NCBI GenBank assembly: GCA_024229395.1 | Contig: JAAESM010000050.1 | Location: 376,758-440,757 of the forward strand | Length of the DNA stretch: 64,000 nucleotides | Direction of reading: 5' to 3' | Source of the DNA: Planctomycetota bacterium | Lineage (GTDB): Bacteria > Planctomycetota > UBA1135 | Shown: positions 1 through 64,000 of the stretch, one piece after another | Layout of the letters: every line of letters begins with the position of its first letter | How positions within the stretch are numbered: position 1 is the stretch's first letter | Made by a program: the position numbers and the translations under genes | Notes under the pieces: model-generated | What the model saw: only the letters and a program-made list of their open reading frames with translations | Told to the model about the DNA's origin: nothing | Databases searched by the model: none

Positions 1-28
1 TCTGTAAGTACTACAGCGTTTCCGAGCA

Positions 29-1273
29 TTGATCGCACGCCTCCTACACAGACTCCTGTTCACCTTGGCCTTGGTGGCCGGGGCGGATTTGGTGTTGTTC
101 GCGACTTTGGATAGCGGCCTGCTCGGTGACCAAGCGATCAAGCAAGTCGGCGCCAAGGCTAGTTCCACCGATATCGGCTACGCGCGTGTTCGGCTTGGAG
201 TCTTCGAGCAGTTTGAACCTGCAGCAATCCGTTTGCAGATGTTGCACGCTGAGAGGAGTCAACGCATGTCGCTGCAGTGCGATGATGGCATCCTGTCTTT
301 GGTCGCCGCCGACGGCACTGTGCTCCGCCAAGTCCCCTTGCAGGGCACAGTCGGCGACATCTCCATGCATATGGTCACTTGGTCCGGAGAAGGATGGCAA
401 ATTCAGGCTTTCTCCACCACCGATGCTAAGGCGCTACCAGCGAGTGGTCTTGCCACAGCTTTGAATGGTTTATCCACCCGCTTACCTGCGGGTGAAGCAG
501 CCACCATGTCGTGGGCCAAAGCGACGCCAATCAGCAAACGCTTCCTAACTAGTTTCTGGTCGCTACTGCGCTTCGACTTTGGCTATGACCGCGATGGCCG
601 TTTGGTGTCTGAGCAACTCAGTCAACGCGGCGGTCGATCCTTGATGATCTCACTACCGGCCTTCGCCTTGACCATGGTGCTGGCGATCGGCCTTGCCTGC
701 ACCGCATCCGGCAAACGTCGGCGCTGGGACAAGCGCCTGCAGATCATCGCCGCCTTGGTGATGTCGGTGTCCTCGTTGGCGTGGATCCTTTTCCTGCGTC
801 AATGGTTCACCTTCGATCTAGATTGGTTCCCGCTGCGCCCCTGGAGTGATCCGATCTTGCCGTTGCTGATCCTGCCGATCCTGATCTGGGTCTATTTATC
901 AGTGTGGCCCGATTACCTGCTCTACCGCAGTATCGTGCAGCAACGCGCCAGCGAAGGTTGGCTGCGCGCGGCCCGAGCTCGTGGCATTTCTACTCCGCGC
1001 CTGTTGTGGCGCCATCTGTTGCCGAACTTGGCCGCCCCCATCGCCAGCTTGCTCGCTGTGACCTTGCCCTTCTTGGTCTTGGGTTCGTTATTGCTGGAAC
1101 ACATCTTCGACATCCCCGGCTTGGGCGGCAGCTTGCTGGAAGCCGTCGAACAACACGACGTCAACATCCTGCGCGCCTTGACCTTTCTATTCGCGATCGG
1201 CTATCTGATGGCGCAATGGCTTGGTGAGGTGATTGCCAGCAGTTGCGACCCACGCTTGCGGGGGGCTAGCTGA
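29..1273 (+). CDS. ABC transporter permease, DppB/OppB-like
   Basis: 414 aa, multiple TM segments; EAA-type loop 'SEGWLRAARARGISTPRLLWRHLLPN' and 'LLEHIFDIPGLGGSLLEAV' typical of peptide ABC permeases; followed by a DppC-like gene with ATGA overlap. Exact start uncertain at window edge. Confidence 0.8.
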   Translation: MIARLLHRLLFTLALVAGADLVLFATLDSGLLGDQAIKQVGAKASSTDIGYARVRLGVFEQFEPAAIRLQMLHAERSQRMSLQCDDGILSLVAADGTVLRQVPLQGTVGDISMHMVTWSGEGWQIQAFSTTDAKALPASGLATALNGLSTRLPAGEAATMSWAKATPISKRFLTSFWSLLRFDFGYDRDGRLVSEQLSQRGGRSLMISLPAFALTMVLAIGLACTASGKRRRWDKRLQIIAALVMSVSSLAWILFLRQWFTFDLDWFPLRPWSDPILPLLILPILIWVYLSVWPDYLLYRSIVQQRASEGWLRAARARGISTPRLLWRHLLPNLAAPIASLLAVTLPFLVLGSLLLEHIFDIPGLGGSLLEAVEQHDVNILRALTFLFAIGYLMAQWLGEVIASSCDPRLRGAS

Positions 1274-2055
1274 TGAAGGCTTGGTTGATCGTGTTGGCCT
1301 TGTACGTGCTTGGTGCATTGGCGGCCGCCTTTGGTTGGTTCCATCTGGAAATCAACACCGCAGGCGAGCAAACAGACTTGGCGCCGCAGGCTTCACATTG
1401 GTTCGGCACCGATCATCTTGGCCGCGACATCCTCAACTGGGTCATCCATGGTGGCCGTGTTGCTTTGGTGGTCGGCACTTTGGCTGCTGGAGTTGCCTTG
1501 TTGATCGGCACCACCGCCGGCTTGTTGGCTGGTTGGTATGGCGGCAAGGTCGACGGTTTTCTGCTGTGGTTATCCGGCAGTGTGGCGGCAATCCCCGGCA
1601 TCTTATTGGTGCTGGTCATCAGTTGGATGCTCGGCGGCGGCTACGTTGGAGTCTTCCTGGCCGTGGGCATGGTCTCGTGGGTTGGTATCTACCGCATGGT
1701 GCGCACTGAAGTGCAACGCTTAAGAGCGGCACCCTTCGTGATGGCAGCGCAACTGCAAGGTGCATCCACCAAAAACATGATGGGCCGGCATCTGCTGCCA
1801 AATATGCTGCCACTGCTGACCACGCAGTTCTTGCTCCACTTCATCTTCGCGATCAAGGCCGAGGCCGTCTTATCTTTCCTTGGAGTAGGCATGCACGATA
1901 CCCCCAGCTGGGGCCGCTTGATCGCCGACGCCTGGCAATTCGATGACCTTGGCACTGGCCGTTGGTGGCGCCTGACTGCAGCAACGCTGGCTATGGCTGG
2001 TTTGGTGCTTGCGTTACAGCAAGTGATGGCGCGTCTGCAACGCGTAAAATCCTAG
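1273..2055 (+). CDS. ABC transporter permease, DppC/OppC-like
   Basis: 'HWFGTDHLGRDILNWVIHGGRVALVVG' and 'AQLQGASTKNMMGRHLLPNMLPLL' are DppC-type signatures; 260 aa. Confidence 0.88.
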   Translation: MKAWLIVLALYVLGALAAAFGWFHLEINTAGEQTDLAPQASHWFGTDHLGRDILNWVIHGGRVALVVGTLAAGVALLIGTTAGLLAGWYGGKVDGFLLWLSGSVAAIPGILLVLVISWMLGGGYVGVFLAVGMVSWVGIYRMVRTEVQRLRAAPFVMAAQLQGASTKNMMGRHLLPNMLPLLTTQFLLHFIFAIKAEAVLSFLGVGMHDTPSWGRLIADAWQFDDLGTGRWWRLTAATLAMAGLVLALQQVMARLQRVKS

Positions 2056-2085
2056 CATTCTTCGGCGCTGAGCCTTCGCCGGCGC

Positions 2086-2934
2086 CTAGCCTTCGCGTGC
2101 TTCGAAGGTGTAGCGCTTGCCGTCGAAAGCGAACTTGCCGATCGGTGCGATCGGATCGTGATACAGCAAGGCGACCCAACCTTCGTTGGTGGAGCGCGGG
2201 ATCCATTCATTACGAACTTCCCACGAATCCTCGGCGTTGATGTCATAAGCCATGATGAATGGCAGATGCACATGGTTGCGCGTGGGCACCACGTCTGCCC
2301 AGTAGACCGCAACCTGACCTTGGCTCTCGATCTTGATCAAGGACACACCTTCGGAATGGCCCTTCAGTTGGATCATCGAGATGCCCGGCACGATCTCGGT
2401 CTCGCCTTCGAAGGTCTTCAGCAGACCTGCGTCAACGATGGGCTGTAGATCTTCGATTCGGTAAGAAGCCTTACGTAAGTGCGCATCGGCCATGATGGCC
2501 TGCTTTTCGACCTCTGGAGTCCAATGCTCAGCATTGCCGAACACTGGCTTGCCATCGGCATCACAAGCAGCACCGATGTGGTCGAAGTGGCAGTGCGACA
2601 TTAAGCAATGCGTGACTTCTTCTGGTTGCACGCCGGCCGCCTTCAACGATTCGGTGAGTTCATGTCCGTCGGAGAAGTCGATGTGGAACATCTTGCGCTG
2701 ACGATCCCCCCAACGATGTCCCATACCGGGCTCCACCACGATCTTCACGCCATTGCCTTCGATCAAGAAGGGATTGGTGGCGAGTGGAATGGTGTGATCT
2801 TCATTGACCGGAGTCATGCGCTCCCACATCACACGTGGCACCACGCCGAACATGGCGCCGCCATCGAGTGCGAAGTTGGCATCGCGCAAGGCAACGACAC
2901 GAAAATCACCGATCTGGATCGAACGTGAACTCAT
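2086..2934 (-). CDS. MBL-fold metallo-hydrolase
   Basis: 282 aa with metal-binding 'SHCHFDHIGAA' (HxHxDH) and downstream 'LKGHSEG'. Confidence 0.88.
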   Translation of the reverse strand: MSSRSIQIGDFRVVALRDANFALDGGAMFGVVPRVMWERMTPVNEDHTIPLATNPFLIEGNGVKIVVEPGMGHRWGDRQRKMFHIDFSDGHELTESLKAAGVQPEEVTHCLMSHCHFDHIGAACDADGKPVFGNAEHWTPEVEKQAIMADAHLRKASYRIEDLQPIVDAGLLKTFEGETEIVPGISMIQLKGHSEGVSLIKIESQGQVAVYWADVVPTRNHVHLPFIMAYDINAEDSWEVRNEWIPRSTNEGWVALLYHDPIAPIGKFAFDGKRYTFEAREG

Positions 2935-2940
2935 CAGCGC

Positions 2941-4104
2941 CTACTTCAAACGGCGCAACAGGTCGCGCGAGATGATGATCTTCTGAACCTCGGAGGTTCC
3001 CTCACCGATCACGCACAGTTTGGCGTCGCGATACATGCGCTCGACCGGGTACTCACGCGAGTAACCGTTACCGCCGAATATCTGAATCGCCTCGTAGGTG
3101 CAACGCATGGCGACTTCCGACGCCAGGTACTTGGCTGCAGCAGCCTCAACACCGTAAGAACGACCTGCATCCTTCAAACGCGCAGCGTGGTAGACCATGT
3201 GGCGCGATGCCTGGATCTCGGTCTCCATGTCGGCCAGCTTGAAGGCCACCGCCTGGTGATGCGCAAGCGGCTTGCCGAACTGGATGCGTTCGTTGGCGTA
3301 CTTCAGGGCCTGATCCAATGCGCCTTGGGCGATGCCCAAGCTCAACGCGCCAATCGAGATGCGGCCTCCTTCAAGCGTCTTCATGAAGGTGGCAAAACCA
3401 TTGCCTTCTTCACCGAGCACGGCATCCTTAGGCAGACGGCAATCCTTAAAGATCAGGTTGACCCAATCGGAACCGCGCATGCCGAGCTTCTCTTCACCTT
3501 TCTCGATGGTGAAGCCAGGCTGGTCGCGGTCGATGACCATAGCCATGATGCCCTTGGCACCGAGCGACTTATCGGTCTGCACGGTGATCACGAAGCTCTT
3601 GGCATAAGAACCGTTAGTGATGAAACACTTAGCACCGTTGATGATGTACTCATCGCCATCCAGCACCGCGGTGGTCTGGGTACCAGCCGAATCAGAACCG
3701 GCGTTCGGCTCGGTCAAGCCATAAGCACCCATGAACTCGCCACTGCACAAACCTGGCAGATAACGATCCTTCAGCGCTTGCGAGCCGAACTCATAGATCG
3801 GCCAAGTGCCCAATGACACGTGCGCAGCCAAAGTCAGGCCAGTGCTACCGCAAACACGCGACAGCTCCTCGACCGCAATGATGTAGGACAAGTTATCGAG
3901 CCCGGTACCGCCACACTCTTCCGAGAACGGCAGGCCAGCCAAGCCCAACTCACACATGCCTTTCCATGCGTCCTCGTTGAGCTGCTTGTGCTCATCGGCA
4001 TGCTCAGCACCTGGGGCGACGACCTCGTTGGCAAAACGCCGCACGGTGTCGCGGATCATCTCCTGCTCTTCGGTCAGGTCAAAGTTCGTTTGGATTGCTT
4101 CCAT
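2941..4104 (-). CDS. acyl-CoA dehydrogenase
   Basis: 387 aa; '[20 protein letters not shown]', '[16 protein letters not shown]', '[46 protein letters not shown]'. Confidence 0.95.
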
Positions 4105-4116
4105 GATCGAAGTCTC

Positions 4117-5253
4117 CTACAGGTTCCTCGAGATGACGATGCGCTGGATGTCGGTAGCGCCTTCGTAGATTTCAGTGATGCGGGCGTCGCGGTAGTAGCG
4201 TTCCACATCGAACTCCTTGGTGTAGCCGGCGCCACCGTGAATCTGCACGGCGTCGATCGCAGCTTTATTGCAGGCACGCGAAGCGAACAGCTTGGCCATC
4301 GAACATTCCTTGGTGGCCACTTTGCCTTGATCGCGCAACCATGCGGCTTTGTGCACCAGCATGCGCGCGGCTTCCAACTCGGTTGCCATATCAGCGAGCA
4401 TAAAACTCACGGCCTGGAAACGGTTGATTGGCTTGCCGAACTGCTCACGCTCACCGGCGTACTTGATCGATGCCTCCAAACAGGCGCGGTGAATACCGAT
4501 GGCCTGCGAAGCGATACCAATGCGACCACCATCGAGGCAGTCAAGCGCGATCTTGAAGCCTTTGTTGACCTCGCCGACGATGTTCTCGTCTGGAACGAAC
4601 ACGCTGTCCAAGATGATCTCGGTGGTGGAAGATGCGCGCACACCGAGCTTCTTCTCCTTCTTGCCGACGGAAACGCCATCGAAGGCTTTCTCCACCATGA
4701 AGGCGGTGATGCCGGAGCCTGGCTTGGCTTCCGAGTCGGTGACGGCATAGACCACCATCAGACCGCAAGGTTCACCCGTGGTGATCCAGCTCTTGGTGCC
4801 AGTCAGTTCCCAACCTCCATCGACTCGCTTGGCTGCAGTGCGCACTGCGGCTGCGTCGGAGCCAGCCTGTGGCTCGGTCAGGCAGTAAGCGCCAATCATC
4901 TCGCCGGTGGCTAGACGTGGCAGGTACTTGGCCTGCAGGTCGTGGGTGGCGTGCTTAGCTAACAGCGAGCAGACCAACGACATATGCACCGAGATGGTCA
5001 CCCCGACGGAGGCGTCTGCTGCGTTGAGCTCTTCGAGCATCACCGATCCGTGCAGGTTGCCGAGCCCAGCACCGCCGAATTCCTCCGGCACGGTGAGGCC
5101 CAAAAAACCGTTTTCAGCGGCCTCTTGGATGGCTTCTGCGGGGAATTTTTCTTCCGCATCCCAACGCGCAGCGTGGGGACGGAGCGAGCGATCAGCGAAC
5201 TCCCGGGCGGAGTCGCGGATCATTTCGAGGTCTTCTGAGAGGTCGAATTCCAT
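4117..5253 (-). CDS. acyl-CoA dehydrogenase (second copy)
   Basis: ORF to 5316; likely start at 5253 (MEFDLSEDLEMIRDSAREF). 'YCLTEPQAGSDAAAVRTAA', 'HGGAGYTKEFDVERYYRDARITEIYEGATDIQRIVISRNL'. Confidence 0.95.
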   Translation of the reverse strand: MEFDLSEDLEMIRDSAREFADRSLRPHAARWDAEEKFPAEAIQEAAENGFLGLTVPEEFGGAGLGNLHGSVMLEELNAADASVGVTISVHMSLVCSLLAKHATHDLQAKYLPRLATGEMIGAYCLTEPQAGSDAAAVRTAAKRVDGGWELTGTKSWITTGEPCGLMVVYAVTDSEAKPGSGITAFMVEKAFDGVSVGKKEKKLGVRASSTTEIILDSVFVPDENIVGEVNKGFKIALDCLDGGRIGIASQAIGIHRACLEASIKYAGEREQFGKPINRFQAVSFMLADMATELEAARMLVHKAAWLRDQGKVATKECSMAKLFASRACNKAAIDAVQIHGGAGYTKEFDVERYYRDARITEIYEGATDIQRIVISRNL

Positions 5254-5339
5254 GTTTATTCCAGCTTGGGAAAGGCCGTTATTGTACGCCTGCCCCACAG
5301 CCTCGACTGCCCACATTGCGAGAATGATAAGATTCGGGG

Positions 5340-7256
5340 ATGAAGACCTTGTTGACGACCGGCTTCGCCCTGTTGGCTGGATGCTCCGTGATCGCCCTGA
5401 TCGACGGCTGCTTCCAGTTTTCCTCGCCGCAGGTTTTTTTACGCCGTGAACTTATGGGCTTCGCGCTGCTCGGCGGATGGGCTGCTTCGGTACCCGCTTA
5501 CTTGGTGCTGCTGGCTTTGGCCAAGCGCGTCAAAGACATCGGGCATGTGGCCTTTTGGGTTGGCGTAGCCATTGGATTGGCCCCAATGCTCATGGCTTGG
5601 ATCCCCAGCCCATACAACTTTGTGCTTGCGGCCGCCTTCGGATTTGTTGGCTATCTACCTGCCAGCAAACACTTTACACCGGTCGCCCTAGCGCGCACAG
5701 TGTTCGCGGTGCTGTGCCTCGGCTTCGTGGCCATCAGTACCGTCTTGCCGAGCTCGGCCACCAGCCTCACCCCCAACACCTATGTGGCGGCCGATGATGC
5801 CCGCCCTGTACCGACCGGCATCGACGTCTTCCTGGTCAGCATCGACACTCTGCGTGCCGATGTGATTATCGACGACCCCACTATCGACGGCGACTCGACT
5901 GCGCCTCTGCCATTTCTGCAAGGCAAGCTCAGCGATTCCCTTTGGGCCACCTATGCCCTGTCGTCGAGCAACCAGACCTTGCCGGGGCACGTCGGCATGC
6001 TGACTGGCGTGGATGCCATGGAGCATGGTGTGCGCTCCAATATCGATCTTCCCGATCCGGCCGTGCCACTCGTTTCCGAGACCTACCAGGAGGCAGGTTG
6101 GAATACTGCTGCGGTGATCTCGAACGCGTTGATCTCGTCGGCCACTGGCATGCACCGCGGCTTTGATGTGTTCTCCGATAAGCCGATTGGCTTGGCGGTC
6201 TACTCCGAGTTGATCAGCACCACCATCATGCCGCACACTTGGTTAGGCATGTTCGTTCCTCCCGATAGTGCTGGACGTTTGTTCGCCGCTATCTTCGCGC
6301 GCGACATGATCAAGGTGAAAGCGATCCCGTTTGCCGATCGGGTGACCAATGTGGTGATGCCGCAGCTCGATGCCTTCTACGAGAACGAGCGGCCTTTCTT
6401 CTACTTCATCCACATGCTCGATCCGCATGTGGCTTACGGCCCGCCGCCGGAGATTCGTGGAGTCCTGTCCAAGGATGCCGCCGCAGCCGTTCCCGAACGT
6501 TTCCTTCCTAACGATCAGGCCAAGATCTCCTTCGAGATGGTGCGTGACCTGGAGCATGCCTTGCAGCACAGCGAGATCAGCGAAGAAGTCGCCGCGGCAA
6601 CGTTGGAGTACTACCGCTTGGTCTATCTCGAGGAGATGATCCACGTCGACAGCAAACTGAAGGAAATCTTCGCTCGCGCCGACGCCAGTGGGCGCCCTTA
6701 TGTGGTGCTTTTCACCGGCGACCACGGCGAGCAATTCGGCGAGCATGACTTCATGGAGCACGCCAACTCAATGTTCCAGAAGAACATCGAAGTGCCGTTC
6801 ATGGTGTGGGGTCACGGCGTGACCGCTGGTGAGCTGAAGGACACCATTCCTGGATTGGACGACGTTCCAGCTACTTTGCTGCACCTCAGCGGCATCGACG
6901 CACCGAACGATCTGGCTGGTCGCTCGATGTTGATGCCACCTTTGGCGCGCCCCTTTGTAGCTACCGACAACCGTCAGATTGCGGTCTACAACGGCGCAGG
7001 GCTGAAGTGGATTGGCAACTGGACCACGGAAAGTGAAAGTGAAGATGGTTTCGTCGAAGCAATCGCTCTGTACGACCTCAATACCGACCCAGCCGAGCAG
7101 AACAACTTGTTATTGGCCGACCCCAACGCCGCCAAGGAAATGTTGACGTTAATCGGCGAGTATGTCGATCGCGACACTTGGGCGGATCGTCAATCCGGCA
7201 TCGAACGCTCGGCTTTCCAGCAAGCTGCCTTCGATCAACTCGGCTACGTCGAGTAG
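5340..7256 (+). CDS. membrane-anchored sulfatase/alkaline-phosphatase-superfamily hydrolase or transferase (Thr nucleophile expected)
   Basis: 638 aa; several N-terminal TM segments; 'IDVFLVSIDTLRAD', 'NQTLPGHVGMLTGVDAMEHGV', 'YVVLFTGDHGEQFGEHDFMEH'; C-terminal 'LGYVE'. Lacks C/S-x-P-x-R. Confidence 0.85.
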   Translation: MKTLLTTGFALLAGCSVIALIDGCFQFSSPQVFLRRELMGFALLGGWAASVPAYLVLLALAKRVKDIGHVAFWVGVAIGLAPMLMAWIPSPYNFVLAAAFGFVGYLPASKHFTPVALARTVFAVLCLGFVAISTVLPSSATSLTPNTYVAADDARPVPTGIDVFLVSIDTLRADVIIDDPTIDGDSTAPLPFLQGKLSDSLWATYALSSSNQTLPGHVGMLTGVDAMEHGVRSNIDLPDPAVPLVSETYQEAGWNTAAVISNALISSATGMHRGFDVFSDKPIGLAVYSELISTTIMPHTWLGMFVPPDSAGRLFAAIFARDMIKVKAIPFADRVTNVVMPQLDAFYENERPFFYFIHMLDPHVAYGPPPEIRGVLSKDAAAAVPERFLPNDQAKISFEMVRDLEHALQHSEISEEVAAATLEYYRLVYLEEMIHVDSKLKEIFARADASGRPYVVLFTGDHGEQFGEHDFMEHANSMFQKNIEVPFMVWGHGVTAGELKDTIPGLDDVPATLLHLSGIDAPNDLAGRSMLMPPLARPFVATDNRQIAVYNGAGLKWIGNWTTESESEDGFVEAIALYDLNTDPAEQNNLLLADPNAAKEMLTLIGEYVDRDTWADRQSGIERSAFQQAAFDQLGYVE

Positions 7257-7263
7257 TTCCTCA

Positions 7264-7319
7264 CGATCGCAACATCAAAAAGAAAAGGCCGCAGCGTTTG
7301 CTGCGGCCTTTTGCGATCG
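7264..7319. terminator. strong bidirectional intrinsic-terminator-like hairpin between convergent genes
   Basis: Perfect 12-bp arms AAAAGGCCGCAG (7283-7294) / CTGCGGCCTTTT (7301-7312), 6-nt loop, A/T flanks; an outer CGATCGC/GCGATCG pair extends it. Lies between 7256(+) and 7356(-). Confidence 0.85.
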
Positions 7320-7355
7320 AGGCGTTTCACTCCGCCTCGATGAGTGCTGAATCTC

Positions 7356-8210
7356 CTAGTAGGCGTAGAAGCCTTCGCCGGACTTACGCCCAAGCTTGCC
7401 GGCCTGAACCATGCGACGCATGTTTGGCGCGCAACGGAACTTTGGATCACCGAACTGCTCGTACATGTAATCCAAGATGTTCACGCAGACATCAATGCCA
7501 ATGAAATCAGCAAGGGTCAGCGGGCCCATTGGATGGTTCATGCCCAACTTCATGATGATGTCGATGTCTTCACGGGTGGCAATACCTTCATACAAGCTGA
7601 AAGCGGCCTCGTTAATCATCGGCATCAAAATGCGGTTAGCGATGAAGCCTGCGTAATCCTCAGCAACACCAACAGTCTTGCCCACACCTTCGGCGATGGC
7701 CTTGGTGCGCGCGACGACTTCATCGGTGGTCTTTTCGCCACGAATCAGCTCCACCAACTTCATTAGTGGCACTGGATTCATGAAGTGCATGCCAACCACA
7801 TCTTGCGGGCGGCTGGTAGCGCTGGCGATCGAGGTGATCGAAATCGACGAAGTATTAGTCGCCAAGATGCAACCCGCAGGTGCAGCCTTATCGAGCTTCT
7901 TGAAGATCTCTTTCTTGACCGCTTCATTTTCAAATACGGCTTCAATCACCATATCCACGTCAGCGACAGCGCCTTCCATATCCAGTGAGCCGGTAACGCG
8001 CGCGAAGATCTCGTCGGTCTGCTCCTGGGTCATCTTCTCCTTCTTGACGAAGCGATCCAGAGACTTGCGAATCGTGGCCAAACCGCGATCCAAGCCATCT
8101 TGCGCCACTTCCACCAGGTTCACGGTGTGACCTGCGGCGGCGAAGGTTTGGGCGATGCCATTACCCATGGTTCCGGCACCGATGACAGCTACTTTGAGGG
8201 ATTCAGTCAT
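7356..8210 (-). CDS. 3-hydroxybutyryl-CoA / 3-hydroxyacyl-CoA dehydrogenase
   Basis: 284 aa; 'VAVIGAGTMGNGIAQTFAAAGH' Rossmann motif, 'VGMHFMNPVPLMKLVELI', 'KLGMNHPMGPLTLADFIGIDV'. Confidence 0.95.
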   Translation of the reverse strand: MTESLKVAVIGAGTMGNGIAQTFAAAGHTVNLVEVAQDGLDRGLATIRKSLDRFVKKEKMTQEQTDEIFARVTGSLDMEGAVADVDMVIEAVFENEAVKKEIFKKLDKAAPAGCILATNTSSISITSIASATSRPQDVVGMHFMNPVPLMKLVELIRGEKTTDEVVARTKAIAEGVGKTVGVAEDYAGFIANRILMPMINEAAFSLYEGIATREDIDIIMKLGMNHPMGPLTLADFIGIDVCVNILDYMYEQFGDPKFRCAPNMRRMVQAGKLGRKSGEGFYAY

Positions 8211-8216
8211 GATTCT

Positions 8217-9401
8217 CTAGTCACACATTTCAATCGAAGTGGCCACGGCATTGCCGCCGCCGAGGCACAAGGCTGCAAGACCTTTCTTGAGGCCGCGATC
8301 CTTGAGCGCATAAATCAGAGTGGTCAAGATGCGTGCGCCACTTGCACCGATCGGGTGACCGATCGCGACAGCACCACCGTTGACGTTGACCTTGTCAGCA
8401 TCGAGCTCCAAGGTCTTAACCAGCGCGCATGCGCCGGAAGCGAAAGCCTCGTTCATTTCGATCAGGTCGAAATCATTACGGCTGATGCCAGTCTTCTTCT
8501 CGAGGTTCTCAACCGCAGCTTTGGGCGCCATCATGACCCACTCCGGAGCCATGCCGCCAGCAGCGTAGCCAGTGATCTTGGCCAGAGGCTTCAGGCCAAA
8601 CTTCTCGACTGCAGCAGCCGAAGCAATCACCAAGGCACAGGCGCCATCGGAGATTTGCGAAGCGTTACCGGCAGTCACCGAGCCATCCTTCTTGAAAGCG
8701 GCGCGCAACTTTCCAAGCGATTTGGCAGTAGTCTCGCCACGTACACCTTCATCAGTTTTCACAACGACAGGATCACCACGACGTTGTGGTACTTCGACCG
8801 GGAAGACCTCGGCGTCGAACTTGCCGGCAGCCCATGCTGCGGCAGCCTTCTGGTGCGAAGCGGCCGAGAATGCATCTTGTGCCTCGCGATCGATCTCGTA
8901 TTCATCGGCGACCAGCTCACCGGTCATACCCATGTGCTGGTTGGAGTAGACATCCCATAGGCCGTCGTGGACCATGGCGTCGACCAGCTTGGTATCACCC
9001 AAACGGGCGCCGGTACGCGCGGAAGGCACCAAGTAAGGAGCCAAGCTCATCGATTCCATACCGCCGGCGACCACGATGTCGTTATCGCCTGCCTTGATGG
9101 ATTGCGCGGCGAGCATCACGGTCTTGAGACCGGAGCCACACACTTTGTTCACCGTGAATGGAGAAACAGTGTCTGGGATTCCAGCAGCACGCATGGCTTG
9201 ACGAGCTGGGTTTTGCCCCACACCCGCCTGCAAGACATTGCCAAGGATTACCTCATCGACGTTTTCCGGAGCGACGCCGGCGCGATCGAGAGCTTCTTTG
9301 ACTGCCAGGCCACCCAGAGCGGGCGCTTTGAACTTGGAGAGGCCGCCTTGGAAGCGACCGATGGGCGTGCGGCAAGCACTAACAATGTAGACTTCAGTCA
9401 T
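8217..9401 (-). CDS. acetyl-CoA C-acetyltransferase (thiolase)
   Basis: 'EVYIVSACRTPIGRFQGGLS', 'VNKVCGSGLKTVMLAAQSI', 'NVNGGAVAIGHPIGASGARIL', 'ALCLGGGNAVA'. ORF extends to 9437 but MTEVYIV start fits 9401. Confidence 0.95.
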   Translation of the reverse strand: MTEVYIVSACRTPIGRFQGGLSKFKAPALGGLAVKEALDRAGVAPENVDEVILGNVLQAGVGQNPARQAMRAAGIPDTVSPFTVNKVCGSGLKTVMLAAQSIKAGDNDIVVAGGMESMSLAPYLVPSARTGARLGDTKLVDAMVHDGLWDVYSNQHMGMTGELVADEYEIDREAQDAFSAASHQKAAAAWAAGKFDAEVFPVEVPQRRGDPVVVKTDEGVRGETTAKSLGKLRAAFKKDGSVTAGNASQISDGACALVIASAAAVEKFGLKPLAKITGYAAGGMAPEWVMMAPKAAVENLEKKTGISRNDFDLIEMNEAFASGACALVKTLELDADKVNVNGGAVAIGHPIGASGARILTTLIYALKDRGLKKGLAALCLGGGNAVATSIEMCD

Positions 9402-9486
9402 GATTTCGCAGCTGGGATGGTGTCGAATCAACCGCATATCCTACCGTCGCGTCGCCTATTCGGAAGCGCGTCTGATACCTTTAAGG

Positions 9487-10318
9487 ATGATTATTTCCGC
9501 GCTGCTCCTGTGTCTTAGCCAAGCCCCCTCAGCGACCGCTCAACTCGATCAAGCCATATTCGCCGATGCCATCGAGGATGCCAACATCAGCCTGCACCTG
9601 AAGATCGCCGACGGCCTTGAGGCTGCTGCGGTCAACTCGGCATTAATCTCGAACGATCCGCGCGTTCAGGCCATAGCCGCCTTGTGTGCTAACGCGCATG
9701 TCGAGCCGCTGTTGACTCAGAACAAGCAGTCCTTGCAAGAACTAAGTCAGCGCGGTGTCGAACGCGGAGCAATCACCCCGGCACCCGACATGAGCCTGTG
9801 GTTCAAGCTGCGGTGCGATTCCACCGAACAACGCGATCAATTAATCAATGAGCTGCGCTTCGCTGATGGCGTGCGTCATTGCTATGCCCAACCAGCGCCG
9901 GCAATCCCGCCAACCATGCTGCAGGCCCCGACCGATTGGACCGACACTCAGGACTATTTCGACGCCCCGACCGACGGCACCAATATGTATGCCGTCGGCG
10001 GTGTGCTTGGTGCGCGCGGTCGCAACGTACGCTTCACTGATTGCGAATACGATTGGGTCATCGATCATGAAGACTGGCCCCTGTAGCTCGCCTTTAACCA
10101 CTCCATCAGCTCGACGGCTTATGGCACACGCGTAATCGGCAACCAAGGCTTCCGCCTACTTGGAAGCGGTACGCTCAATGCAACTAGCCAGGGGAGCTTC
10201 AGCAAGCTCATCCCAAACCGCGCCAGCCTGATCGGCCGCGAGTTCTTCACGCAAGCGCTGTTCAGCGGCGCTGGCAATGACCGCCTTAGTAATGGCGGCG
10301 TGACTGTGGTGCATTAAG
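9487..10318 (+). pseudogene. decayed S8 (subtilisin-like) peptidase with premature stop and internal deletion
   Basis: Track ORF 9400-10086 with probable original start 9487 (MIISALLLCLSQAPSATAQ signal peptide). Ends '..GRNVRFTDCEYDWVIDHEDWPL*' (S8 catalytic-Asp region, cf. D-x-E-x-x-W-x-x-x-HEDL). Same frame continues after the TAG (10084-10086) as LAFNHSISSTAYGTRVIGNQGFRLLGSGTLNATSQGSFSKLIPNRASLIGREFFTQALFSGAGNDRLSNGGVTVVH* to TAA 10316-10318. Confidence 0.75.
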
Positions 10319-10357
10319 CAACTGAAGAACGCAACCACCCAGCATCCAGCTGGCACT

Positions 10358-11173
10358 TCAAGCCCGCGGCCACAAACCTGCCTTCTGCAGGTCGCGGGCC
10401 AACGGCACGGTCTTGCGCACCTTGTCAGCTTGGGCGTAATCCACTTCGCAGATCAGCAGGCTGCCATCGTCGACGCGGTCGCTGATCTCACCGAGTGGAT
10501 CCACGCACAACGCCATACCCGGGAAGTGCATCAGTTTCTCATCCAACCCGGCAATGCCGTCGCGATTGCAACTGATGGTCCACAACTGATTCTCGGCGGC
10601 GCGGCAACGCGACATCAACTCGAAGATACGCACGCGCGGATTGGGCCATTGCGCGCAACACACCAGCAAGTCAGCCTGATCGTATAGCGCAGGGCGGCAG
10701 ACCTCTGGGAAACGCAGGTCATAGCAGATCAAGGTGCAGACCTTGCCGACGGGGGTGTCGATGGTTGCCGGCATTTCCGTGCCGCGATCGACTTGCCTCC
10801 CTTCACCGGTTGGCGAGAACAACATGCGTTTGCGATAAGGACGCAAGTTACCCGCTGTGCCCAAGAAGTGCAGCTCATTGGAAGGCTTATCCCCCTCCCC
10901 ACCAGGTGCTGAACCGACCACGGTGATGTCGTTGGTCAAAGCCAGTTGATGCAACTCCATCAAGGCAGCTTCACTGTCTTCGCGGATGGCAGTCGTAAAG
11001 CTCGGCATGAAGGAAGTCGTCCACTTCTCTGGCAGCACCAACAACTTGGCACCGCCACTTGCGGCTTGCTCTACCGCAGCGGAAGCCGCACGAAGATTGG
11101 TCGCGACTTCGCCAGGGCGAACGTCGAAAGGGAAGGCCGCAATCTTGTGCTTAGGGTGTTCAGGTGCATTCAT
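10358..11173 (-). CDS. carbon-nitrogen hydrolase (nitrilase superfamily, omega-amidase-like)
   Basis: 271 aa; Glu-Lys-Cys triad contexts 'LLVLPEKW', 'YRKRMLFSPTGE', 'TLICYDLRFPE'. Confidence 0.92.
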   Translation of the reverse strand: MNAPEHPKHKIAAFPFDVRPGEVATNLRAASAAVEQAASGGAKLLVLPEKWTTSFMPSFTTAIREDSEAALMELHQLALTNDITVVGSAPGGEGDKPSNELHFLGTAGNLRPYRKRMLFSPTGEGRQVDRGTEMPATIDTPVGKVCTLICYDLRFPEVCRPALYDQADLLVCCAQWPNPRVRIFELMSRCRAAENQLWTISCNRDGIAGLDEKLMHFPGMALCVDPLGEISDRVDDGSLLICEVDYAQADKVRKTVPLARDLQKAGLWPRA

Positions 11174-11187
11174 GCTGGAAGCCTCAG

Positions 11188-12087
11188 TTATGGGCTTGGC
11201 TCTGTTGGACTTGTCTTATCCAATAACCCCAGACCGCGCATCCATTGGGAACAGGCCGCAGGCCAACCCGCGGTGCCCACGACATCGTGCGCCAAGCCAA
11301 GACCATGGCGACCTTGCCGGTAGATATGCAGCTCCGCTGGCACCTTTGCCTTACGCAAAGCTTGGTAGAAAGCCACACTGTTCTCCGCCAAGACTCCATC
11401 GTCTTCGTCGGTATGAAACAGGAAGGTGGGCGGCGTGTCGACGGTCACTTGCTTCTCATTAGACAACTCCAACAGCAGCTCCGCAGACGGCTCTTTGCCA
11501 AGCAACCTATGTTGCGAGCCGCGATGGGTGAAGGGCTCGTCAAAAGCAATCACTGGGTAGCACAGAACCATGAAATCTGGTCGGCAGCCGAATCGCTCAA
11601 TCGGGTCCACCGCCGCCGCATTGCCATCATCAAAATGAGTTCCGGCCGTGGATGCGAGATGGCCACCTGCGGAAAAACCCAAAATCCCAATGCGTTGCGG
11701 ATCCAAACCAAGTTCTTCGGCTCTGGATCGAACTGTACGCATTGCGCGCTGCGCATCTTGAATCGGGATGGGGTGAGCATAACCCCCATTACCCCGACGG
11801 TACTCCAGCACGACCGCGGTCACGCCCAAGGAATTCAGCCACGTCGCGATCTCAAGGCCTTCATGCCCCATGGCCAGGTTCACATAGCCACCCCCAGGGC
11901 AGACGATGATCGCCGTGCCAACATGCTCCCTCTGACTTGGAGAGTAGATCGTGATCGCTGGGCAATCCTTCTCTGGATTATTGCCTTTGGCGCCGGGTGC
12001 TCCTTGCGACCAGAGCAATTCCCTGGACGGTTGCTTGGTAACCGAGGCACACGATGCGAAAAGAAGAATGCCAGATGCCAATAGCAT
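11188..12087 (-). CDS. alpha/beta hydrolase, esterase/lipase-like lipoprotein
   Basis: Likely start at 12087 (MLLASGILLFASCAS lipobox); 'AIIVCPGGGYVNLAMGHEG', nucleophile elbow 'GFSAGGHLAST', 'HTDEDDGVLAENSVAFYQAL'. Confidence 0.85.
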   Translation of the reverse strand: MLLASGILLFASCASVTKQPSRELLWSQGAPGAKGNNPEKDCPAITIYSPSQREHVGTAIIVCPGGGYVNLAMGHEGLEIATWLNSLGVTAVVLEYRRGNGGYAHPIPIQDAQRAMRTVRSRAEELGLDPQRIGILGFSAGGHLASTAGTHFDDGNAAAVDPIERFGCRPDFMVLCYPVIAFDEPFTHRGSQHRLLGKEPSAELLLELSNEKQVTVDTPPTFLFHTDEDDGVLAENSVAFYQALRKAKVPAELHIYRQGRHGLGLAHDVVGTAGWPAACSQWMRGLGLLDKTSPTEPSP

Positions 12088-12142
12088 CCAGGTTCGACCA
12101 ATCAAGAGGCAGCGCAAGAGTCCAGCTCCGATGCAGCTGGGG

Positions 12143-13381
12143 CTATTCCTTCTCAGCCAGATGCGCGCGGTATTGCTCCATGGCATCCGGGAAATCCACG
12201 CTCAAGCGCAGTACTTCCTGCAGCCCGCTGACATAACCATCGATGTCGCCGGCATTGCGTGCCACCTGGGCAGCCGTCATTTTCTGTTTGGCTTCTGCTA
12301 AGCGCGCGCTAATCGCGGTCAAGCGCTGCTCAACATCGCGCCAACCGAAGCCACCCTCGTCATCGAGGATCTGCTGATAACGATCACGAGCATGGACCAT
12401 CTGGTTGTCCAACTCATAAGCGCGTGCACGAGCGTAGTGATCGCTGTTCTTGCGGTCCTGATTCAGCTCCGTAACGGTACGGATGCGTTCGCCATGCTCC
12501 ACCACCCCTAGCTGACGGGTCTTCTCAAGGAACTCGTCGGCGGCCATGGTCTCGCCACCACGTCGGGCGACGTCGGCGGCAACGAGGTAAGCGTTGCTCA
12601 ACACCATGTCGGCGAGGTGATTGGCCAACTCCTGGTTACGCGGATCATCCGGTGCCAGGTAGACCGCATCTTGGGCAGCAACCCAAGCTTGGCCAGTGAG
12701 CCCGGCTTCCATGAACAAGTAGCTCTTCTCGCGGCTCTCTTCGGCAAGGCTGGTGGTCAGGTTGGTCAAACGCTCTGCGGCTTGGCTGTCGTCGTCGCCG
12801 AGCAAAGTGGCGGCGTGCATGAATGCAGTACGTGCACGCAAATCCTGATCGGCGCGCAGGTGATCCATGCCCTGGAAGTAGTAGTCTTCGGCGATTCGAT
12901 CGCGGGTGGTCAGCCACTGCTCGCAACGTGCGAGGTTGGTCTTGGCATCTTGGTTCTCTGGGTCCCAGCTCAGGCACAGCACGTACTCGCGCGCGGCGGC
13001 CTCGATTTGGGTGGCCTCGTAGTAGGCAAAACCAAGGTCGTAATGGCGACGCCCAATCTGCCTCAGCGTGCGGCCGCGCAAATCGGCGATGGTCTGCATG
13101 CGATCCTCTGGGGCAACGCCTTCCAGATAATCAATGACCTCTAGCGCATCCTCGGAGCGGCCCAAGTGCAACAGATCGCGTACGCCTTGCTCCATCAGGA
13201 AGTAGCGCGTGCGTTCCATACGTTGATCTAGCTCCCCTGAGGGGGCTTCGGTGGCCAAGTCTGAATAGATTTCCATCGCCTGCGGATAGTTTCCACGGCG
13301 GAACATCGAATCACCATCTTCGATGGTGGTCGATTGGCATGAGATGACGGCGAGCAAGCCCAACACAGAGAGACGTCGCAT
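12143..13381 (-). CDS. tetratricopeptide-repeat lipoprotein
   Basis: Likely start 13381 (MRRLSVLGLLAVISCQ lipobox); repeated TPR-like helices ('MFRRGNYPQAMEIYSDLATEAP', 'YDLGFAYYEATQIEAAAREYVLCLSWDPENQDAKTNLARCE'). Confidence 0.75.
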   Translation of the reverse strand: MRRLSVLGLLAVISCQSTTIEDGDSMFRRGNYPQAMEIYSDLATEAPSGELDQRMERTRYFLMEQGVRDLLHLGRSEDALEVIDYLEGVAPEDRMQTIADLRGRTLRQIGRRHYDLGFAYYEATQIEAAAREYVLCLSWDPENQDAKTNLARCEQWLTTRDRIAEDYYFQGMDHLRADQDLRARTAFMHAATLLGDDDSQAAERLTNLTTSLAEESREKSYLFMEAGLTGQAWVAAQDAVYLAPDDPRNQELANHLADMVLSNAYLVAADVARRGGETMAADEFLEKTRQLGVVEHGERIRTVTELNQDRKNSDHYARARAYELDNQMVHARDRYQQILDDEGGFGWRDVEQRLTAISARLAEAKQKMTAAQVARNAGDIDGYVSGLQEVLRLSVDFPDAMEQYRAHLAEKE

Positions 13382-13477
13382 GAAGCTATTGTGACGCCCC
13401 CGCCGCTGAATGTCCTGCGTGAATTCCGCGGCTTCTGCGCCGGGGCGCAAAAAAAATGGCCTGGAAGCAGGGCAAAA

Positions 13478-14548
13478 TCAGGTTGGCATACGCCCGTAAG
13501 CCCAAAATCCGAGGCTACCGAAGCACAGGATGGGTGCCATCCCGGCCAGCCACGGACTCAAGGCTCCGCGGCCGCCAAGGTCGCGCAGCAGCAAGTCGGC
13601 CACGAAGAACAGGGCGCACAGCAATAGACCGTTGGCGATTCCCTCTAAGGACGTGCGTCGCTCGAAGCTCAAGGCAAAGGGCAGACCAAGCGCCAGCAGG
13701 ATCAGCGGCACGAAAGGCGCGCTTCGTTGGCCCCACAGCAAGGTTTCGGCCTGACGATGGTCCGGGTCGCCCTCCAGCAGACCGCGAAAATCCTCGGAAG
13801 CAAGGTCGAGCGGGCGCCAGTGACTGAAATAGGCGCGCTCCAGATCGCGCGGTTCCAGGCCGCGCATGGCGATGCTGTAGAGCGGTTCTTCGACTCCACC
13901 GCGAATCCTCAGGCCATCCTCCAAGCCCCAAGCACTGCCTTGCCACTCGGCACTGCGCGCGACGATGCGTTCGTCATCGCCATCTTCTGAAGTAGCGAAG
14001 ACCTCGAGCCCGATGATCTGTGGTGGATCGGATTCCGGCTTGAAGATATCGGCATGTAGGCGGACGTCGCCGACGCCACGTGCCCATAGGTCATCGGGCT
14101 GCCAATGACGCTGACTGAATAGATTGCGCTGCAGCGATTCATGTTGACTGAGCAGCGGCGGCATTAAGGTTTCCTTGGCCACACTCAAGCCGAAAGAGAT
14201 TCCCGCAGCGGCGACCACGATCGGCAGGAAGGCGCGCCAAGTTGGACGGCCGGCTGCCAGCACTGGAGTCCACTCGCGATTGCGCAGCAGTTGGGTGACC
14301 GTGCCAAGCCCCGACAGCATGGTGATGTAAGGCGCGAACTGCATCAGCAAAAAAGGTGCGTTGATGCAGTAGTACAGCAGGATGTCGCCGCCGCTGATGC
14401 CCAAGCCCTCCTTACCCATGGCCTCTTGGAATTCGTCGGTGTTGACCAACACCTCCAGCACGGTGAACAGGCCGACGAATGCTGCGCACACCACCAACCA
14501 GTGGTTGATGAAACTGCGCAACACATAGCGGTCGAAGCGCTGGATCAT
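13478..14548 (-). CDS. LptF/LptG (YjgP/YjgQ) family permease
   Basis: MIQRFDRYVLRSFINHWLVVCAAFVGLFTVLEVL; 'YYCINAPFLLMQFAPYITMLSGLGTVTQLLRNREWTPVLAAG'; C-terminal TM triplet. Start overlaps stop of the upstream gene. Confidence 0.88.
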   Translation of the reverse strand: MIQRFDRYVLRSFINHWLVVCAAFVGLFTVLEVLVNTDEFQEAMGKEGLGISGGDILLYYCINAPFLLMQFAPYITMLSGLGTVTQLLRNREWTPVLAAGRPTWRAFLPIVVAAAGISFGLSVAKETLMPPLLSQHESLQRNLFSQRHWQPDDLWARGVGDVRLHADIFKPESDPPQIIGLEVFATSEDGDDERIVARSAEWQGSAWGLEDGLRIRGGVEEPLYSIAMRGLEPRDLERAYFSHWRPLDLASEDFRGLLEGDPDHRQAETLLWGQRSAPFVPLILLALGLPFALSFERRTSLEGIANGLLLCALFFVADLLLRDLGGRGALSPWLAGMAPILCFGSLGFWAYGRMPT

Positions 14549-15654
14549 GCGCGCTGCTCCTTGTACATCAGGAATACGCCCACTGGCACTAAGCTGAAGA
14601 ACGGAATCCAAGCTGCGGCTAATGGTGACAGTGCATCCATTTCTTCGAGGTTGTCACATAGGAAGAAGATCGGGAAATACAAGAACAGCAATAGGCCTAA
14701 AGTGGCTGCAAAGGCCGCCAGGAAGCCGCCACGCCTTAAACGCCAACCAAGCAAGGCGCCAACGAAAGCCAGCGGTATCGATGAGAAGGCCATCGACCAG
14801 CGTTGCCAGAAGATGAAGCGAAAGTGATCGCGTTTATCCGGATCCAACTCAGGGTTGTTCAGTTCCTGCAGCAACATCGAAGACGGCATATCCTTGGCGC
14901 GCACGCGGTCGCCTTGTTGTTGATGCATCTCCGACAGGTTGAAGGTCAACCAGGTTCGACCGGGGTTACTGAATAAACCACGCGTATCTCGAAAGGTGCG
15001 CAGCCCGTCGAAGGCGAACTCCAAGGTCGTCTCGGTCACCGTCATATGCGCGCTATCGGCACGCAAGCGCAACTGCTCTTCTCCGTCGCCATCGCTGTGA
15101 TCCTTGGCCGCACTGCTGACGCCACTGACGTCGTTCAAACTAAGCAGCACGTTATGGAACAAGCCCGGGCCACTACGACCTCGCCACGACAGATAGAGAC
15201 CGGCGTATTGCAGTTCACTGGAACCGGGGTTGGTGTTCTCCAAGGCGGCCACTGGCACGCGGTTCACCAAGCTGCGCATATTGCGATACAGACTTGGCAC
15301 CACTTCGGCCGCCAGCGGATAGGAAATCGCCGACATCAACAAGCCCGCCAGCATGGCTGGAACCAACAAGCGTTGCGGCCGCTTGCCTGCAGCGAAGGCT
15401 GCGATGTGCTCCAAGTCACCCGACATCCGTCCGTAAGTGAGCACCACTCCAACCAACAGCACCACCGGCAGGAAGTACGGCAAGGCTTGGCCAATGATCA
15501 ACGGCACCAAACTCAGCGGCACCCAAAGGGGTGCGCCTTGGCTGGTGGAGGAAGCGCGAATCGCGGCGCCTAATCCGACCAGGAAGATCACCCCAGCAAG
15601 CACCATGAAGAGGCGCTGCAGGATCTCCTGGAGATAGGCCTTGGTCAGAATCAT
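14545..15654 (-). CDS. LptF/LptG (YjgP/YjgQ) family permease
   Basis: MILTKAYLQEILQRLFMVLAGVIFLVG; 'ALPYFLPVVLLVGVVLTYGRMSGDLEHIAAFAAG'; adjacent to paralogue. Confidence 0.85.
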   Translation of the reverse strand: MILTKAYLQEILQRLFMVLAGVIFLVGLGAAIRASSTSQGAPLWVPLSLVPLIIGQALPYFLPVVLLVGVVLTYGRMSGDLEHIAAFAAGKRPQRLLVPAMLAGLLMSAISYPLAAEVVPSLYRNMRSLVNRVPVAALENTNPGSSELQYAGLYLSWRGRSGPGLFHNVLLSLNDVSGVSSAAKDHSDGDGEEQLRLRADSAHMTVTETTLEFAFDGLRTFRDTRGLFSNPGRTWLTFNLSEMHQQQGDRVRAKDMPSSMLLQELNNPELDPDKRDHFRFIFWQRWSMAFSSIPLAFVGALLGWRLRRGGFLAAFAATLGLLLFLYFPIFFLCDNLEEMDALSPLAAAWIPFFSLVPVGVFLMYKEQRA

Positions 15655-15693
15655 GGCAGGATTCTAGCGTCTGCGCCTATCCCACCTCTTCCG

Positions 15694-16824
15694 ATGGATT
15701 ATGCTTGCGACGTGCATCGATTGGCTCAGCAGATTGTGGAACGCGTGGCGGCGAAAGTTGACCAGCTGCAGGATCCGCTGTTGCGTCAGCTACTCGATGC
15801 CAGCGCCGCCGACCAAGGCCTGGTTTTACGTTTGTCCGCACGCCGCTTGGTGCTCAAGCATGAGATCGACGGCAAGCCTTGGATCTTCAAGCTGGATAGC
15901 CCGCAGCGCAGTTTCGAACGACTACGCGGACGCTTGCGCCAGCCTTCTTTGCTGCGCGAAGCCGATCATCTGCGCCAGCTTGGTTTGAAGTTCCCTGCCA
16001 TGCCGGTGGAGATTCATGCCGAGCAGTTGGATGCAGCCAATGGATTATTGGCGCGGCCGTGGGTCGAAGGGCGGCGCGGTGATGTTTGGCAAGTGGAAGA
16101 TGCAGAGGCGATCGGCCAAGGCTTAGCTCTGTTGCATCAGCTTGGTTGGAGCGACCCGGACTTGGCGCCTGCGGATTTGTTGCTCAATGAGCATGCGCAG
16201 TTGTTGCCGCTGGACCTAGGCCACGCACTTCTACATGAAGGCCGACCAGCACCAGACAAGGCGCGCTTTCGCGATCTGCAACGCTTGCTCGGTGGTTGGG
16301 CGGAAGCGCAACGACTGACCTTGGGTGCGGCGATTGTGGAGAGTTACCGCGAGCAGCAGGACTGCCTGCCGACCGAAGAACTGCTACACCATGCCAAAGT
16401 CTGGCGCTTGGAGATCTTGCGGCGCCAGAGTCGCCGTTGCCTACGACGCACGCGCGATTTCTCCCCCACCGAGCATGGTGTCGAACGTGTTGAGGATTTG
16501 CCCGACGGCCAACCACAGCGCTTGCCTTGCAACACCGAAGCTCATGCCAAACGCCTTTACCGCTTGCTGTACGAGTTGGAGTTATTGGAGCTTCCTGCGA
16601 TGCGCGTGTTGTCCTTTGGCAAGGACCAGCAACAGGCTTTCCTTGAGATTGCGGAACCCGATGGCCGCGCAGCCACTGCCGCCGACGCCACTGCCGTCGA
16701 CATTGCGATCGCGCGTCTCAACAACAGCGGCTTCGCGCTCGAGAACGCGAAGCCGCTGGATTTCCTGATCGATCAGGATGGTCATGCAGTGCTAGCCAAG
16801 CCTCTGGGATTGAAGCGCAGCTGA
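15694..16824 (+). CDS. divergent protein-kinase-fold / LPS-kinase-like protein
   Basis: 376 aa; 'LVLKHEIDGKPWIFKLDSPQRSFERLRGRLRQPSLLREADHLRQLG' and 'ALLHQLGWSDPDLAPADLLLNEHAQLLPLDLGHAL' resemble kinase N-lobe and catalytic/DFG segments; next to LptF/G. Confidence 0.5.
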   Translation: MDYACDVHRLAQQIVERVAAKVDQLQDPLLRQLLDASAADQGLVLRLSARRLVLKHEIDGKPWIFKLDSPQRSFERLRGRLRQPSLLREADHLRQLGLKFPAMPVEIHAEQLDAANGLLARPWVEGRRGDVWQVEDAEAIGQGLALLHQLGWSDPDLAPADLLLNEHAQLLPLDLGHALLHEGRPAPDKARFRDLQRLLGGWAEAQRLTLGAAIVESYREQQDCLPTEELLHHAKVWRLEILRRQSRRCLRRTRDFSPTEHGVERVEDLPDGQPQRLPCNTEAHAKRLYRLLYELELLELPAMRVLSFGKDQQQAFLEIAEPDGRAATAADATAVDIAIARLNNSGFALENAKPLDFLIDQDGHAVLAKPLGLKRS

Positions 16825-16850
16825 GTGAACCGAGTGAATGCAGTAAGGAC

Positions 16851-18515
16851 CTACTGCAAATACCCCAAACCGCGCAGTGATTCCTCAATCGCTGCACTCT
16901 CTTCGTCGGAGAAGCCGTCGCCGCCTTCGCCGCCGCCGGAGCCAGGTTCGGGAGAGTTATCCCAAGTCGGATCCTGCGGGTTGTCGTAGATGTCACCGCG
17001 AATGCGACCGTCCATCCATTTCGGCACCGCTTCGCCAGTTGCATAAAGCAAGGTAGGCGTGGTGTCTTGGATGTGCATGCCTTGCAGCTGATGGCCGGCC
17101 TTGGCGTTCGGACCGGAGTAGGCAAAGATGCCGTCGAAACGGTGCTGGCCGGAGATTGGCGCGTTCTTGCGCGTGCCGAACAACTCGGTGTCGCCCCAGC
17201 TTTCCTTGGTCACGCAGCTCAACCCAGCCATCTGGAATTGAATGTCGGGTGCCTCGGCCGTGCGCAGTCCTTCATAGATGTCTTCTTTCACAGCGGAAAG
17301 ATCGACGGCCTGAGAACCATCGGGCATCTTGATCTTCTTCAGTGCAGTCAGCACTTCATCGACCGTCTGGCGATAGGCAGCCTCGCCATCGACGATACCC
17401 ATCGGCTCGCGACCTTTGCAGTTGATGCAGATGCCATGCAAGGTTGCGAATGCGCGGGTCTCGGACCAGATGATGTCGCGCATATCCGGGTCCTTCTTGA
17501 TCTTCGGACGCATCAAGACCATCTTGCCGAGCGGTCCGAGCGCGTTGCCCACACCAGCCAAACCGATCTTGGCAAAGGCGTTCTTCAACGGCAACATGCC
17601 CATGGTCCAGCGTGGTGTTTTCTTGCGCTTCAGGAAGCCGGCCTGCTCCAACCATGCGTTGACATGGAAATCGGTGTACTGCGGACCAAAACCATGGTCA
17701 CTGACCAGCGAGATCGGCACATCACTCCCAATCTGCTCGCGCACTTCACCAACAAATTCATCCGCCAAGCGATAAGAATCCTTGATGACCTGCCCATACA
17801 GGCGGTTGCCTTCTTCAGTGTATCCAGCGTGGGTCGGGTCCTGGAACTTCCAGAAGTAGTGCTGGCAGCGGTCGGTGACCGAAATCACCGTGAAGTAGAA
17901 GTCTGTTGGCCGCGTCTTCAGCAGATGACGCTGCAAATCGAGGCGCTCGCGCTCGATCTTGAACAGATGATCGCGCAGCACCGCATATTTGGCCAAATCA
18001 TCCGATTCTGTCTCGGTGTCACCGTCATAACTGCCATATTCGACATCCGGTTCGTACGGATGACCGAGCACTTCAGTCATTTCGGTGGTCAATCCGGGCG
18101 GCCAAGCAATCGAATCGCCCACCAGCGGCATCGGAATTCCTGACACCATATACCCATCCTTGACCGCAAAAGGTGGATAAGTCATGGGCACCGATAGGCA
18201 GCCAATGCTCCAACCACGGTTGCTCAGCACCGACATCATGTCCTTGCCGACGTAGTTGCGACTATCGTTCAGGAGCACTCCATAAGTGCCCAGATTGCGG
18301 CGGATGAAGTGAAAAACCCCATGTTTGCCGGGGTTTAAGCCTGTGAACATGGATGTCCAGGCTGGTGGGGTCATCGGCGGTTTCTCCGATTCAAGCACTC
18401 CCGACACCCCCTCACGGAGGATCCGAGCGATATTTGGTAGCTCCCCGGCTTCAATCATCGGGCGGATGATGGTCCAGGTCGCTCCGTCGATTCCGACAAT
18501 GGCTAAGCGAGTCAT
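16851..18515 (-). CDS. alkaline phosphatase family protein (type I phosphodiesterase/nucleotide pyrophosphatase-like)
   Basis: 554 aa; 'RLAIVGIDGATWTIIRPMIEAGELPNIARILREGVSG', 'TPPAWTSMFTGLNPGKHGVFHF', 'ISLVSDHGFGPQ'; C-terminal 'LGYLQ'. Confidence 0.92.
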   Translation of the reverse strand: MTRLAIVGIDGATWTIIRPMIEAGELPNIARILREGVSGVLESEKPPMTPPAWTSMFTGLNPGKHGVFHFIRRNLGTYGVLLNDSRNYVGKDMMSVLSNRGWSIGCLSVPMTYPPFAVKDGYMVSGIPMPLVGDSIAWPPGLTTEMTEVLGHPYEPDVEYGSYDGDTETESDDLAKYAVLRDHLFKIERERLDLQRHLLKTRPTDFYFTVISVTDRCQHYFWKFQDPTHAGYTEEGNRLYGQVIKDSYRLADEFVGEVREQIGSDVPISLVSDHGFGPQYTDFHVNAWLEQAGFLKRKKTPRWTMGMLPLKNAFAKIGLAGVGNALGPLGKMVLMRPKIKKDPDMRDIIWSETRAFATLHGICINCKGREPMGIVDGEAAYRQTVDEVLTALKKIKMPDGSQAVDLSAVKEDIYEGLRTAEAPDIQFQMAGLSCVTKESWGDTELFGTRKNAPISGQHRFDGIFAYSGPNAKAGHQLQGMHIQDTTPTLLYATGEAVPKWMDGRIRGDIYDNPQDPTWDNSPEPGSGGGEGGDGFSDEESAAIEESLRGLGYLQ

Positions 18516-18546
18516 GACTGTAGGTTGAATTTCCTCAGGACCCCAT

Positions 18547-18574
18547 TTGACCCTGCTCGAGGTTCTGAGACAAT
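18547..18574 (+). promoter_or_regulatory. candidate sigma70-type promoter for wza-like gene
   Basis: TTGACC (18547-18552), 16-nt spacer, GACAAT (18569-18574), ~30 nt upstream of the ATG at 18603. Confidence 0.3.
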
Positions 18575-18602
18575 AGCGAACTGTAAGTGCCCCAAGAAGA
18601 GC

Positions 18603-19376
18603 ATGAAACTACGCCTCTCACATTTGTTGATCCTGATGCCTGTCGCCGTGGCGGCATGCAATGTTTCTCCGTACACGGAAGGCCCGAGTCTCAATGAGAA
18701 CATCGGGATTCTCCCTCTAGACTATGAATCGGAAGTGGCCAACGGGGAATTTTTCCTTGGCGCCGAAGACAAAGTGGCTCTGGATGTCTACCAGAACCCT
18801 GAGCTGTCGCGCACTTACAAGGTTCGCATCGACGGCACCGTGAACCTGCCATTGGTCGGAAAAGTCCGCGCTGAGGGCCAAACACGTGACCAATTCGAGG
18901 ACAGCTTGACCGACGCATACGCCAAGTATCTGGTCGACCCCATCGTTTTTGTCGATGTGGAGTTCTCGCCGAAGCGCAAGGTCACCGTCATGGGCGAGGT
19001 CAACCGCACCTCGGTCCTGCCACTGACCAACCCACGCACCACCATCTTAGATGTCATTGCATCGGCAGGTGGCTTGGGCCCCGACGGCGACAAGGCTGGC
19101 GTACTGATCGCGCGTAGGGTCGATGGCATCATGACCATCAAGCACTTCGATCTGGACATGCTGTTCGCTCCAGACGACGTCAACGTGCGCTCCGCCATTC
19201 CTTATGTTCAGTCTGGCGATGTGGTTTACGTGGTCAAGACCAGCGAGGCGGTCTACAACCAGCACCTGCAGACGGTGTCGGATACCTTGCGCGCCATGAC
19301 CTTTGCTGAGCGTGTGATTCTCAACGCTCCACGTACCACCGAAGCCCTGCAGGGCGACCTGGACGAAGGCATCTAA
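18603..19376 (+). CDS. polysaccharide biosynthesis/export protein (Wza-like, short form)
   Basis: Start chosen at 18603 (MKLRLSHLLILMPVAVAACN lipobox); 'FFLGAEDKVALDVYQNPELSRTYKVRIDGTVNLPLVGKVRAEGQT', 'KVTVMGEVNRTSVLPL'. Confidence 0.9.
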   Translation: MKLRLSHLLILMPVAVAACNVSPYTEGPSLNENIGILPLDYESEVANGEFFLGAEDKVALDVYQNPELSRTYKVRIDGTVNLPLVGKVRAEGQTRDQFEDSLTDAYAKYLVDPIVFVDVEFSPKRKVTVMGEVNRTSVLPLTNPRTTILDVIASAGGLGPDGDKAGVLIARRVDGIMTIKHFDLDMLFAPDDVNVRSAIPYVQSGDVVYVVKTSEAVYNQHLQTVSDTLRAMTFAERVILNAPRTTEALQGDLDEGI

Positions 19377-19399
19377 GCTTTAACTGGCTTTCCGTCTAG

Positions 19400-20674
19400 T
19401 TACACAAACAGGCGCTTCGGGCAACCGGAGCGCCTGAATGCGTTCCAGTACTCCTGTGCCGGCTGTTCCCAGAAGGCTTCAAGCCAATCGGCGTGATGAT
19501 CGCGCGCGTACCAGCGGCCCAAACCGTGATCCACGCGTAGATAGTCCACTTCAGCGATCTGCGAGGCATAGGCCTTCAACGCTTCATCCTTACGCTGGCG
19601 CAGATCAGCATCGATCGCCACCCCCGACGTCAGCGGCAGCGGCTGCCACAAACCAGATGCGGCGATGGTGGCCTCTAGCTTGGCTGGCCACGCTGCCTGC
19701 AATACGCGGTTGGCCTCGAAATGGTCCACGTTGTTGTCCGCCCACCACACCGAAAACACGCGCTCGGGTTGATAGTCCTGCAGCAAATCATGCAGTTTGG
19801 TGGTCCACGGGCCGTTCTTCTTCAGCAGGGTTTCCGGTGCATCCAAGAAGTGCAGATCCGTCACCCCAATGATGTCCATCGCGCGCTTGGCCTCTTCATG
19901 GCGAATCCGCGCCGATTCCTCTTCGGAAACCGTGCTGATCCCTTTGCGCCCATCGGTCAGCCAAATCATGCGCACCTCGGTACCGGCATCCAGCGCCTGC
20001 AATATGGCGGCACCGCATTGCAGGATGTCGTCGTCAAAGTGCGGCATCACGACGGCAATCCGGTCGACTGGCTTGAGTTTGCCCCTATACCGTGAGTTGA
20101 TCACCTCGGCCATGCTGCGCTGATAATCCAGTGCGGTAGCCAGATGACGACGGTTGAGCAGGTCCTGGCCCGAGCGCGAACGCAGCTCAAGGCGCCAGGA
20201 TTGGTTGAGCAAATCCAAGTGGAACTGCGCCGGCATGACTAGCAACGCTTCTGCCCCACCGCGCCCGCGATGACGGAATGCAGAGCGATAGCCACGCAAG
20301 CCGTTAGCAGCATCGGTGAAATGCAGATCGCCATCTTGCCCTTCGGCCGACAGCAACAAGTTGGGCCAGACCGGGATGTCACGCTCATAGAGGGCGACGG
20401 GGTAATCCTTTGGCAGATTCTTCAGAACCGCACGCAAGGAATCGGTTTCCGGGCCTGGAGCTGGAGCCGGCGCCAGCAGCAGATCAGAATCGGCTGTCCA
20501 AGGCAGTGGCGCTTGGCCGCCTTGCGCTTCGATTAACTGGAAAGTACCGGGAATCCACGCACGCGGATCACCATGCAGGAAGCCAGGTCGTTGAGTTGGC
20601 AGGCCTTCACCGACCTCGGGCATCACCAGGATGTTCTGTGGACGACCGAGCGGACACGGGAAGAAGCGCCCCAT
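19400..20674 (-). CDS. PIG-L family deacetylase with long N-terminal extension
   Basis: 424 aa; 'RIAVVMPHFDDDILQCGAAILQALDAGTEVRMIWLTDG' (PHxDD), 'HEEAKRAMDIIGVTDLHFLDAPE'. Confidence 0.85.
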   Translation of the reverse strand: MGRFFPCPLGRPQNILVMPEVGEGLPTQRPGFLHGDPRAWIPGTFQLIEAQGGQAPLPWTADSDLLLAPAPAPGPETDSLRAVLKNLPKDYPVALYERDIPVWPNLLLSAEGQDGDLHFTDAANGLRGYRSAFRHRGRGGAEALLVMPAQFHLDLLNQSWRLELRSRSGQDLLNRRHLATALDYQRSMAEVINSRYRGKLKPVDRIAVVMPHFDDDILQCGAAILQALDAGTEVRMIWLTDGRKGISTVSEEESARIRHEEAKRAMDIIGVTDLHFLDAPETLLKKNGPWTTKLHDLLQDYQPERVFSVWWADNNVDHFEANRVLQAAWPAKLEATIAASGLWQPLPLTSGVAIDADLRQRKDEALKAYASQIAEVDYLRVDHGLGRWYARDHHADWLEAFWEQPAQEYWNAFRRSGCPKRLFV

Positions 20675-20679
20675 GAAAC

Positions 20680-22350
20680 CTACTCCATATAACCGAGAGC
20701 CTTCATGGTCTCGATCAGCTTCTCGTCGTCGTCTTCGACCGCATCGCCAGTGGCGCGCGGCTTCAGCTCGATGTACTCCTTACGCACCTGCACAGGGTTG
20801 GCGGCGCGGTATTCATCGGTGAGGCAATCCTCCATCACGCGACCATCCATGTAATCCTCGACCGGCAGGCCGAGCAGGTGCAGCATCATTGGAGTCATGT
20901 CGGCGATCTGCGAACCATCGGTGCGCACGCCCTCCTTGATGATGCCTTTGCCTTCCCAACCGAAGATTCCGTTGGGGCGGTGCATTGCGGGGCGCCCTTC
21001 CACCGCCGGCTGGGCGTGGACCGGTGCCAGCGGGTGCGGCGACATGTTGCAAGCGGTATCCACAGTCACGCACTGGATGTCCGGCGCGTTGTGCAGCTGC
21101 TCGCCATGCCAAAGTTGTTCACGCTTGTAGGCGCGGTCGATGACACGCGTGCCATCTTCGGCTTTGATGCTGGTGACCTTGCCGATGATCTCTTCACGCA
21201 GCGCTTCGTACTCTGCACCAGGCTCGACCGTGCCTTCAGGTTCGCGACCTTTGAGGTTGATCAAGACGATGTCTTCGCCGCCGGAGAAACTCGAATAGGC
21301 GCGCGTCTTTGACCAATCAATCATTTCCATGATGGTCTCCTCTTGACCCTTGCCGAGCTTGCGCCCGCGCTTGACCAGGATGCGCAAGATGCCGGTGCGG
21401 CGTAGCAGACCATTCCACTTTCGCTGCAGCCACAACTTTCGTTTCATGGCGCCTGCGGAAGACTTCAAGACCAAGTAACCCTCATCGAGCAACCACTTGT
21501 TCATGAAGTAGCGGTAGGTGATACGACCGAAACCGTGGTCGGAGCAAGTACCGAATGCGACCTCGCCGTCCATGGCCTTGGCCTTATCGCGAATACGCCC
21601 AAAGGCAGCATCCACTGCCTCGTAGACCTCGGCGAGAATGTTCTGACGCTTCTCCCACAAGCCTGGGTTGGCCTTTTGCCACTCAGGATCCTGGAAGCAC
21701 CAAGCTTGGTGCGAGGTCAAGTCGACCTGACGATAGACCAAGCAGAACAGATCCGGATCATGATTCTCAAGGATGTGTTCGCCCATGCGCGTGATCTGCT
21801 CGATCACATGCATCATGCATTTGGCTGCGGCGTCTTCGTTGGCGCTGTGGAACAGGATCTCCGGCTCGTTATCAGCCGGCACATCGCCGATCGCTTCTTC
21901 CAACTCCTGACGCAATTCCGGGGGATGAATGAAATCAGCGTTGCGGTCTGGCGTGAGCAGGCCACCGATCATGCAACCGTTAACCTTCTCGACCGGGAAG
22001 GTCAGTGGCACGGTAATCACCGCGACCTTCTTGCCATGATCCGAAGCCAAGCGCCAGGCGGTGGGCGCCATCACCGAATCCATAGACACCACTGGGCGTT
22101 GGTAACTGCCGTGGCGTTGCTCACGGAAGAAGAAGATGCCATGTTTTCCTGGCTCCACTCCGGTCATGAACGAAGTCCATGCCAACGACGAGTTCGGTGG
22201 CGTGGTGCTGGCCAATACGCCAGTAGCGCCCTCGTTCACCATGGCCGCAAGGTTTGGCAATTTGCCTGCCGCGATCATGGGATCGATGATGTCCCAGGTT
22301 GCGCCGTCGATACCGGCGATGACTACACGCTTACGTTTGCCGTTACTCAT
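20680..22350 (-). CDS. alkaline phosphatase family protein (type I phosphodiesterase-like)
   Basis: 'KRVVIAGIDGATWDIIDPMIAAGKLPNLAAMVNEGATG', 'SSLAWTSFMTGVEPGKHGIFFF', 'GTCSDHGFG'; C-terminal 'LGYME'. Start at 22350 (MSNGKRK) preferred to 22368. Confidence 0.92.
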   Translation of the reverse strand: MSNGKRKRVVIAGIDGATWDIIDPMIAAGKLPNLAAMVNEGATGVLASTTPPNSSLAWTSFMTGVEPGKHGIFFFREQRHGSYQRPVVSMDSVMAPTAWRLASDHGKKVAVITVPLTFPVEKVNGCMIGGLLTPDRNADFIHPPELRQELEEAIGDVPADNEPEILFHSANEDAAAKCMMHVIEQITRMGEHILENHDPDLFCLVYRQVDLTSHQAWCFQDPEWQKANPGLWEKRQNILAEVYEAVDAAFGRIRDKAKAMDGEVAFGTCSDHGFGRITYRYFMNKWLLDEGYLVLKSSAGAMKRKLWLQRKWNGLLRRTGILRILVKRGRKLGKGQEETIMEMIDWSKTRAYSSFSGGEDIVLINLKGREPEGTVEPGAEYEALREEIIGKVTSIKAEDGTRVIDRAYKREQLWHGEQLHNAPDIQCVTVDTACNMSPHPLAPVHAQPAVEGRPAMHRPNGIFGWEGKGIIKEGVRTDGSQIADMTPMMLHLLGLPVEDYMDGRVMEDCLTDEYRAANPVQVRKEYIELKPRATGDAVEDDDEKLIETMKALGYME

Positions 22351-22418
22351 TGGGGTTCGGTGGAGCACTGCTCCTCAGTCAGGATAGCGAGTCGCTCAGC
22401 CCCCTATCTAGGGGGGCC

Positions 22419-23948
22419 TTACGCGCGCTTCAACTTGCGCTTCAGGATCATCACCACGGCCGGATCGACCTGGCGAGTCACTAGGGTGGCCACGGTGTAG
22501 AAAACCGCGCCTAAAAGACCGCCCAGGAAGGGGTTGTCGTCGAAGCCGACGACCATCACCAAGCCGATCATGGCGGCCGTGATGGCGTAGTACGGCAGGG
22601 TTCGGGCCAGCGCCGGCATGGGGTTGCCATACATGCGACTGACGATGAGCATCTTGGCGACGAATTCCACGCCTGCGGTGATGGTGGAAGCCCAAGCGGC
22701 ACCCAAGATGCCGTAGCGAGGGATCAAGAAGGTGTTCAGCACCACGCTACAGAAAGCCACGAAACCACCCAAAAGCGGCACTTTTCGTTCCATTTCCTTG
22801 TGGCTAATCATCAAGAATCCGACCGGCCCACCGATGCAATCGAAGAACACCGAGATCAATAAGACCTGCAGCACTTCGCCTGTGGTATGCAGGATGCCGC
22901 TTCCGGGCATGCCGTTGAGGTATTCCTCTCCGAACCAACCCGCCACGGTGTGGGCGTACAAGAAAACACCGGCTGCCATCGGCGCGGCCCAGAAGGCCTG
23001 CCATTTGACCGCGCGGCCATACAGCAACTTGGTGGCCTCGTGCTCATCCGAGCCGCCGGTCATTTTTGCCAAGCGCGGGAAAAGCGCCGTGTTGAAGGCC
23101 ATGGTGATGGTGTGGAAGACGATCGCCACACGCATGGCTTGGGCGTAGAGGCCACGTGCCGAGTCGATGTCGGCCTCGCCTTCGAAGCCCGGCACCAGGC
23201 TCACATACAAGATACCCATCAACAAGATGTCAAGGCGGTTTCGCAACATGCGCAACATGCGAAACACAGCAATGAAGCCGGCTTGCTGGAACAGCTTCAA
23301 CGAACGGATCACGCTGGTGCCCGGCAAGCTTTGGCCAACGAGCAACTCCTTGCGCACCATGGTGGGTACGAGCCAACCACGGAAGGTGGCCCCCACCAGG
23401 AACATCACAAACACGCCCAAGACACGGTGTTCGACCGGCAGCAGGATCATGGCGAGCATGGCGCCGCCTGCGCGAATCAACCCGGTCAGGATCTCGATCA
23501 CCGACGTCTTCGCCATGCGCTCATGGGCTTGGAACATCGAATCACCAAGACCGCCCATTGCGTCGGCGAAGGTGATGAGCAGCGCAATGCCGAACAGTAA
23601 GTAGCGGCCGACCTGTTCCTCGCGATCCATCCCGTAGGACTCGAATAGCAAGAATGCGCCGAGGGCAACACCAGCGATGACAGTACCGAGCACCATGGCC
23701 AAGCGGCCGTCGGCATACATCTGCGCGGCGTTGGATTTATCGCGGGCGACTTGGCGCGTGATCACCACCGGTACGCCGAAGGATGAGATCATCCCGGCGA
23801 AGAAAATCAGCGTGGTCATCAAGCTGTAGACGCCGTTCTCGCCGGTCTCGACGAAAGCCGGCAGCACGAAGCCGAAGACCGCGTAGATCGCGACGCTCGA
23901 GAATTTGGCGAACGTCAGGAAGATGGTGTTGCGCGCGAGGCTGTTCAC
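22419..23948 (-). CDS. oligosaccharide flippase (Wzx / MATE-like)
   Basis: 509 aa polytopic; 'NTIFLTFAKFSSVAIYAVFGFVLPAFVETGENGVYSLMTTLIFFAGMISSFGVPVVITRQVARD'; 'GILGAAWASTITAGVEFVAKMLIV'. Confidence 0.9.
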   Translation of the reverse strand: MNSLARNTIFLTFAKFSSVAIYAVFGFVLPAFVETGENGVYSLMTTLIFFAGMISSFGVPVVITRQVARDKSNAAQMYADGRLAMVLGTVIAGVALGAFLLFESYGMDREEQVGRYLLFGIALLITFADAMGGLGDSMFQAHERMAKTSVIEILTGLIRAGGAMLAMILLPVEHRVLGVFVMFLVGATFRGWLVPTMVRKELLVGQSLPGTSVIRSLKLFQQAGFIAVFRMLRMLRNRLDILLMGILYVSLVPGFEGEADIDSARGLYAQAMRVAIVFHTITMAFNTALFPRLAKMTGGSDEHEATKLLYGRAVKWQAFWAAPMAAGVFLYAHTVAGWFGEEYLNGMPGSGILHTTGEVLQVLLISVFFDCIGGPVGFLMISHKEMERKVPLLGGFVAFCSVVLNTFLIPRYGILGAAWASTITAGVEFVAKMLIVSRMYGNPMPALARTLPYYAITAAMIGLVMVVGFDDNPFLGGLLGAVFYTVATLVTRQVDPAVVMILKRKLKRA

Positions 23949-24683
23949 TTACTTGTACAGCGGAATCAAAGTGTTGCGCAGGCGCAGGAACAGATCCGCT
24001 GTGGCGCGCGTATCGCGTAGGCAGTACTCGGCGATCTCGTCGTAGCGGCCGGTGCGCGCCTTTTGCGCCACCATCGAACCATCCATCTTGCCTTTGGGCG
24101 ATTCCACCCCGAAACGTCGGCACCAGTAATCCAGCGAGTAGGATTCGCGCGCGGCGCCGAAGAAGTTGAGCACTTCCATCAGGTCACAATGTTCGCGCAC
24201 GCTGTAACGATAACCAGCCAGCTGACGACTTGGCTTGACATCCAACATGGCGGAGCGGGTCATCAGCACCGGGCCGTCGTAACCGCGACCGTTGTAGGTG
24301 ACCACTGTGCCCCAGTCGGAGGCAAGGCGCCAGAACTCGGTCAGGATCTCGCGTTCGTTGCCGCGGAATACACGGGTACCGGGGACTTCGGGGAAGTCAT
24401 CCCAACGACAACCGGAACCGTGAACCAACACAGCACCTTGATCCTTCTGCATATTCCACATGGCGATCGACACCACGCGGCCAAGACCACGCACGAAGGC
24501 GAGGCGGTTCTGCAAATCTTCGGTGGACTCGCCGCGTTTACGCGCCATCAAGTAGTGGCGCGTGGCCTCGTCGACTTCCTCCCACTCCAAGCCAGCGACC
24601 TCGATATCGAAGGCCACCACTGGAGCGCGCAGATTGCTATCCATCGCGTCGGCGGTTTCCGCCTTGCCGGACTTAGGGCTCAT
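23949..24683 (-). CDS. RNase H-fold 3'-5' exonuclease (PolB-exonuclease-like)
   Basis: 'VVAFDIEVAGLEW' (DxE), 'VVTYNGRGYDGPVL', 'YCLRDTRATADLFLRL'. Confidence 0.85.
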   Translation of the reverse strand: MSPKSGKAETADAMDSNLRAPVVAFDIEVAGLEWEEVDEATRHYLMARKRGESTEDLQNRLAFVRGLGRVVSIAMWNMQKDQGAVLVHGSGCRWDDFPEVPGTRVFRGNEREILTEFWRLASDWGTVVTYNGRGYDGPVLMTRSAMLDVKPSRQLAGYRYSVREHCDLMEVLNFFGAARESYSLDYWCRRFGVESPKGKMDGSMVAQKARTGRYDEIAEYCLRDTRATADLFLRLRNTLIPLYK

Positions 24684-24685
24684 GC

Positions 24686-25171
24686 TTATTCGTCTCCGTC
24701 AGCGCGGGCCAGATCGCCTTCATGAACGGTGAGCACTGGCACTGGAGCCATGCGCACCACCTTCTCGGCGGTGGAGCCAAGCAATAGGTGGGCCAGGCCG
24801 CCGCGGCCGTGGGTGGAGATCACGATTACGCTGCAGGAAGTTTCCTTGGCGGTGGTCGCGATGGCGTGCGACGGCTTGCCGATTTCCACCAGTAGCACTT
24901 CTACTTCTGCACCCAAGGCGCGTAGTTGCTCTGCGGCGGATTCGAGCGCTTTGCGAGCACCTGCACGGAACTCCGCACGGTAGTTGCCCAAGTCCAGAGC
25001 CCCCGGCGCCATGTAGTTGGCGAATACCGGTGCTGTGGCGACCAGATCATCTTCCAGCGCGTGCATCAGGATGACCTTGCCTTTGTTGGAGACCGCCAAG
25101 CGTGCAGCCCATGGGTAAGCCTGCTCAGCTTGCTCGGAGAAATCAGTAGCCAGAAGGATGCGTGAAAACAT
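24686..25171 (-). CDS. universal stress protein (UspA family)
   Basis: 'RILLATDFSEQAEQAYPWAARLA', 'VIVISTHGRGGLAHLLLGSTAEKVVRMAPVPVLTV' (G-2x-G-9x-G-S/T). Confidence 0.95.
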   Translation of the reverse strand: MFSRILLATDFSEQAEQAYPWAARLAVSNKGKVILMHALEDDLVATAPVFANYMAPGALDLGNYRAEFRAGARKALESAAEQLRALGAEVEVLLVEIGKPSHAIATTAKETSCSVIVISTHGRGGLAHLLLGSTAEKVVRMAPVPVLTVHEGDLARADGDE

Positions 25172-25208
25172 ACCGACTCCAGATTAGCGTGGCGGAAGGC
25201 CCAGTGGC

Positions 25209-26699
25209 TTACTTCGTGCCGTTGGGATCTTGATTCAGGTCGGTCTCCGAAGAATCCTCGTCGAGTTCCTCGGAACCACTCGGACCAGCCGGCGCCTGCG
25301 GGGCTAAGGGCTGATTATCGTCACCGATGTAGCCCAATTCATTGAGCGCATCGATGAATCCTTGGTTCATGTTGCCATCCGGCACCATCGGTGGCGTGGC
25401 AGCGCGGAAACCTTGGCGATAATCCTTGGCTGGCAGAGCTGGGTGCTCAAGTTGCCAGGCGTCGGTCATGTGGTCGCGCAACGGAGCGCCTTCCATATAG
25501 CTACCGGCTGGTAGATCGAGCATATGCAGCAAGGTCGGGGCGACATCGTAGATGCCACCGAGCAGGCGTTTGCCCGGAGCCAACAAGCCACGATTCTTCA
25601 CCATTGGGCCGGAAAGCACCATGGTTCCTGGAGGGGCGCCATCGTGACCGCCACTCTGCTTGTTCTGCGTATTGTCGGGGTTGGAGGCAACCATGCCGTG
25701 GTCCGACACCAACATGATGGTGGCATCCGCAGGCAACTTGGCCATGATCTCACCAAACCAGACATCGAGCTGCTCATAGGCCTTATCGATGTGTTGTCCC
25801 AAACGCTCCACATGTGTGGGCGGGATTTCGTAGTTGTACTTACTAGGTTGACGATAACGCCAGAAGTAGTGACCACTGACGTCGGCAGAGCCGTAGTAAA
25901 CCAAGTTCAAGTCTGCAGGGCCATCATCTTCGAGCAGCTTCAGGAAGACATCTTGGTGGGTCTGGTCGGCGTGATAAACGCCGCGGAAGAAGCGGTCCAG
26001 CTCGAAGGCGAACTGCCAATCGGCCGGTACGGTGCCGAAACGCTGGTTGTACTGCTGCACCAATGGGCCAGAAGGATGACCTTCGGCGAGGATCGGAGCA
26101 ATGTCTTCCTGCAACCAATCCGGGTAAGTCAGCTTGGGAATGCCTTCATCGTGTACCAGCGGTTTCCACAACATGAGCGCCTGCGCTTGCGCAGCGTAGC
26201 TGGCAACAATGCGAGATTTTGGCACTTCTTCGGCAGGCCAAGAGACCCACCAAGCGACCGAATCAACACTGCGGTCGTTTTCGCCAGCCAAGCCCCAGAT
26301 CGCTGGGACCTTGCGGCTGTTTGAGGTGTAAGGCTGACCTCCAGGTTTCGGCTGACCGTTGGCCCCCATCTCAGAAAAGTATTCGATGCCATGCTGCTTG
26401 GCACGCGTGCCGGTGGCGATCGAGGTCCACAGAATCGGCGAGAACGTGGGCAGATCAGTCCGCACCACACCACCAACACCATTGTCGACCAACTTCTGCA
26501 GGTTCGGCATCTTGCCAGCCTTCATCAGCGGCTCGGCCACACCCCAAGTCATGCCATCGACGCCAATCACAACGACCGGCGCGCGATCGGATTCGCTGCT
26601 GCCACTACAGGCGATCAGGGTTGGAAATACACCGACGGCAACTGCTGATACGAGCAGGTTACGACGCCAGCCGGACAGGCGATTGAGGCGAGTCATCAC
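25209..26699 (-). CDS. alkaline phosphatase family protein (secreted, type I phosphodiesterase-like)
   Basis: 496 aa; 'APVVVIGVDGMTWGVAEPLMKAGKMPNLQKLVDNGVGG', 'FSPILWTSIATGTRAKQHGIEYF', 'IMLVSDHGMV'; 'LGYIG' near the C-terminus. Confidence 0.92.
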   Translation of the reverse strand: MMTRLNRLSGWRRNLLVSAVAVGVFPTLIACSGSSESDRAPVVVIGVDGMTWGVAEPLMKAGKMPNLQKLVDNGVGGVVRTDLPTFSPILWTSIATGTRAKQHGIEYFSEMGANGQPKPGGQPYTSNSRKVPAIWGLAGENDRSVDSVAWWVSWPAEEVPKSRIVASYAAQAQALMLWKPLVHDEGIPKLTYPDWLQEDIAPILAEGHPSGPLVQQYNQRFGTVPADWQFAFELDRFFRGVYHADQTHQDVFLKLLEDDGPADLNLVYYGSADVSGHYFWRYRQPSKYNYEIPPTHVERLGQHIDKAYEQLDVWFGEIMAKLPADATIMLVSDHGMVASNPDNTQNKQSGGHDGAPPGTMVLSGPMVKNRGLLAPGKRLLGGIYDVAPTLLHMLDLPAGSYMEGAPLRDHMTDAWQLEHPALPAKDYRQGFRAATPPMVPDGNMNQGFIDALNELGYIGDDNQPLAPQAPAGPSGSEELDEDSSETDLNQDPNGTK

Positions 26700-26703
26700 T
26701 TGT

Positions 26704-29004
26704 TCAGTCTACCCGAACAACGGCTATTGCGAGCTTTCTACGCTGACGACGTCGTTGTAGCCATGCTCCGCCGAACAACAGCATCCAGCCTGGAACTTCC
26801 ACGCGCCAATCGTTCATGCCGCTTTGGTCCAAGCGCGCGGAGCATCCGCCACCGCCACCGCCGCCGGCGCCCAAGGATGCCCCCGAACCGCCAGCACTGC
26901 CGTCGCTCTCGAAGGTGTATCCGGTGACCATGGCTGCTTGCCCGGTTTCGGTCGTAACCAAGATTCCGTAACTACCGGCGTTGGAGTTCAAGCGCGTGCG
27001 CGAGCGAACTTCGCCCTTGTTAATCGAGTTCAGCGCGTTGCCGAGCTTGCCGCCCTGGCCGCTGACCGGATCCACACCAAAGCGCACCGAAGCGATGTTC
27101 TTGAGGTTGCTTCCGTAGATGCGCACCAAAGTTCCGCCGCCTTTCGGGCCTTGACCAGGAGTGAAGGAAGTGATCTTCGGATCCTTGTCGGTCACATAAG
27201 TGAATACGTTATTCACCACGCGGTCCGGCGAGTTGAGGTTGCGCAGGATCATGTTGACCTGGCCCGCTGCGTGCGCTGGAGTGGTGACCTGCAAGATCGT
27301 CGAAGTCTTATAAGTCACATTGCCGACTTCGCCGTCGAACAGCACTTGGGTCTGTGGGCTGAAGTTATCACCCACAATGTAGACCTTGGTTCCACCATCG
27401 ATATTGCCGACCTTCGGCAGCATCGAAGTGTAGACCGCAGTGCCTTGGTAAGTGAACGCGCTGTCGCTGGTCACTTGTTGACCATCGCCGTTATGCACAG
27501 CCACATCCACAATGCCAGCGGCCACTGCTGGAGTGGTCACAGTCAAAGTCGTGGAGTTGACGAAGCTCACCGTTTCCGCCTCTAATCCGCCAAACAACAC
27601 ATAAGCGCCGTTTTGGAAGTTGGTGCCTGTGATGGTGACTTCTTCGCCACCTGCGATCGAACCGGTGGTCGTATCCAAACCAACAATGGTCGGTGGATCC
27701 AAAACCACTTCGATGATGCCACTGGCCACATCGAAATCGCCACCGGAATGGCGGATGTAAAGATCGTAAGAACCTAGGTCGGCAACACCATTCACCGTCA
27801 CCGTAGCGCGCACGAAACTGGAGGCGCTGGTCACGTTGCTGATGCTGATGTTCGGGCTCTTCGAAATCACGTCCATCTGGTCGGCCACAAAGTTACTGCC
27901 GAAGATGGTCACCATGACGGCATCCCCTCGGCGCGTGATCACCGCCGCGTTGGCGCTGTCCTTCATGGCAATGTCGGCATCCATGTACACCGTGCCGGCT
28001 GCGGTCTCATTGCCTTGCGTCACGTTGAAGCTGGTCGGCACGTTGAAGCTGCCATAAAAGTCCGCTGCGAAATCGGTGTCGACCGGCGAGTTGCCAGTCA
28101 AGTTGCCCGACGTCATTCCGCCTTCCAACGGCGTCACGTGCAACCAATAACTACCCGCTGGCACACCACGAATGGTGAAGGCGCCAGTCGAAGTGGTTGC
28201 CGCCATGCCAATCAAGCGGCCGTCGGCAGACGAGATGGCGCTGACGATCGCGCCGCGAATCACGCTGTTATCGCTGTCACGACGCACGCTCCCGGTTAGA
28301 CGCGATTGCGAACCACTCGGTGCCACGGCGATCGCGCCGGAGCGGTCATCGGTGGTCAGCGAACGGTGCAGCCATTGACGGCTGCTCACATAAGGCCACA
28401 GAGTACCGCTAATCTGCGGCGAGTGGTCTAGGCCAATGAAGTGGCCGATCTCGTGCGACAAGACATCTTGCACATCGAAAGTGCCTGCGCTGCCGTCGGT
28501 CGAGAAGTCGTACTGACTGCCGTTGAAAAGGATGTCCGCATCGAGGATGTTGCCACTTCCGGTATCGAAAGAGATCGGCGTGATGGCCACGATGCCACTG
28601 CCGTTCGGGAAATAACCCGAGGTGTTGTTCTCGTCGAAGGCAACGATGTGCGAGCTGGCGCCTGGTGCCACATCATTGGTGTCAGCACCGCGCGTGAAGG
28701 CGATGTTGGAACCGGAGATGTCTTCCCATGCCTGGAAACCATGCTCGATCGCTGCGATGTGGCTGTCGTCGGTGATGTTGTCCGATCCGTTGGCGTTGAG
28801 TCGCCAGTTAAGCGATGGGTTGGCCCATTGCAGGGATTTGCCATTGATCTGGATGCGGACGTATGCGTCGGCGGCCCCAAAGCCAACCGCGAATGCAAGT
28901 AAAACCGCCGCGCCACGCAACCATTTGCGTGGGCGGCGGTCAGCGTAGTCCAGTTCAGCTTTGGCGCTGGACTTCGGCGAAGATTTCGGTGATGTATCGG
29001 TCAT
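26704..29004 (-). CDS. matrixin-family metalloprotease with IPT/TIG repeats and C-terminal Gly/Cys-TM-Arg tail
   Basis: Zinc motif 'VLSHEIGHFIGLDHS' (HExxHxxGxxH); several IPT/TIG-like repeats ('PTIVGLDTTTGSIAGGEEVTITGTNFQNGAYVLFGG', 'MLPKVGNIDGGTKVYIVGDNFSPQTQVLFDG', 'ITSFTPGQGPKGGGTLVRIYGSNL'); tail 'GGGGGGGCSARL...VPGWMLLFGGAWLQRRRQRRK'. ORF extends to 29028; MTDTSPK start at 29004. Confidence 0.88.
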   Translation of the reverse strand: MTDTSPKSSPKSSAKAELDYADRRPRKWLRGAAVLLAFAVGFGAADAYVRIQINGKSLQWANPSLNWRLNANGSDNITDDSHIAAIEHGFQAWEDISGSNIAFTRGADTNDVAPGASSHIVAFDENNTSGYFPNGSGIVAITPISFDTGSGNILDADILFNGSQYDFSTDGSAGTFDVQDVLSHEIGHFIGLDHSPQISGTLWPYVSSRQWLHRSLTTDDRSGAIAVAPSGSQSRLTGSVRRDSDNSVIRGAIVSAISSADGRLIGMAATTSTGAFTIRGVPAGSYWLHVTPLEGGMTSGNLTGNSPVDTDFAADFYGSFNVPTSFNVTQGNETAAGTVYMDADIAMKDSANAAVITRRGDAVMVTIFGSNFVADQMDVISKSPNISISNVTSASSFVRATVTVNGVADLGSYDLYIRHSGGDFDVASGIIEVVLDPPTIVGLDTTTGSIAGGEEVTITGTNFQNGAYVLFGGLEAETVSFVNSTTLTVTTPAVAAGIVDVAVHNGDGQQVTSDSAFTYQGTAVYTSMLPKVGNIDGGTKVYIVGDNFSPQTQVLFDGEVGNVTYKTSTILQVTTPAHAAGQVNMILRNLNSPDRVVNNVFTYVTDKDPKITSFTPGQGPKGGGTLVRIYGSNLKNIASVRFGVDPVSGQGGKLGNALNSINKGEVRSRTRLNSNAGSYGILVTTETGQAAMVTGYTFESDGSAGGSGASLGAGGGGGGGCSARLDQSGMNDWRVEVPGWMLLFGGAWLQRRRQRRKLAIAVVRVD

Positions 29005-29488
29005 AGTCTTGAATCTCAACCTGTCCACCTTCGTGATCTCGGCGAATCACCTGCGACTCTCCGGCGACCGTGGAGGGCAGAACCTTTACGGCTCCGCTTT
29101 CCAGGCCGACCGGCATGCGCCATTGATTTGCGTCCGATGCTTGACTGAGGAACAGAATGCTGCGATCCCCGACACGAAGGTCGGGCATTCCCGGCAGGAC
29201 TAAACCCCTGCCAGCAACCTCACCCCCAGGCATTCGAATTTCCTGGATCGAGGTCATTGTTCCTTTTATCGGAGTGAGCGTCGAAAAACTGTACCGTGTT
29301 TCAATGCCGCCATCGGCCAACATTGCCGACTCAGCGGACAGGACTTCGACTTCGCAAATACGCTCGGCACCGGCGACGAGGTCGCTCAGTTCCGCTTTCG
29401 CTTCACAAACGGAGGATGCGCCGACCGATCCCAGAGCAATACTGGAAACAATGCCGACAATGGCTGCACAGAAGATGGGGTGTTTCAT
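28955..29488 (-). CDS. hypothetical secreted protein, translationally overlapping the matrixin gene
   Basis: Start at 29488 (MKHPIFCAAIVGIVSSIALGSVGASS signal peptide); 3' end overlaps the 5' end of the matrixin CDS by about 50 nt. Confidence 0.6.
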   Translation of the reverse strand: MKHPIFCAAIVGIVSSIALGSVGASSVCEAKAELSDLVAGAERICEVEVLSAESAMLADGGIETRYSFSTLTPIKGTMTSIQEIRMPGGEVAGRGLVLPGMPDLRVGDRSILFLSQASDANQWRMPVGLESGAVKVLPSTVAGESQVIRRDHEGGQVEIQDYDRYITEIFAEVQRQS

Positions 29489-29584
29489 GACGCCCCATTT
29501 GCGTCGGCAAATCAGAGCTCTTAAGGAAGTTGCTGATATTTTTTGCGCAACACCCCAAAGCAATGGTGGCCCCTAGCGCAGGGC

Positions 29585-30649
29585 TCAGAAACTGAAGTCT
29601 TCCTCAGCTTCGGCTTCGCCAGACATGTTCTTCATGGATTGCAGCTGCATTTCCACGAGGTTTTCCAAAACCGGCTGAAAATCATCGAATGGCTTGTCCA
29701 GGTCCATGATCTTGTCCTGGGAAGGCATGATAATGGCGGGTGGATTCGGTTCGATCAGCATCTTGGCGATGCTCATCTCCATCTTCATCTTCATATTCCC
29801 TCCACTCCCTGGCCCGCTAGCTAGGAGTTGGTCCATAGGAATATCCACATTCATGAAGATTTCCAGGCCTTCTCCAGTGTGACGATCGGCAACGATATTG
29901 AACTGCATTTGCTTCAACATCTCCACACCGGGATCCCCCTCCAACTTGCCCAAATACGGCTCTAGGGCCTCTTCTCGCATGGCGAAGGTCATGTGTACCT
30001 GATCGCCATCCATCCTCCAGCTCACCACCTCCTGCATAGGATTGTCGACGTAGGCCTTCAGCATATTGGCGGGGTGAAAGATCTCTAGCGCACTGTCGTA
30101 GTCCATCCACTTCATCGCATCTTCAAGACCATTTAATCGCATTGATTCGTCTGTGAACCTGGACCACATGGCAGACAGCAGATCCACGCGGCTGGCAGAA
30201 AGCTGGAAGGCGGTTGGAATCCCTATCGGGAAGGTATCCAAGAGCGCTTCATTGGGCGACAACAGCAGACGGAATCCATTGGTATCCAGCGCAATCTGAA
30301 AGCCGAGCTCGATCGTGTCTGGAACCTCTTCAAGATTGATATCCATGCCGATATTCCCCCATCCCAAAAGGGAGTGATCGGCCTGGGCAATGAGATTGAT
30401 CCCGCTCTCGACCTTGGCGACCCGATCCACATTCATGGAAGGTACCTTCTCGACCATCTCAACGGTGAAATCCCAACTGATCTGAACGGGGAATTCGGCT
30501 TCGAAATCGATCTGATCGGCCCATTGTTCGAAGGCTTCCTGGGCGGCAGGGCCGACGGCTTGTGTGGGCAGCGCCGCATCTTGGCATGAACAAAGGCCAA
30601 TGGCTGCAAGAGTAGAGGCGAATAAGGAACTTGGAATATGCATGTTCAT
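29585..30649 (-). CDS. hypothetical lipoprotein
   Basis: 354 aa; MNMHIPSSLFASTLAAIGLCSCQDA lipobox; no family recognised. Confidence 0.65.
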   Translation of the reverse strand: MNMHIPSSLFASTLAAIGLCSCQDAALPTQAVGPAAQEAFEQWADQIDFEAEFPVQISWDFTVEMVEKVPSMNVDRVAKVESGINLIAQADHSLLGWGNIGMDINLEEVPDTIELGFQIALDTNGFRLLLSPNEALLDTFPIGIPTAFQLSASRVDLLSAMWSRFTDESMRLNGLEDAMKWMDYDSALEIFHPANMLKAYVDNPMQEVVSWRMDGDQVHMTFAMREEALEPYLGKLEGDPGVEMLKQMQFNIVADRHTGEGLEIFMNVDIPMDQLLASGPGSGGNMKMKMEMSIAKMLIEPNPPAIIMPSQDKIMDLDKPFDDFQPVLENLVEMQLQSMKNMSGEAEAEEDFSF

Positions 30650-30735
30650 GATTCCAAATCATATCCGCACAAGTAAATATCCCCAAATCGAGGAAGCTAC
30701 AATCTTCGGCCCGAAAACGCCGATAGGGCTTAGGA

Positions 30736-31557
30736 ATGCGGAAAATACCCTGGTCCCTGACCTTCGTGTCGGCGTCGTTTGTGGCGCTAGGCGCGCTGGT
30801 CCTATTACCACAACCTCAGGTCGTGGGCACGTTGCCTGCTACCCCAAGCGAACAGCTTACGGAGCCAACCACACCTGCAAAGGACTGGCAACCGGTGATC
30901 TCCAAGACCGTCGTGCAAGCGGCAAAGCCGCAGGTTCTGAGGTTGGAGTTGCAGGTCGTCGACCAAGACGGCGTGCCGATTCCAGCGGTGCAGATCAGCT
31001 GTGATCACCTGACTGCCTTCAGCATTGGCCACATCTTCGATGAGCAGACCGATGCGCAGGGTGGCTTCACCAGTGTGGAGTTAGTCCATGGCACCTATGA
31101 GTTGGAGCTCCACCACCCACAGTTCCTCGCTACGGAAACCATCGAGCTGCATCTTCCCGAAGACGCGGGCAAACTGCAGCGGCTGCAATTGATTCGCGGC
31201 TGCGTCGTCGAAGGTCAACTCTTCGGCGGCGATGGCATCCCACGCAACTACGGTTCCTTGATGCTAAAAAGGCATGGCGAGGAACAAGTTTATGAGGCAA
31301 AACCCGATGCTGAGGGTGGCTTTCGCTTTCCAGCAGTGAAGGAAGGCCAGTGGGAGGTTTCGTGGTACACCAATAAACAGTTGGTGCAGGATCCGCGTTT
31401 GTCTCACACATTGCTTTGCCGAACGGGGCAAAGTTCGAAGCTGCAAATCACAATTCCCACCCCCGATTTGCGCGCCTTGAACGGCAGCGAAACGATGGAT
31501 GTCGGTATTCAAGAACTACCCGACCTGAACACCGTCTCCCCCGCCTCAGAACTCTAG
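30736..31557 (+). CDS. hypothetical secreted protein with carboxypeptidase-regulatory-like (Ig-like) domain
   Basis: Signal-anchor 'SLTFVSASFVALGALVLLPQPQ'; 'LRLELQVVDQDGVPIPAVQISCDHLTAF...DEQTDAQGGFTSVELVHGTYELELHHPQF' resembles CarboxypepD_reg-like beta domains. Confidence 0.6.
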   Translation: MRKIPWSLTFVSASFVALGALVLLPQPQVVGTLPATPSEQLTEPTTPAKDWQPVISKTVVQAAKPQVLRLELQVVDQDGVPIPAVQISCDHLTAFSIGHIFDEQTDAQGGFTSVELVHGTYELELHHPQFLATETIELHLPEDAGKLQRLQLIRGCVVEGQLFGGDGIPRNYGSLMLKRHGEEQVYEAKPDAEGGFRFPAVKEGQWEVSWYTNKQLVQDPRLSHTLLCRTGQSSKLQITIPTPDLRALNGSETMDVGIQELPDLNTVSPASEL

Positions 31558-31563
31558 AATCCG

Positions 31564-32544
31564 ATGATGGCCGAAGCTCCTCTCCATACTTCCATGGATG
31601 AATCCTCCTTCCAAGAACCCTTCTTCTTGGTCGGCGCGGAACGCTCAGGCACTACTTTGCTGCGTTTGATGATCGATCATCATCCGCTGATTCGTTTTCG
31701 CTTCGAATCGAACTTCCTGGTCGATTATTTGACCTCTGCTGGCGGCGATCCCGATCCCGCCGAACTGGAGAAGAAGTTGGCGATCGACCGCGGCGCACGC
31801 CTGCACGGCTTCAAGGTTGGCGAAGGCCTTGGTTATAAGGAAGGTGTACGTCAGTTCCTTTTCCACGACGCCCATCAACAAGGCAAGTCAGTCTTCGGCG
31901 CCGCCTTGCACCGACGTTTCGCCGACATCTTGCATATCTTCCCGAACGCCCGCTTCTTGAATCTCGTGCGTGATCCGCGCGACGTCGCGCCGTCGGTGAT
32001 TGCAATGGGTTGGTCCGGCAATACTTGGCATGCATCGAAGCTATGGATCAACGCCCAACAAGAGGCTCAAAGATTATGCGACAGCTTGCCGTCGGATCGT
32101 TGGCATACGCTGCGTTTCGAGGATCTGGTCTGTAAGCCTGAAGAGACTCTGACTGCGGTCAGTGAGTTCCTCGGCTGCAAGTTTGACCCGGCAATGTTGA
32201 GCTATCCAGAAGACACTACCTATCCTGCGCCGGATGCCTCGGCGTCGCAACGCTGGCGCAAGAAAATGCCAACCAAAGATGTGCAACTCGTGGAAGCCTG
32301 CGTTGGTGAATGGCTGCAAAAGGCCGGATACGAGCCCTCTGGGGAGTCTCCGCGCCAAGTCAGTAACCTGCAGCAATCGCTGCTCAACATCCAGAACCGC
32401 TTCGGCCGCTTCCGTTTCCGCACCCGCCGTTTCGGTTTCTTCACCGTGGTTGGCTTCGCATTGAGCTCGCGCCTAGGCATGCATAAGACTGCCAACCGTT
32501 TGCAGCTGAAGATGCAAGCCCACGAAAACTCCTTACTGCGTTGA
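31564..32544 (+). CDS. sulfotransferase family protein
   Basis: 'PFFLVGAERSGTTLLRLMIDHHP' (5'-PSB-like loop), 'RFLNLVRDPRDVAPSVIAM' (3'-PB-like), 'LRFEDLVCKPEETLTAVSEFLG'. Confidence 0.92.
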   Translation: MMAEAPLHTSMDESSFQEPFFLVGAERSGTTLLRLMIDHHPLIRFRFESNFLVDYLTSAGGDPDPAELEKKLAIDRGARLHGFKVGEGLGYKEGVRQFLFHDAHQQGKSVFGAALHRRFADILHIFPNARFLNLVRDPRDVAPSVIAMGWSGNTWHASKLWINAQQEAQRLCDSLPSDRWHTLRFEDLVCKPEETLTAVSEFLGCKFDPAMLSYPEDTTYPAPDASASQRWRKKMPTKDVQLVEACVGEWLQKAGYEPSGESPRQVSNLQQSLLNIQNRFGRFRFRTRRFGFFTVVGFALSSRLGMHKTANRLQLKMQAHENSLLR

Positions 32545-32550
32545 TTGAGC

Positions 32551-33267
32551 ATGACGAATCTATTCAACGCAATCGGCAACCGTTGGCTTCGCCACAACAA
32601 CCCGCGCACGCTTTGTCCGCCGGGCATGCCAGAAGCTGGCAAAGGCCCAAAGCGACCGTTGATCATGGTGCCGACCTTGATGCGTTCGGGAACGCACATC
32701 CTGATCGACCTGATCCTGAACAACTTCCCGGCCTACCAAGGTAAACCGCTCTACGTGGACTTGGATTTGGTCATGCGCCACCCGCAACGCGAAGAGATGC
32801 TGGCAGCAATGATGGAAGTTGGTGGTTTCGTGGTCAAGACCCACTACCCGCAACTGATCGTCAAGGAGCCGGATCTGGAGGTCGTTCAACAAGTGGCGGA
32901 CCAGTCCATCATCATCTCCACCCGTCGAGACAGTGACTTAGTCCTTAAGTCGATGATGCGCTTCCCGGAATTATCCAAGCGTTTCGGCGATGAAGCCACC
33001 ATCGTGGCTGGTATCGAGCGTTTCTATGAGTTCTGGCAAAGCCGCAACCCAACGGTCTTCCCTTTCGAGCAACTGCTGGAGAACGCTGAGGTGCCGAACA
33101 TTGTGCAGGAGATCGCCTCGGTGATCGATTGCCCGGCACGCTCTAAGGTGGTCACACCACCCGACAAGGCCTCGTATCTGCGCGTTTGCGCGGTCAAGGT
33201 CATGACTCGCGTCTTGGGCCATAAGTCTCCCGTCATCAACACCACCATCCAATTCGCGCGCAAGTAA
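32551..33267 (+). CDS. sulfotransferase-like protein, short
   Basis: 239 aa; 'RPLIMVPTLMRSGTHILIDLILNNFPAY' P-loop-like, 'IIISTRRDSDLVLKSMMRF'. Confidence 0.7.
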   Translation: MTNLFNAIGNRWLRHNNPRTLCPPGMPEAGKGPKRPLIMVPTLMRSGTHILIDLILNNFPAYQGKPLYVDLDLVMRHPQREEMLAAMMEVGGFVVKTHYPQLIVKEPDLEVVQQVADQSIIISTRRDSDLVLKSMMRFPELSKRFGDEATIVAGIERFYEFWQSRNPTVFPFEQLLENAEVPNIVQEIASVIDCPARSKVVTPPDKASYLRVCAVKVMTRVLGHKSPVINTTIQFARK

Positions 33268-33287
33268 TCGCTGCGCATCACACCACC

Positions 33288-34184
33288 ATGCCTGAACAAA
33301 AACGATTCCTCGTCACCGGCCGCAACGGCCAGTTGGGGCATGAATGTGGTTTGATTGCACCGCAAGGTTACGACTTGGTGCGTGTCGGTCGCGAAGAGAT
33401 GGACTTGTCGGATCATGCGCAGATCGCCAAGGTCATACGCGAAGTCCAACCCAGTTTCATTCTGCATGGCGCAGCGTGGACTGCCGTCGACCTTGCCGAA
33501 GAAAAGGAACAGGAAGCCTTCGCCATCAACGCAACGGCCGCCGAAGTTATGGCCAGCTGTGCGGCTGAGATCGATGCGCGTTTGGCGTTTGTGTCGACCG
33601 ATTACGTCTTCTCCGGTGAAGGCGATGCACCCTGGCGCGAAGACGACCCCGTCGCCCCTCTGAACGCCTACGGCCGCAGCAAGTTGGCCGGCGAACAGGC
33701 GGTGCTTGGAATCCTTGGTGAGCGCGGTCATGTGGTCCGCACCTCGTGGGTCTACGGCCGACGTGGCAACAACTTCGTGCGCACCATGTTGCGCTTCATG
33801 GAACAAGGTCGTGCTCTAAAGGTGGTCGATGATCAACTCGGCTCCCCGACTTGGGCCGGCGGCTTGGCTGTAGCTTTGATCGCTCTTGGCCTTGGGGAGA
33901 ACGCGCCATCGATCCTGCATTACACCGACGGCGGCATCATCAGCTGGTGCGATTTTGCACAGGAAATCCGCGCCTGCGGAATCCGCAATGGATTGGCCTT
34001 GGAGGAATCTAGCGTCAACCCTTGCCCTAGTACCGAATACCCCACTCCGGCGGCGCGCCCGTCATGGAGTCCGATGCATTTCTCCAGTGCCTGGGAAGGC
34101 CTGGGTATCACTCAATCCACTTGGCAAGACGCACTGCAACTCGCGTTGCCACTTCTACTTAGAGAAAACGATAAAGTAACGTGA
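33288..34184 (+). CDS. rfbD: dTDP-4-dehydrorhamnose reductase
   Basis: 'RFLVTGRNGQLGHECGLIA', 'VSTDYVFSGEGDAPWREDDPVAPLNAYGRSKLAGEQAV', 'VVDDQLGSPTWAGGLA'. Confidence 0.95.
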   Translation: MPEQKRFLVTGRNGQLGHECGLIAPQGYDLVRVGREEMDLSDHAQIAKVIREVQPSFILHGAAWTAVDLAEEKEQEAFAINATAAEVMASCAAEIDARLAFVSTDYVFSGEGDAPWREDDPVAPLNAYGRSKLAGEQAVLGILGERGHVVRTSWVYGRRGNNFVRTMLRFMEQGRALKVVDDQLGSPTWAGGLAVALIALGLGENAPSILHYTDGGIISWCDFAQEIRACGIRNGLALEESSVNPCPSTEYPTPAARPSWSPMHFSSAWEGLGITQSTWQDALQLALPLLLRENDKVT

Positions 34185-35257
34185 TGAACTCACCTCGCCG
34201 TGTTTTGGTGACCGGGGGAGCTGGTTTTATTGGATCCTCCGTGGTCCGACACCTGCTCGAAGACCCCGATGTCGAAGTGCTGAACTTCGACTCGCTCACA
34301 TATGCGGCCAACCTGCTTTCGCTGCAGTGTTGCGCCGACAATCCGCACTATCGTTTTCAGCGCGGAGACATCTGTGACCTTGAGGCTGTGCAACAAGCCT
34401 TCACGGAGTTCCACCCGACGCACATCCTGCATTTGGCCGCCGAGTCTCATGTCGACCGTTCGCTGACTGGCCCCGAGGCTTTCATCAAGACCAACGTGCT
34501 TGGCACGGGTGTGATGCTGCAAGTCGCACGCGATTACTTTGATAGGTTGTCGAGTGAAGAACGCGAGAACTTCCGCTTCTTACATGTCTCCACCGACGAG
34601 GTCTTCGGCAGCCTTGGCGATGAAGGTCAGTTCCAACCGGACACGCCTTATGATCCAAGCTCTCCTTACTCGGCATCGAAAGCAGGGTCGGATCACCTGG
34701 TGCGCGCATGGGGACGTTCCTTCGGCCTGCCGGTGTTGATCACCAACTGCTCGAACAACTACGGTCCGTGCCAGTTCCCCGAGAAGCTCATCCCATTGAT
34801 GATCCTCAACGCCAAGGAAGGCATTAAGTTGCCGGTCTATGGCAAGGGTGACAACGTCCGCGATTGGCTTTACGTCGAAGATCACGCACGCGCGATCTGG
34901 TCGGTGGCGCAGAACGGCAAGGTTGGCGGCACTTACTTGGTGGGTGGTGAAGAAGAACACACCAACTTGGATGTGGTCGAGACCATCTGCAATATCTTGG
35001 ATGAGGAAATCCCGCATGCAGAGATCAAGGATCGTAAGAGCCTGATCGAATTCGTGACGGACCGTCCAGGTCATGATTTCCGCTACGCCATCGACAGTAG
35101 TGCCACCTGCAAGGAGCTCGGATGGGCACCGCAGGAGAGTTTCGAGACTGGTTTACGTCGGACGATTCGTTGGTATCTGGAAAACGATGCATGGCTGGAG
35201 TCGATCCGCAGCGGTGCATACCGCGAATGGATGGAGGAGAACTACGCATGGCGCTAA
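34184..35257 (+). CDS. rfbB: dTDP-glucose 4,6-dehydratase
   Basis: '[19 protein letters not shown]', '[26 protein letters not shown]', '[17 protein letters not shown]', '[15 protein letters not shown]'. GTG at 34181 is an alternative start. Confidence 0.97.
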
Positions 35258-36132
35258 ATCGCAAAGGCATCATCCTGGCCGGTGGATCCGGCACACGCTT
35301 GCACCCCATCACCCGCGCGGTCTCCAAGCAGCTGCTGCCGGTGTACGACAAGCCAATGGTCTACTACCCATTGAGCGTGTTGATGCTGGCCGGCATCAAA
35401 GATGTGTTGATCATCTCCACGCCGCATGACACGCCGCGTTTCCGGGATCTACTCGGCGACGGCAAGCGTTGGGGCTTGGACATCCAATACGCAGTGCAGG
35501 AAAGCCCCGACGGTCTGGCGCAAGCCTTCCTGATCGGCGAGGAGTTCCTCGACGGCGCACCGAGTGCCTTGGTCCTTGGCGACAACATCTTCTTCGGTCA
35601 AGGATTCTCATCGGAGTTGCGCGCTGCCTCGGAACAGGAACATGGTGCACGCGTATTCGCTTATCACGTGCAAGATCCTGAGCGTTACGGCATTGCCGAG
35701 TTCGACGACACCGGCAAAGTCTTGAGCATTGAAGAGAAGCCAGAGCATCCGCGCTCGAACTTCGCTGTGACGGGCTTGTACTTCTATGACGAACGCGCCG
35801 TCGAGTTCACCAAAGGCTTGAAGCCGAGTCCGCGTGGCGAACTGGAGATTACCGACCTCAACAAGTTGTATCTGGAAGATGAATCTCTTCAGGTCTGCAC
35901 CTTGGGGCGTGGCTTCGCGTGGCTGGACACAGGCACCTATGACTCCTTGCTGGAGGCCGGTTCCTTTGTGCAAACGGTCGAAAAACGTCAAGGCATGAAG
36001 ATCGCTTGCCCAGAAGAAATCGCCTGGCGCATGGGCTTCATCGATGACGAACAACTGAAGACGCTCGCTGCTGAATTGAAGAATAGCGGCTACGGGGACT
36101 ACCTATTGGGCATTTTGGAGGATGAGTCATGA
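35248..36132 (+). CDS. rfbA: glucose-1-phosphate thymidylyltransferase
   Basis: ATG at 35248: [57 protein letters not shown]. Track start 35122 lies inside rfbB and is too early. Confidence 0.97.
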
Positions 36133-36692
36133 AGGTCGAGAAGACTGCTCTAGAGGGCGTTTTGATCCTGCAGCCGAATGTGTTCGGCGACGAACGCGGA
36201 TTCTTCCTTGAAAGTTGGAATGAGCAAACTTTCCTTGAAGCCACCGGCACCACGCCGAAGTGGGTGCAAGACAACCACTCCTCCTCCACCAAAGGTGTGT
36301 TGCGTGGTTTGCATTTGCAGAAAGCACCGAAGGCACAAGGCAAGTTGGTGCGCATCGTGCGCGGAGCCGTCTTTGATGTGGCGGTGGACGTACGCCCGCA
36401 ATCGCCCACCTACCGTCAATGGGTTGGCGTCGAACTCAGTGCCGAGAACCATAAGCAGTTGTGGATTCCCGCTGGTTATGCGCATGGTTTCCTGACTCTC
36501 AGTGATCACGCTGAGATGCTCTACAAGGCCACCGATTTCTACGCACCGGAGACTGAGTGCTGTGTGCTTTGGAACGACCAAGACCTTGCAATCGATTGGC
36601 CACTGGAAGCTGGGCAAGAGCCTACGCTGTCGGCCAAGGACATCGCTGGAATCAGCCTGAAAGAGATTGAGAGCCAAGGAGTTCTCCAGTAA
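36129..36692 (+). CDS. rfbC: dTDP-4-dehydrorhamnose 3,5-epimerase
   Basis: '[26 protein letters not shown]', '[43 protein letters not shown]', '[14 protein letters not shown]'. Confidence 0.97.
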
Positions 36693-36698
36693 GAACCC

Positions 36699-37769
36699 AT
36701 GGGCAAGGCTTTGGTGAGGAGCTTCCTGGCGCAATCGATGCGCTTGACCGGCATTTTGCGGTCGTCGGAAACTGCTGCCAAGAATCAGCTCAACATCCTT
36801 TGCTACCACCGCATTCTGCCTACGGCACAGAAGGCCGCGTACTTTTGCCCCGACTTGGTGGTCACTCCGGAAGCCTTTCACAATCATTGCCAGACTCTGG
36901 CGGAGTTCTATCGTGTGCTGCCATTGGCCGAAGCGGTAGCAACCTTGCAGCAAGAGCAAGGGAATGAAACTGGATCTGGCAACAATGGCAATGCTGCTGC
37001 AGACAAGCCAATCGTGGCGCTGACCTTCGATGATGGTTACGTCGATAACCTCAAATACGCCGCGCCGATCCTCGCGGAGTTCGAGCAGCGTGCGACTTTC
37101 TTCGTGGTTTCTGGCTTGATGGGCACCAGCACTCCACCGTGGTACGACTTGGTGGCACGTTGTGTGTTGGATCTTGCCGAACGTGAAGAAGGCTGCCTTG
37201 CCGACGGCTCCCCCGCCGAACTTGCCTTGGGCTTGAGCGCGGTGGAAGTTGTGGAAGGCGCGAAGGCTTTCTCGCCTGAGCTACGCAAATCTTTGGCCGA
37301 AAGACTCTGCGATCGCTTGGATGGCGCTCCGCAGTTCGCTGACGAGGACCTGGTCATGAACGCGCAACAGCTGCGTGAACTCCAAAAGCAAGGTCACGAG
37401 ATCGGCTCGCACTCCGTCAGCCACGAGATTCTGCCGCTGTTGAGCGATCAAGATCTCGAAGAGGAAATCCAGCTATCAAAGCAGCAGCTCGAAGATGGCT
37501 TGCAACAGCCCATCTCCTCCTTCTGCTATCCGAACGGCGACTTCGATGATCGCTGCCTGGAGATGGTCGAGAAGCATGGCTATGACCAAGCCGTCACCAC
37601 CCGCAATGGTTCCAATAAAGCCGCTACGGCGCCATTCACGCTGAAGCGTCGCTTCATCCACGAAGAACGCCTCGCGGATGGCCAAGGGAGGCCGTCGGCA
37701 AGTTTGTTGCGCGCACAAACCAGTGGCTTGCTCGATCGCCTATTAAGGCGCGGAGGGCAAGACGCATGA
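36699..37769 (+). CDS. polysaccharide deacetylase (NodB-like, CE4)
   Basis: 'VALTFDDGYVDNLKYAAPILAEFEQRATFFV', 'GHEIGSHSVSHEIL', 'FCYPNGDFDDRC'. Confidence 0.93.
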   Translation: MGKALVRSFLAQSMRLTGILRSSETAAKNQLNILCYHRILPTAQKAAYFCPDLVVTPEAFHNHCQTLAEFYRVLPLAEAVATLQQEQGNETGSGNNGNAAADKPIVALTFDDGYVDNLKYAAPILAEFEQRATFFVVSGLMGTSTPPWYDLVARCVLDLAEREEGCLADGSPAELALGLSAVEVVEGAKAFSPELRKSLAERLCDRLDGAPQFADEDLVMNAQQLRELQKQGHEIGSHSVSHEILPLLSDQDLEEEIQLSKQQLEDGLQQPISSFCYPNGDFDDRCLEMVEKHGYDQAVTTRNGSNKAATAPFTLKRRFIHEERLADGQGRPSASLLRAQTSGLLDRLLRRGGQDA

Positions 37770-38836
37770 ACTTCCAGGAATACCGCGACCGACGTTTCTT
37801 TGGTTCGCTCGACGGCATTCGCGCCGGCAGCATCTTGGCGGTGATCTGGCATCATGCCACACCACGCGGCGGTTATGCCTTGCCAATGTTCGACCGTGGT
37901 TTCCTTGGTGTGGACATGTTCTTCGTGTTGAGCGGTTTCCTGATCGTGACCTTGCTGCTGCGTGAACATGATCGCAATGGCAGCATCTCGCTGAAGAACT
38001 TCTACGCCCGACGTACGCTGCGGATTTTCCCGGTCTATTACGCGCTGCTCGGCGCCATGACCGCGCTGTATCTGCTCAAACCAGATGCCGGGAGCGCGTC
38101 GGCCTTCTTCGGTGAACTGCCCTTCCACCTCAGCTACACCTCGAACTGGATCGATGCGTCGGTGCTGGCGTTCACCTGGTCGCTGGCCACCGAGGAACAG
38201 TTCTACTTGTTCTGGCCGCCGATCGAACGCTACCTGAAACCCTTCGCCATCCCGTTGCTGTTGGTGGTGATTGCATTGAGCCAGCTGGTTAACTTTGGGG
38301 TCTTCGATTCGCAGCTCCATCAGCTGTTCGGCGAGAGTTCCGAGATCCTGCATATCCTGCAGGTCACCTTCACGCCAATCTGCTTGGGGGTCCTGGTAGC
38401 CCATGCGCTGCACCGCCCTCAAGGTTTTGCCAAGCTGGCCAAACTTTGTGGTGGTCGCTTTCAACCGTTGCTTGGCACCGTCTTGGTGCTGATCGCCTGC
38501 AATTTGCCTGGCGACGACATCTCCGGCTGGATCCGGCTGTGTGTGCATATCACGATGACCTTCCTGCTGATCTCGCTGGTCGTGCGTGAAGACCATATGC
38601 TGCAACGTGCGCTCAACATCCCGATCATCAAGCGGATGGGCGCAATCAGTTACGGCATGTACCTATTCCACGTCTTTGCCGTGACCGCCGTGCTGAAGGT
38701 CATGGATCGATTGTCGCTTAGTAATGCGATTATCGCCTTCCTCCTGACTACAATATTAACCATCTTGGTCTCGGAGCTGAGCTTCCGCTTCTTCGAGAAC
38801 CCTATCATGCGTTGGAAGAAACGCTTCAACTCCTAA
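37766..38836 (+). CDS. acyltransferase 3 family membrane protein
   Basis: 'RRFFGSLDGIRAGSILAVIWHHA', 'RGFLGVDMFFVLSGFLIVTLLLRE', 'RRTLRIFPVYY'. Confidence 0.95.
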   Translation: MNFQEYRDRRFFGSLDGIRAGSILAVIWHHATPRGGYALPMFDRGFLGVDMFFVLSGFLIVTLLLREHDRNGSISLKNFYARRTLRIFPVYYALLGAMTALYLLKPDAGSASAFFGELPFHLSYTSNWIDASVLAFTWSLATEEQFYLFWPPIERYLKPFAIPLLLVVIALSQLVNFGVFDSQLHQLFGESSEILHILQVTFTPICLGVLVAHALHRPQGFAKLAKLCGGRFQPLLGTVLVLIACNLPGDDISGWIRLCVHITMTFLLISLVVREDHMLQRALNIPIIKRMGAISYGMYLFHVFAVTAVLKVMDRLSLSNAIIAFLLTTILTILVSELSFRFFENPIMRWKKRFNS

Positions 38837-38854
38837 GCTGCACGCCCTCATTCC

Positions 38855-39829
38855 GTGAGTCAGAGTTCCATCCTGGTCGTGATTGTCAACTACCGGACGC
38901 CGGATTTATTGATCCAGTGCCTGCAGTCGATTGCAACCGAGCGCGCAGGATGGCCACAGCTGAAGGTCCACGTCATCGACAACAATTCTGGCGATGGCTC
39001 GGTGGAAAAGATGGAAGCCGGCATCTCCGAGCACGGTTGGGGTGATTGGGCACGGGTGATCGCGTCAGATCAGAACCCAGGTTTCGGCGCTGGCAATAAT
39101 GTCATCTTGCGCGAAGACCTAGCCAGCGACAGCCCAGCCGATTATTACTTCATCCTGAATCCGGACACCGCGGTTTGCCCCGGCATCTTCCAGGCCTTGA
39201 CCGAGTTCTTCGATGCCAACCCGAAGGCTTCGATCCTCGGACCCCGCACAGAGAGTGGAGCAGGCACCGCTGACCACACCGCCTTCCGCTTCCCCGGTTT
39301 CTGGAACTCCCTATGTGGTGGCATGCGCTTCGGTCCGTTGGATCGCAAGTGCCATAAGCTCATCACCGCGCCGGAGCCAAGCGAGACCGCCGTGAAGATG
39401 GACTGGGTCTCCGGCGGTGGCATGATCGTGCGCAGGCAGGTCTTCGAGAAGGTCGGCTTGTTCGACGAGAAGTTCTTCCTGTACTTTGAAGAGACCGACC
39501 TCTGTCACCGCGCCCACAAGCTGGGTCATGAAGTCTGGTATGTGCCGCAAGCACGCATGATGCATTGGTCCGGCGCATCCACCGGAGTGGCAACCGGCGA
39601 GCGCCCCGTAAACCGTATGCCTGGTTGGTGGTTCGCTTCACGCCGACGCTATTTGCGTAACTTTCACAATCCACTGTTCGTCTTGTGCTGCAACCTTGCC
39701 TTCGCCAATGGGCGCGCGTTGTGGCAGCTAAGGTCGTGGATCAAGCGGCGTACGCCGGTGGATCCACCGCACTTCCTGTGGGATTTCGTGCGCTTTAACT
39801 TTCTCGGTCAGCGCTGGGATCGAAAGTAG
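38855..39829 (+). CDS. glycosyltransferase family 2 (rhamnosyltransferase-like)
   Basis: 'SSILVVIVNYRTPDLLIQCLQSI', 'VIDNNSGDGSVEKME', 'YYFILNPDTAVCPG', 'DWVSGGGMIVRRQVFEKVGLFDEKFFLYFEETDLCHRAHKLG'. Confidence 0.93.
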   Translation: MSQSSILVVIVNYRTPDLLIQCLQSIATERAGWPQLKVHVIDNNSGDGSVEKMEAGISEHGWGDWARVIASDQNPGFGAGNNVILREDLASDSPADYYFILNPDTAVCPGIFQALTEFFDANPKASILGPRTESGAGTADHTAFRFPGFWNSLCGGMRFGPLDRKCHKLITAPEPSETAVKMDWVSGGGMIVRRQVFEKVGLFDEKFFLYFEETDLCHRAHKLGHEVWYVPQARMMHWSGASTGVATGERPVNRMPGWWFASRRRYLRNFHNPLFVLCCNLAFANGRALWQLRSWIKRRTPVDPPHFLWDFVRFNFLGQRWDRK

Positions 39830-39832
39830 ACC

Positions 39833-39851
39833 AACGGCTGCGCTAGCCGTT
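39833..39851. terminator. possible short hairpin between convergent genes
   Basis: AACGGCT-gcgct-AGCCGTT between 39829(+) and 39880(-); no strong T-run. Confidence 0.3.
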
Positions 39852-39879
39852 CGTTGCGCGCTTCGTCTACACCAATCCG

Positions 39880-41067
39880 CTAGCCATCATCGCGATCTGT
39901 TCGCTGCCAACCTTGTTGGCGCTTGAACAGAAAGGACAGATACACGCCGATCTTGCTCACGGCGTAAAACGGCGCCATCAGCAACTTCGACAAAGGCACA
40001 TCTTCACGGCCGTACCAGAGCCACCCCAAGAACACCGCGGAAGCGACGAAGTCCAACGCCAAGAATGCTGGCAATGCCAACCAGCCGGCGCCAATCAACA
40101 ATCCAAGCAGGCCAAAGCCGAAGCTCAACAACACCAACAGGGCCAAGGGCGGCACCAGGATATCTGCAAAATGGAAGATGCGGCTCAATCGCGGTGGCAA
40201 GAAGGCGGAGCGCAACAACATGGGTAACTTGCGCAAGGTCGCGCCAAGGATGCCATGCTCCCAACGACGCAACTGCGTCTGCGCGCCTTCCTTCGACGAA
40301 GGCAGATAACTGAGCACTTCTACTCCTGCGGCCAAACGCGGACCGATGCCGGCGGCAGCCAAAGCCCATCCCCAACATGCATCTTCTGCCAACTCACCAA
40401 TCGGCACTGGATGCTTCTGCAAATCCGCCCAGCTGATGGCGAAACCGGAGCCGGTCAGCTGCACCGGTGCGCCGAGACTTGCCAAGCCGCGCAAGCGCAC
40501 TTCATTGCGGAAGCGGAAAGCGAAACCACGTAGGCCGGCGTCGGCCATGCGATAGATGGCTTGCACTGGACGATGGTGGGCGATGACTTCACGTGCAAGT
40601 TCGGCAGGGCTGCCTTGTTGAAACCAACTATCGGCATCCATGAACACCACGACCTGGGGTGGTTGTTCCTCTAAGCGCTGCAATGCCCAAGCCAAGGCAT
40701 AGGGCTTACCACGATCACTATCGTGCGAACGCTCCCAAACTTCGACGCCAGCTTCGCGCGCGATCTTGGCGGTGTCGTCGGTGCAATTATCCGCGATCAC
40801 CACCGTGCGTAGGTTCTCGCGATCGACACACTTCAGACGATCCAGCATCTCGCCGAGCAACGCCTGCTCATTGTGTGCCGGGATTAGCAACACGGCGCTG
40901 GGAGCGGCATCCCCGGCAGGACTCAAGGCTGCCTCGGAAGCCGCATTCTCATTGGCTTTGTGGCTCGGGCGGATCGCCATGCCAGCCACCACTTCGAGCA
41001 GCAAGAAGGCACTCGGCAGGCACAGGATAATCCCAATCCAGTAGACGAATTCGCGCAGAATTTCCAT
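39880..41067 (-). CDS. glycosyltransferase family 2, membrane-associated
   Basis: 'SAVLLIPAHNEQALLGEMLDRL', 'VVIADNCTDDTAKIAREAG', 'VVVFMDADSWF', 'QLRRWEHG' (QxxRW); C-terminal TMs. Start at 41067 (MEILREFVYW) preferred. Confidence 0.92.
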   Translation of the reverse strand: MEILREFVYWIGIILCLPSAFLLLEVVAGMAIRPSHKANENAASEAALSPAGDAAPSAVLLIPAHNEQALLGEMLDRLKCVDRENLRTVVIADNCTDDTAKIAREAGVEVWERSHDSDRGKPYALAWALQRLEEQPPQVVVFMDADSWFQQGSPAELAREVIAHHRPVQAIYRMADAGLRGFAFRFRNEVRLRGLASLGAPVQLTGSGFAISWADLQKHPVPIGELAEDACWGWALAAAGIGPRLAAGVEVLSYLPSSKEGAQTQLRRWEHGILGATLRKLPMLLRSAFLPPRLSRIFHFADILVPPLALLVLLSFGFGLLGLLIGAGWLALPAFLALDFVASAVFLGWLWYGREDVPLSKLLMAPFYAVSKIGVYLSFLFKRQQGWQRTDRDDG

Positions 41068-41172
41068 CGGATGCGTCTTAGCAGGCAAGAATGCCCATCG
41101 AAGCACCGATAGTATAGATGCCAGCCATTGCCTGCACCTTGTTGCGGAGCTTGGATTCCATCACCAAGGCGC

Positions 41173-42384
41173 ATGAAAGTCCTCTACCTGGTCAATCAAT
41201 ACCCCAAGAACAGCCACACCTTCGTGCGGCGTGAGATTGTGGGTGTCGAGGAGCTCGGCATTGACGTGGTACGGGTGTCGATTCGCCCCCCTGCCAATGA
41301 TCTGGTCGAAGCCGCCGACCGTGAAGAAGCCGCCAAGACTCATTCGCTGTTGGCCAATGGTTCCAAAGGTCTGCTGGCACCCATGCTGAAGGTGGCTCTG
41401 CGTCACCCAATCGCATTCTTGCGCGGCATCAAGCGCACCTTCGCCTTGGCACGCAACGCCGAACGCGGTCTGATGGTGCACTTCGCTTACTTCGCCGAGG
41501 CCTGCGCCTTGCTGCGTATCTGCCGCGCCGAACATGTGGAGCATGTGCATGTGCATTTCGCCACCAACCCGCCACTGGTCACAATGCTGACCAAGGCACT
41601 GGGTGGCCCAGGATTCAGCATCACCGTGCATGGTTCCGAGGAGTACTACCGCGCCGTCAGCCTAAAGTTGGCGGACAAGGTGGAAGATGCACGCTTCGTG
41701 GCGGCAATCAGTCGCTTCGGACGTAGCCAACTGCAGCTGTTCGCCAAACCGGAAGTGCATGACCGCATTCACATCGTGCATTGCGGGCTGGATAGCGCAT
41801 TCCTGGAGCAGAAGAACCTGGCGCCACCAAGTGGTAATCGCTTCTTGTTCGTTGGCCGCCTTTGTCAGCAGAAGCAACCGCAAGTCATGCTGGAAGCTGC
41901 CGGCCTGCTGAAGCAACGCGGCGTGGATTTTCACATCGACATTGTTGGCGACGGCGAACTCATGGATGTGGTCAACGCAGCCATAACCAAGTACGAACTC
42001 GCCGACCACATCACGATGTACGGCACGGTCGATGGCGCCGAAGTGCGCAAGCGCATCGAGGCCAGTATGGCCATGCTGCTGCCAAGTTCCGCTGAAGGGC
42101 TGCCAGTGGTGTTAATGGAATCGATGGCGCTACATCGCCCAGTGATTACCACCTTCATTGCTGCGATCCCGGAGCTGATTCGTCAAGGCGTAGAGGGTTG
42201 GCTGGTACCGACCGGCAATGCCACCGCCTTCGCCGACGCCATGCAAGAAGCGCTCGAATGTTCGCCTGAAGAGCTACAACGCTTAGGCGATGCCGCTGCC
42301 CTGCGTGCACGTGAGCGTCACGATATTCGTGTTTCTGCCAAACGCATGGCAGATCTGTTCGAGCACTACGTGCCGAAGGCTTAA
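41173..42384 (+). CDS. glycosyltransferase family 4
   Basis: Start at 41173 (MKVLYLVNQYPKNSHTFVRREI); 'RFLFVGRLCQQKQPQVMLEAAGLLKQRG', 'LLPSSAEGLPVVLMESMALHRPVITT'. Confidence 0.94.
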   Translation: MKVLYLVNQYPKNSHTFVRREIVGVEELGIDVVRVSIRPPANDLVEAADREEAAKTHSLLANGSKGLLAPMLKVALRHPIAFLRGIKRTFALARNAERGLMVHFAYFAEACALLRICRAEHVEHVHVHFATNPPLVTMLTKALGGPGFSITVHGSEEYYRAVSLKLADKVEDARFVAAISRFGRSQLQLFAKPEVHDRIHIVHCGLDSAFLEQKNLAPPSGNRFLFVGRLCQQKQPQVMLEAAGLLKQRGVDFHIDIVGDGELMDVVNAAITKYELADHITMYGTVDGAEVRKRIEASMAMLLPSSAEGLPVVLMESMALHRPVITTFIAAIPELIRQGVEGWLVPTGNATAFADAMQEALECSPEELQRLGDAAALRARERHDIRVSAKRMADLFEHYVPKA

Positions 42385-42390
42385 GCCTTC
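42375..42390. terminator. palindrome at convergent gene ends
   Basis: Perfect 16-bp palindrome GAAGGCTTAAGCCTTC spanning the stop of 41173-42384. Confidence 0.3.
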
Positions 42391-42398
42391 CTTAACCC

Positions 42399-43397
42399 TT
42401 ACTTGTACTCAATCAGTTCTACCTTGCCGCGCTTGAAGCTGCGGCGTTCGGCGAACACACCTAAGGCCTGTGGCAGCTTGCCTGCCACGCAACTGCAGGC
42501 ATAGGGCAGGCGCTCGCCTAAAGATCGCTGCGGATAACTCTGCTGCAGATGCCCGGCAACGCGGATGACCTGCAGTGGATAGATTCCAAAAGCCAGCAGC
42601 GCCAATGGGTGCGCCACGATCGCCAACAGCAGGATCGTCAGCGGCAAGATCCAACCCCACAGCAACGCACTGCGCACTTCGCCGATATGGAAGTTCGCCT
42701 CACGATGACGTCGGAGGTTGCCGGCATAAGCATGACCAGCACGTCGACTCCGTTGCCACCACTGACTGAGTTTGGTCATGGCTGCGTCATGCAGGGTCAT
42801 TTCGCCGTCGAGACGTTCAATGAACCAACCTGCAGCACGCAGGCGGAAACATAGATCTGGTTCCTCGCCGGCAATCACACGATTATTGAAGCCATCGACC
42901 GCCAGTAAAGCAGCAACGCGCATCATGGCATCACCGCCGCAGGCATCGGCCTTGCCGATTGGAGTTTCCCATTCGATATCGCACAACAGGTTGTAACGAC
43001 TGGCTTCGGGAAAACGCTCGCGGCGTCGGCCGCAGACGACCGCAAGACCTTCTTCGGTTTGCAGAGCGGCGAAGGCTTGCTCCATCCAGCCATGGACCAA
43101 CTCACAATCGCCATCGAGAAACTGCACGAACTGCATTCTCGGTTCGACGGTGAGCAAGTGACGCCAACCTTCATTGCGCGCGCGTGCGGCAGTAAACGGA
43201 ATCGCCAGATCTAACTCGACGATCTCGGCACCCAACTCGCGGGCGATCTCGAGGCTGTTGTCGGTGGAACCGGAATCGACATAGACCACGCGCCGGCCTT
43301 CACCGACCACTGAGGCCAGGCAACGCTGCAGTCGTTCCCCTTCATTTCGACCGATGGCAACGACGCCAATCGGGGCAGTGCTTAGCTCTGCTTCCAC
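42399..43397 (-). CDS. glycosyltransferase family 2
   Basis: 'IGVVAIGRNEGERLQRCLASVVGEGRRVVYVDSGSTDNSLEIARELG', 'FVQFLDGDCELVHGW', 'VIAGEEPDLCFRLRAAGW'. Confidence 0.92.
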   Translation of the reverse strand: MEAELSTAPIGVVAIGRNEGERLQRCLASVVGEGRRVVYVDSGSTDNSLEIARELGAEIVELDLAIPFTAARARNEGWRHLLTVEPRMQFVQFLDGDCELVHGWMEQAFAALQTEEGLAVVCGRRRERFPEASRYNLLCDIEWETPIGKADACGGDAMMRVAALLAVDGFNNRVIAGEEPDLCFRLRAAGWFIERLDGEMTLHDAAMTKLSQWWQRSRRAGHAYAGNLRRHREANFHIGEVRSALLWGWILPLTILLLAIVAHPLALLAFGIYPLQVIRVAGHLQQSYPQRSLGERLPYACSCVAGKLPQALGVFAERRSFKRGKVELIEYK

Positions 43398-44266
43398 CGA
43401 GGCTCGGTCTCCGCAGTAACTTGTTTCCAGTTCGCACAGGTCAGCTCAAGCCCGAACCACTCCCCTAGCTGGGCCAGATCGCGATCGAATTCACCTTCGA
43501 CCATGGCGCGTGATTCGGCGCTCAGCTCTGGGCGCTCGGTCATCATCCATGGACTCTTCATGCGATTGCGCACCGATTCCGGCAGGAAGGTACGGCGCAA
43601 CCATTGCAGCCAGCGAATCGAGAACAGGCGTTCGCGTTGCGCCGATTTGCGCATGCGCAGACTACTGACGTTCTGCTCAGCCTTTTCGGCAATCCATTGC
43701 GGCTTACCTTCATAACCGAGGAATTCGCAGACGCGTTCCAAAGTGCGTTGCGGATGCTTGCGCACTGAGTCGGTGAAGATCGGCAGCACCGATTCCTTAC
43801 CAAAGGCGCTAATCCATGGCTGCAACTGCTTGGCATAGCAACCATAATCGATCATCTCATGATGCTTGAGTACGGCGCTATCGATATCAGCCGAATAGAC
43901 ACCCTGCGTCCACTCATGGATGTAATGCGAGACCAAGCGTTCGACCGGTTGGCGCATCACATAGATCACCTTCAATGGCGCACTACCGATCTCTTCCTGC
44001 AGGCGCGCGATGGTCTGCGGGTAAGTAGGCGACTTGGTGTAGTGCGTACTCGATTCACCACGTAAATCGCCTGGCTGCGCCTCTGCGAACAAGCCGCGAT
44101 ACCAATCCCTGCCGCGGGCATACTCCTCGTCATCACTGAAGAAGTTCGGCTCCTTAGGGTCGCTCATGTGAAAGCCTGGCTGGCTTTCCAATTGCACGTG
44201 CAAGGTGCTGGTCGCACATTTCATTGCACCGATGATGATGAAGTCCGGGCGTGGTGTGGAAGTCAT
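43382..44266 (-). CDS. sulfotransferase family protein
   Basis: 'PDFIIIGAMKCATSTLHVQLESQPGFHMSDPKEPNFFSDD', 'KVIYVMRQPVERLVSHYIHEWTQG'. Start 44266 (MTSTPRPDF). Confidence 0.92.
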   Translation of the reverse strand: MTSTPRPDFIIIGAMKCATSTLHVQLESQPGFHMSDPKEPNFFSDDEEYARGRDWYRGLFAEAQPGDLRGESSTHYTKSPTYPQTIARLQEEIGSAPLKVIYVMRQPVERLVSHYIHEWTQGVYSADIDSAVLKHHEMIDYGCYAKQLQPWISAFGKESVLPIFTDSVRKHPQRTLERVCEFLGYEGKPQWIAEKAEQNVSSLRMRKSAQRERLFSIRWLQWLRRTFLPESVRNRMKSPWMMTERPELSAESRAMVEGEFDRDLAQLGEWFGLELTCANWKQVTAETEPRWKQS

Positions 44267-45252
44267 ACGCGCGGAGGAAAATCGCCGCGCCAACCCTCTT
44301 TGGGGTCGACCGGCTTCTTGAAGTTATGCCAGATGTCGCGACCTTCGTGTTCACAAAGGTGCGGGCGTTTGTGGCGCACGAGTTCACGGCACCAGGAAAT
44401 GGAGCGGCCAAGCATCCACATCAGGTTAGCCGACAGCAAACCGCCATGTCCATAGGACTTGGCAAGGATGCGACTACGCGATGCCCAGTAGTACTTTGGC
44501 AAGCGTTTGCGGGCGGCTTGGCTTTCCTTGACCGGACCACTTCCACCACGCAGGTGAACCACATGGGCATCCGGCCAATACAACGAGTCGAACCCTGCCA
44601 GACGCGCGCGTCGGCAGAAGTCGATGTCTTCGAAGTACAGGAAGTAACCTTCGTCCATTAAGCCAATCTTTTCGAAAACCTCGCGGCGAATCACGATCGC
44701 AGCGAAAGAAGCCCAGGCAAACGGGACTGGGTAGTCCACCAACGGTGGTGAGACAGCCCAACGGCGCAGTATCTTCGAGAGCGGGCCAGTCGCCGCGGCG
44801 TGATCCAATTCACTCCACGGGCTATGGTCGCGAAAGACACTGTGCTGTGGTTTTCCATCGGGCCATTCAAGGCGCGGACTGAATAGGCAAACCTCAGGAT
44901 GTTTGGCGACCGCCTCACGCAAGCCTTCCATGGCCCCTGGGCGCACCAAAGTATCGCTATTCAACAGGAAATAAGTCTCCGCGTCGATCGCTAGAATCCC
45001 GACGTTATTACCGGCCGAAAAACCGTGATTGCCGCCGGCCTCAACCAGCCTGGCCCAGCTCCCCCAGCCATTGCCGCTGAGAGCCTCTGCGATGCGCTCT
45101 ACGGAGTCATCGCCGGATTGATTGTCCACGATGACTACACGCTCTTGAGGCGCCACCTGGTCCGCCAGCGTGTGCAGACAATCGATCACCATGCCCGGCG
45201 TGCGGTAGTTCAGAATCACAATCGCCAAAGGGCAACGCTCGTCTTGGCTCAT
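44263..45252 (-). CDS. glycosyltransferase family 2 (rhamnosyltransferase-like)
   Basis: 'LAIVILNYRTPGMVIDCLHTLADQ', 'IVDNQSGDDSVERI', 'YFLLNSDTLVRPGAM', 'IVIRREVFEKIGLMDEGYFLYFEDIDFCRRARLAG'. Confidence 0.93.
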   Translation of the reverse strand: MSQDERCPLAIVILNYRTPGMVIDCLHTLADQVAPQERVVIVDNQSGDDSVERIAEALSGNGWGSWARLVEAGGNHGFSAGNNVGILAIDAETYFLLNSDTLVRPGAMEGLREAVAKHPEVCLFSPRLEWPDGKPQHSVFRDHSPWSELDHAAATGPLSKILRRWAVSPPLVDYPVPFAWASFAAIVIRREVFEKIGLMDEGYFLYFEDIDFCRRARLAGFDSLYWPDAHVVHLRGGSGPVKESQAARKRLPKYYWASRSRILAKSYGHGGLLSANLMWMLGRSISWCRELVRHKRPHLCEHEGRDIWHNFKKPVDPKEGWRGDFPPRV

Positions 45253-45327
45253 GGGGTTCTGCAAACTCTGGGGTGAAATGAATTCAGCGGTCGCATTTTA
45301 GGGCAAGTCAACATCGGCTTCTAGGAC

Positions 45328-46752
45328 CTAGATTGGCGGCGCTGTGCCGAAGACTCGCCCGTAACGGCGCACTGCAGGCAGTTGCGGACCGATGAAGCCA
45401 GCACTGGGACCTCCTGGACTCTTTTGGATCGGTGCCAATAACGCCGACGACACCGCGCCGAGGATCATCATGAACATGGGGTTCATCTGTGCATTGGTGA
45501 CCATGTCGACGCCGACCGCAGCAATCACCATCGCAAAGCAACCGGTAATCATGGTCTCTGGTTCCTTAATCCAACGCTTGGGTGGAGCATGACGCATGAC
45601 AATCAGGAATGGAGTCAGGTACATCAGGATCATCGACCCGAGACCGACCAAACCGTAGGCACTGAAGGAGATAATCCACAGACCATCGGCGACCACTGAT
45701 ACTTCGCGGCCACGTTCGTTCTCAACCACGTTAAAGGCACGGTTACTCCAGCCGAAGATCGGCTTCTCCTTGGCATACCCGATCAGCCGATCTTCTGCAT
45801 TTAAGCGGAAGGCCAAGGAACGGCCGCGCTCCGCATCGATCATCGAGGTGGCTTCGGACAGCGTATTGGTCTCGAGCATGCCAGTGGTTCGCGTGGTGGC
45901 CCAAGTGACTGGGATCAAGGCGAACAACAACAGCAAGGTCTTGCCTTGGGTGCGGCGTGAGAACATGGTCAGCATCCAGATCGCCAAGGCAAGGAAGGTG
46001 GCGCCCATCGATTGGCAAGCAAGGAATACGATCGCCACGCACAACACCCAGAACTTGGTGGGCAAGCCGAATAGTTTGGTGCTTAGTTTGGTGCTAGCCA
46101 GGGCCCAGCCGACGAAGGTCGTCATGCCCATCCACATACCAACAGTCAACCCGTGAGACAGGAATACCGTCGGGCGGAATAGGCTGCCACGAACGGTCTG
46201 GGCGAAGGAATGCTGATGGAAGCCATACAGCGTGCTGTGCAGCATGGGGCTGAGGCGGATCTCCAACGCACAAAGCGGCATATAGATCAGTCCGCCCAGG
46301 AACAGGATCTTGGCCAGGTCGACCAGTTGTTCCTTGCTGCGGAAGTGCAAGCGGCCAATGAAATACGGGCCACCCCAACCGATGGACTGATAGAAACCAA
46401 GCGACGAGCCTTCGTAAAGACCAAGGTCATTAAGCACCGCGGCGAAGAACGGTGCCAAACACCATCCCAGGACCGGTAGATCAAACCAGCGCAGGCGGAA
46501 TCTGCGTAACAAGGCGCCATCGCGCATCAGCATGCCGGCAAAGACCACGAACACCGGCGCGGTGTTGCGGTTCCAATAGAGGGCACCGCCGATGTCGATC
46601 TGCGCCGTTGGCAGGAACAGGAAGCCCATCATTAGGCTTGCGGCCACGGCCTTGTGACGCGGCAACTTGGCGTCGAAAATCAGCGCGATGATCGGAAACA
46701 ACGCCATGACCAAATAGGCCATGAGGTTTGGATCCTGATAGTAGGTGCCCAT
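45328..46752 (-). CDS. O-antigen polymerase/ligase-like membrane protein (Wzy/WaaL type)
   Basis: Start 46752 (MGTYYQDPNLMAYLVMALFPIIALIF); about 10+ hydrophobic segments; 'RLIGYAKEKPIFGWSNRAFNVVENERGREVSVVADGLWIISFSAYGLVGL' resembles the Wzy_C region. Confidence 0.82.
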   Translation of the reverse strand: MGTYYQDPNLMAYLVMALFPIIALIFDAKLPRHKAVAASLMMGFLFLPTAQIDIGGALYWNRNTAPVFVVFAGMLMRDGALLRRFRLRWFDLPVLGWCLAPFFAAVLNDLGLYEGSSLGFYQSIGWGGPYFIGRLHFRSKEQLVDLAKILFLGGLIYMPLCALEIRLSPMLHSTLYGFHQHSFAQTVRGSLFRPTVFLSHGLTVGMWMGMTTFVGWALASTKLSTKLFGLPTKFWVLCVAIVFLACQSMGATFLALAIWMLTMFSRRTQGKTLLLLFALIPVTWATTRTTGMLETNTLSEATSMIDAERGRSLAFRLNAEDRLIGYAKEKPIFGWSNRAFNVVENERGREVSVVADGLWIISFSAYGLVGLGSMILMYLTPFLIVMRHAPPKRWIKEPETMITGCFAMVIAAVGVDMVTNAQMNPMFMMILGAVSSALLAPIQKSPGGPSAGFIGPQLPAVRRYGRVFGTAPPI

Positions 46753-46753
46753 C

Positions 46754-48211
46754 CTATTTCTTGAAGATGAGTGCGCGCGCCGGTTGTAGCGCCACCGCAG
46801 CAAGAGCGAGCCCGGCGACCGCCACCAGGATCGTGCCTGGAATCTGCGCCAGCGTGAAGGAATATTCCGAGATGAAATAACCTGCTCCGCCGAAGACTAA
46901 CAGGGCCAAACTTGCGACCACATCTTGCTTCAACAGCGGCGTGCCGTGAGAGATCAAGCGCAGGTGCAGGCTCAACAAGCCGGCCATATTGCCGAGTGCC
47001 ATGCCGAGGATGAAGCCAGGCAGCCCCAACCACTTGAAGCCAAACCAACAGGCCGGCATCTTGACCAACAGAATCACCAAGTTGGCGGTGGAGACGGAAC
47101 GTGAATCGCCATGGACCAACAAGGCCTTGGAGCACGATGCAATCAGGCTGGAGAACCAGAACGGGATACACAACAGCTGCGCGATCAATGCTGCACCAAT
47201 GTATTCATCTCGATAGAGAATCGTGAAGTAGGTCGGCGCGACGGTAACCACACCAATCAGGCCAGCGATACATAGAGACAACAAGCCGAGGCGCGACCGT
47301 TGCACGCGGTCCGTGTGGCCTTTATCGCCACGTCGGAAGGATTCCATCCAAACTGGGAACACCACCGAACCGGAGATGGCCAGCAGGATCGCGGGCACCA
47401 GACCGGCAATGCGATAGGCAATGCCGAAATCGCCGGTGTCTCCCGTTTCCATCAACTTGGTGATGAGGATGCGCTCGACCTGCATGGCGAAGAACAGATA
47501 AGCCGTGCTGAGGAAAATCCAGCGCCCAAAGCTGAACAACTCCTTGACCGATTTCTTCTCCCATTGGAAGCGCATCGATACGCCGGGCAGCATGATGTGG
47601 CTGAACAAGGTCTGCGCGATCGAGTGCGAGACACCACCAGCGACCAAGGCCATTGGGGTTGGCGAGATCAGCGCCCAGATGATCATGGTGGCGACGGAAA
47701 TGACCAGGCTCAAGGCCTGGATCAAGGTCTTGCGGCCTTGGGCAATCTGGCGATCGAGCGTGAACCAACTCGGTGAGCGGAAGCCGAGGATCAATGCCGA
47801 GGAACCAGCCACCACCAGCAGGTATTCGATCATCTCCTGCTCGGCCATACCGCCTTCGGTCAGGACTTCGCCGACCATCAGCGCATAAGGTTTGGCCAAA
47901 GCCCAACACACCCCATACAGCAAGATGCCACGGATGACCTGGATGGTCCAGACGGTGCGCAGGAATGGAGTTTCCTCGCCGCGCTTGGAGTGCACGATCG
48001 ATGGACCGATGCCGATATCCGAGAACAATTGGATTCCAGTCAGGAAGACATGGACCGGCACCAACACGCCAAAGGCTTCGCGGAACAGCAGCCATGTCAT
48101 GATGATGCTGCTGACCAAGCGAAGGCCGGTCTCGAAGCCCTTTCCTAGGAGCACCCACATGCCACCGCGCTTACCGCGGCCAGCGAGACTTTCTTTTGCG
48201 GGTTCCGTCAT
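46754..48211 (-). CDS. oligosaccharide flippase (Wzx-like), second copy
   Basis: 485 aa polytopic; 'GMWVLLGKGFETGLRLVSSIIMTWLLFREAFGVLVPVHVFLTGIQLFSDIGIGPSIVHSKR' typical of Wzx/polysaccharide transporter family. Confidence 0.9.
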   Translation of the reverse strand: MTEPAKESLAGRGKRGGMWVLLGKGFETGLRLVSSIIMTWLLFREAFGVLVPVHVFLTGIQLFSDIGIGPSIVHSKRGEETPFLRTVWTIQVIRGILLYGVCWALAKPYALMVGEVLTEGGMAEQEMIEYLLVVAGSSALILGFRSPSWFTLDRQIAQGRKTLIQALSLVISVATMIIWALISPTPMALVAGGVSHSIAQTLFSHIMLPGVSMRFQWEKKSVKELFSFGRWIFLSTAYLFFAMQVERILITKLMETGDTGDFGIAYRIAGLVPAILLAISGSVVFPVWMESFRRGDKGHTDRVQRSRLGLLSLCIAGLIGVVTVAPTYFTILYRDEYIGAALIAQLLCIPFWFSSLIASCSKALLVHGDSRSVSTANLVILLVKMPACWFGFKWLGLPGFILGMALGNMAGLLSLHLRLISHGTPLLKQDVVASLALLVFGGAGYFISEYSFTLAQIPGTILVAVAGLALAAVALQPARALIFKK

Positions 48212-48274
48212 TGAAGAAGGTAGGAATTCCTGCCCGCAAATGTAGCAGCCGGAACAGTCGAGGCGAAACTCAAA

Positions 48275-49156
48275 GTGATTGTACCCCCAGAATTGGTGAT
48301 ATACTTCGGCGGAAATTTGGTTTCCAAGCGCTTCGAAAGACTCGGATACGCCTCAACCTTGACTGCCCCCACCTCTTCGCCCAATACGCCCCCCCAACTC
48401 ACCCTCATGGGGTTGGATGTCCATGCAGTCACCAATGTCGAGTGTGTCGACTTCGTGGCCTCGGAATGGGCGGCAGGACGTGGTGGTTGGTTACACACGG
48501 TGAACTTGGATCATCTGCGGATGATCACGGCGGGAAAGTTTTTTGATGGACCTTTGCCTTATGCGGAAATGCGCGTTTGTGACGGTGCGCCGTTGATCTG
48601 GGCAAGCCGCCTGCAAAAAACGCCCTTGCCAGAACGTGTCGCCGGCTCCGACTTGATCCGTAGCCTGACCAAAGCCGCGGCCGAAAACGAGCGCAGTGTC
48701 TATTTCCTCGGCGGAAACCCCGGTTCTGCTGAAGGTGCGGCGGCTCAACTGCAGCAAGAGTTTCCAGGTTTCAAGGTGGCGGGCATTCTGTGCCCCGATT
48801 TCGGATTCGAGAAGGATCCCGAACAGCTCCAGAAGATCACTGATTCCCTAGTCGAATCGCAACCTGACTTGGTATTTGTGGCGGTCGGTGCGCCCAAAAG
48901 TGAGCGCTTGATTCAAGATTGGAAAAAGCTGGTCCCAAAGGCATGGTGGGCCGGTGTGGGCATCAGCTTCAGTTTCGTGACCGGCGAGGTCAAACGTGCA
49001 CCACGTTGGATGCAAGTGACCGGCACCGAATGGATTCACCGCATGCTGCAGGAGCCTGGGCGCCTATTGAAGCGCTATCTGGTGCATGGCATCCCATTCG
49101 CCATCAAAATGTTCTGGCACAGCTTCAAGCAGCGCTCCAAGAAAAAAGGCGAGTAG
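48275..49156 (+). CDS. WecB/TagA/CpsF family glycosyltransferase
   Basis: 'LMGLDVHAVTNVECVDFVASEWAAGRGGWLHTVNLDHLRMI', 'DGAPLIWASRLQKTPLPERVAGSDLI', 'VFVAVGAPKSERLIQDWKKLVPKAWWAGVGISFSFVTGEVKRAPRWMQ', 'GTEWIHRMLQEPGRLLKRYL'. A start at 48407 (MGLDVHA) is plausible. Confidence 0.92.
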   Translation: MIVPPELVIYFGGNLVSKRFERLGYASTLTAPTSSPNTPPQLTLMGLDVHAVTNVECVDFVASEWAAGRGGWLHTVNLDHLRMITAGKFFDGPLPYAEMRVCDGAPLIWASRLQKTPLPERVAGSDLIRSLTKAAAENERSVYFLGGNPGSAEGAAAQLQQEFPGFKVAGILCPDFGFEKDPEQLQKITDSLVESQPDLVFVAVGAPKSERLIQDWKKLVPKAWWAGVGISFSFVTGEVKRAPRWMQVTGTEWIHRMLQEPGRLLKRYLVHGIPFAIKMFWHSFKQRSKKKGE

Positions 49157-49159
49157 TCT

Positions 49160-49194
49160 GCGCCAGCCGCCTAGGTTGGCGGCAGCGCTTTTTT
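49160..49194 (+). terminator. GC-rich hairpin followed by T6 downstream of the WecB/TagA-type gene
   Basis: GCCGCC(49166-49171)-taggtt-GGCGGC(49178-49183), extended with outer GCGC pairs, then CTTTTTTG. Confidence 0.5.
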
Positions 49195-51243
49195 GCGACT
49201 CTTCAGCAGCTCGCGGTAGTAACCACGGCCGTGGAAGATCTTGGCGTTGTGCAATAAGGTTCCAACTGCCGATGGATGCAGCGAGGCAAGCACGTCGCCG
49301 GCGCGTTGAACCTCACCGCGCGTTTGCGCTTGCGCTTCGACCATCAGCACCACCAAGTCCACCGAAGAAGCCATGTGCTCGGCGTCGGCAGAACCCAACA
49401 GTGGGTCGGCACGAATCAAAACCAAGTCATAAGCAGCAGCGGCTTCACGCAGGATTTGGTCCCAACCGGCGAAGACATGCGCCTGGTCGTTGAGTGGATT
49501 ACCGTACTCGCAGAAATCCCAGCCATCACGAGCCACGACTTCTAGGCCACGACCAGCCATCAAGGCAAGGAAACCACCAGTGGTCTGTGCCCCCATCGCT
49601 TTGGCATTGCGCGGCGCGGCGGCATCAACCACCAACACCTTGCGGCCAAAGGCTGCGAGTGCACTTGCGATATCGTTGACCACGTTCTGCGATCCTTTGC
49701 CTGCCTTCACTTCAGTGAATTGAATCAGGCGCGAGGAAGCATAGGACTGGTCTCGATCCAAGGCTAATGCGAAGCGACGAATCTGATCCTTAGCCAGATG
49801 CATCTGCGCACCACGCTTCGGTTCCGGAATCCAGATCGCTGGCGGGAAGCCAAACACCGCTTCCACATCTTGGGTGGTGTGCACGCGGTTATCGCGCATG
49901 TCGATCAGCAAGGGCAGACCGATCGCAAGGATTAAAGTCAAGATGGCGACCAGCGCCAAGTTGCGGATCAGCTTACTCTCACCCTGTTCGGGAGATGTTG
50001 GCGCTTGCGCGATGCTCACGAAACTTGGAGATTGATTCTCCAACTCGAAGTAGTTGAGGCGCTCGGTGATCTGACCATGGCGCTCCAGGTCTTCGGTCAA
50101 GGTGGCTTCCAGCACCATGCCCTCCTGGAAGGAACTGACGAAATCCTTGGCGGTCTTGCCAAGCGTTTCCACTTCAGTGGTCAGTTGTTCGATGCGCTTT
50201 TCAGTACGGCGCAACTCCATCTCATCGGCCACGCGACTCGCTTCAGCGTGACGCACCAACAGATCCCTGATCTGCTGCTCGAGCGACTTCACTTCCTGCT
50301 CCAAACCAGCACGCGCCACGTGACCAGGGTTCATGGCCAACATGCGGTTCATGATATCGGAACGGCGTTCGACTAGCGGGCCGACGACCTGGGCAAGCCC
50401 TTCATTAATCGATTCCGCACCGCCGAGCAAGACCATTTCAAGCATGGCATCGTTGGCATCGAGCGGATCCTCAAGCTCCAACTCCATCTTCATGGTGGTA
50501 GCGGAACGTTCGGCCTCGACTAGGGCAAGGCGAGCGTTCTCCAACGGCGTGACCCATGGGTTGGAACGCGTTTCAGAGAAATCCAAGACGTTGAGATTTT
50601 CGGCGGCGGCCTTCAACAATCCACGCTTCTTCGCGATGGTCTCATCCAACTCCGCGATCAAGCCACGCAACACATCCGGGCGCTCATCCTTTTCGAAGGA
50701 GAACTCCAAGCGGTGGGCGTCAAGGAATGCCGCTAATAGCCCATCCAGGGCATCTTGCAGCACATAAGGGTTGTAACCCGTGACGTCGACTGCGATCCGA
50801 TAGGTGTTGCGCAGTAGGTATACATCTAGAGCGCGCGAGAATCCCGCGACCGCTGCTGCGGACCCCAAGACTTCCGGTGCCCAAACGCCGTTGTCGAGCT
50901 GACCGGCGCGGCGCAAACCATCTTCCAGAACATCGGGGCGCATCATCAGGCCCACTTGCTCATTGCGGAAGATGTCGTACTCGGTGGTGTTGCGCAACTC
51001 GACCTCGCGGTCAGTTTCCAACATGCGTTGGAAGTTGCGCTCAACACGGACTTCGGAGAAGGAAGAGTAGGTCACTTCCTCGCGGTCCACCATGTAGTAG
51101 CCACCAGCTCCCCCCGTAACGATGATCAGGAAAATCGAAAGTATGATGTGCTTTCGAAAACTCTGGAAAAAGTTCAGAGGTTTCGGCTCTGGCTTAGCCC
51201 CCGGGGTGATGGCGGCTAAGCTGTGCGTTTCAGAGATGTTCAA
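49171..51243 (-). CDS. Wzc/GumC-type polysaccharide co-polymerase with degenerate C-terminal tyrosine-kinase (ParA-like) domain
   Basis: 690 aa; N-terminal Wzz-like TM and coiled coil, second TM 'LIRNLALVAILTLILAIGLPLLIDMRDNRVHTTQDVEAVFGFPPAIWIPE', then ATPase-like domain 'QFTEVKAGKGSQNVVNDIASALAAFGRKVLVVDAA'. Confidence 0.88.
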   Translation of the reverse strand: MNISETHSLAAITPGAKPEPKPLNFFQSFRKHIILSIFLIIVTGGAGGYYMVDREEVTYSSFSEVRVERNFQRMLETDREVELRNTTEYDIFRNEQVGLMMRPDVLEDGLRRAGQLDNGVWAPEVLGSAAAVAGFSRALDVYLLRNTYRIAVDVTGYNPYVLQDALDGLLAAFLDAHRLEFSFEKDERPDVLRGLIAELDETIAKKRGLLKAAAENLNVLDFSETRSNPWVTPLENARLALVEAERSATTMKMELELEDPLDANDAMLEMVLLGGAESINEGLAQVVGPLVERRSDIMNRMLAMNPGHVARAGLEQEVKSLEQQIRDLLVRHAEASRVADEMELRRTEKRIEQLTTEVETLGKTAKDFVSSFQEGMVLEATLTEDLERHGQITERLNYFELENQSPSFVSIAQAPTSPEQGESKLIRNLALVAILTLILAIGLPLLIDMRDNRVHTTQDVEAVFGFPPAIWIPEPKRGAQMHLAKDQIRRFALALDRDQSYASSRLIQFTEVKAGKGSQNVVNDIASALAAFGRKVLVVDAAAPRNAKAMGAQTTGGFLALMAGRGLEVVARDGWDFCEYGNPLNDQAHVFAGWDQILREAAAAYDLVLIRADPLLGSADAEHMASSVDLVVLMVEAQAQTRGEVQRAGDVLASLHPSAVGTLLHNAKIFHGRGYYRELLKSRKKALPPT

Positions 51244-52262
51244 TTGCTAGTCGTGACGTCGTAGACGATTCCGAGCTGAGCGATAGGCTGCAGTTGACGG
51301 AAGACCCAACCAATCTCGGCGAGGGTGTGACGTGGAGCAAAGACGATGTCGCCCTTGGCCAAGCCGCGGTTCTGAAGGAAATCACCTTCCGAGAACTCCT
51401 CATAATCGAAGGTGTCTTGCGTGCCTTCGGTCGGACGCAGCAAACGAATGCCGTCGTCGTCACAGTCTTCGGTGATGCCGCCAGCCAGGGCGAGTGCATC
51501 GACCGCAGTCATGCCATGACGCAGTGGGTACATGCCAGGACGCTCCACTTCACCCAATACGTAGATTAGGCGTTGGGTATCGGCAGTGACGTGGATGACG
51601 TCGCCAGGGACGAGTTCCACGTTGAGACTCATGTCGCCATCGTGCAGCAGTTGATCGAGATCGATCCACAGCAGCGATTCCTTGCCACGCATGATCGCGC
51701 AACGTTCCGGGGTGAGACCGTTGGCATCCTTGCGCAAACCATCCGCGGTACCGATTGCGCGCAACAAGGTTGGCACGCCATCGAACTTGTACTCGCCAGG
51801 CGAACCGACACTTCCCAGCACCACGATCGAATAAGCGTTGTAGCTATCGATGCCAAGGGTGACAGAAAGATCCGAGTAGGCATTGGCGAATGCTGCATCG
51901 ACTGCAGCATGGGCATCGGTGCGTAACTTGCCGCCTAGGTGCACATCACCGACGACTGGAAGCGAGATGTAACCATCTGGACCGACACGGTGCGAACCGG
52001 ACAAGTCATCACGACCGAAGACGGTGACTGTGACGTCGTCGCCAGGAGAGATGCGATATCCACTTGCGTTCGCTTTCTCACCAGCGGCACGGAACTCGGC
52101 CAGGATCTCGGTGGCTTCGGAACTGTAATCAGCCGAAGGCCCGCCAACATCAGAGATCGGTGGCAGCGACGAGAAATCAGGCTCAGGAGCGGCGCAAGAT
52201 GTCGCAAAAACCGGCATAGCCAGCGCAGCAACAAGGCAAAACTTTTGCAATTGGGTATTCAT
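51240..52262 (-). CDS. polysaccharide export protein (Wza-like, SLBB-containing)
   Basis: 340 aa; lipobox 'ALAMPVFATSCAA'; 'YRISPGDDVTVTVFGRDDLSGSHRVGPDGYISLPVVGDVHLGGK', SLBB-like 'IVVLGSVGSPGEYKFDGVPTLLRAIGTADGL' and 'IYVLGEVERPGMYPLRHGMTAVDALALAGGITEDC'. Confidence 0.94.
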   Translation of the reverse strand: MNTQLQKFCLVAALAMPVFATSCAAPEPDFSSLPPISDVGGPSADYSSEATEILAEFRAAGEKANASGYRISPGDDVTVTVFGRDDLSGSHRVGPDGYISLPVVGDVHLGGKLRTDAHAAVDAAFANAYSDLSVTLGIDSYNAYSIVVLGSVGSPGEYKFDGVPTLLRAIGTADGLRKDANGLTPERCAIMRGKESLLWIDLDQLLHDGDMSLNVELVPGDVIHVTADTQRLIYVLGEVERPGMYPLRHGMTAVDALALAGGITEDCDDDGIRLLRPTEGTQDTFDYEEFSEGDFLQNRGLAKGDIVFAPRHTLAEIGWVFRQLQPIAQLGIVYDVTTSN

Positions 52263-52421
52263 GATGGAAGCTGAAAGCGATTAAGGCGGAAGCTTAGCAC
52301 TTCTTATCGGCAACTGACGAGCGATTCTATACCCCTAACGGAGAGCTTCAGTAAAGCGTGCGGCGAGCCGCAAACGCCTTAGGATTCAACTCTTGCGAGT
52401 GATACTATTCAGCTAACCATC

Positions 52422-53690
52422 ATGCCCTCTCCACGCGTCCTGATCGTGGCTGAAAACGTGTCCGCACGTTTCGGCGGCGAAGCCTTCTTGCCGTTGCACT
52501 ACTTCCGAGTGCTGCGTGCGCGTGGCGTTCCCGTATGGTTACTGACGCATCAACGAGTCCGCAAAGAGCTCGAGGAGCTGTTTCCCGATGCCGGCGACGC
52601 CATGCTGTTCGTGCCCGATACCAAAATGCAAGTTTTCTTGCATAAGGCCGGCATGAAACTGCCATCACGGATCAAGAGCTTCACCACCAACTTCCTAGTT
52701 CAGATTATATCGGAGCGGATGCAGCGCAAGATCGCACGCGGAATCGTGGCCAAGGAAAAAATAACCGTGGTGCATCAGCCCACCCCAGTGTCGCCGCGCT
52801 TGCCTTCGGGCATGTACAAGGTCAATGCTCCAGTGCTGATCGGTCCTATGAACGGCGGCATGACTTATCCGCCCGCCTTCAGCCATATGGCCAGCAAGCT
52901 CGAAAATGCGATCTTGTGGGTTTTGAGTGGCACGGTGTCGATCGCGCAACGCATCTTCCCTGGCAAACGACGCGCAGCCTTGCTGCTGGTGTCGAATCAA
53001 CGCACCCGCGACGCCCTGCCGCCGATCTTGCGCGATGTTCCGGTCAAGGAACTGGTCGAGAATGGCGTCGACCAGAGCCGCTTCAAGGTCCAGCCGCGCG
53101 AAGCCGCCGACCCGAGCAGGATGACTTTCGCTTTTGTAGGTCGTTTAATCAACTTGAAGGCGGTTGACATCATCTTCGAGGCTCTGGCTGGCTTGGAGAG
53201 CCCGGTAGAGGTGCGCTTGGAGTTGTTCGGCGATGGCGAAGACCGCCAGACTCTTGAGGCGCTGGCCTTGGAGTTAGGCCTGCAAGACCGCGTGGTCTTC
53301 CACGGATTCATGGCTCAAAAGGAAGTCGCAATAAGGCTAGGACAGCTGGATGGCCTAGTCCTTGCCAGTTTGCACGAATGTGGCGGCGCCGTGGTGCTGG
53401 AAGCTATGGCGATGGGTCTGCCAGTGATTGCCACGAATTGGGGCGGTCCGGCTGACTATTTGGACCCAAGCTGCGGAATTTTGCTGGACCCCACCAGCCG
53501 AGAATCACTGGTACAGGAGTTCCGGGCATCGATGAAATTATTGGCCGAAAACCCCGATAAACGCGCAGAAATGGGCAAGGCCGGGCGCGCAAAGGTGGAT
53601 GCGGAGTTTGATTGGGAAGCCAAAGTGGATGCCATGGTGGAGATATATCGCTCCCTGGAGTCTGGCCAGCCGGCCTCCTCGCAGGAATAA
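52422..53690 (+). CDS. glycosyltransferase family 4
   Basis: 'RVLIVAENVSARFGGEAFLPLHYFRVLRARG', 'MTFAFVGRLINLKAVDIIFEALAGLESPVEVRLELFGDGEDRQ', 'LHECGGAVVLEAMAMGLPVIATNWGGPADYL'. Confidence 0.94.
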   Translation: MPSPRVLIVAENVSARFGGEAFLPLHYFRVLRARGVPVWLLTHQRVRKELEELFPDAGDAMLFVPDTKMQVFLHKAGMKLPSRIKSFTTNFLVQIISERMQRKIARGIVAKEKITVVHQPTPVSPRLPSGMYKVNAPVLIGPMNGGMTYPPAFSHMASKLENAILWVLSGTVSIAQRIFPGKRRAALLLVSNQRTRDALPPILRDVPVKELVENGVDQSRFKVQPREAADPSRMTFAFVGRLINLKAVDIIFEALAGLESPVEVRLELFGDGEDRQTLEALALELGLQDRVVFHGFMAQKEVAIRLGQLDGLVLASLHECGGAVVLEAMAMGLPVIATNWGGPADYLDPSCGILLDPTSRESLVQEFRASMKLLAENPDKRAEMGKAGRAKVDAEFDWEAKVDAMVEIYRSLESGQPASSQE

Positions 53691-53795
53691 TTGCAGGCTT
53701 CGTTTCGCCTGGAAATCTCTGAAAATCAAGCTTAAGTCGAAGTCGCTTTTATCCGTTGTTGGACTATGAGCGCCCTCGTGTATCTACCTAATTCC

Positions 53796-55955
53796 ATGTC
53801 GCAGTCCAGTTTAGGCCTTGTCAAAGGCTTCCTCACAACACTTGCTCTTGCCACACTCGCCAGTTGCGGCGGCGGTGGCGGTGATGTGGTCAGCTCAGGT
53901 GGCGGCGGCGGTAGTACCTCGCTGAACTTTTCGTCGCCGTGGGCAGGCATCAATCTGGCAGCACCAAACCAACTGCCAGCACCATCGGCGGGCCAAGGCT
54001 CCGGAGGCATTGCTGCGGGCGCAAACTATGCTTCGGAAGTTGGCGCGGAAAACCTGGCTGCTGTCCCTCAGGGTGGACGCTTCAACCCCAACTACGCCAG
54101 CGACACACCGAAGAAGTCGGCGCGCTTGGCATGGGGTACTTATTGGTTGGATATGTCGGACAAGCGCGAGGCCACGGCGATCGTCTTGAATTGGCTGGAC
54201 CAACCGCTACCGAGTAATGTATGGATTGGATTAGCGAACTGGGATAAGAACCGTTGGGCTTGGCGCAAGATTTCGTCCTTGAACAAGGTCACACCTCCGA
54301 ACTCGTTGGATCCTTACATTCGCGATTCCGACAACATGCTTGCTTGCACAATCCTCGTCATTGGTGCGGACCCAGCGGTGCTCGACACCGTGGCCACCAA
54401 CCAGAGCGGCGACACCCCGCCCCCAGAGGCCGACGGACTGCTGAACGAAAATGCGCACTTGGGCATCAACCTCGGCACCGTGGATGACTGGAACCCCACC
54501 ACCGTGTTTACCGACGTCTTCAAGACCTCGAAGACCTGGATTCCACAGGATGTCGTCGGCGGTCCATGGGATAACGGCCACGCCATCAACGTAGACAGCA
54601 ATGGCTGGGTCACTTCTTTGGATCCTGGCCAAGCGGTGATTGCAGTGATGATGACCAACATGGTCGGCGTTTATCCAGAAGGCAACTACACATGCCTTTA
54701 CGACGGCGACGGCACCATCGAGTTCACCCTCAATGCCAGTGTGGTATCGGCGGAACCTGGTCGCTTGATCGTCCATGTGGAGAGTGACGGCACCATTGGT
54801 CTGCGCATCACATCCACCAACCCTGCGGATTATGTGCGCAACATCAGGCTGATTATTCCTGGTTATGAAAACACTTATGAGACCCAGGTTTTCCATCCTG
54901 ATTTCCTCGCCAGCATCGATGAATTCAACGTGCTGCGCTTTATGGATTGGGGTTGGACCAACACCGCTCAAGTCGAGGACTGGAGCGATCGCACCAAGCT
55001 GACCAGTTCCACCCAGACACGCAGCGAAAGCGCAGGTGTCTGCCTCGAACACATGATCGACTTGTGCAACACGCAACTGGCTGACGCATGGATCTGCATC
55101 CCCTACAAAGCGACGGATGATTATGTGCAGAAGGCCGCGGCACTGATTCAGGCCCGCCTTGACCCACACCTGCGCGTTCATATCGAATACAGCAATGAGG
55201 TGTGGAACGGCGTGTTCCAAGTCGCCAACTACGCCCGCGATAAGGGCCTTTCCGCTGGGCTATCCACCAACGCTTTCCAAGCACAGATGCGCTGGTACTC
55301 GCAACGTAGTCAAGAGATTCACACCATCTTCGCTGATGCCTTCGTGGATGAGCCGGAACGCCTGCTGCGCATTGTTGCCGGCCAGAGCACCAACCCTTGG
55401 GTAGGCACCACCGTGATGGATTGGGATGGCACTGCAGGCGAAGTTGATGACACCAATGTTGCCGACCGCTTCGATCACTACGCAGCCGCGCCTTACTTCG
55501 GTAACTCCTTGGGTCTGGAGCCACAAGCAAGCATTACCGCAACTTGGACAATGGAACAGCTGCTCACTGCTTGTGAGGCGGAGAGTCTGGCCGCGACCGG
55601 CCCAGGCAGTTCCACCGAGTCGAATGCCAACAACGCCACAACACGTGGGATCACACTGATTTCCTACGAAGGTGGTCAACACCTTGCGGGTGTCGGCCCG
55701 GCCGTCAACAACGACGACCTGACCACACTGTTCACCGCTGCAAACCGCAACGAAGGCATGCGCCAGCTTTACTTGGACCACATGCGCCGCTGGTCGGCAG
55801 CCGGTGGTGGCCTGTTCGTGGCTTACAACCACGTCGGTATCTACTCCAAGTTCGGTAGTTGGGGCTTGCTCGAGAACCAGAACCAAGATCCAGAAACAGC
55901 ACCAAAGCTGCAAGGCTTGCTGGACTGGGTCGGCGAGTTGACAGCTGCGGAATAG
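53796..55955 (+). CDS. large secreted lipoprotein, glycoside-hydrolase-like (function uncertain)
   Basis: Start at 53796 (MSQSSLGLVKGFLTTLALATLASCGGGGGD lipobox + Gly linker) or 53766. 'HLRVHIEYSNEVWNGVFQVANYARDKGL' and 'GITLISYEGGQHLAG' look like TIM-barrel carbohydrate-active contexts. Confidence 0.65.
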   Translation: MSQSSLGLVKGFLTTLALATLASCGGGGGDVVSSGGGGGSTSLNFSSPWAGINLAAPNQLPAPSAGQGSGGIAAGANYASEVGAENLAAVPQGGRFNPNYASDTPKKSARLAWGTYWLDMSDKREATAIVLNWLDQPLPSNVWIGLANWDKNRWAWRKISSLNKVTPPNSLDPYIRDSDNMLACTILVIGADPAVLDTVATNQSGDTPPPEADGLLNENAHLGINLGTVDDWNPTTVFTDVFKTSKTWIPQDVVGGPWDNGHAINVDSNGWVTSLDPGQAVIAVMMTNMVGVYPEGNYTCLYDGDGTIEFTLNASVVSAEPGRLIVHVESDGTIGLRITSTNPADYVRNIRLIIPGYENTYETQVFHPDFLASIDEFNVLRFMDWGWTNTAQVEDWSDRTKLTSSTQTRSESAGVCLEHMIDLCNTQLADAWICIPYKATDDYVQKAAALIQARLDPHLRVHIEYSNEVWNGVFQVANYARDKGLSAGLSTNAFQAQMRWYSQRSQEIHTIFADAFVDEPERLLRIVAGQSTNPWVGTTVMDWDGTAGEVDDTNVADRFDHYAAAPYFGNSLGLEPQASITATWTMEQLLTACEAESLAATGPGSSTESNANNATTRGITLISYEGGQHLAGVGPAVNNDDLTTLFTAANRNEGMRQLYLDHMRRWSAAGGGLFVAYNHVGIYSKFGSWGLLENQNQDPETAPKLQGLLDWVGELTAAE

Positions 55956-55978
55956 CCCCGCGAATGCAACGGCCATAG

Positions 55979-56016
55979 ATAAGGGCCAGCAAGATGAAAG
56001 TCTTGCTGGCCCTTAT
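55979..56016. terminator. strong bidirectional hairpin between convergent genes
   Basis: Perfect 16-bp arms ATAAGGGCCAGCAAGA (55979-55994) / TCTTGCTGGCCCTTAT (56001-56016), 6-nt loop TGAAAG. Confidence 0.85.
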
Positions 56017-56150
56017 GAATTCCCGGGCTGTGATCCGTGTGTTGGTCTATCGCTCGTGTCGGTTTAGCGGTTGCTGTAGTCCTTTGTCAGACTGCAGCCC
56101 TACCGAATCCGACCGCGGTGCCACTGACCGCCGCCCCAGCAACCGCCGCC

Positions 56151-59100
56151 CTACTGACCGCGGCGCGCCCGACGTAGTGCCGCACGTTTCGCCGCCGCAC
56201 TTTGTGGCGCCCCGCCTGAAGGTCCACCGTTGGTCGCAGCAGCAGGCTTCTTGCCTTCTTGCTCGGCCGCCAAGAAGGTCGCCAAGCTACGCACCGTCGA
56301 GTGACTGAATAGCGCGATCAAAGCAACCTCTATGCCATGTTCTGCCATCAAGATGCGCTTCAAGCTGATGGTCAGCAAGGAGTGGCCGCCTAGGTCAAAG
56401 AAGTTGGCGTTGCGATCGAGACTGTTAAGACCAAGGATGTCGATCCAGATCTTCTCCAGCGCGTCTTCCAACTCTGCTGCCGACATCTCCACAGCCTCAA
56501 CAGCCGCGGCTTGGGGCTGAGCCTTCGGTGCTGGCGGAATCGGCGCTGCGGCCACTCCACCACCTCCTTGAGCCAAGGCCTTGCGATCGGTCTTGCCGTT
56601 ATTCGTCTTCGGGAAGCGCTCGTGCACATGGAATTCACGTGGAATCATGTACTCCGGCAGGCAAGTACGCAGGAAGGAACGAAGTTCCTCAATCTCCAAC
56701 TTACTGTTGGCCTCCAACACGAAGTGTGCCGCTAAGACGCGCGCCCCCAGTGGATTCGTGACCACTAGAACTGCGGCTTGCGAGACCTCTTCATGGCTGA
56801 GCATGGCGGCTTCGATCTCACCGAGTTCGATGCGATAACCATTGACCTTCACTTGTGAGTCGCCGCGGCCCATGAAACGCATGGTGCCATCGGGCAACTG
56901 ACGCACTTGGTCGCCAGACTTGTACAGCAGGCCTTCGCCACTGGCGTCGAAAGGATCCTGCAAGAATGCCGACGACGTCAGATCGGGCTTACCGAGGTAA
57001 CCGCGTGCGACACACAATCCCGCAATGAAAAGCTCACCAGGAAGTCCCGGTGGCACCAACTGCAGGTTGGCATCCAAGGCATAGAAGCGATTGTTGGCCA
57101 ACGGTTCACCAAGACTGACCACAGTGGTGTCGTGTTCGATGTCGGCGGTCGAGGACCAGATCGCGGTTTCGGTCAGGCCATACATATTCATGACGCGACC
57201 GGGCACGATGGCGCGCAGTTTCGAAGCGAGATCTTCGGTGAGGGCTTCCCCACCGACCATCATCACGTCGAGCGTGCCGAGGGCCTCGGTGATAGCGGAT
57301 TCCGCCAGCAACATGGTGGCCATCGACGGCGTGCATTGCAGATGCGTCGCCTTGTGGGTGAGGATCAGGTCCTCTAGGTTTTCGCGCGCTTCTAGGCCCT
57401 GTTGACCACCTTGCACACGTTCCTTGAACTGCTGAAGATACGGCAGTTGTTTCAGGATCAACTCGGGCTCAGCGCCAAAGTCCACCAGACAGGCGATTTC
57501 ATCGACTTCCAGGTCGCGCATCTTGTCGACCATGCCCAAGCAGGATTCGGGGGTGCCGAATAGCGCGTCACTCTCGAAGTAACGCTTGTAGGCGAAGTCG
57601 AGCAGGTCTTGCACGTCTTCCCCAGCGAGATCCGACAAGTTGAAATCGGTGTCGTACTTACCCTTGTTCATCGGCGTACGCACTGCCGCCCACGCCGACA
57701 TGTGGTCCTTCAGCAAGTCAGCGGCCGTTGCCAGATAGGAACAGAATGGACCGCGCGCGAGTTCGCGCAGCTCTTCACGATCTTCACCAAGCATGGTGTG
57801 CAACATCATCGTCACATGGCCGGAACCGGGGTGACCGGCTTCGCGCCAAGCGTCGCGGTAGACCTGAATCTTCGAAGCGATCTCGTCGGTGGTCTGCCCT
57901 AACAAGTGGGTGAGGATATGCACGCCCATCTCGCCAGCAAGGCGGAAGGTCTCGGGGTTGCCTGCGGCCGTCAGCCAAACCGGTAGTTCCGGTTGCACCG
58001 GGCGTGGGCGGGTGATGATCTCGGGTGTTTCGCCGACACCATTCCTCAGTTCCAAGGCTTCGCCGCGCCATGCACTTCGTAAAGTGCCGATGCGGGTCTT
58101 CATGATCTGCTTGCGGTCTTCATAAGAATCCGGCTCAAGCACGAAATCGTTGGGGTGCCACCCAGAGGCAATGCCCAGACCCACGCGCCCACCGGATAGG
58201 TTGTCGACCATTGCCCAGTCTTCGGCCATCAGGACCGGGTCGTGGAATGGCAACACCACACTGCCCGTGCGCAGGTGAATATCGTTGGTCACGGCGGCGA
58301 TTGCGGCGGCAGAAACGGCCGGGTTGGGGTAGATTCCGCCGAAATCATGGAAGTGTCGTTCCGGCAGCCAAATAGCCCGGAAACCATGCGAATCGCCAAA
58401 ACGAGCCGTTTCCAGCATCAAGTCATAGGGATTCGGAGCACCAGCTCCACCACCAGAAGCGCCCCACAGCATCAAGCTGAACTCAACCTGGCCTGCATCG
58501 TGAGGTGCAGGGGCATGCGCGGCTCGTAGGCCACGGTCGAAGCCTTCGAAGATCACCAACTTGTAACCGCGACTCAAGGTCCAAAGCAGTTCCAACACAG
58601 AGATGTCAAAGGACAGACTGGTCACGGCCACCCATACACCAGGCTCCACACCAAGGCGTTCGTCCATGCCCAAGAAGAAGTTGGTCACTTGCTCGTGCTC
58701 CAACATCACGCCCTTGGGATTGCCGGTCGATCCAGAGGTGTAGATCACATAAGCCAGGTTCGAAGGGGTTGGCACCTTCGGTGGTGCCGGTTCGAATGCC
58801 GGCAAAGGTTGATCCATCAGGATTAAGGTCTCGACCGAGTCATCCACCAAAGAGGACGACCACGCATCGCTCAAGACGATGCTCACGCCAGAGTCCTCCA
58901 CCATGTAACGCAAACGCGATGGTGGAAAGTCAGGATCCAACGGCAAGTAAGCCGCACCAGACTTCAGGATGCCAAGCAAAGCCACCATCATGTCGGTGGT
59001 GCGTTGCATGCAGATACCAACCATAGAGTCGGGGCCGGCACCGAGGCTGGCCAAGTACGAGGCTAGATGATCGGCACGTTGTTCTAATTCTTCATAGGTG

Positions 59101-60887
59101 AGTTCTTCACCTGCGGCTACGACGGCGACTGCATTGCCCATGCTGACGGCCTTTTCGCGGATCAGCTCATGGACCAACTGCCCTTGTGGCAAGTCGCGCG
59201 TGCTGTCATTCCAACCTTCCAGAATCTGCCGACGCTGATCCTCCGGCAGCAGCTGCAGATGCATCACAGGCGTGTTTGGAGCTGCGCAAATGGCTTCCAG
59301 CAGGGTTTCAAGCTGCTGCGCCATGGCTTCGGCATCGGCGCTGGAATAGCGATTCTCCGCATATTCCAGCCACAATTGACCCTCTGCGGTTGCACGGTAG
59401 ACCAACACGGAATCCTCAGCTTGAGGATCGGAGGCGCCAATCACGATGGCGATCTCAGGCAGACACACGCGCCCTTGGGTTTCGGCGTTCCTCGAACGCC
59501 CCTGCAAGTCATGCAGGAATGGCGGCAGCGATCTGCAAGTCGCGACTTGCTGCTCCACCATTTTCATGCTGGCGGCAAAGTCATGTTGATCTTGGAACTC
59601 CACGCCAAGGGGCACCGATGCAGAGAGCAGCTGATCCATACCAGCAACACGCTCGGTCAAATGGTCATCCACATAACGCACGCGAAGACCCTGTTGACGC
59701 GCAAGGCGTGATAAGTGAATCAAACTTACCGTACCTAAGGAAGCTGCAAAATCAGGAGCCTGACTCTGCGCCAAGAATTCCGACGGCACCGCAATCTCGC
59801 GCTTCAACAGCGCGCCATCCGCAACACTGTTCGGGCTTTGGTCGTAGGCCAAGGCCGGCGGATCAAAAGCGGCAAAGGCTTCCAGCCAGGTAGCTTCGTG
59901 CTCGCTGATCGCGGGCAAGGATTTGGTCAGCGAAGTCAACAATTTAGGGGATGGTGAGGGCAAGACCTGCCCGATCCGAATCCCCTCAAACGCCAGCCAA
60001 TCAAGGATTTCGACGGAATTACCAGTCAAATCCTGTAGGCCGGTGATGCGTAAATTGCCATCGGCGGTGGCCACTACGAGGCCTCGCTCGGAAGCAGCCA
60101 AGATCGTGCCAGCAGTAACACTCTCCTTGCTTGGTTCGGCAATCGCACCGGAGATGCCAACAGCCTGATCGCTGACCAACATCTTGGCCATGCAGAATGG
60201 GTTGTTGTAGGAACCGTAATCCAAACCATGGACCATGGCCTCCAACTCTGCGGCACTGCGCGACCACTGCATCAACCCCCAATGATCCGGGCGTTGATCG
60301 CGGCCAAACGGCAAGCGCGCCGACTCCACCTGTGGAACACGCTCAAAGCTTTCGTCCAGCAACTGCGGCAACAATTCCTCGAAGCCACTCAAGGCTGCCT
60401 CGAAACACTTCATGTTCAAGGAGACGGTGGTGTCATTGGCCTCGATCGGCACCGTCACATGCTTGAGGATGTCGCCTAGGCCAACTTCGGCCTCCGCGAT
60501 ATGCCAACAGACTCCAAAATCGAGCTCCTGGTTCATCAGGGCCCACGCCGGTCCGTTCGGGCCGGAATACCGTGGCAAGGGACTGTCTTGGATATTGATT
60601 GCCGCGATTTTGGGCAAAGTGCGTAAAAAATCCGGGACAATATTTAGCCAAGTGATGCTAAATACATAATCACAATTCCAAGATTCAATATCGCTCTTTT
60701 CGAGGTTTTTTGCGCTGCGAACTTCGATTTTGTGGGCCTCTGCCCAATCACGAATTCGAGGGCTATCAGAAAGCACCCCCGAAATCCCGAGATTCAGGCT
60801 GAGAAGGCGCTCTGCGCACTCCAGAAGAAGTGAATCGTTGCCGATGAGTACACAGTTACGCTTGTTCAGAGTTGTATTTGAATCCAT
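56151..60887 (-). CDS. NRPS: formyltransferase-like - partial condensation - adenylation interrupted by luciferase-like FMN monooxygenase - PCP
   Basis: 1578 aa. F-like: 'AINIQDSPLPRYSGPNGPAWALMNQELDFGVCWHIAEAEVGLGDIL' plus FMT-C-like 'GTILAASERGLVVATADGNLRITGLQDL'. A: 'LAYVIYTSGSTGNPKGVMLEH', 'TSLSFDISVLELLWTLSRGYKLVIF', 'MNMYGLTETAIWSS', 'GRGDSQVKVNGYRIELGEIE', 'NGKTDRKAL'. LLM: 'VEFSLMLWGASGGG...FGDSHGFRAIWLPERHFHDFGGIYPNPAVSAAAIAAVTNDIHLRTGSVVLPFHDPV'. PCP: 'NFFDLGGHSLLTISLKRI'. Confidence 0.93.
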   Translation of the reverse strand: MDSNTTLNKRNCVLIGNDSLLLECAERLLSLNLGISGVLSDSPRIRDWAEAHKIEVRSAKNLEKSDIESWNCDYVFSITWLNIVPDFLRTLPKIAAINIQDSPLPRYSGPNGPAWALMNQELDFGVCWHIAEAEVGLGDILKHVTVPIEANDTTVSLNMKCFEAALSGFEELLPQLLDESFERVPQVESARLPFGRDQRPDHWGLMQWSRSAAELEAMVHGLDYGSYNNPFCMAKMLVSDQAVGISGAIAEPSKESVTAGTILAASERGLVVATADGNLRITGLQDLTGNSVEILDWLAFEGIRIGQVLPSPSPKLLTSLTKSLPAISEHEATWLEAFAAFDPPALAYDQSPNSVADGALLKREIAVPSEFLAQSQAPDFAASLGTVSLIHLSRLARQQGLRVRYVDDHLTERVAGMDQLLSASVPLGVEFQDQHDFAASMKMVEQQVATCRSLPPFLHDLQGRSRNAETQGRVCLPEIAIVIGASDPQAEDSVLVYRATAEGQLWLEYAENRYSSADAEAMAQQLETLLEAICAAPNTPVMHLQLLPEDQRRQILEGWNDSTRDLPQGQLVHELIREKAVSMGNAVAVVAAGEELTYEELEQRADHLASYLASLGAGPDSMVGICMQRTTDMMVALLGILKSGAAYLPLDPDFPPSRLRYMVEDSGVSIVLSDAWSSSLVDDSVETLILMDQPLPAFEPAPPKVPTPSNLAYVIYTSGSTGNPKGVMLEHEQVTNFFLGMDERLGVEPGVWVAVTSLSFDISVLELLWTLSRGYKLVIFEGFDRGLRAAHAPAPHDAGQVEFSLMLWGASGGGAGAPNPYDLMLETARFGDSHGFRAIWLPERHFHDFGGIYPNPAVSAAAIAAVTNDIHLRTGSVVLPFHDPVLMAEDWAMVDNLSGGRVGLGIASGWHPNDFVLEPDSYEDRKQIMKTRIGTLRSAWRGEALELRNGVGETPEIITRPRPVQPELPVWLTAAGNPETFRLAGEMGVHILTHLLGQTTDEIASKIQVYRDAWREAGHPGSGHVTMMLHTMLGEDREELRELARGPFCSYLATAADLLKDHMSAWAAVRTPMNKGKYDTDFNLSDLAGEDVQDLLDFAYKRYFESDALFGTPESCLGMVDKMRDLEVDEIACLVDFGAEPELILKQLPYLQQFKERVQGGQQGLEARENLEDLILTHKATHLQCTPSMATMLLAESAITEALGTLDVMMVGGEALTEDLASKLRAIVPGRVMNMYGLTETAIWSSTADIEHDTTVVSLGEPLANNRFYALDANLQLVPPGLPGELFIAGLCVARGYLGKPDLTSSAFLQDPFDASGEGLLYKSGDQVRQLPDGTMRFMGRGDSQVKVNGYRIELGEIEAAMLSHEEVSQAAVLVVTNPLGARVLAAHFVLEANSKLEIEELRSFLRTCLPEYMIPREFHVHERFPKTNNGKTDRKALAQGGGGVAAAPIPPAPKAQPQAAAVEAVEMSAAELEDALEKIWIDILGLNSLDRNANFFDLGGHSLLTISLKRILMAEHGIEVALIALFSHSTVRSLATFLAAEQEGKKPAAATNGGPSGGAPQSAAAKRAALRRARRGQ

Positions 60888-60988
60888 AATGGAGCTCTTG
60901 AGTGGCCAAGTTTTTGGGTTTCTCTTTCCATAGGGAAAAGTAACACAGAAAAGAACCCCATTCTGGGTGGTTTCTGAACTTACTTAAA

Positions 60989-63900
60989 TTGTCTACATCC
61001 GCGAACCCACAACAGACGGTTGCCTTTCCTGAAGGTGCCATTGCCGTCGTCGGCACGGCTTGCCATCTGCCGGGCGCGCGAAATGCTGCCGAATTCTGGA
61101 ACAACTTGCGCAATGGTGTGGAATCGGTGCACTTCTTTACGGATGAGGAATTGCTCGCAGCAGGTGTGCCCGCTGCAAGGCTGACTGATCCGAACTATGT
61201 CAAGGCCAGTCCAACGCTGGATCAAGTCGCTGGCTTCGATCCCGGCTTCTGGGGCATTTCGCCGAAAGACGCCGCGATCATGGACCCGCAGCATCGGCAT
61301 TTCTTGGAGTGTGCCTATGAAGCACTCGAAGATGCCGGTCATGACTCGCAACGTTTTGATGGCACCATTGGTGTGTTCGGCGGCTGCGGCGCGAACTCTT
61401 ACTTGATGTTCAACTTGCTGACCAATCCGCAACTGGTGGATTCCGTCGGCATGTTCCTGTTGCGTCACACCAACAACGACAAGGATTTCCTGACCACCTT
61501 CACTTCCTACAAGATGGAACTGGAAGGGCCAAGCGTTGGTATTCAGACCGCATGCTCGACCTCCTTGGTGGCGATTCATGTTGCGGCACAACATCTACTC
61601 AACGGCGAGTGCGATATGGCTTTGGCGGGTGGTTCCACTATCGAGATTCCCCATCAAGCCGGTTATCGCTCCGAGCAAGGCGATATCCTTTCGCCCGATG
61701 GCCACTGTCGCCCCTTCGATGCCTCTTCCGCCGGCACCGTCTTCGGTAGTGGCGCCGGCATGGTGGTCTTGCGTTGCCTTGAAGACGCGATTGCCGACGG
61801 CGATACGATTCGCGCAGTGTTGCGTGGTTCCGCAGTCAATAATGATGGTGCGCGCAAAGCCGGTTATCTGGCACCCAGTGTCGATGGTCAAGCACACGCC
61901 GTCGCCGAGGCCTTAGCCGTTGCCGACGTACCTGCCGACAGCATCTCTTATCTGGAGACGCACGGCACCGGCACTCCGGTTGGGGATCCGATTGAGGTCG
62001 CGGGCCTCACGCAGGCCTTCCGCGAAACCACCGACGGTACCGGATTCTGCGCCATTGGTTCCTGCAAATCGAATATCGGCCATGCCGATACCGCTGCAGG
62101 TGTGGCGAGTTTCCTGAAGGTGGTCGAAGCGCTGCAACACGAGCAGCTGCCGCCTAGCCTGTTCTTCGATCAACCGAACCCGCTGATTGAATTCGACGCG
62201 AGTCCTTTCTACGTCAATGCCAAACTGCAAGCTTGGCCACGTAGCGAGCAACCCCGACGTGCTGGCGTGAACTCCTTGGGTGTCGGTGGCACCAATGCAC
62301 ACGCGATCCTTGAAGAGGCGCCGCTGCAACAAAGCGATGAGGCCACGCGCAGCATGCAGATCTTGCCGTTGTCGGCCAAGACACGCACCGCCTTGGATGC
62401 GATGTGCGAACGCCTTGCTGACGCACTGGAACAACAAGCCGAAGTCAAGTTGGCTGATGTCGCGTTCACCCTTCAACAAGGCCGCCGCGAGATGGAGCAT
62501 CGCCGCACCATCACTTGCAGCAGTGTTGCCGAAGCGATTGCCTTACTGCGCGAGCACAAGCCACCGCATGTACGTCAAGGACAGCTCAATGATCGCCTAG
62601 GGCAACGTTCCTTAGCATTCTTGTTGCCTGGCGGCGGCGCTCAATATGCGCAGATGGCGCGCGATCTGTACGACAAGGAAGCGAGTTTCCGCGCCACCTT
62701 GGATCGCGGTTTCGACATCCTTGCTCAGCAACACGACGTGGATCTCCGTCCCATTCTGCTGGCGGAAGCCACAGACGAGATTCGCACGCAACTGGAACGC
62801 CCTTCGATTCAATTGCCGGCGATTTTCCTTGTGGAAGTCGCGCTCGGCGAGTTGTTGATGCGTTGGGGTTTACAACCCGATGCCCTTCTCGGACATAGCC
62901 TCGGCGAGAACAGTGCTGCCTATCTTGCAGGTGTGTTCCCCTTCGAAGGTGGGCTTGGCCTCGTTGCCTTACGCGGAAAGTTGTTCGAATCGCTTCCGCC
63001 TGGCGGCATGGTCAGCGTGGCAATGCCGGCTTCGGAAGTGGAGCCGCTGCTATCTGAGCAACTCGTAATCGGAGTACACAACACGCCACAACAATGCGTG
63101 GTTTCCGGTCCGCCGCAGGCCTTGCAGGAGTTGCACAGCGTGTTGGAGGAACATGGCATGGATTGGTGCCCGGTCAAGATCGACTGCGCCGCACACTCCC
63201 CCATGCTCGAGCCGATCCTGCAGCAGTTTGGCGATTACATTCGCGGCCTGGAGTTGCAGGCGCCGCACATCCCGATGGTCTCGAACTACACGGGCCAATG
63301 GCTAACCGACCAAGAAGCCACCGATCCTGAATATTGGGTCAAACATCTGCGTCATCCAGTGCTGTTTTCCGACGGCACCGCCTTGCTGCTGCAGGACAAG
63401 GCACGCGTCATGCTCGAGGTCGGTCCTGGCAAGGGCTTGGCATCGCTGGCACGTCAGCATCCAAATGCTTCGAGTAATCATGTGTTCCTGTCTGCGATGC
63501 GTCATCGTGATGAGAAGTCCGATGACTTGGATTTCTTATTAGGTGTCGTCGGCCAGTTGTGGAATATTGGCATCGCGCCGGACTGGCAAGGCTTGCATGG
63601 CAGCGACAAGCGCCTGCGCATCCCACTGCCTACCTATCCCTTCGAGCGCCAGGATTATTGGATCGAAGCCGGAGCACCGCAAGCCGAGCAAAGTGCCGCA
63701 CAGAATGCCTTCGAGCAACTCGAATCGCTTGATGATTGGTTCAGCCAGGAGAGTTGGAGTGGCGTCATCTGCCCCACTTTGGATCTTGCTGCACTGAAGC
63801 AACCGCAGCGCTGGCTGTTGTTCCTGGATCGCCTTGGTTTGGGCGGTGCTTTGGCTGCGCGTTTACGGGCTGCCGGTCAAGAAGTGATCACGGTACGCGA

Positions 63901-64000
63901 AGGCGACACCTACTACCGCTTCGATGAGCAAGAGTTTGCCTTGTCTCCAGAAGCCGGTCGCGAGGATTACGATTCTCTATTCAGCGCGTTGGAAAGTGCT
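60989..64000 (+). CDS. type I polyketide synthase (KS-AT-..., partial, runs off window)
   Basis: Frame open from TAA at 60941-60943 to the window end; not in the ORF track. KS: 'AIAVVGTACHLPGARNAAEFWNNLRNG', 'IQTACSTSLVAIHVAAQHLLNGECDMALAGG', 'ETHGTGTPVGDPIEV', 'KSNIGHADTAAGVASFLK'. AT: 'LAFLLPGGGAQYAQMARDLY', 'LLGHSLGENSAAYLAG', 'RIPLPTYPFERQDYWIE'. No in-frame ATG before the KS; TTG 60989 or CTG 60974 are candidate starts. Confidence 0.93.
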   Translation, partial: MSTSANPQQTVAFPEGAIAVVGTACHLPGARNAAEFWNNLRNGVESVHFFTDEELLAAGVPAARLTDPNYVKASPTLDQVAGFDPGFWGISPKDAAIMDPQHRHFLECAYEALEDAGHDSQRFDGTIGVFGGCGANSYLMFNLLTNPQLVDSVGMFLLRHTNNDKDFLTTFTSYKMELEGPSVGIQTACSTSLVAIHVAAQHLLNGECDMALAGGSTIEIPHQAGYRSEQGDILSPDGHCRPFDASSAGTVFGSGAGMVVLRCLEDAIADGDTIRAVLRGSAVNNDGARKAGYLAPSVDGQAHAVAEALAVADVPADSISYLETHGTGTPVGDPIEVAGLTQAFRETTDGTGFCAIGSCKSNIGHADTAAGVASFLKVVEALQHEQLPPSLFFDQPNPLIEFDASPFYVNAKLQAWPRSEQPRRAGVNSLGVGGTNAHAILEEAPLQQSDEATRSMQILPLSAKTRTALDAMCERLADALEQQAEVKLADVAFTLQQGRREMEHRRTITCSSVAEAIALLREHKPPHVRQGQLNDRLGQRSLAFLLPGGGAQYAQMARDLYDKEASFRATLDRGFDILAQQHDVDLRPILLAEATDEIRTQLERPSIQLPAIFLVEVALGELLMRWGLQPDALLGHSLGENSAAYLAGVFPFEGGLGLVALRGKLFESLPPGGMVSVAMPASEVEPLLSEQLVIGVHNTPQQCVVSGPPQALQELHSVLEEHGMDWCPVKIDCAAHSPMLEPILQQFGDYIRGLELQAPHIPMVSNYTGQWLTDQEATDPEYWVKHLRHPVLFSDGTALLLQDKARVMLEVGPGKGLASLARQHPNASSNHVFLSAMRHRDEKSDDLDFLLGVVGQLWNIGIAPDWQGLHGSDKRLRIPLPTYPFERQDYWIEAGAPQAEQSAAQNAFEQLESLDDWFSQESWSGVICPTLDLAALKQPQRWLLFLDRLGLGGALAARLRAAGQEVITVREGDTYYRFDEQEFALSPEAGREDYDSLFSALESA

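Follow-up and report, generated by a model that had tools for sequence, protein, structure and literature searches.

What does a nonribosomal peptide synthetase (NRPS) do when it begins with a formyltransferase-like domain, carries an incomplete condensation segment, and has a monooxygenase inserted in its adenylation domain? One such protein is encoded in the window (the whole 64,000-nucleotide stretch of a Planctomycetota contig analysed here). An earlier note, made from the sequence alone, had read it as a loading module that activates and oxidizes an amino acid, possibly by N-hydroxylation, for a divergently encoded polyketide synthase (PKS), with the formyltransferase-like (F) domain initiating the line. 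We lean toward a modified form of that reading: the NRPS would be the first of two proteins in an NRPS-PKS line, a starter module that loads glycine and oxidizes it at carbon, with the formyl step lost and the F domain retained as a non-catalytic part.

Domain organization and family

The reading frame starts with ATG and has no internal stops (Table 1). Pfam and TIGR04020 agree with the domain order read earlier: F (Formyl_trans_N at residues 64-165, Formyl_trans_C at 205-298), the C-terminal lobe of a condensation (C) domain, the first part of an adenylation (A) domain, a luciferase-like monooxygenase (LLM; Bac_luciferase at 802-1129), the rest of the A domain (AMP-binding_C at 1357-1432), and a carrier protein (PCP; PP-binding at 1476-1539). 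The Pfam AMP-binding match is split into two stretches, the best at 578-788, and the interruption is indeed flanked by A4 (SFDISVLELLW) and A5 (NMYGLTE). An AlphaFold model of the A-LLM-A-PCP part, built from an alignment of relatives, had a mean pLDDT of 80.7 and matched the adenylation domain 1amu (TM on target 0.83), but the placement of its domains is uncertain because its pTM was only 0.52.

Table 1. Positions of the NRPS, its domains, and neighboring features in the window
Feature	Residues	Position	Strand	Remarks
NRPS, whole gene		56151..60887	-	Single ORF, 1578 aa; architecture shared by congeners and by members of other phyla
F domain, N-terminal part	1-180	60348..60887	-	FMT/ArnA fold
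Triad substitution, His to Gln	100	60588-60590	-	
Triad substitution, Asp to Gly	136	60480-60482	-	
F domain, C-terminal part	181-310	59958..60347	-	Formyl_trans_C; Foldseek match to FMT over ~310 aa
C-terminal condensation lobe	311-560	59208..59957	-	Without N lobe and HHxxxDG
A domain, N-terminal part (A1-A4)	566-790	58518..59192	-	Code positions D761 I762 L765
LLM (FMN), between A4 and A5	803-1154	57426..58481	-	TIGR04020, PuwE 6ket, model
A domain, C-terminal part (A5-A10)	1165-1440	56568..57395	-	Code positions Q1184 M1210 G1212 M1235 I1243 W1244 K1432
PCP	1476-1539	56271..56462	-	GGHS attachment motif; PF00550
Intergenic stretch, divergent NRPS/PKS		60888..60988		
Type I PKS, KS-AT-(KR...) part in window		60989..64000	+	Full gene 2142 aa, L009:747-7175
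Lipoprotein-like 729-aa protein, unknown family		53766..55955	+	Convergent with NRPS; no Pfam match
Exopolysaccharide genes		48275..53690		WecG-type GT, Wzc-like, Wza-like Poly_export, GT4

The protein has full-length relatives in two congeners, G002 (66% identity) and G004 (63%), and relatives at 38-40% in other members of the order. In over 70 of the examined sequences, order relatives included, F, A, LLM, and A lie in one ORF. Scanning 85,000 genomes gave at least 570 confirmed relatives of the region made up of F and the C lobe, and the best 80 of these came from Planctomycetota, Acidobacteriota, Myxococcota, Pseudomonadota, Chloroflexota, Gemmatimonadota, Actinomycetota, and others. RefSeq plasmid copies are annotated as MupA/Atu3671 family FMN-dependent luciferase-like monooxygenase; because NCBI annotates such proteins in this way, the class is already known by name. 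Aminobacter WP_108610162.1 and Ruegeria WP_223118738.1, so named, match over their full length (36-39% identity over 97%). The F-dC-A(LLM)-PCP architecture is thus not new but widespread, and the class, which the earlier note said has relatives, is larger and more uniform than could then be known. In the open-licence literature we found no papers on Atu3671, on the NRPS-PKS pair, or on the chemistry or biochemistry of the family, though such papers may exist.

On a Paracoccus marcusii plasmid (L130:11836-16427) the annotation divides the NRPS between two overlapping genes, one for a formyltransferase family protein and one for the remainder; the division could be natural, the result of a frameshift, or an error in sequencing.

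The F domain has lost two triad residues in one genus

Alignment to LgrA and ArnA places the catalytic triad of the F domain at N98, Gln100 (for His), and Gly136 (for Asp); these columns are those of N102/H104/D140 in ArnA and of the triad in the LgrA F domain. Among 84 aligned family sequences the triad reads N-H-D in 81 and N-Q-G in three. The three are the window protein and its two congeners, that is, every F-bearing member of the genus (3/3); the three remaining genomes of the genus gave no F-type match. Some 27 additional sequences, drawn from the phylum, the order, and plasmids, all read N-H-D, bringing the N-H-D total to about 108, and no N-Q-G member turned up among those checked outside the genus (order, 154 genomes searched; phylum sample, 392 genomes). 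In a tree the N-Q-G sequences form one monophyletic clade (n=3, support 100). Four of 22 near-invariant columns in the N-terminal part are altered in all three congeners (F99I, H100Q, G102S, and D136G), all of them at the catalytic site.

The fold itself is intact. An AlphaFold model of F plus the C lobe, from an alignment of relatives, had a mean pLDDT of 87.9, and Foldseek matched its F part to the complete two-part fold of methionyl-tRNA formyltransferase and ArnA (TM on target 0.81-0.85), which the window protein shares without two of the three catalytic residues. Within the genus the N-terminal part of F is 59-64% identical, against 63-66% for the whole protein; for comparison, the N-H-D pair L014-L016 shows 60.6% at a whole-protein identity of 64.9%. 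The dN of F within the genus is 0.29-0.46, well below a dS that is near or beyond saturation. The F domain thus keeps its fold under purifying selection although triad residues are lost. A decaying F domain was considered and ruled out, given an identity profile like that of N-H-D pairs and a dN far below the (saturated) dS.

Since the triad reads N-Q-G in this genus, the F domain there is most likely a pseudo-formyltransferase retained as a structural part, and formylation would have been lost, while family F domains with intact N-H-D probably formylate the glycine. The proposal that F is an initiating formyltransferase is therefore not borne out for the genus. As in LgrA of linear gramicidin synthesis, the F, A, and PCP domains follow one another in an initiation order, a formyltransferase fold stands N-terminal to a loading A-PCP, and the F domains align; unlike the window protein, LgrA has the triad and has neither a C lobe between F and A nor an LLM. 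The window genome, a metagenome-assembled genome (MAG) of 87% completeness, holds two other formyltransferase-fold genes of 231 and 322 aa, which from their size are presumably PurN- and Fmt-like, respectively; no third was found in it. What is new here is the triad-dead F domain specific to the genus, a variant within a known architecture. By comparison, the MupA/Atu3671-type NRPSs that were checked have N-H-D and, in aligned relatives, an AWSFPAF-type LLM segment, which is altered in the window protein.

The condensation segment is a C-terminal lobe

The earlier reading of a condensation segment without HHxxxDG holds up. Pfam Condensation matched only in its last 52 positions (residues 505-556), below the gathering cut-off. 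In hhalign, the segment at ~320-560 aligned to positions 181-453 of the full C domains of C-A-LLM relatives (probability 97.9), whose HHLVLDG lies at positions 143-149, upstream of the aligned region. The C-lobe profile also matched solved C domains, in their C-terminal part. The protein therefore has a C-terminal lobe but neither the HHxxxDG motif nor the N lobe of a condensation domain, and in all aligned F-type relatives F occupies the place of the N lobe. Lacking an active site, this lobe would probably serve as a docking platform for the A domain rather than catalyze condensation.

Two relatives in the order (L040:7016-11410 and L044:11546-14919) have a full condensation domain in place of F, giving C-A-LLM-A; the motif of one is FHHLVLDG and that of the other FPHILLDG.

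A glycine-type adenylation domain with an embedded monooxygenase

The ten-residue code of the A domain, which the earlier note had proposed to predict, is by alignment DILQMGMIWK, close to the published glycine code DILQLGLIWK. The code is identical in 40 of 84 family sequences, nearly all other LLM-bearing ones differ at one or two positions, and the pattern among LLM-bearing relatives is DILQ(M/L/F/C/Y)G(M/V)(I/V)WK. The A domain is accordingly predicted, from a code of the glycine type, to activate glycine. The few clearly different codes are confined to members without an LLM (L071, L090, and L109).

F-type modules without an LLM were seen at L071, L090, L109, L097, and L116; the code at L109 is DFWNIGMVHK, and two of the five, from Sphingomonas, retain the glycine code. 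In the closest relative outside the genus (L038:6480-12368, G049:C2) the A domain is interrupted twice, by an LLM at A4-A5 and by a methyltransferase domain (residues ~1470-1570) ahead of AMP-binding_C.

TIGR04020, the model for MupA/Atu3671 LLMs, scored 468.3 bits against a cut-off of 244.45 and was matched over positions 1-340 of 341, inside the interval (57420-58495) where the LLM had been placed. The closest solved LLM is that of PuwE from puwainaphycin synthesis (PDB 6ket), which scored 341 bits and superposed on the LLM model with a TM on target of 0.85 at 43% identity; it was solved as a lone monooxygenase domain, whereas the window LLM sits inside an A domain. The domain is predicted from these matches to be an FMN-dependent oxygenase of a carrier-bound substrate.

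In the three congeners the LLM carries altered near-invariant residues in one segment (A1063M, W1064S, F1066W, P1067A, and F1069V), with further losses at T841, R886L, F1100Y, and G1108A. Without these residues, the genus LLM may act on a substrate different from that of the family. The same column test found changes at 6 of 165 columns in the KS of the PKS and at 9 of 79 in the C-terminal part of the A domain, and none in the PKS AT, KR, ACP, and TE or in the NRPS PCP; because the A domain is altered as well, this pattern of remodeling is suggestive only. A resemblance of the genus LLM to that of F-less C-A-LLM proteins was ruled out, as the latter retain an SFPxF-like segment.

A conserved PKS partner

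The divergent PKS has the order KS-AT-KR-DH-ACP-TE with all catalytic motifs present. Of 96 relative loci, 61 carry a PKS that matches this partner at more than 500 bits, and many of the 96 are cut off by the end of a contig; weaker matches at relative loci are carrier or TE domains only. No PKS match was found within the fetched stretch of the order relatives L033 and L037. The glycine-module NRPS is thus usually paired with a complete PKS, and the partner is conserved across phyla. A PPTase gene lies downstream in the window genome and in both congeners, and such a gene often accompanies the pair in exopolysaccharide loci. A scan of the intergenic stretch gave no sigma-70-like promoter match.

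Proposed route and alternatives

The absence of a functional C domain, the glycine code, the intact LLM, the PCP, and the conserved PKS partner fit a loading module; this part of the earlier proposal, that an amino acid is activated and oxidized on behalf of the divergent PKS, stands, and the formylating role of F does not fit in this genus. The A domain would load glycine onto its own PCP. The embedded LLM, supplied with reduced flavin by a general reductase, would then oxidize this glycyl thioester; by analogy with other systems, the alpha carbon is the most likely site. In myxothiazol and melithiazol synthesis, monooxygenases inserted between A4 and A5 of glycine A domains hydroxylate the glycyl alpha carbon (PMC10204066), and MupA likewise hydroxylates an alpha carbon (PMC10952193). 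The likeness to MtaG and MelG extends to the A4-A5 insertion and the glycine code; unlike the window protein, which has F and no usable C domain, both serve as terminal modules to a chain built upstream, and amide release by carbinolamide cleavage does not fit an NRPS with neither functional C nor TE.

The hand-over to the PKS and the product, as we infer them, would then be as follows. The oxidized C2 starter may pass to the KS for a single malonyl extension, the AT motif GHSLG presumably indicating malonyl, after which the PKS would reduce and dehydrate the chain and its TE would release the product. In the relatives, N-formylation may stabilize or direct the oxidized glycine. More speculatively, a formyl-carbinolamide could fragment into formamide plus a glyoxylyl thioester; where there is no formyl group, release of ammonia could give the same glyoxylyl, and this would account, again as speculation, for the formyl step being dispensable.

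The main difficulty for this route is that MupA works on a beta-ketoacyl-ACP and is inactive on substrates lacking the beta-keto group (PMC10952193); glycyl-S-PCP has no such group, so the LLM may act at another stage. It could hydroxylate, in trans and like MupA, the alpha carbon of a beta-ketoacyl-ACP on the PKS. The need of MupA for a beta-keto thioester carried by its cognate ACP (PMC10952193), the origin of PuwE in a hybrid PKS/NRPS, and the conservation of the partner PKS would agree with this. It is a serious rival that we nonetheless consider less likely, as the LLM is embedded in a glycine A domain beside the PCP, the MtaG/MelG insertions act on glycyl (PMC10204066), and L033 and L037 are among several order relatives whose fetched stretch showed no PKS match.

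Oxidation at nitrogen, raised in the earlier note, is possible but less supported than oxidation at the alpha carbon, as both precedents (PMC10204066 and PMC10952193) oxidize carbon. It would yield an N-hydroxy or N-formyl-N-hydroxy starter for a hydroxamate-type chelator, and formyl and hydroxyl groups on one nitrogen would indeed be siderophore-like, with F and LLM occurring together in most relatives. We judge it quite improbable: known LLMs of the MupA/Atu3671 family oxidize carbon, no siderophore genes were recognized beside the window's NRPS-PKS pair, whose neighbors are exopolysaccharide genes, and the formyl step is probably absent in the genus.

Equally doubtful is that F in the genus is still an enzyme, with a changed chemistry or donor. 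Its intact, selected fold with substitutions confined to the active site is what such an enzyme might show, and folate-fold proteins can use other acceptors, but none of the three species retains the general-base His or the Asp, and no replacement residue is evident.

A fragmented MAG and a degenerate F active site might suggest an artificially fused ORF or a pseudogene in decay. Either is exceedingly improbable, because G002, G004, and more than 70 other genomes share the one-piece ORF in the same order, so that independent assemblies rule out a fusion or frameshift artefact (the earlier note had named such a fusion as something that would refute its reading), and because the ORF is stop-free, its dN is well below dS, and the PKS is intact.

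Exopolysaccharide context and significance

Exopolysaccharide genes lie near the NRPS in the congeners as they do in the window. To the right of the window (L009:8315-11167) are genes for an exosortase (EpsH), a DUF3485 protein, and a bacterial sugar transferase, a trio that also flanks the NRPS-PKS pair in G007 (L039) and G006 (L043). On the Aminobacter, Ruegeria, and Paracoccus plasmids the pair stands amid glycosyltransferase, flippase, export, or sugar-transferase genes, with a PPTase alongside in Aminobacter and Paracoccus. In the order, an exopolysaccharide marker was present in 6 of 12 stretches at NRPS loci (two from the same G006 locus) versus 0 of 20 stretches hand-picked elsewhere in the same and related genomes; as the marker set was derived from the window and from these plasmids, its absence elsewhere is weak evidence.

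Glycine-LLM-formyl starter modules, usually with one PKS and spread over many phyla, constitute a large unexplored biosynthetic family, and their frequent location in exopolysaccharide loci suggests cell-surface chemistry rather than antibiotics. Our tentative guess is that the line joins glycine and malonate into a short product tied to exopolysaccharide, either joined to it or produced alongside it, and that in this genus formylation has been switched off, F serves as a scaffold, and F, LLM, and KS, which would meet the nitrogen of the starter, have been remodeled together for a different starter. The loss of the triad in the genus is a natural experiment, in which comparison with N-H-D members can show the purpose of the formyl group; the triad-dead F domain also bears on whether assembly lines retain dead domains as structural parts.

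The 729-aa protein has a lipoprotein-like signal, and its EYSNEVWN stretch gives the impression of a glycoside hydrolase. Large ORFs of comparable size occupy the corresponding position in both congeners (L030 5844-8081 and L031 12838-15321). To the right of the sugar transferase, a transposase-like ORF (L009:11260-12279) is followed by transport and nitrate-reductase-like genes, as read from their translations.
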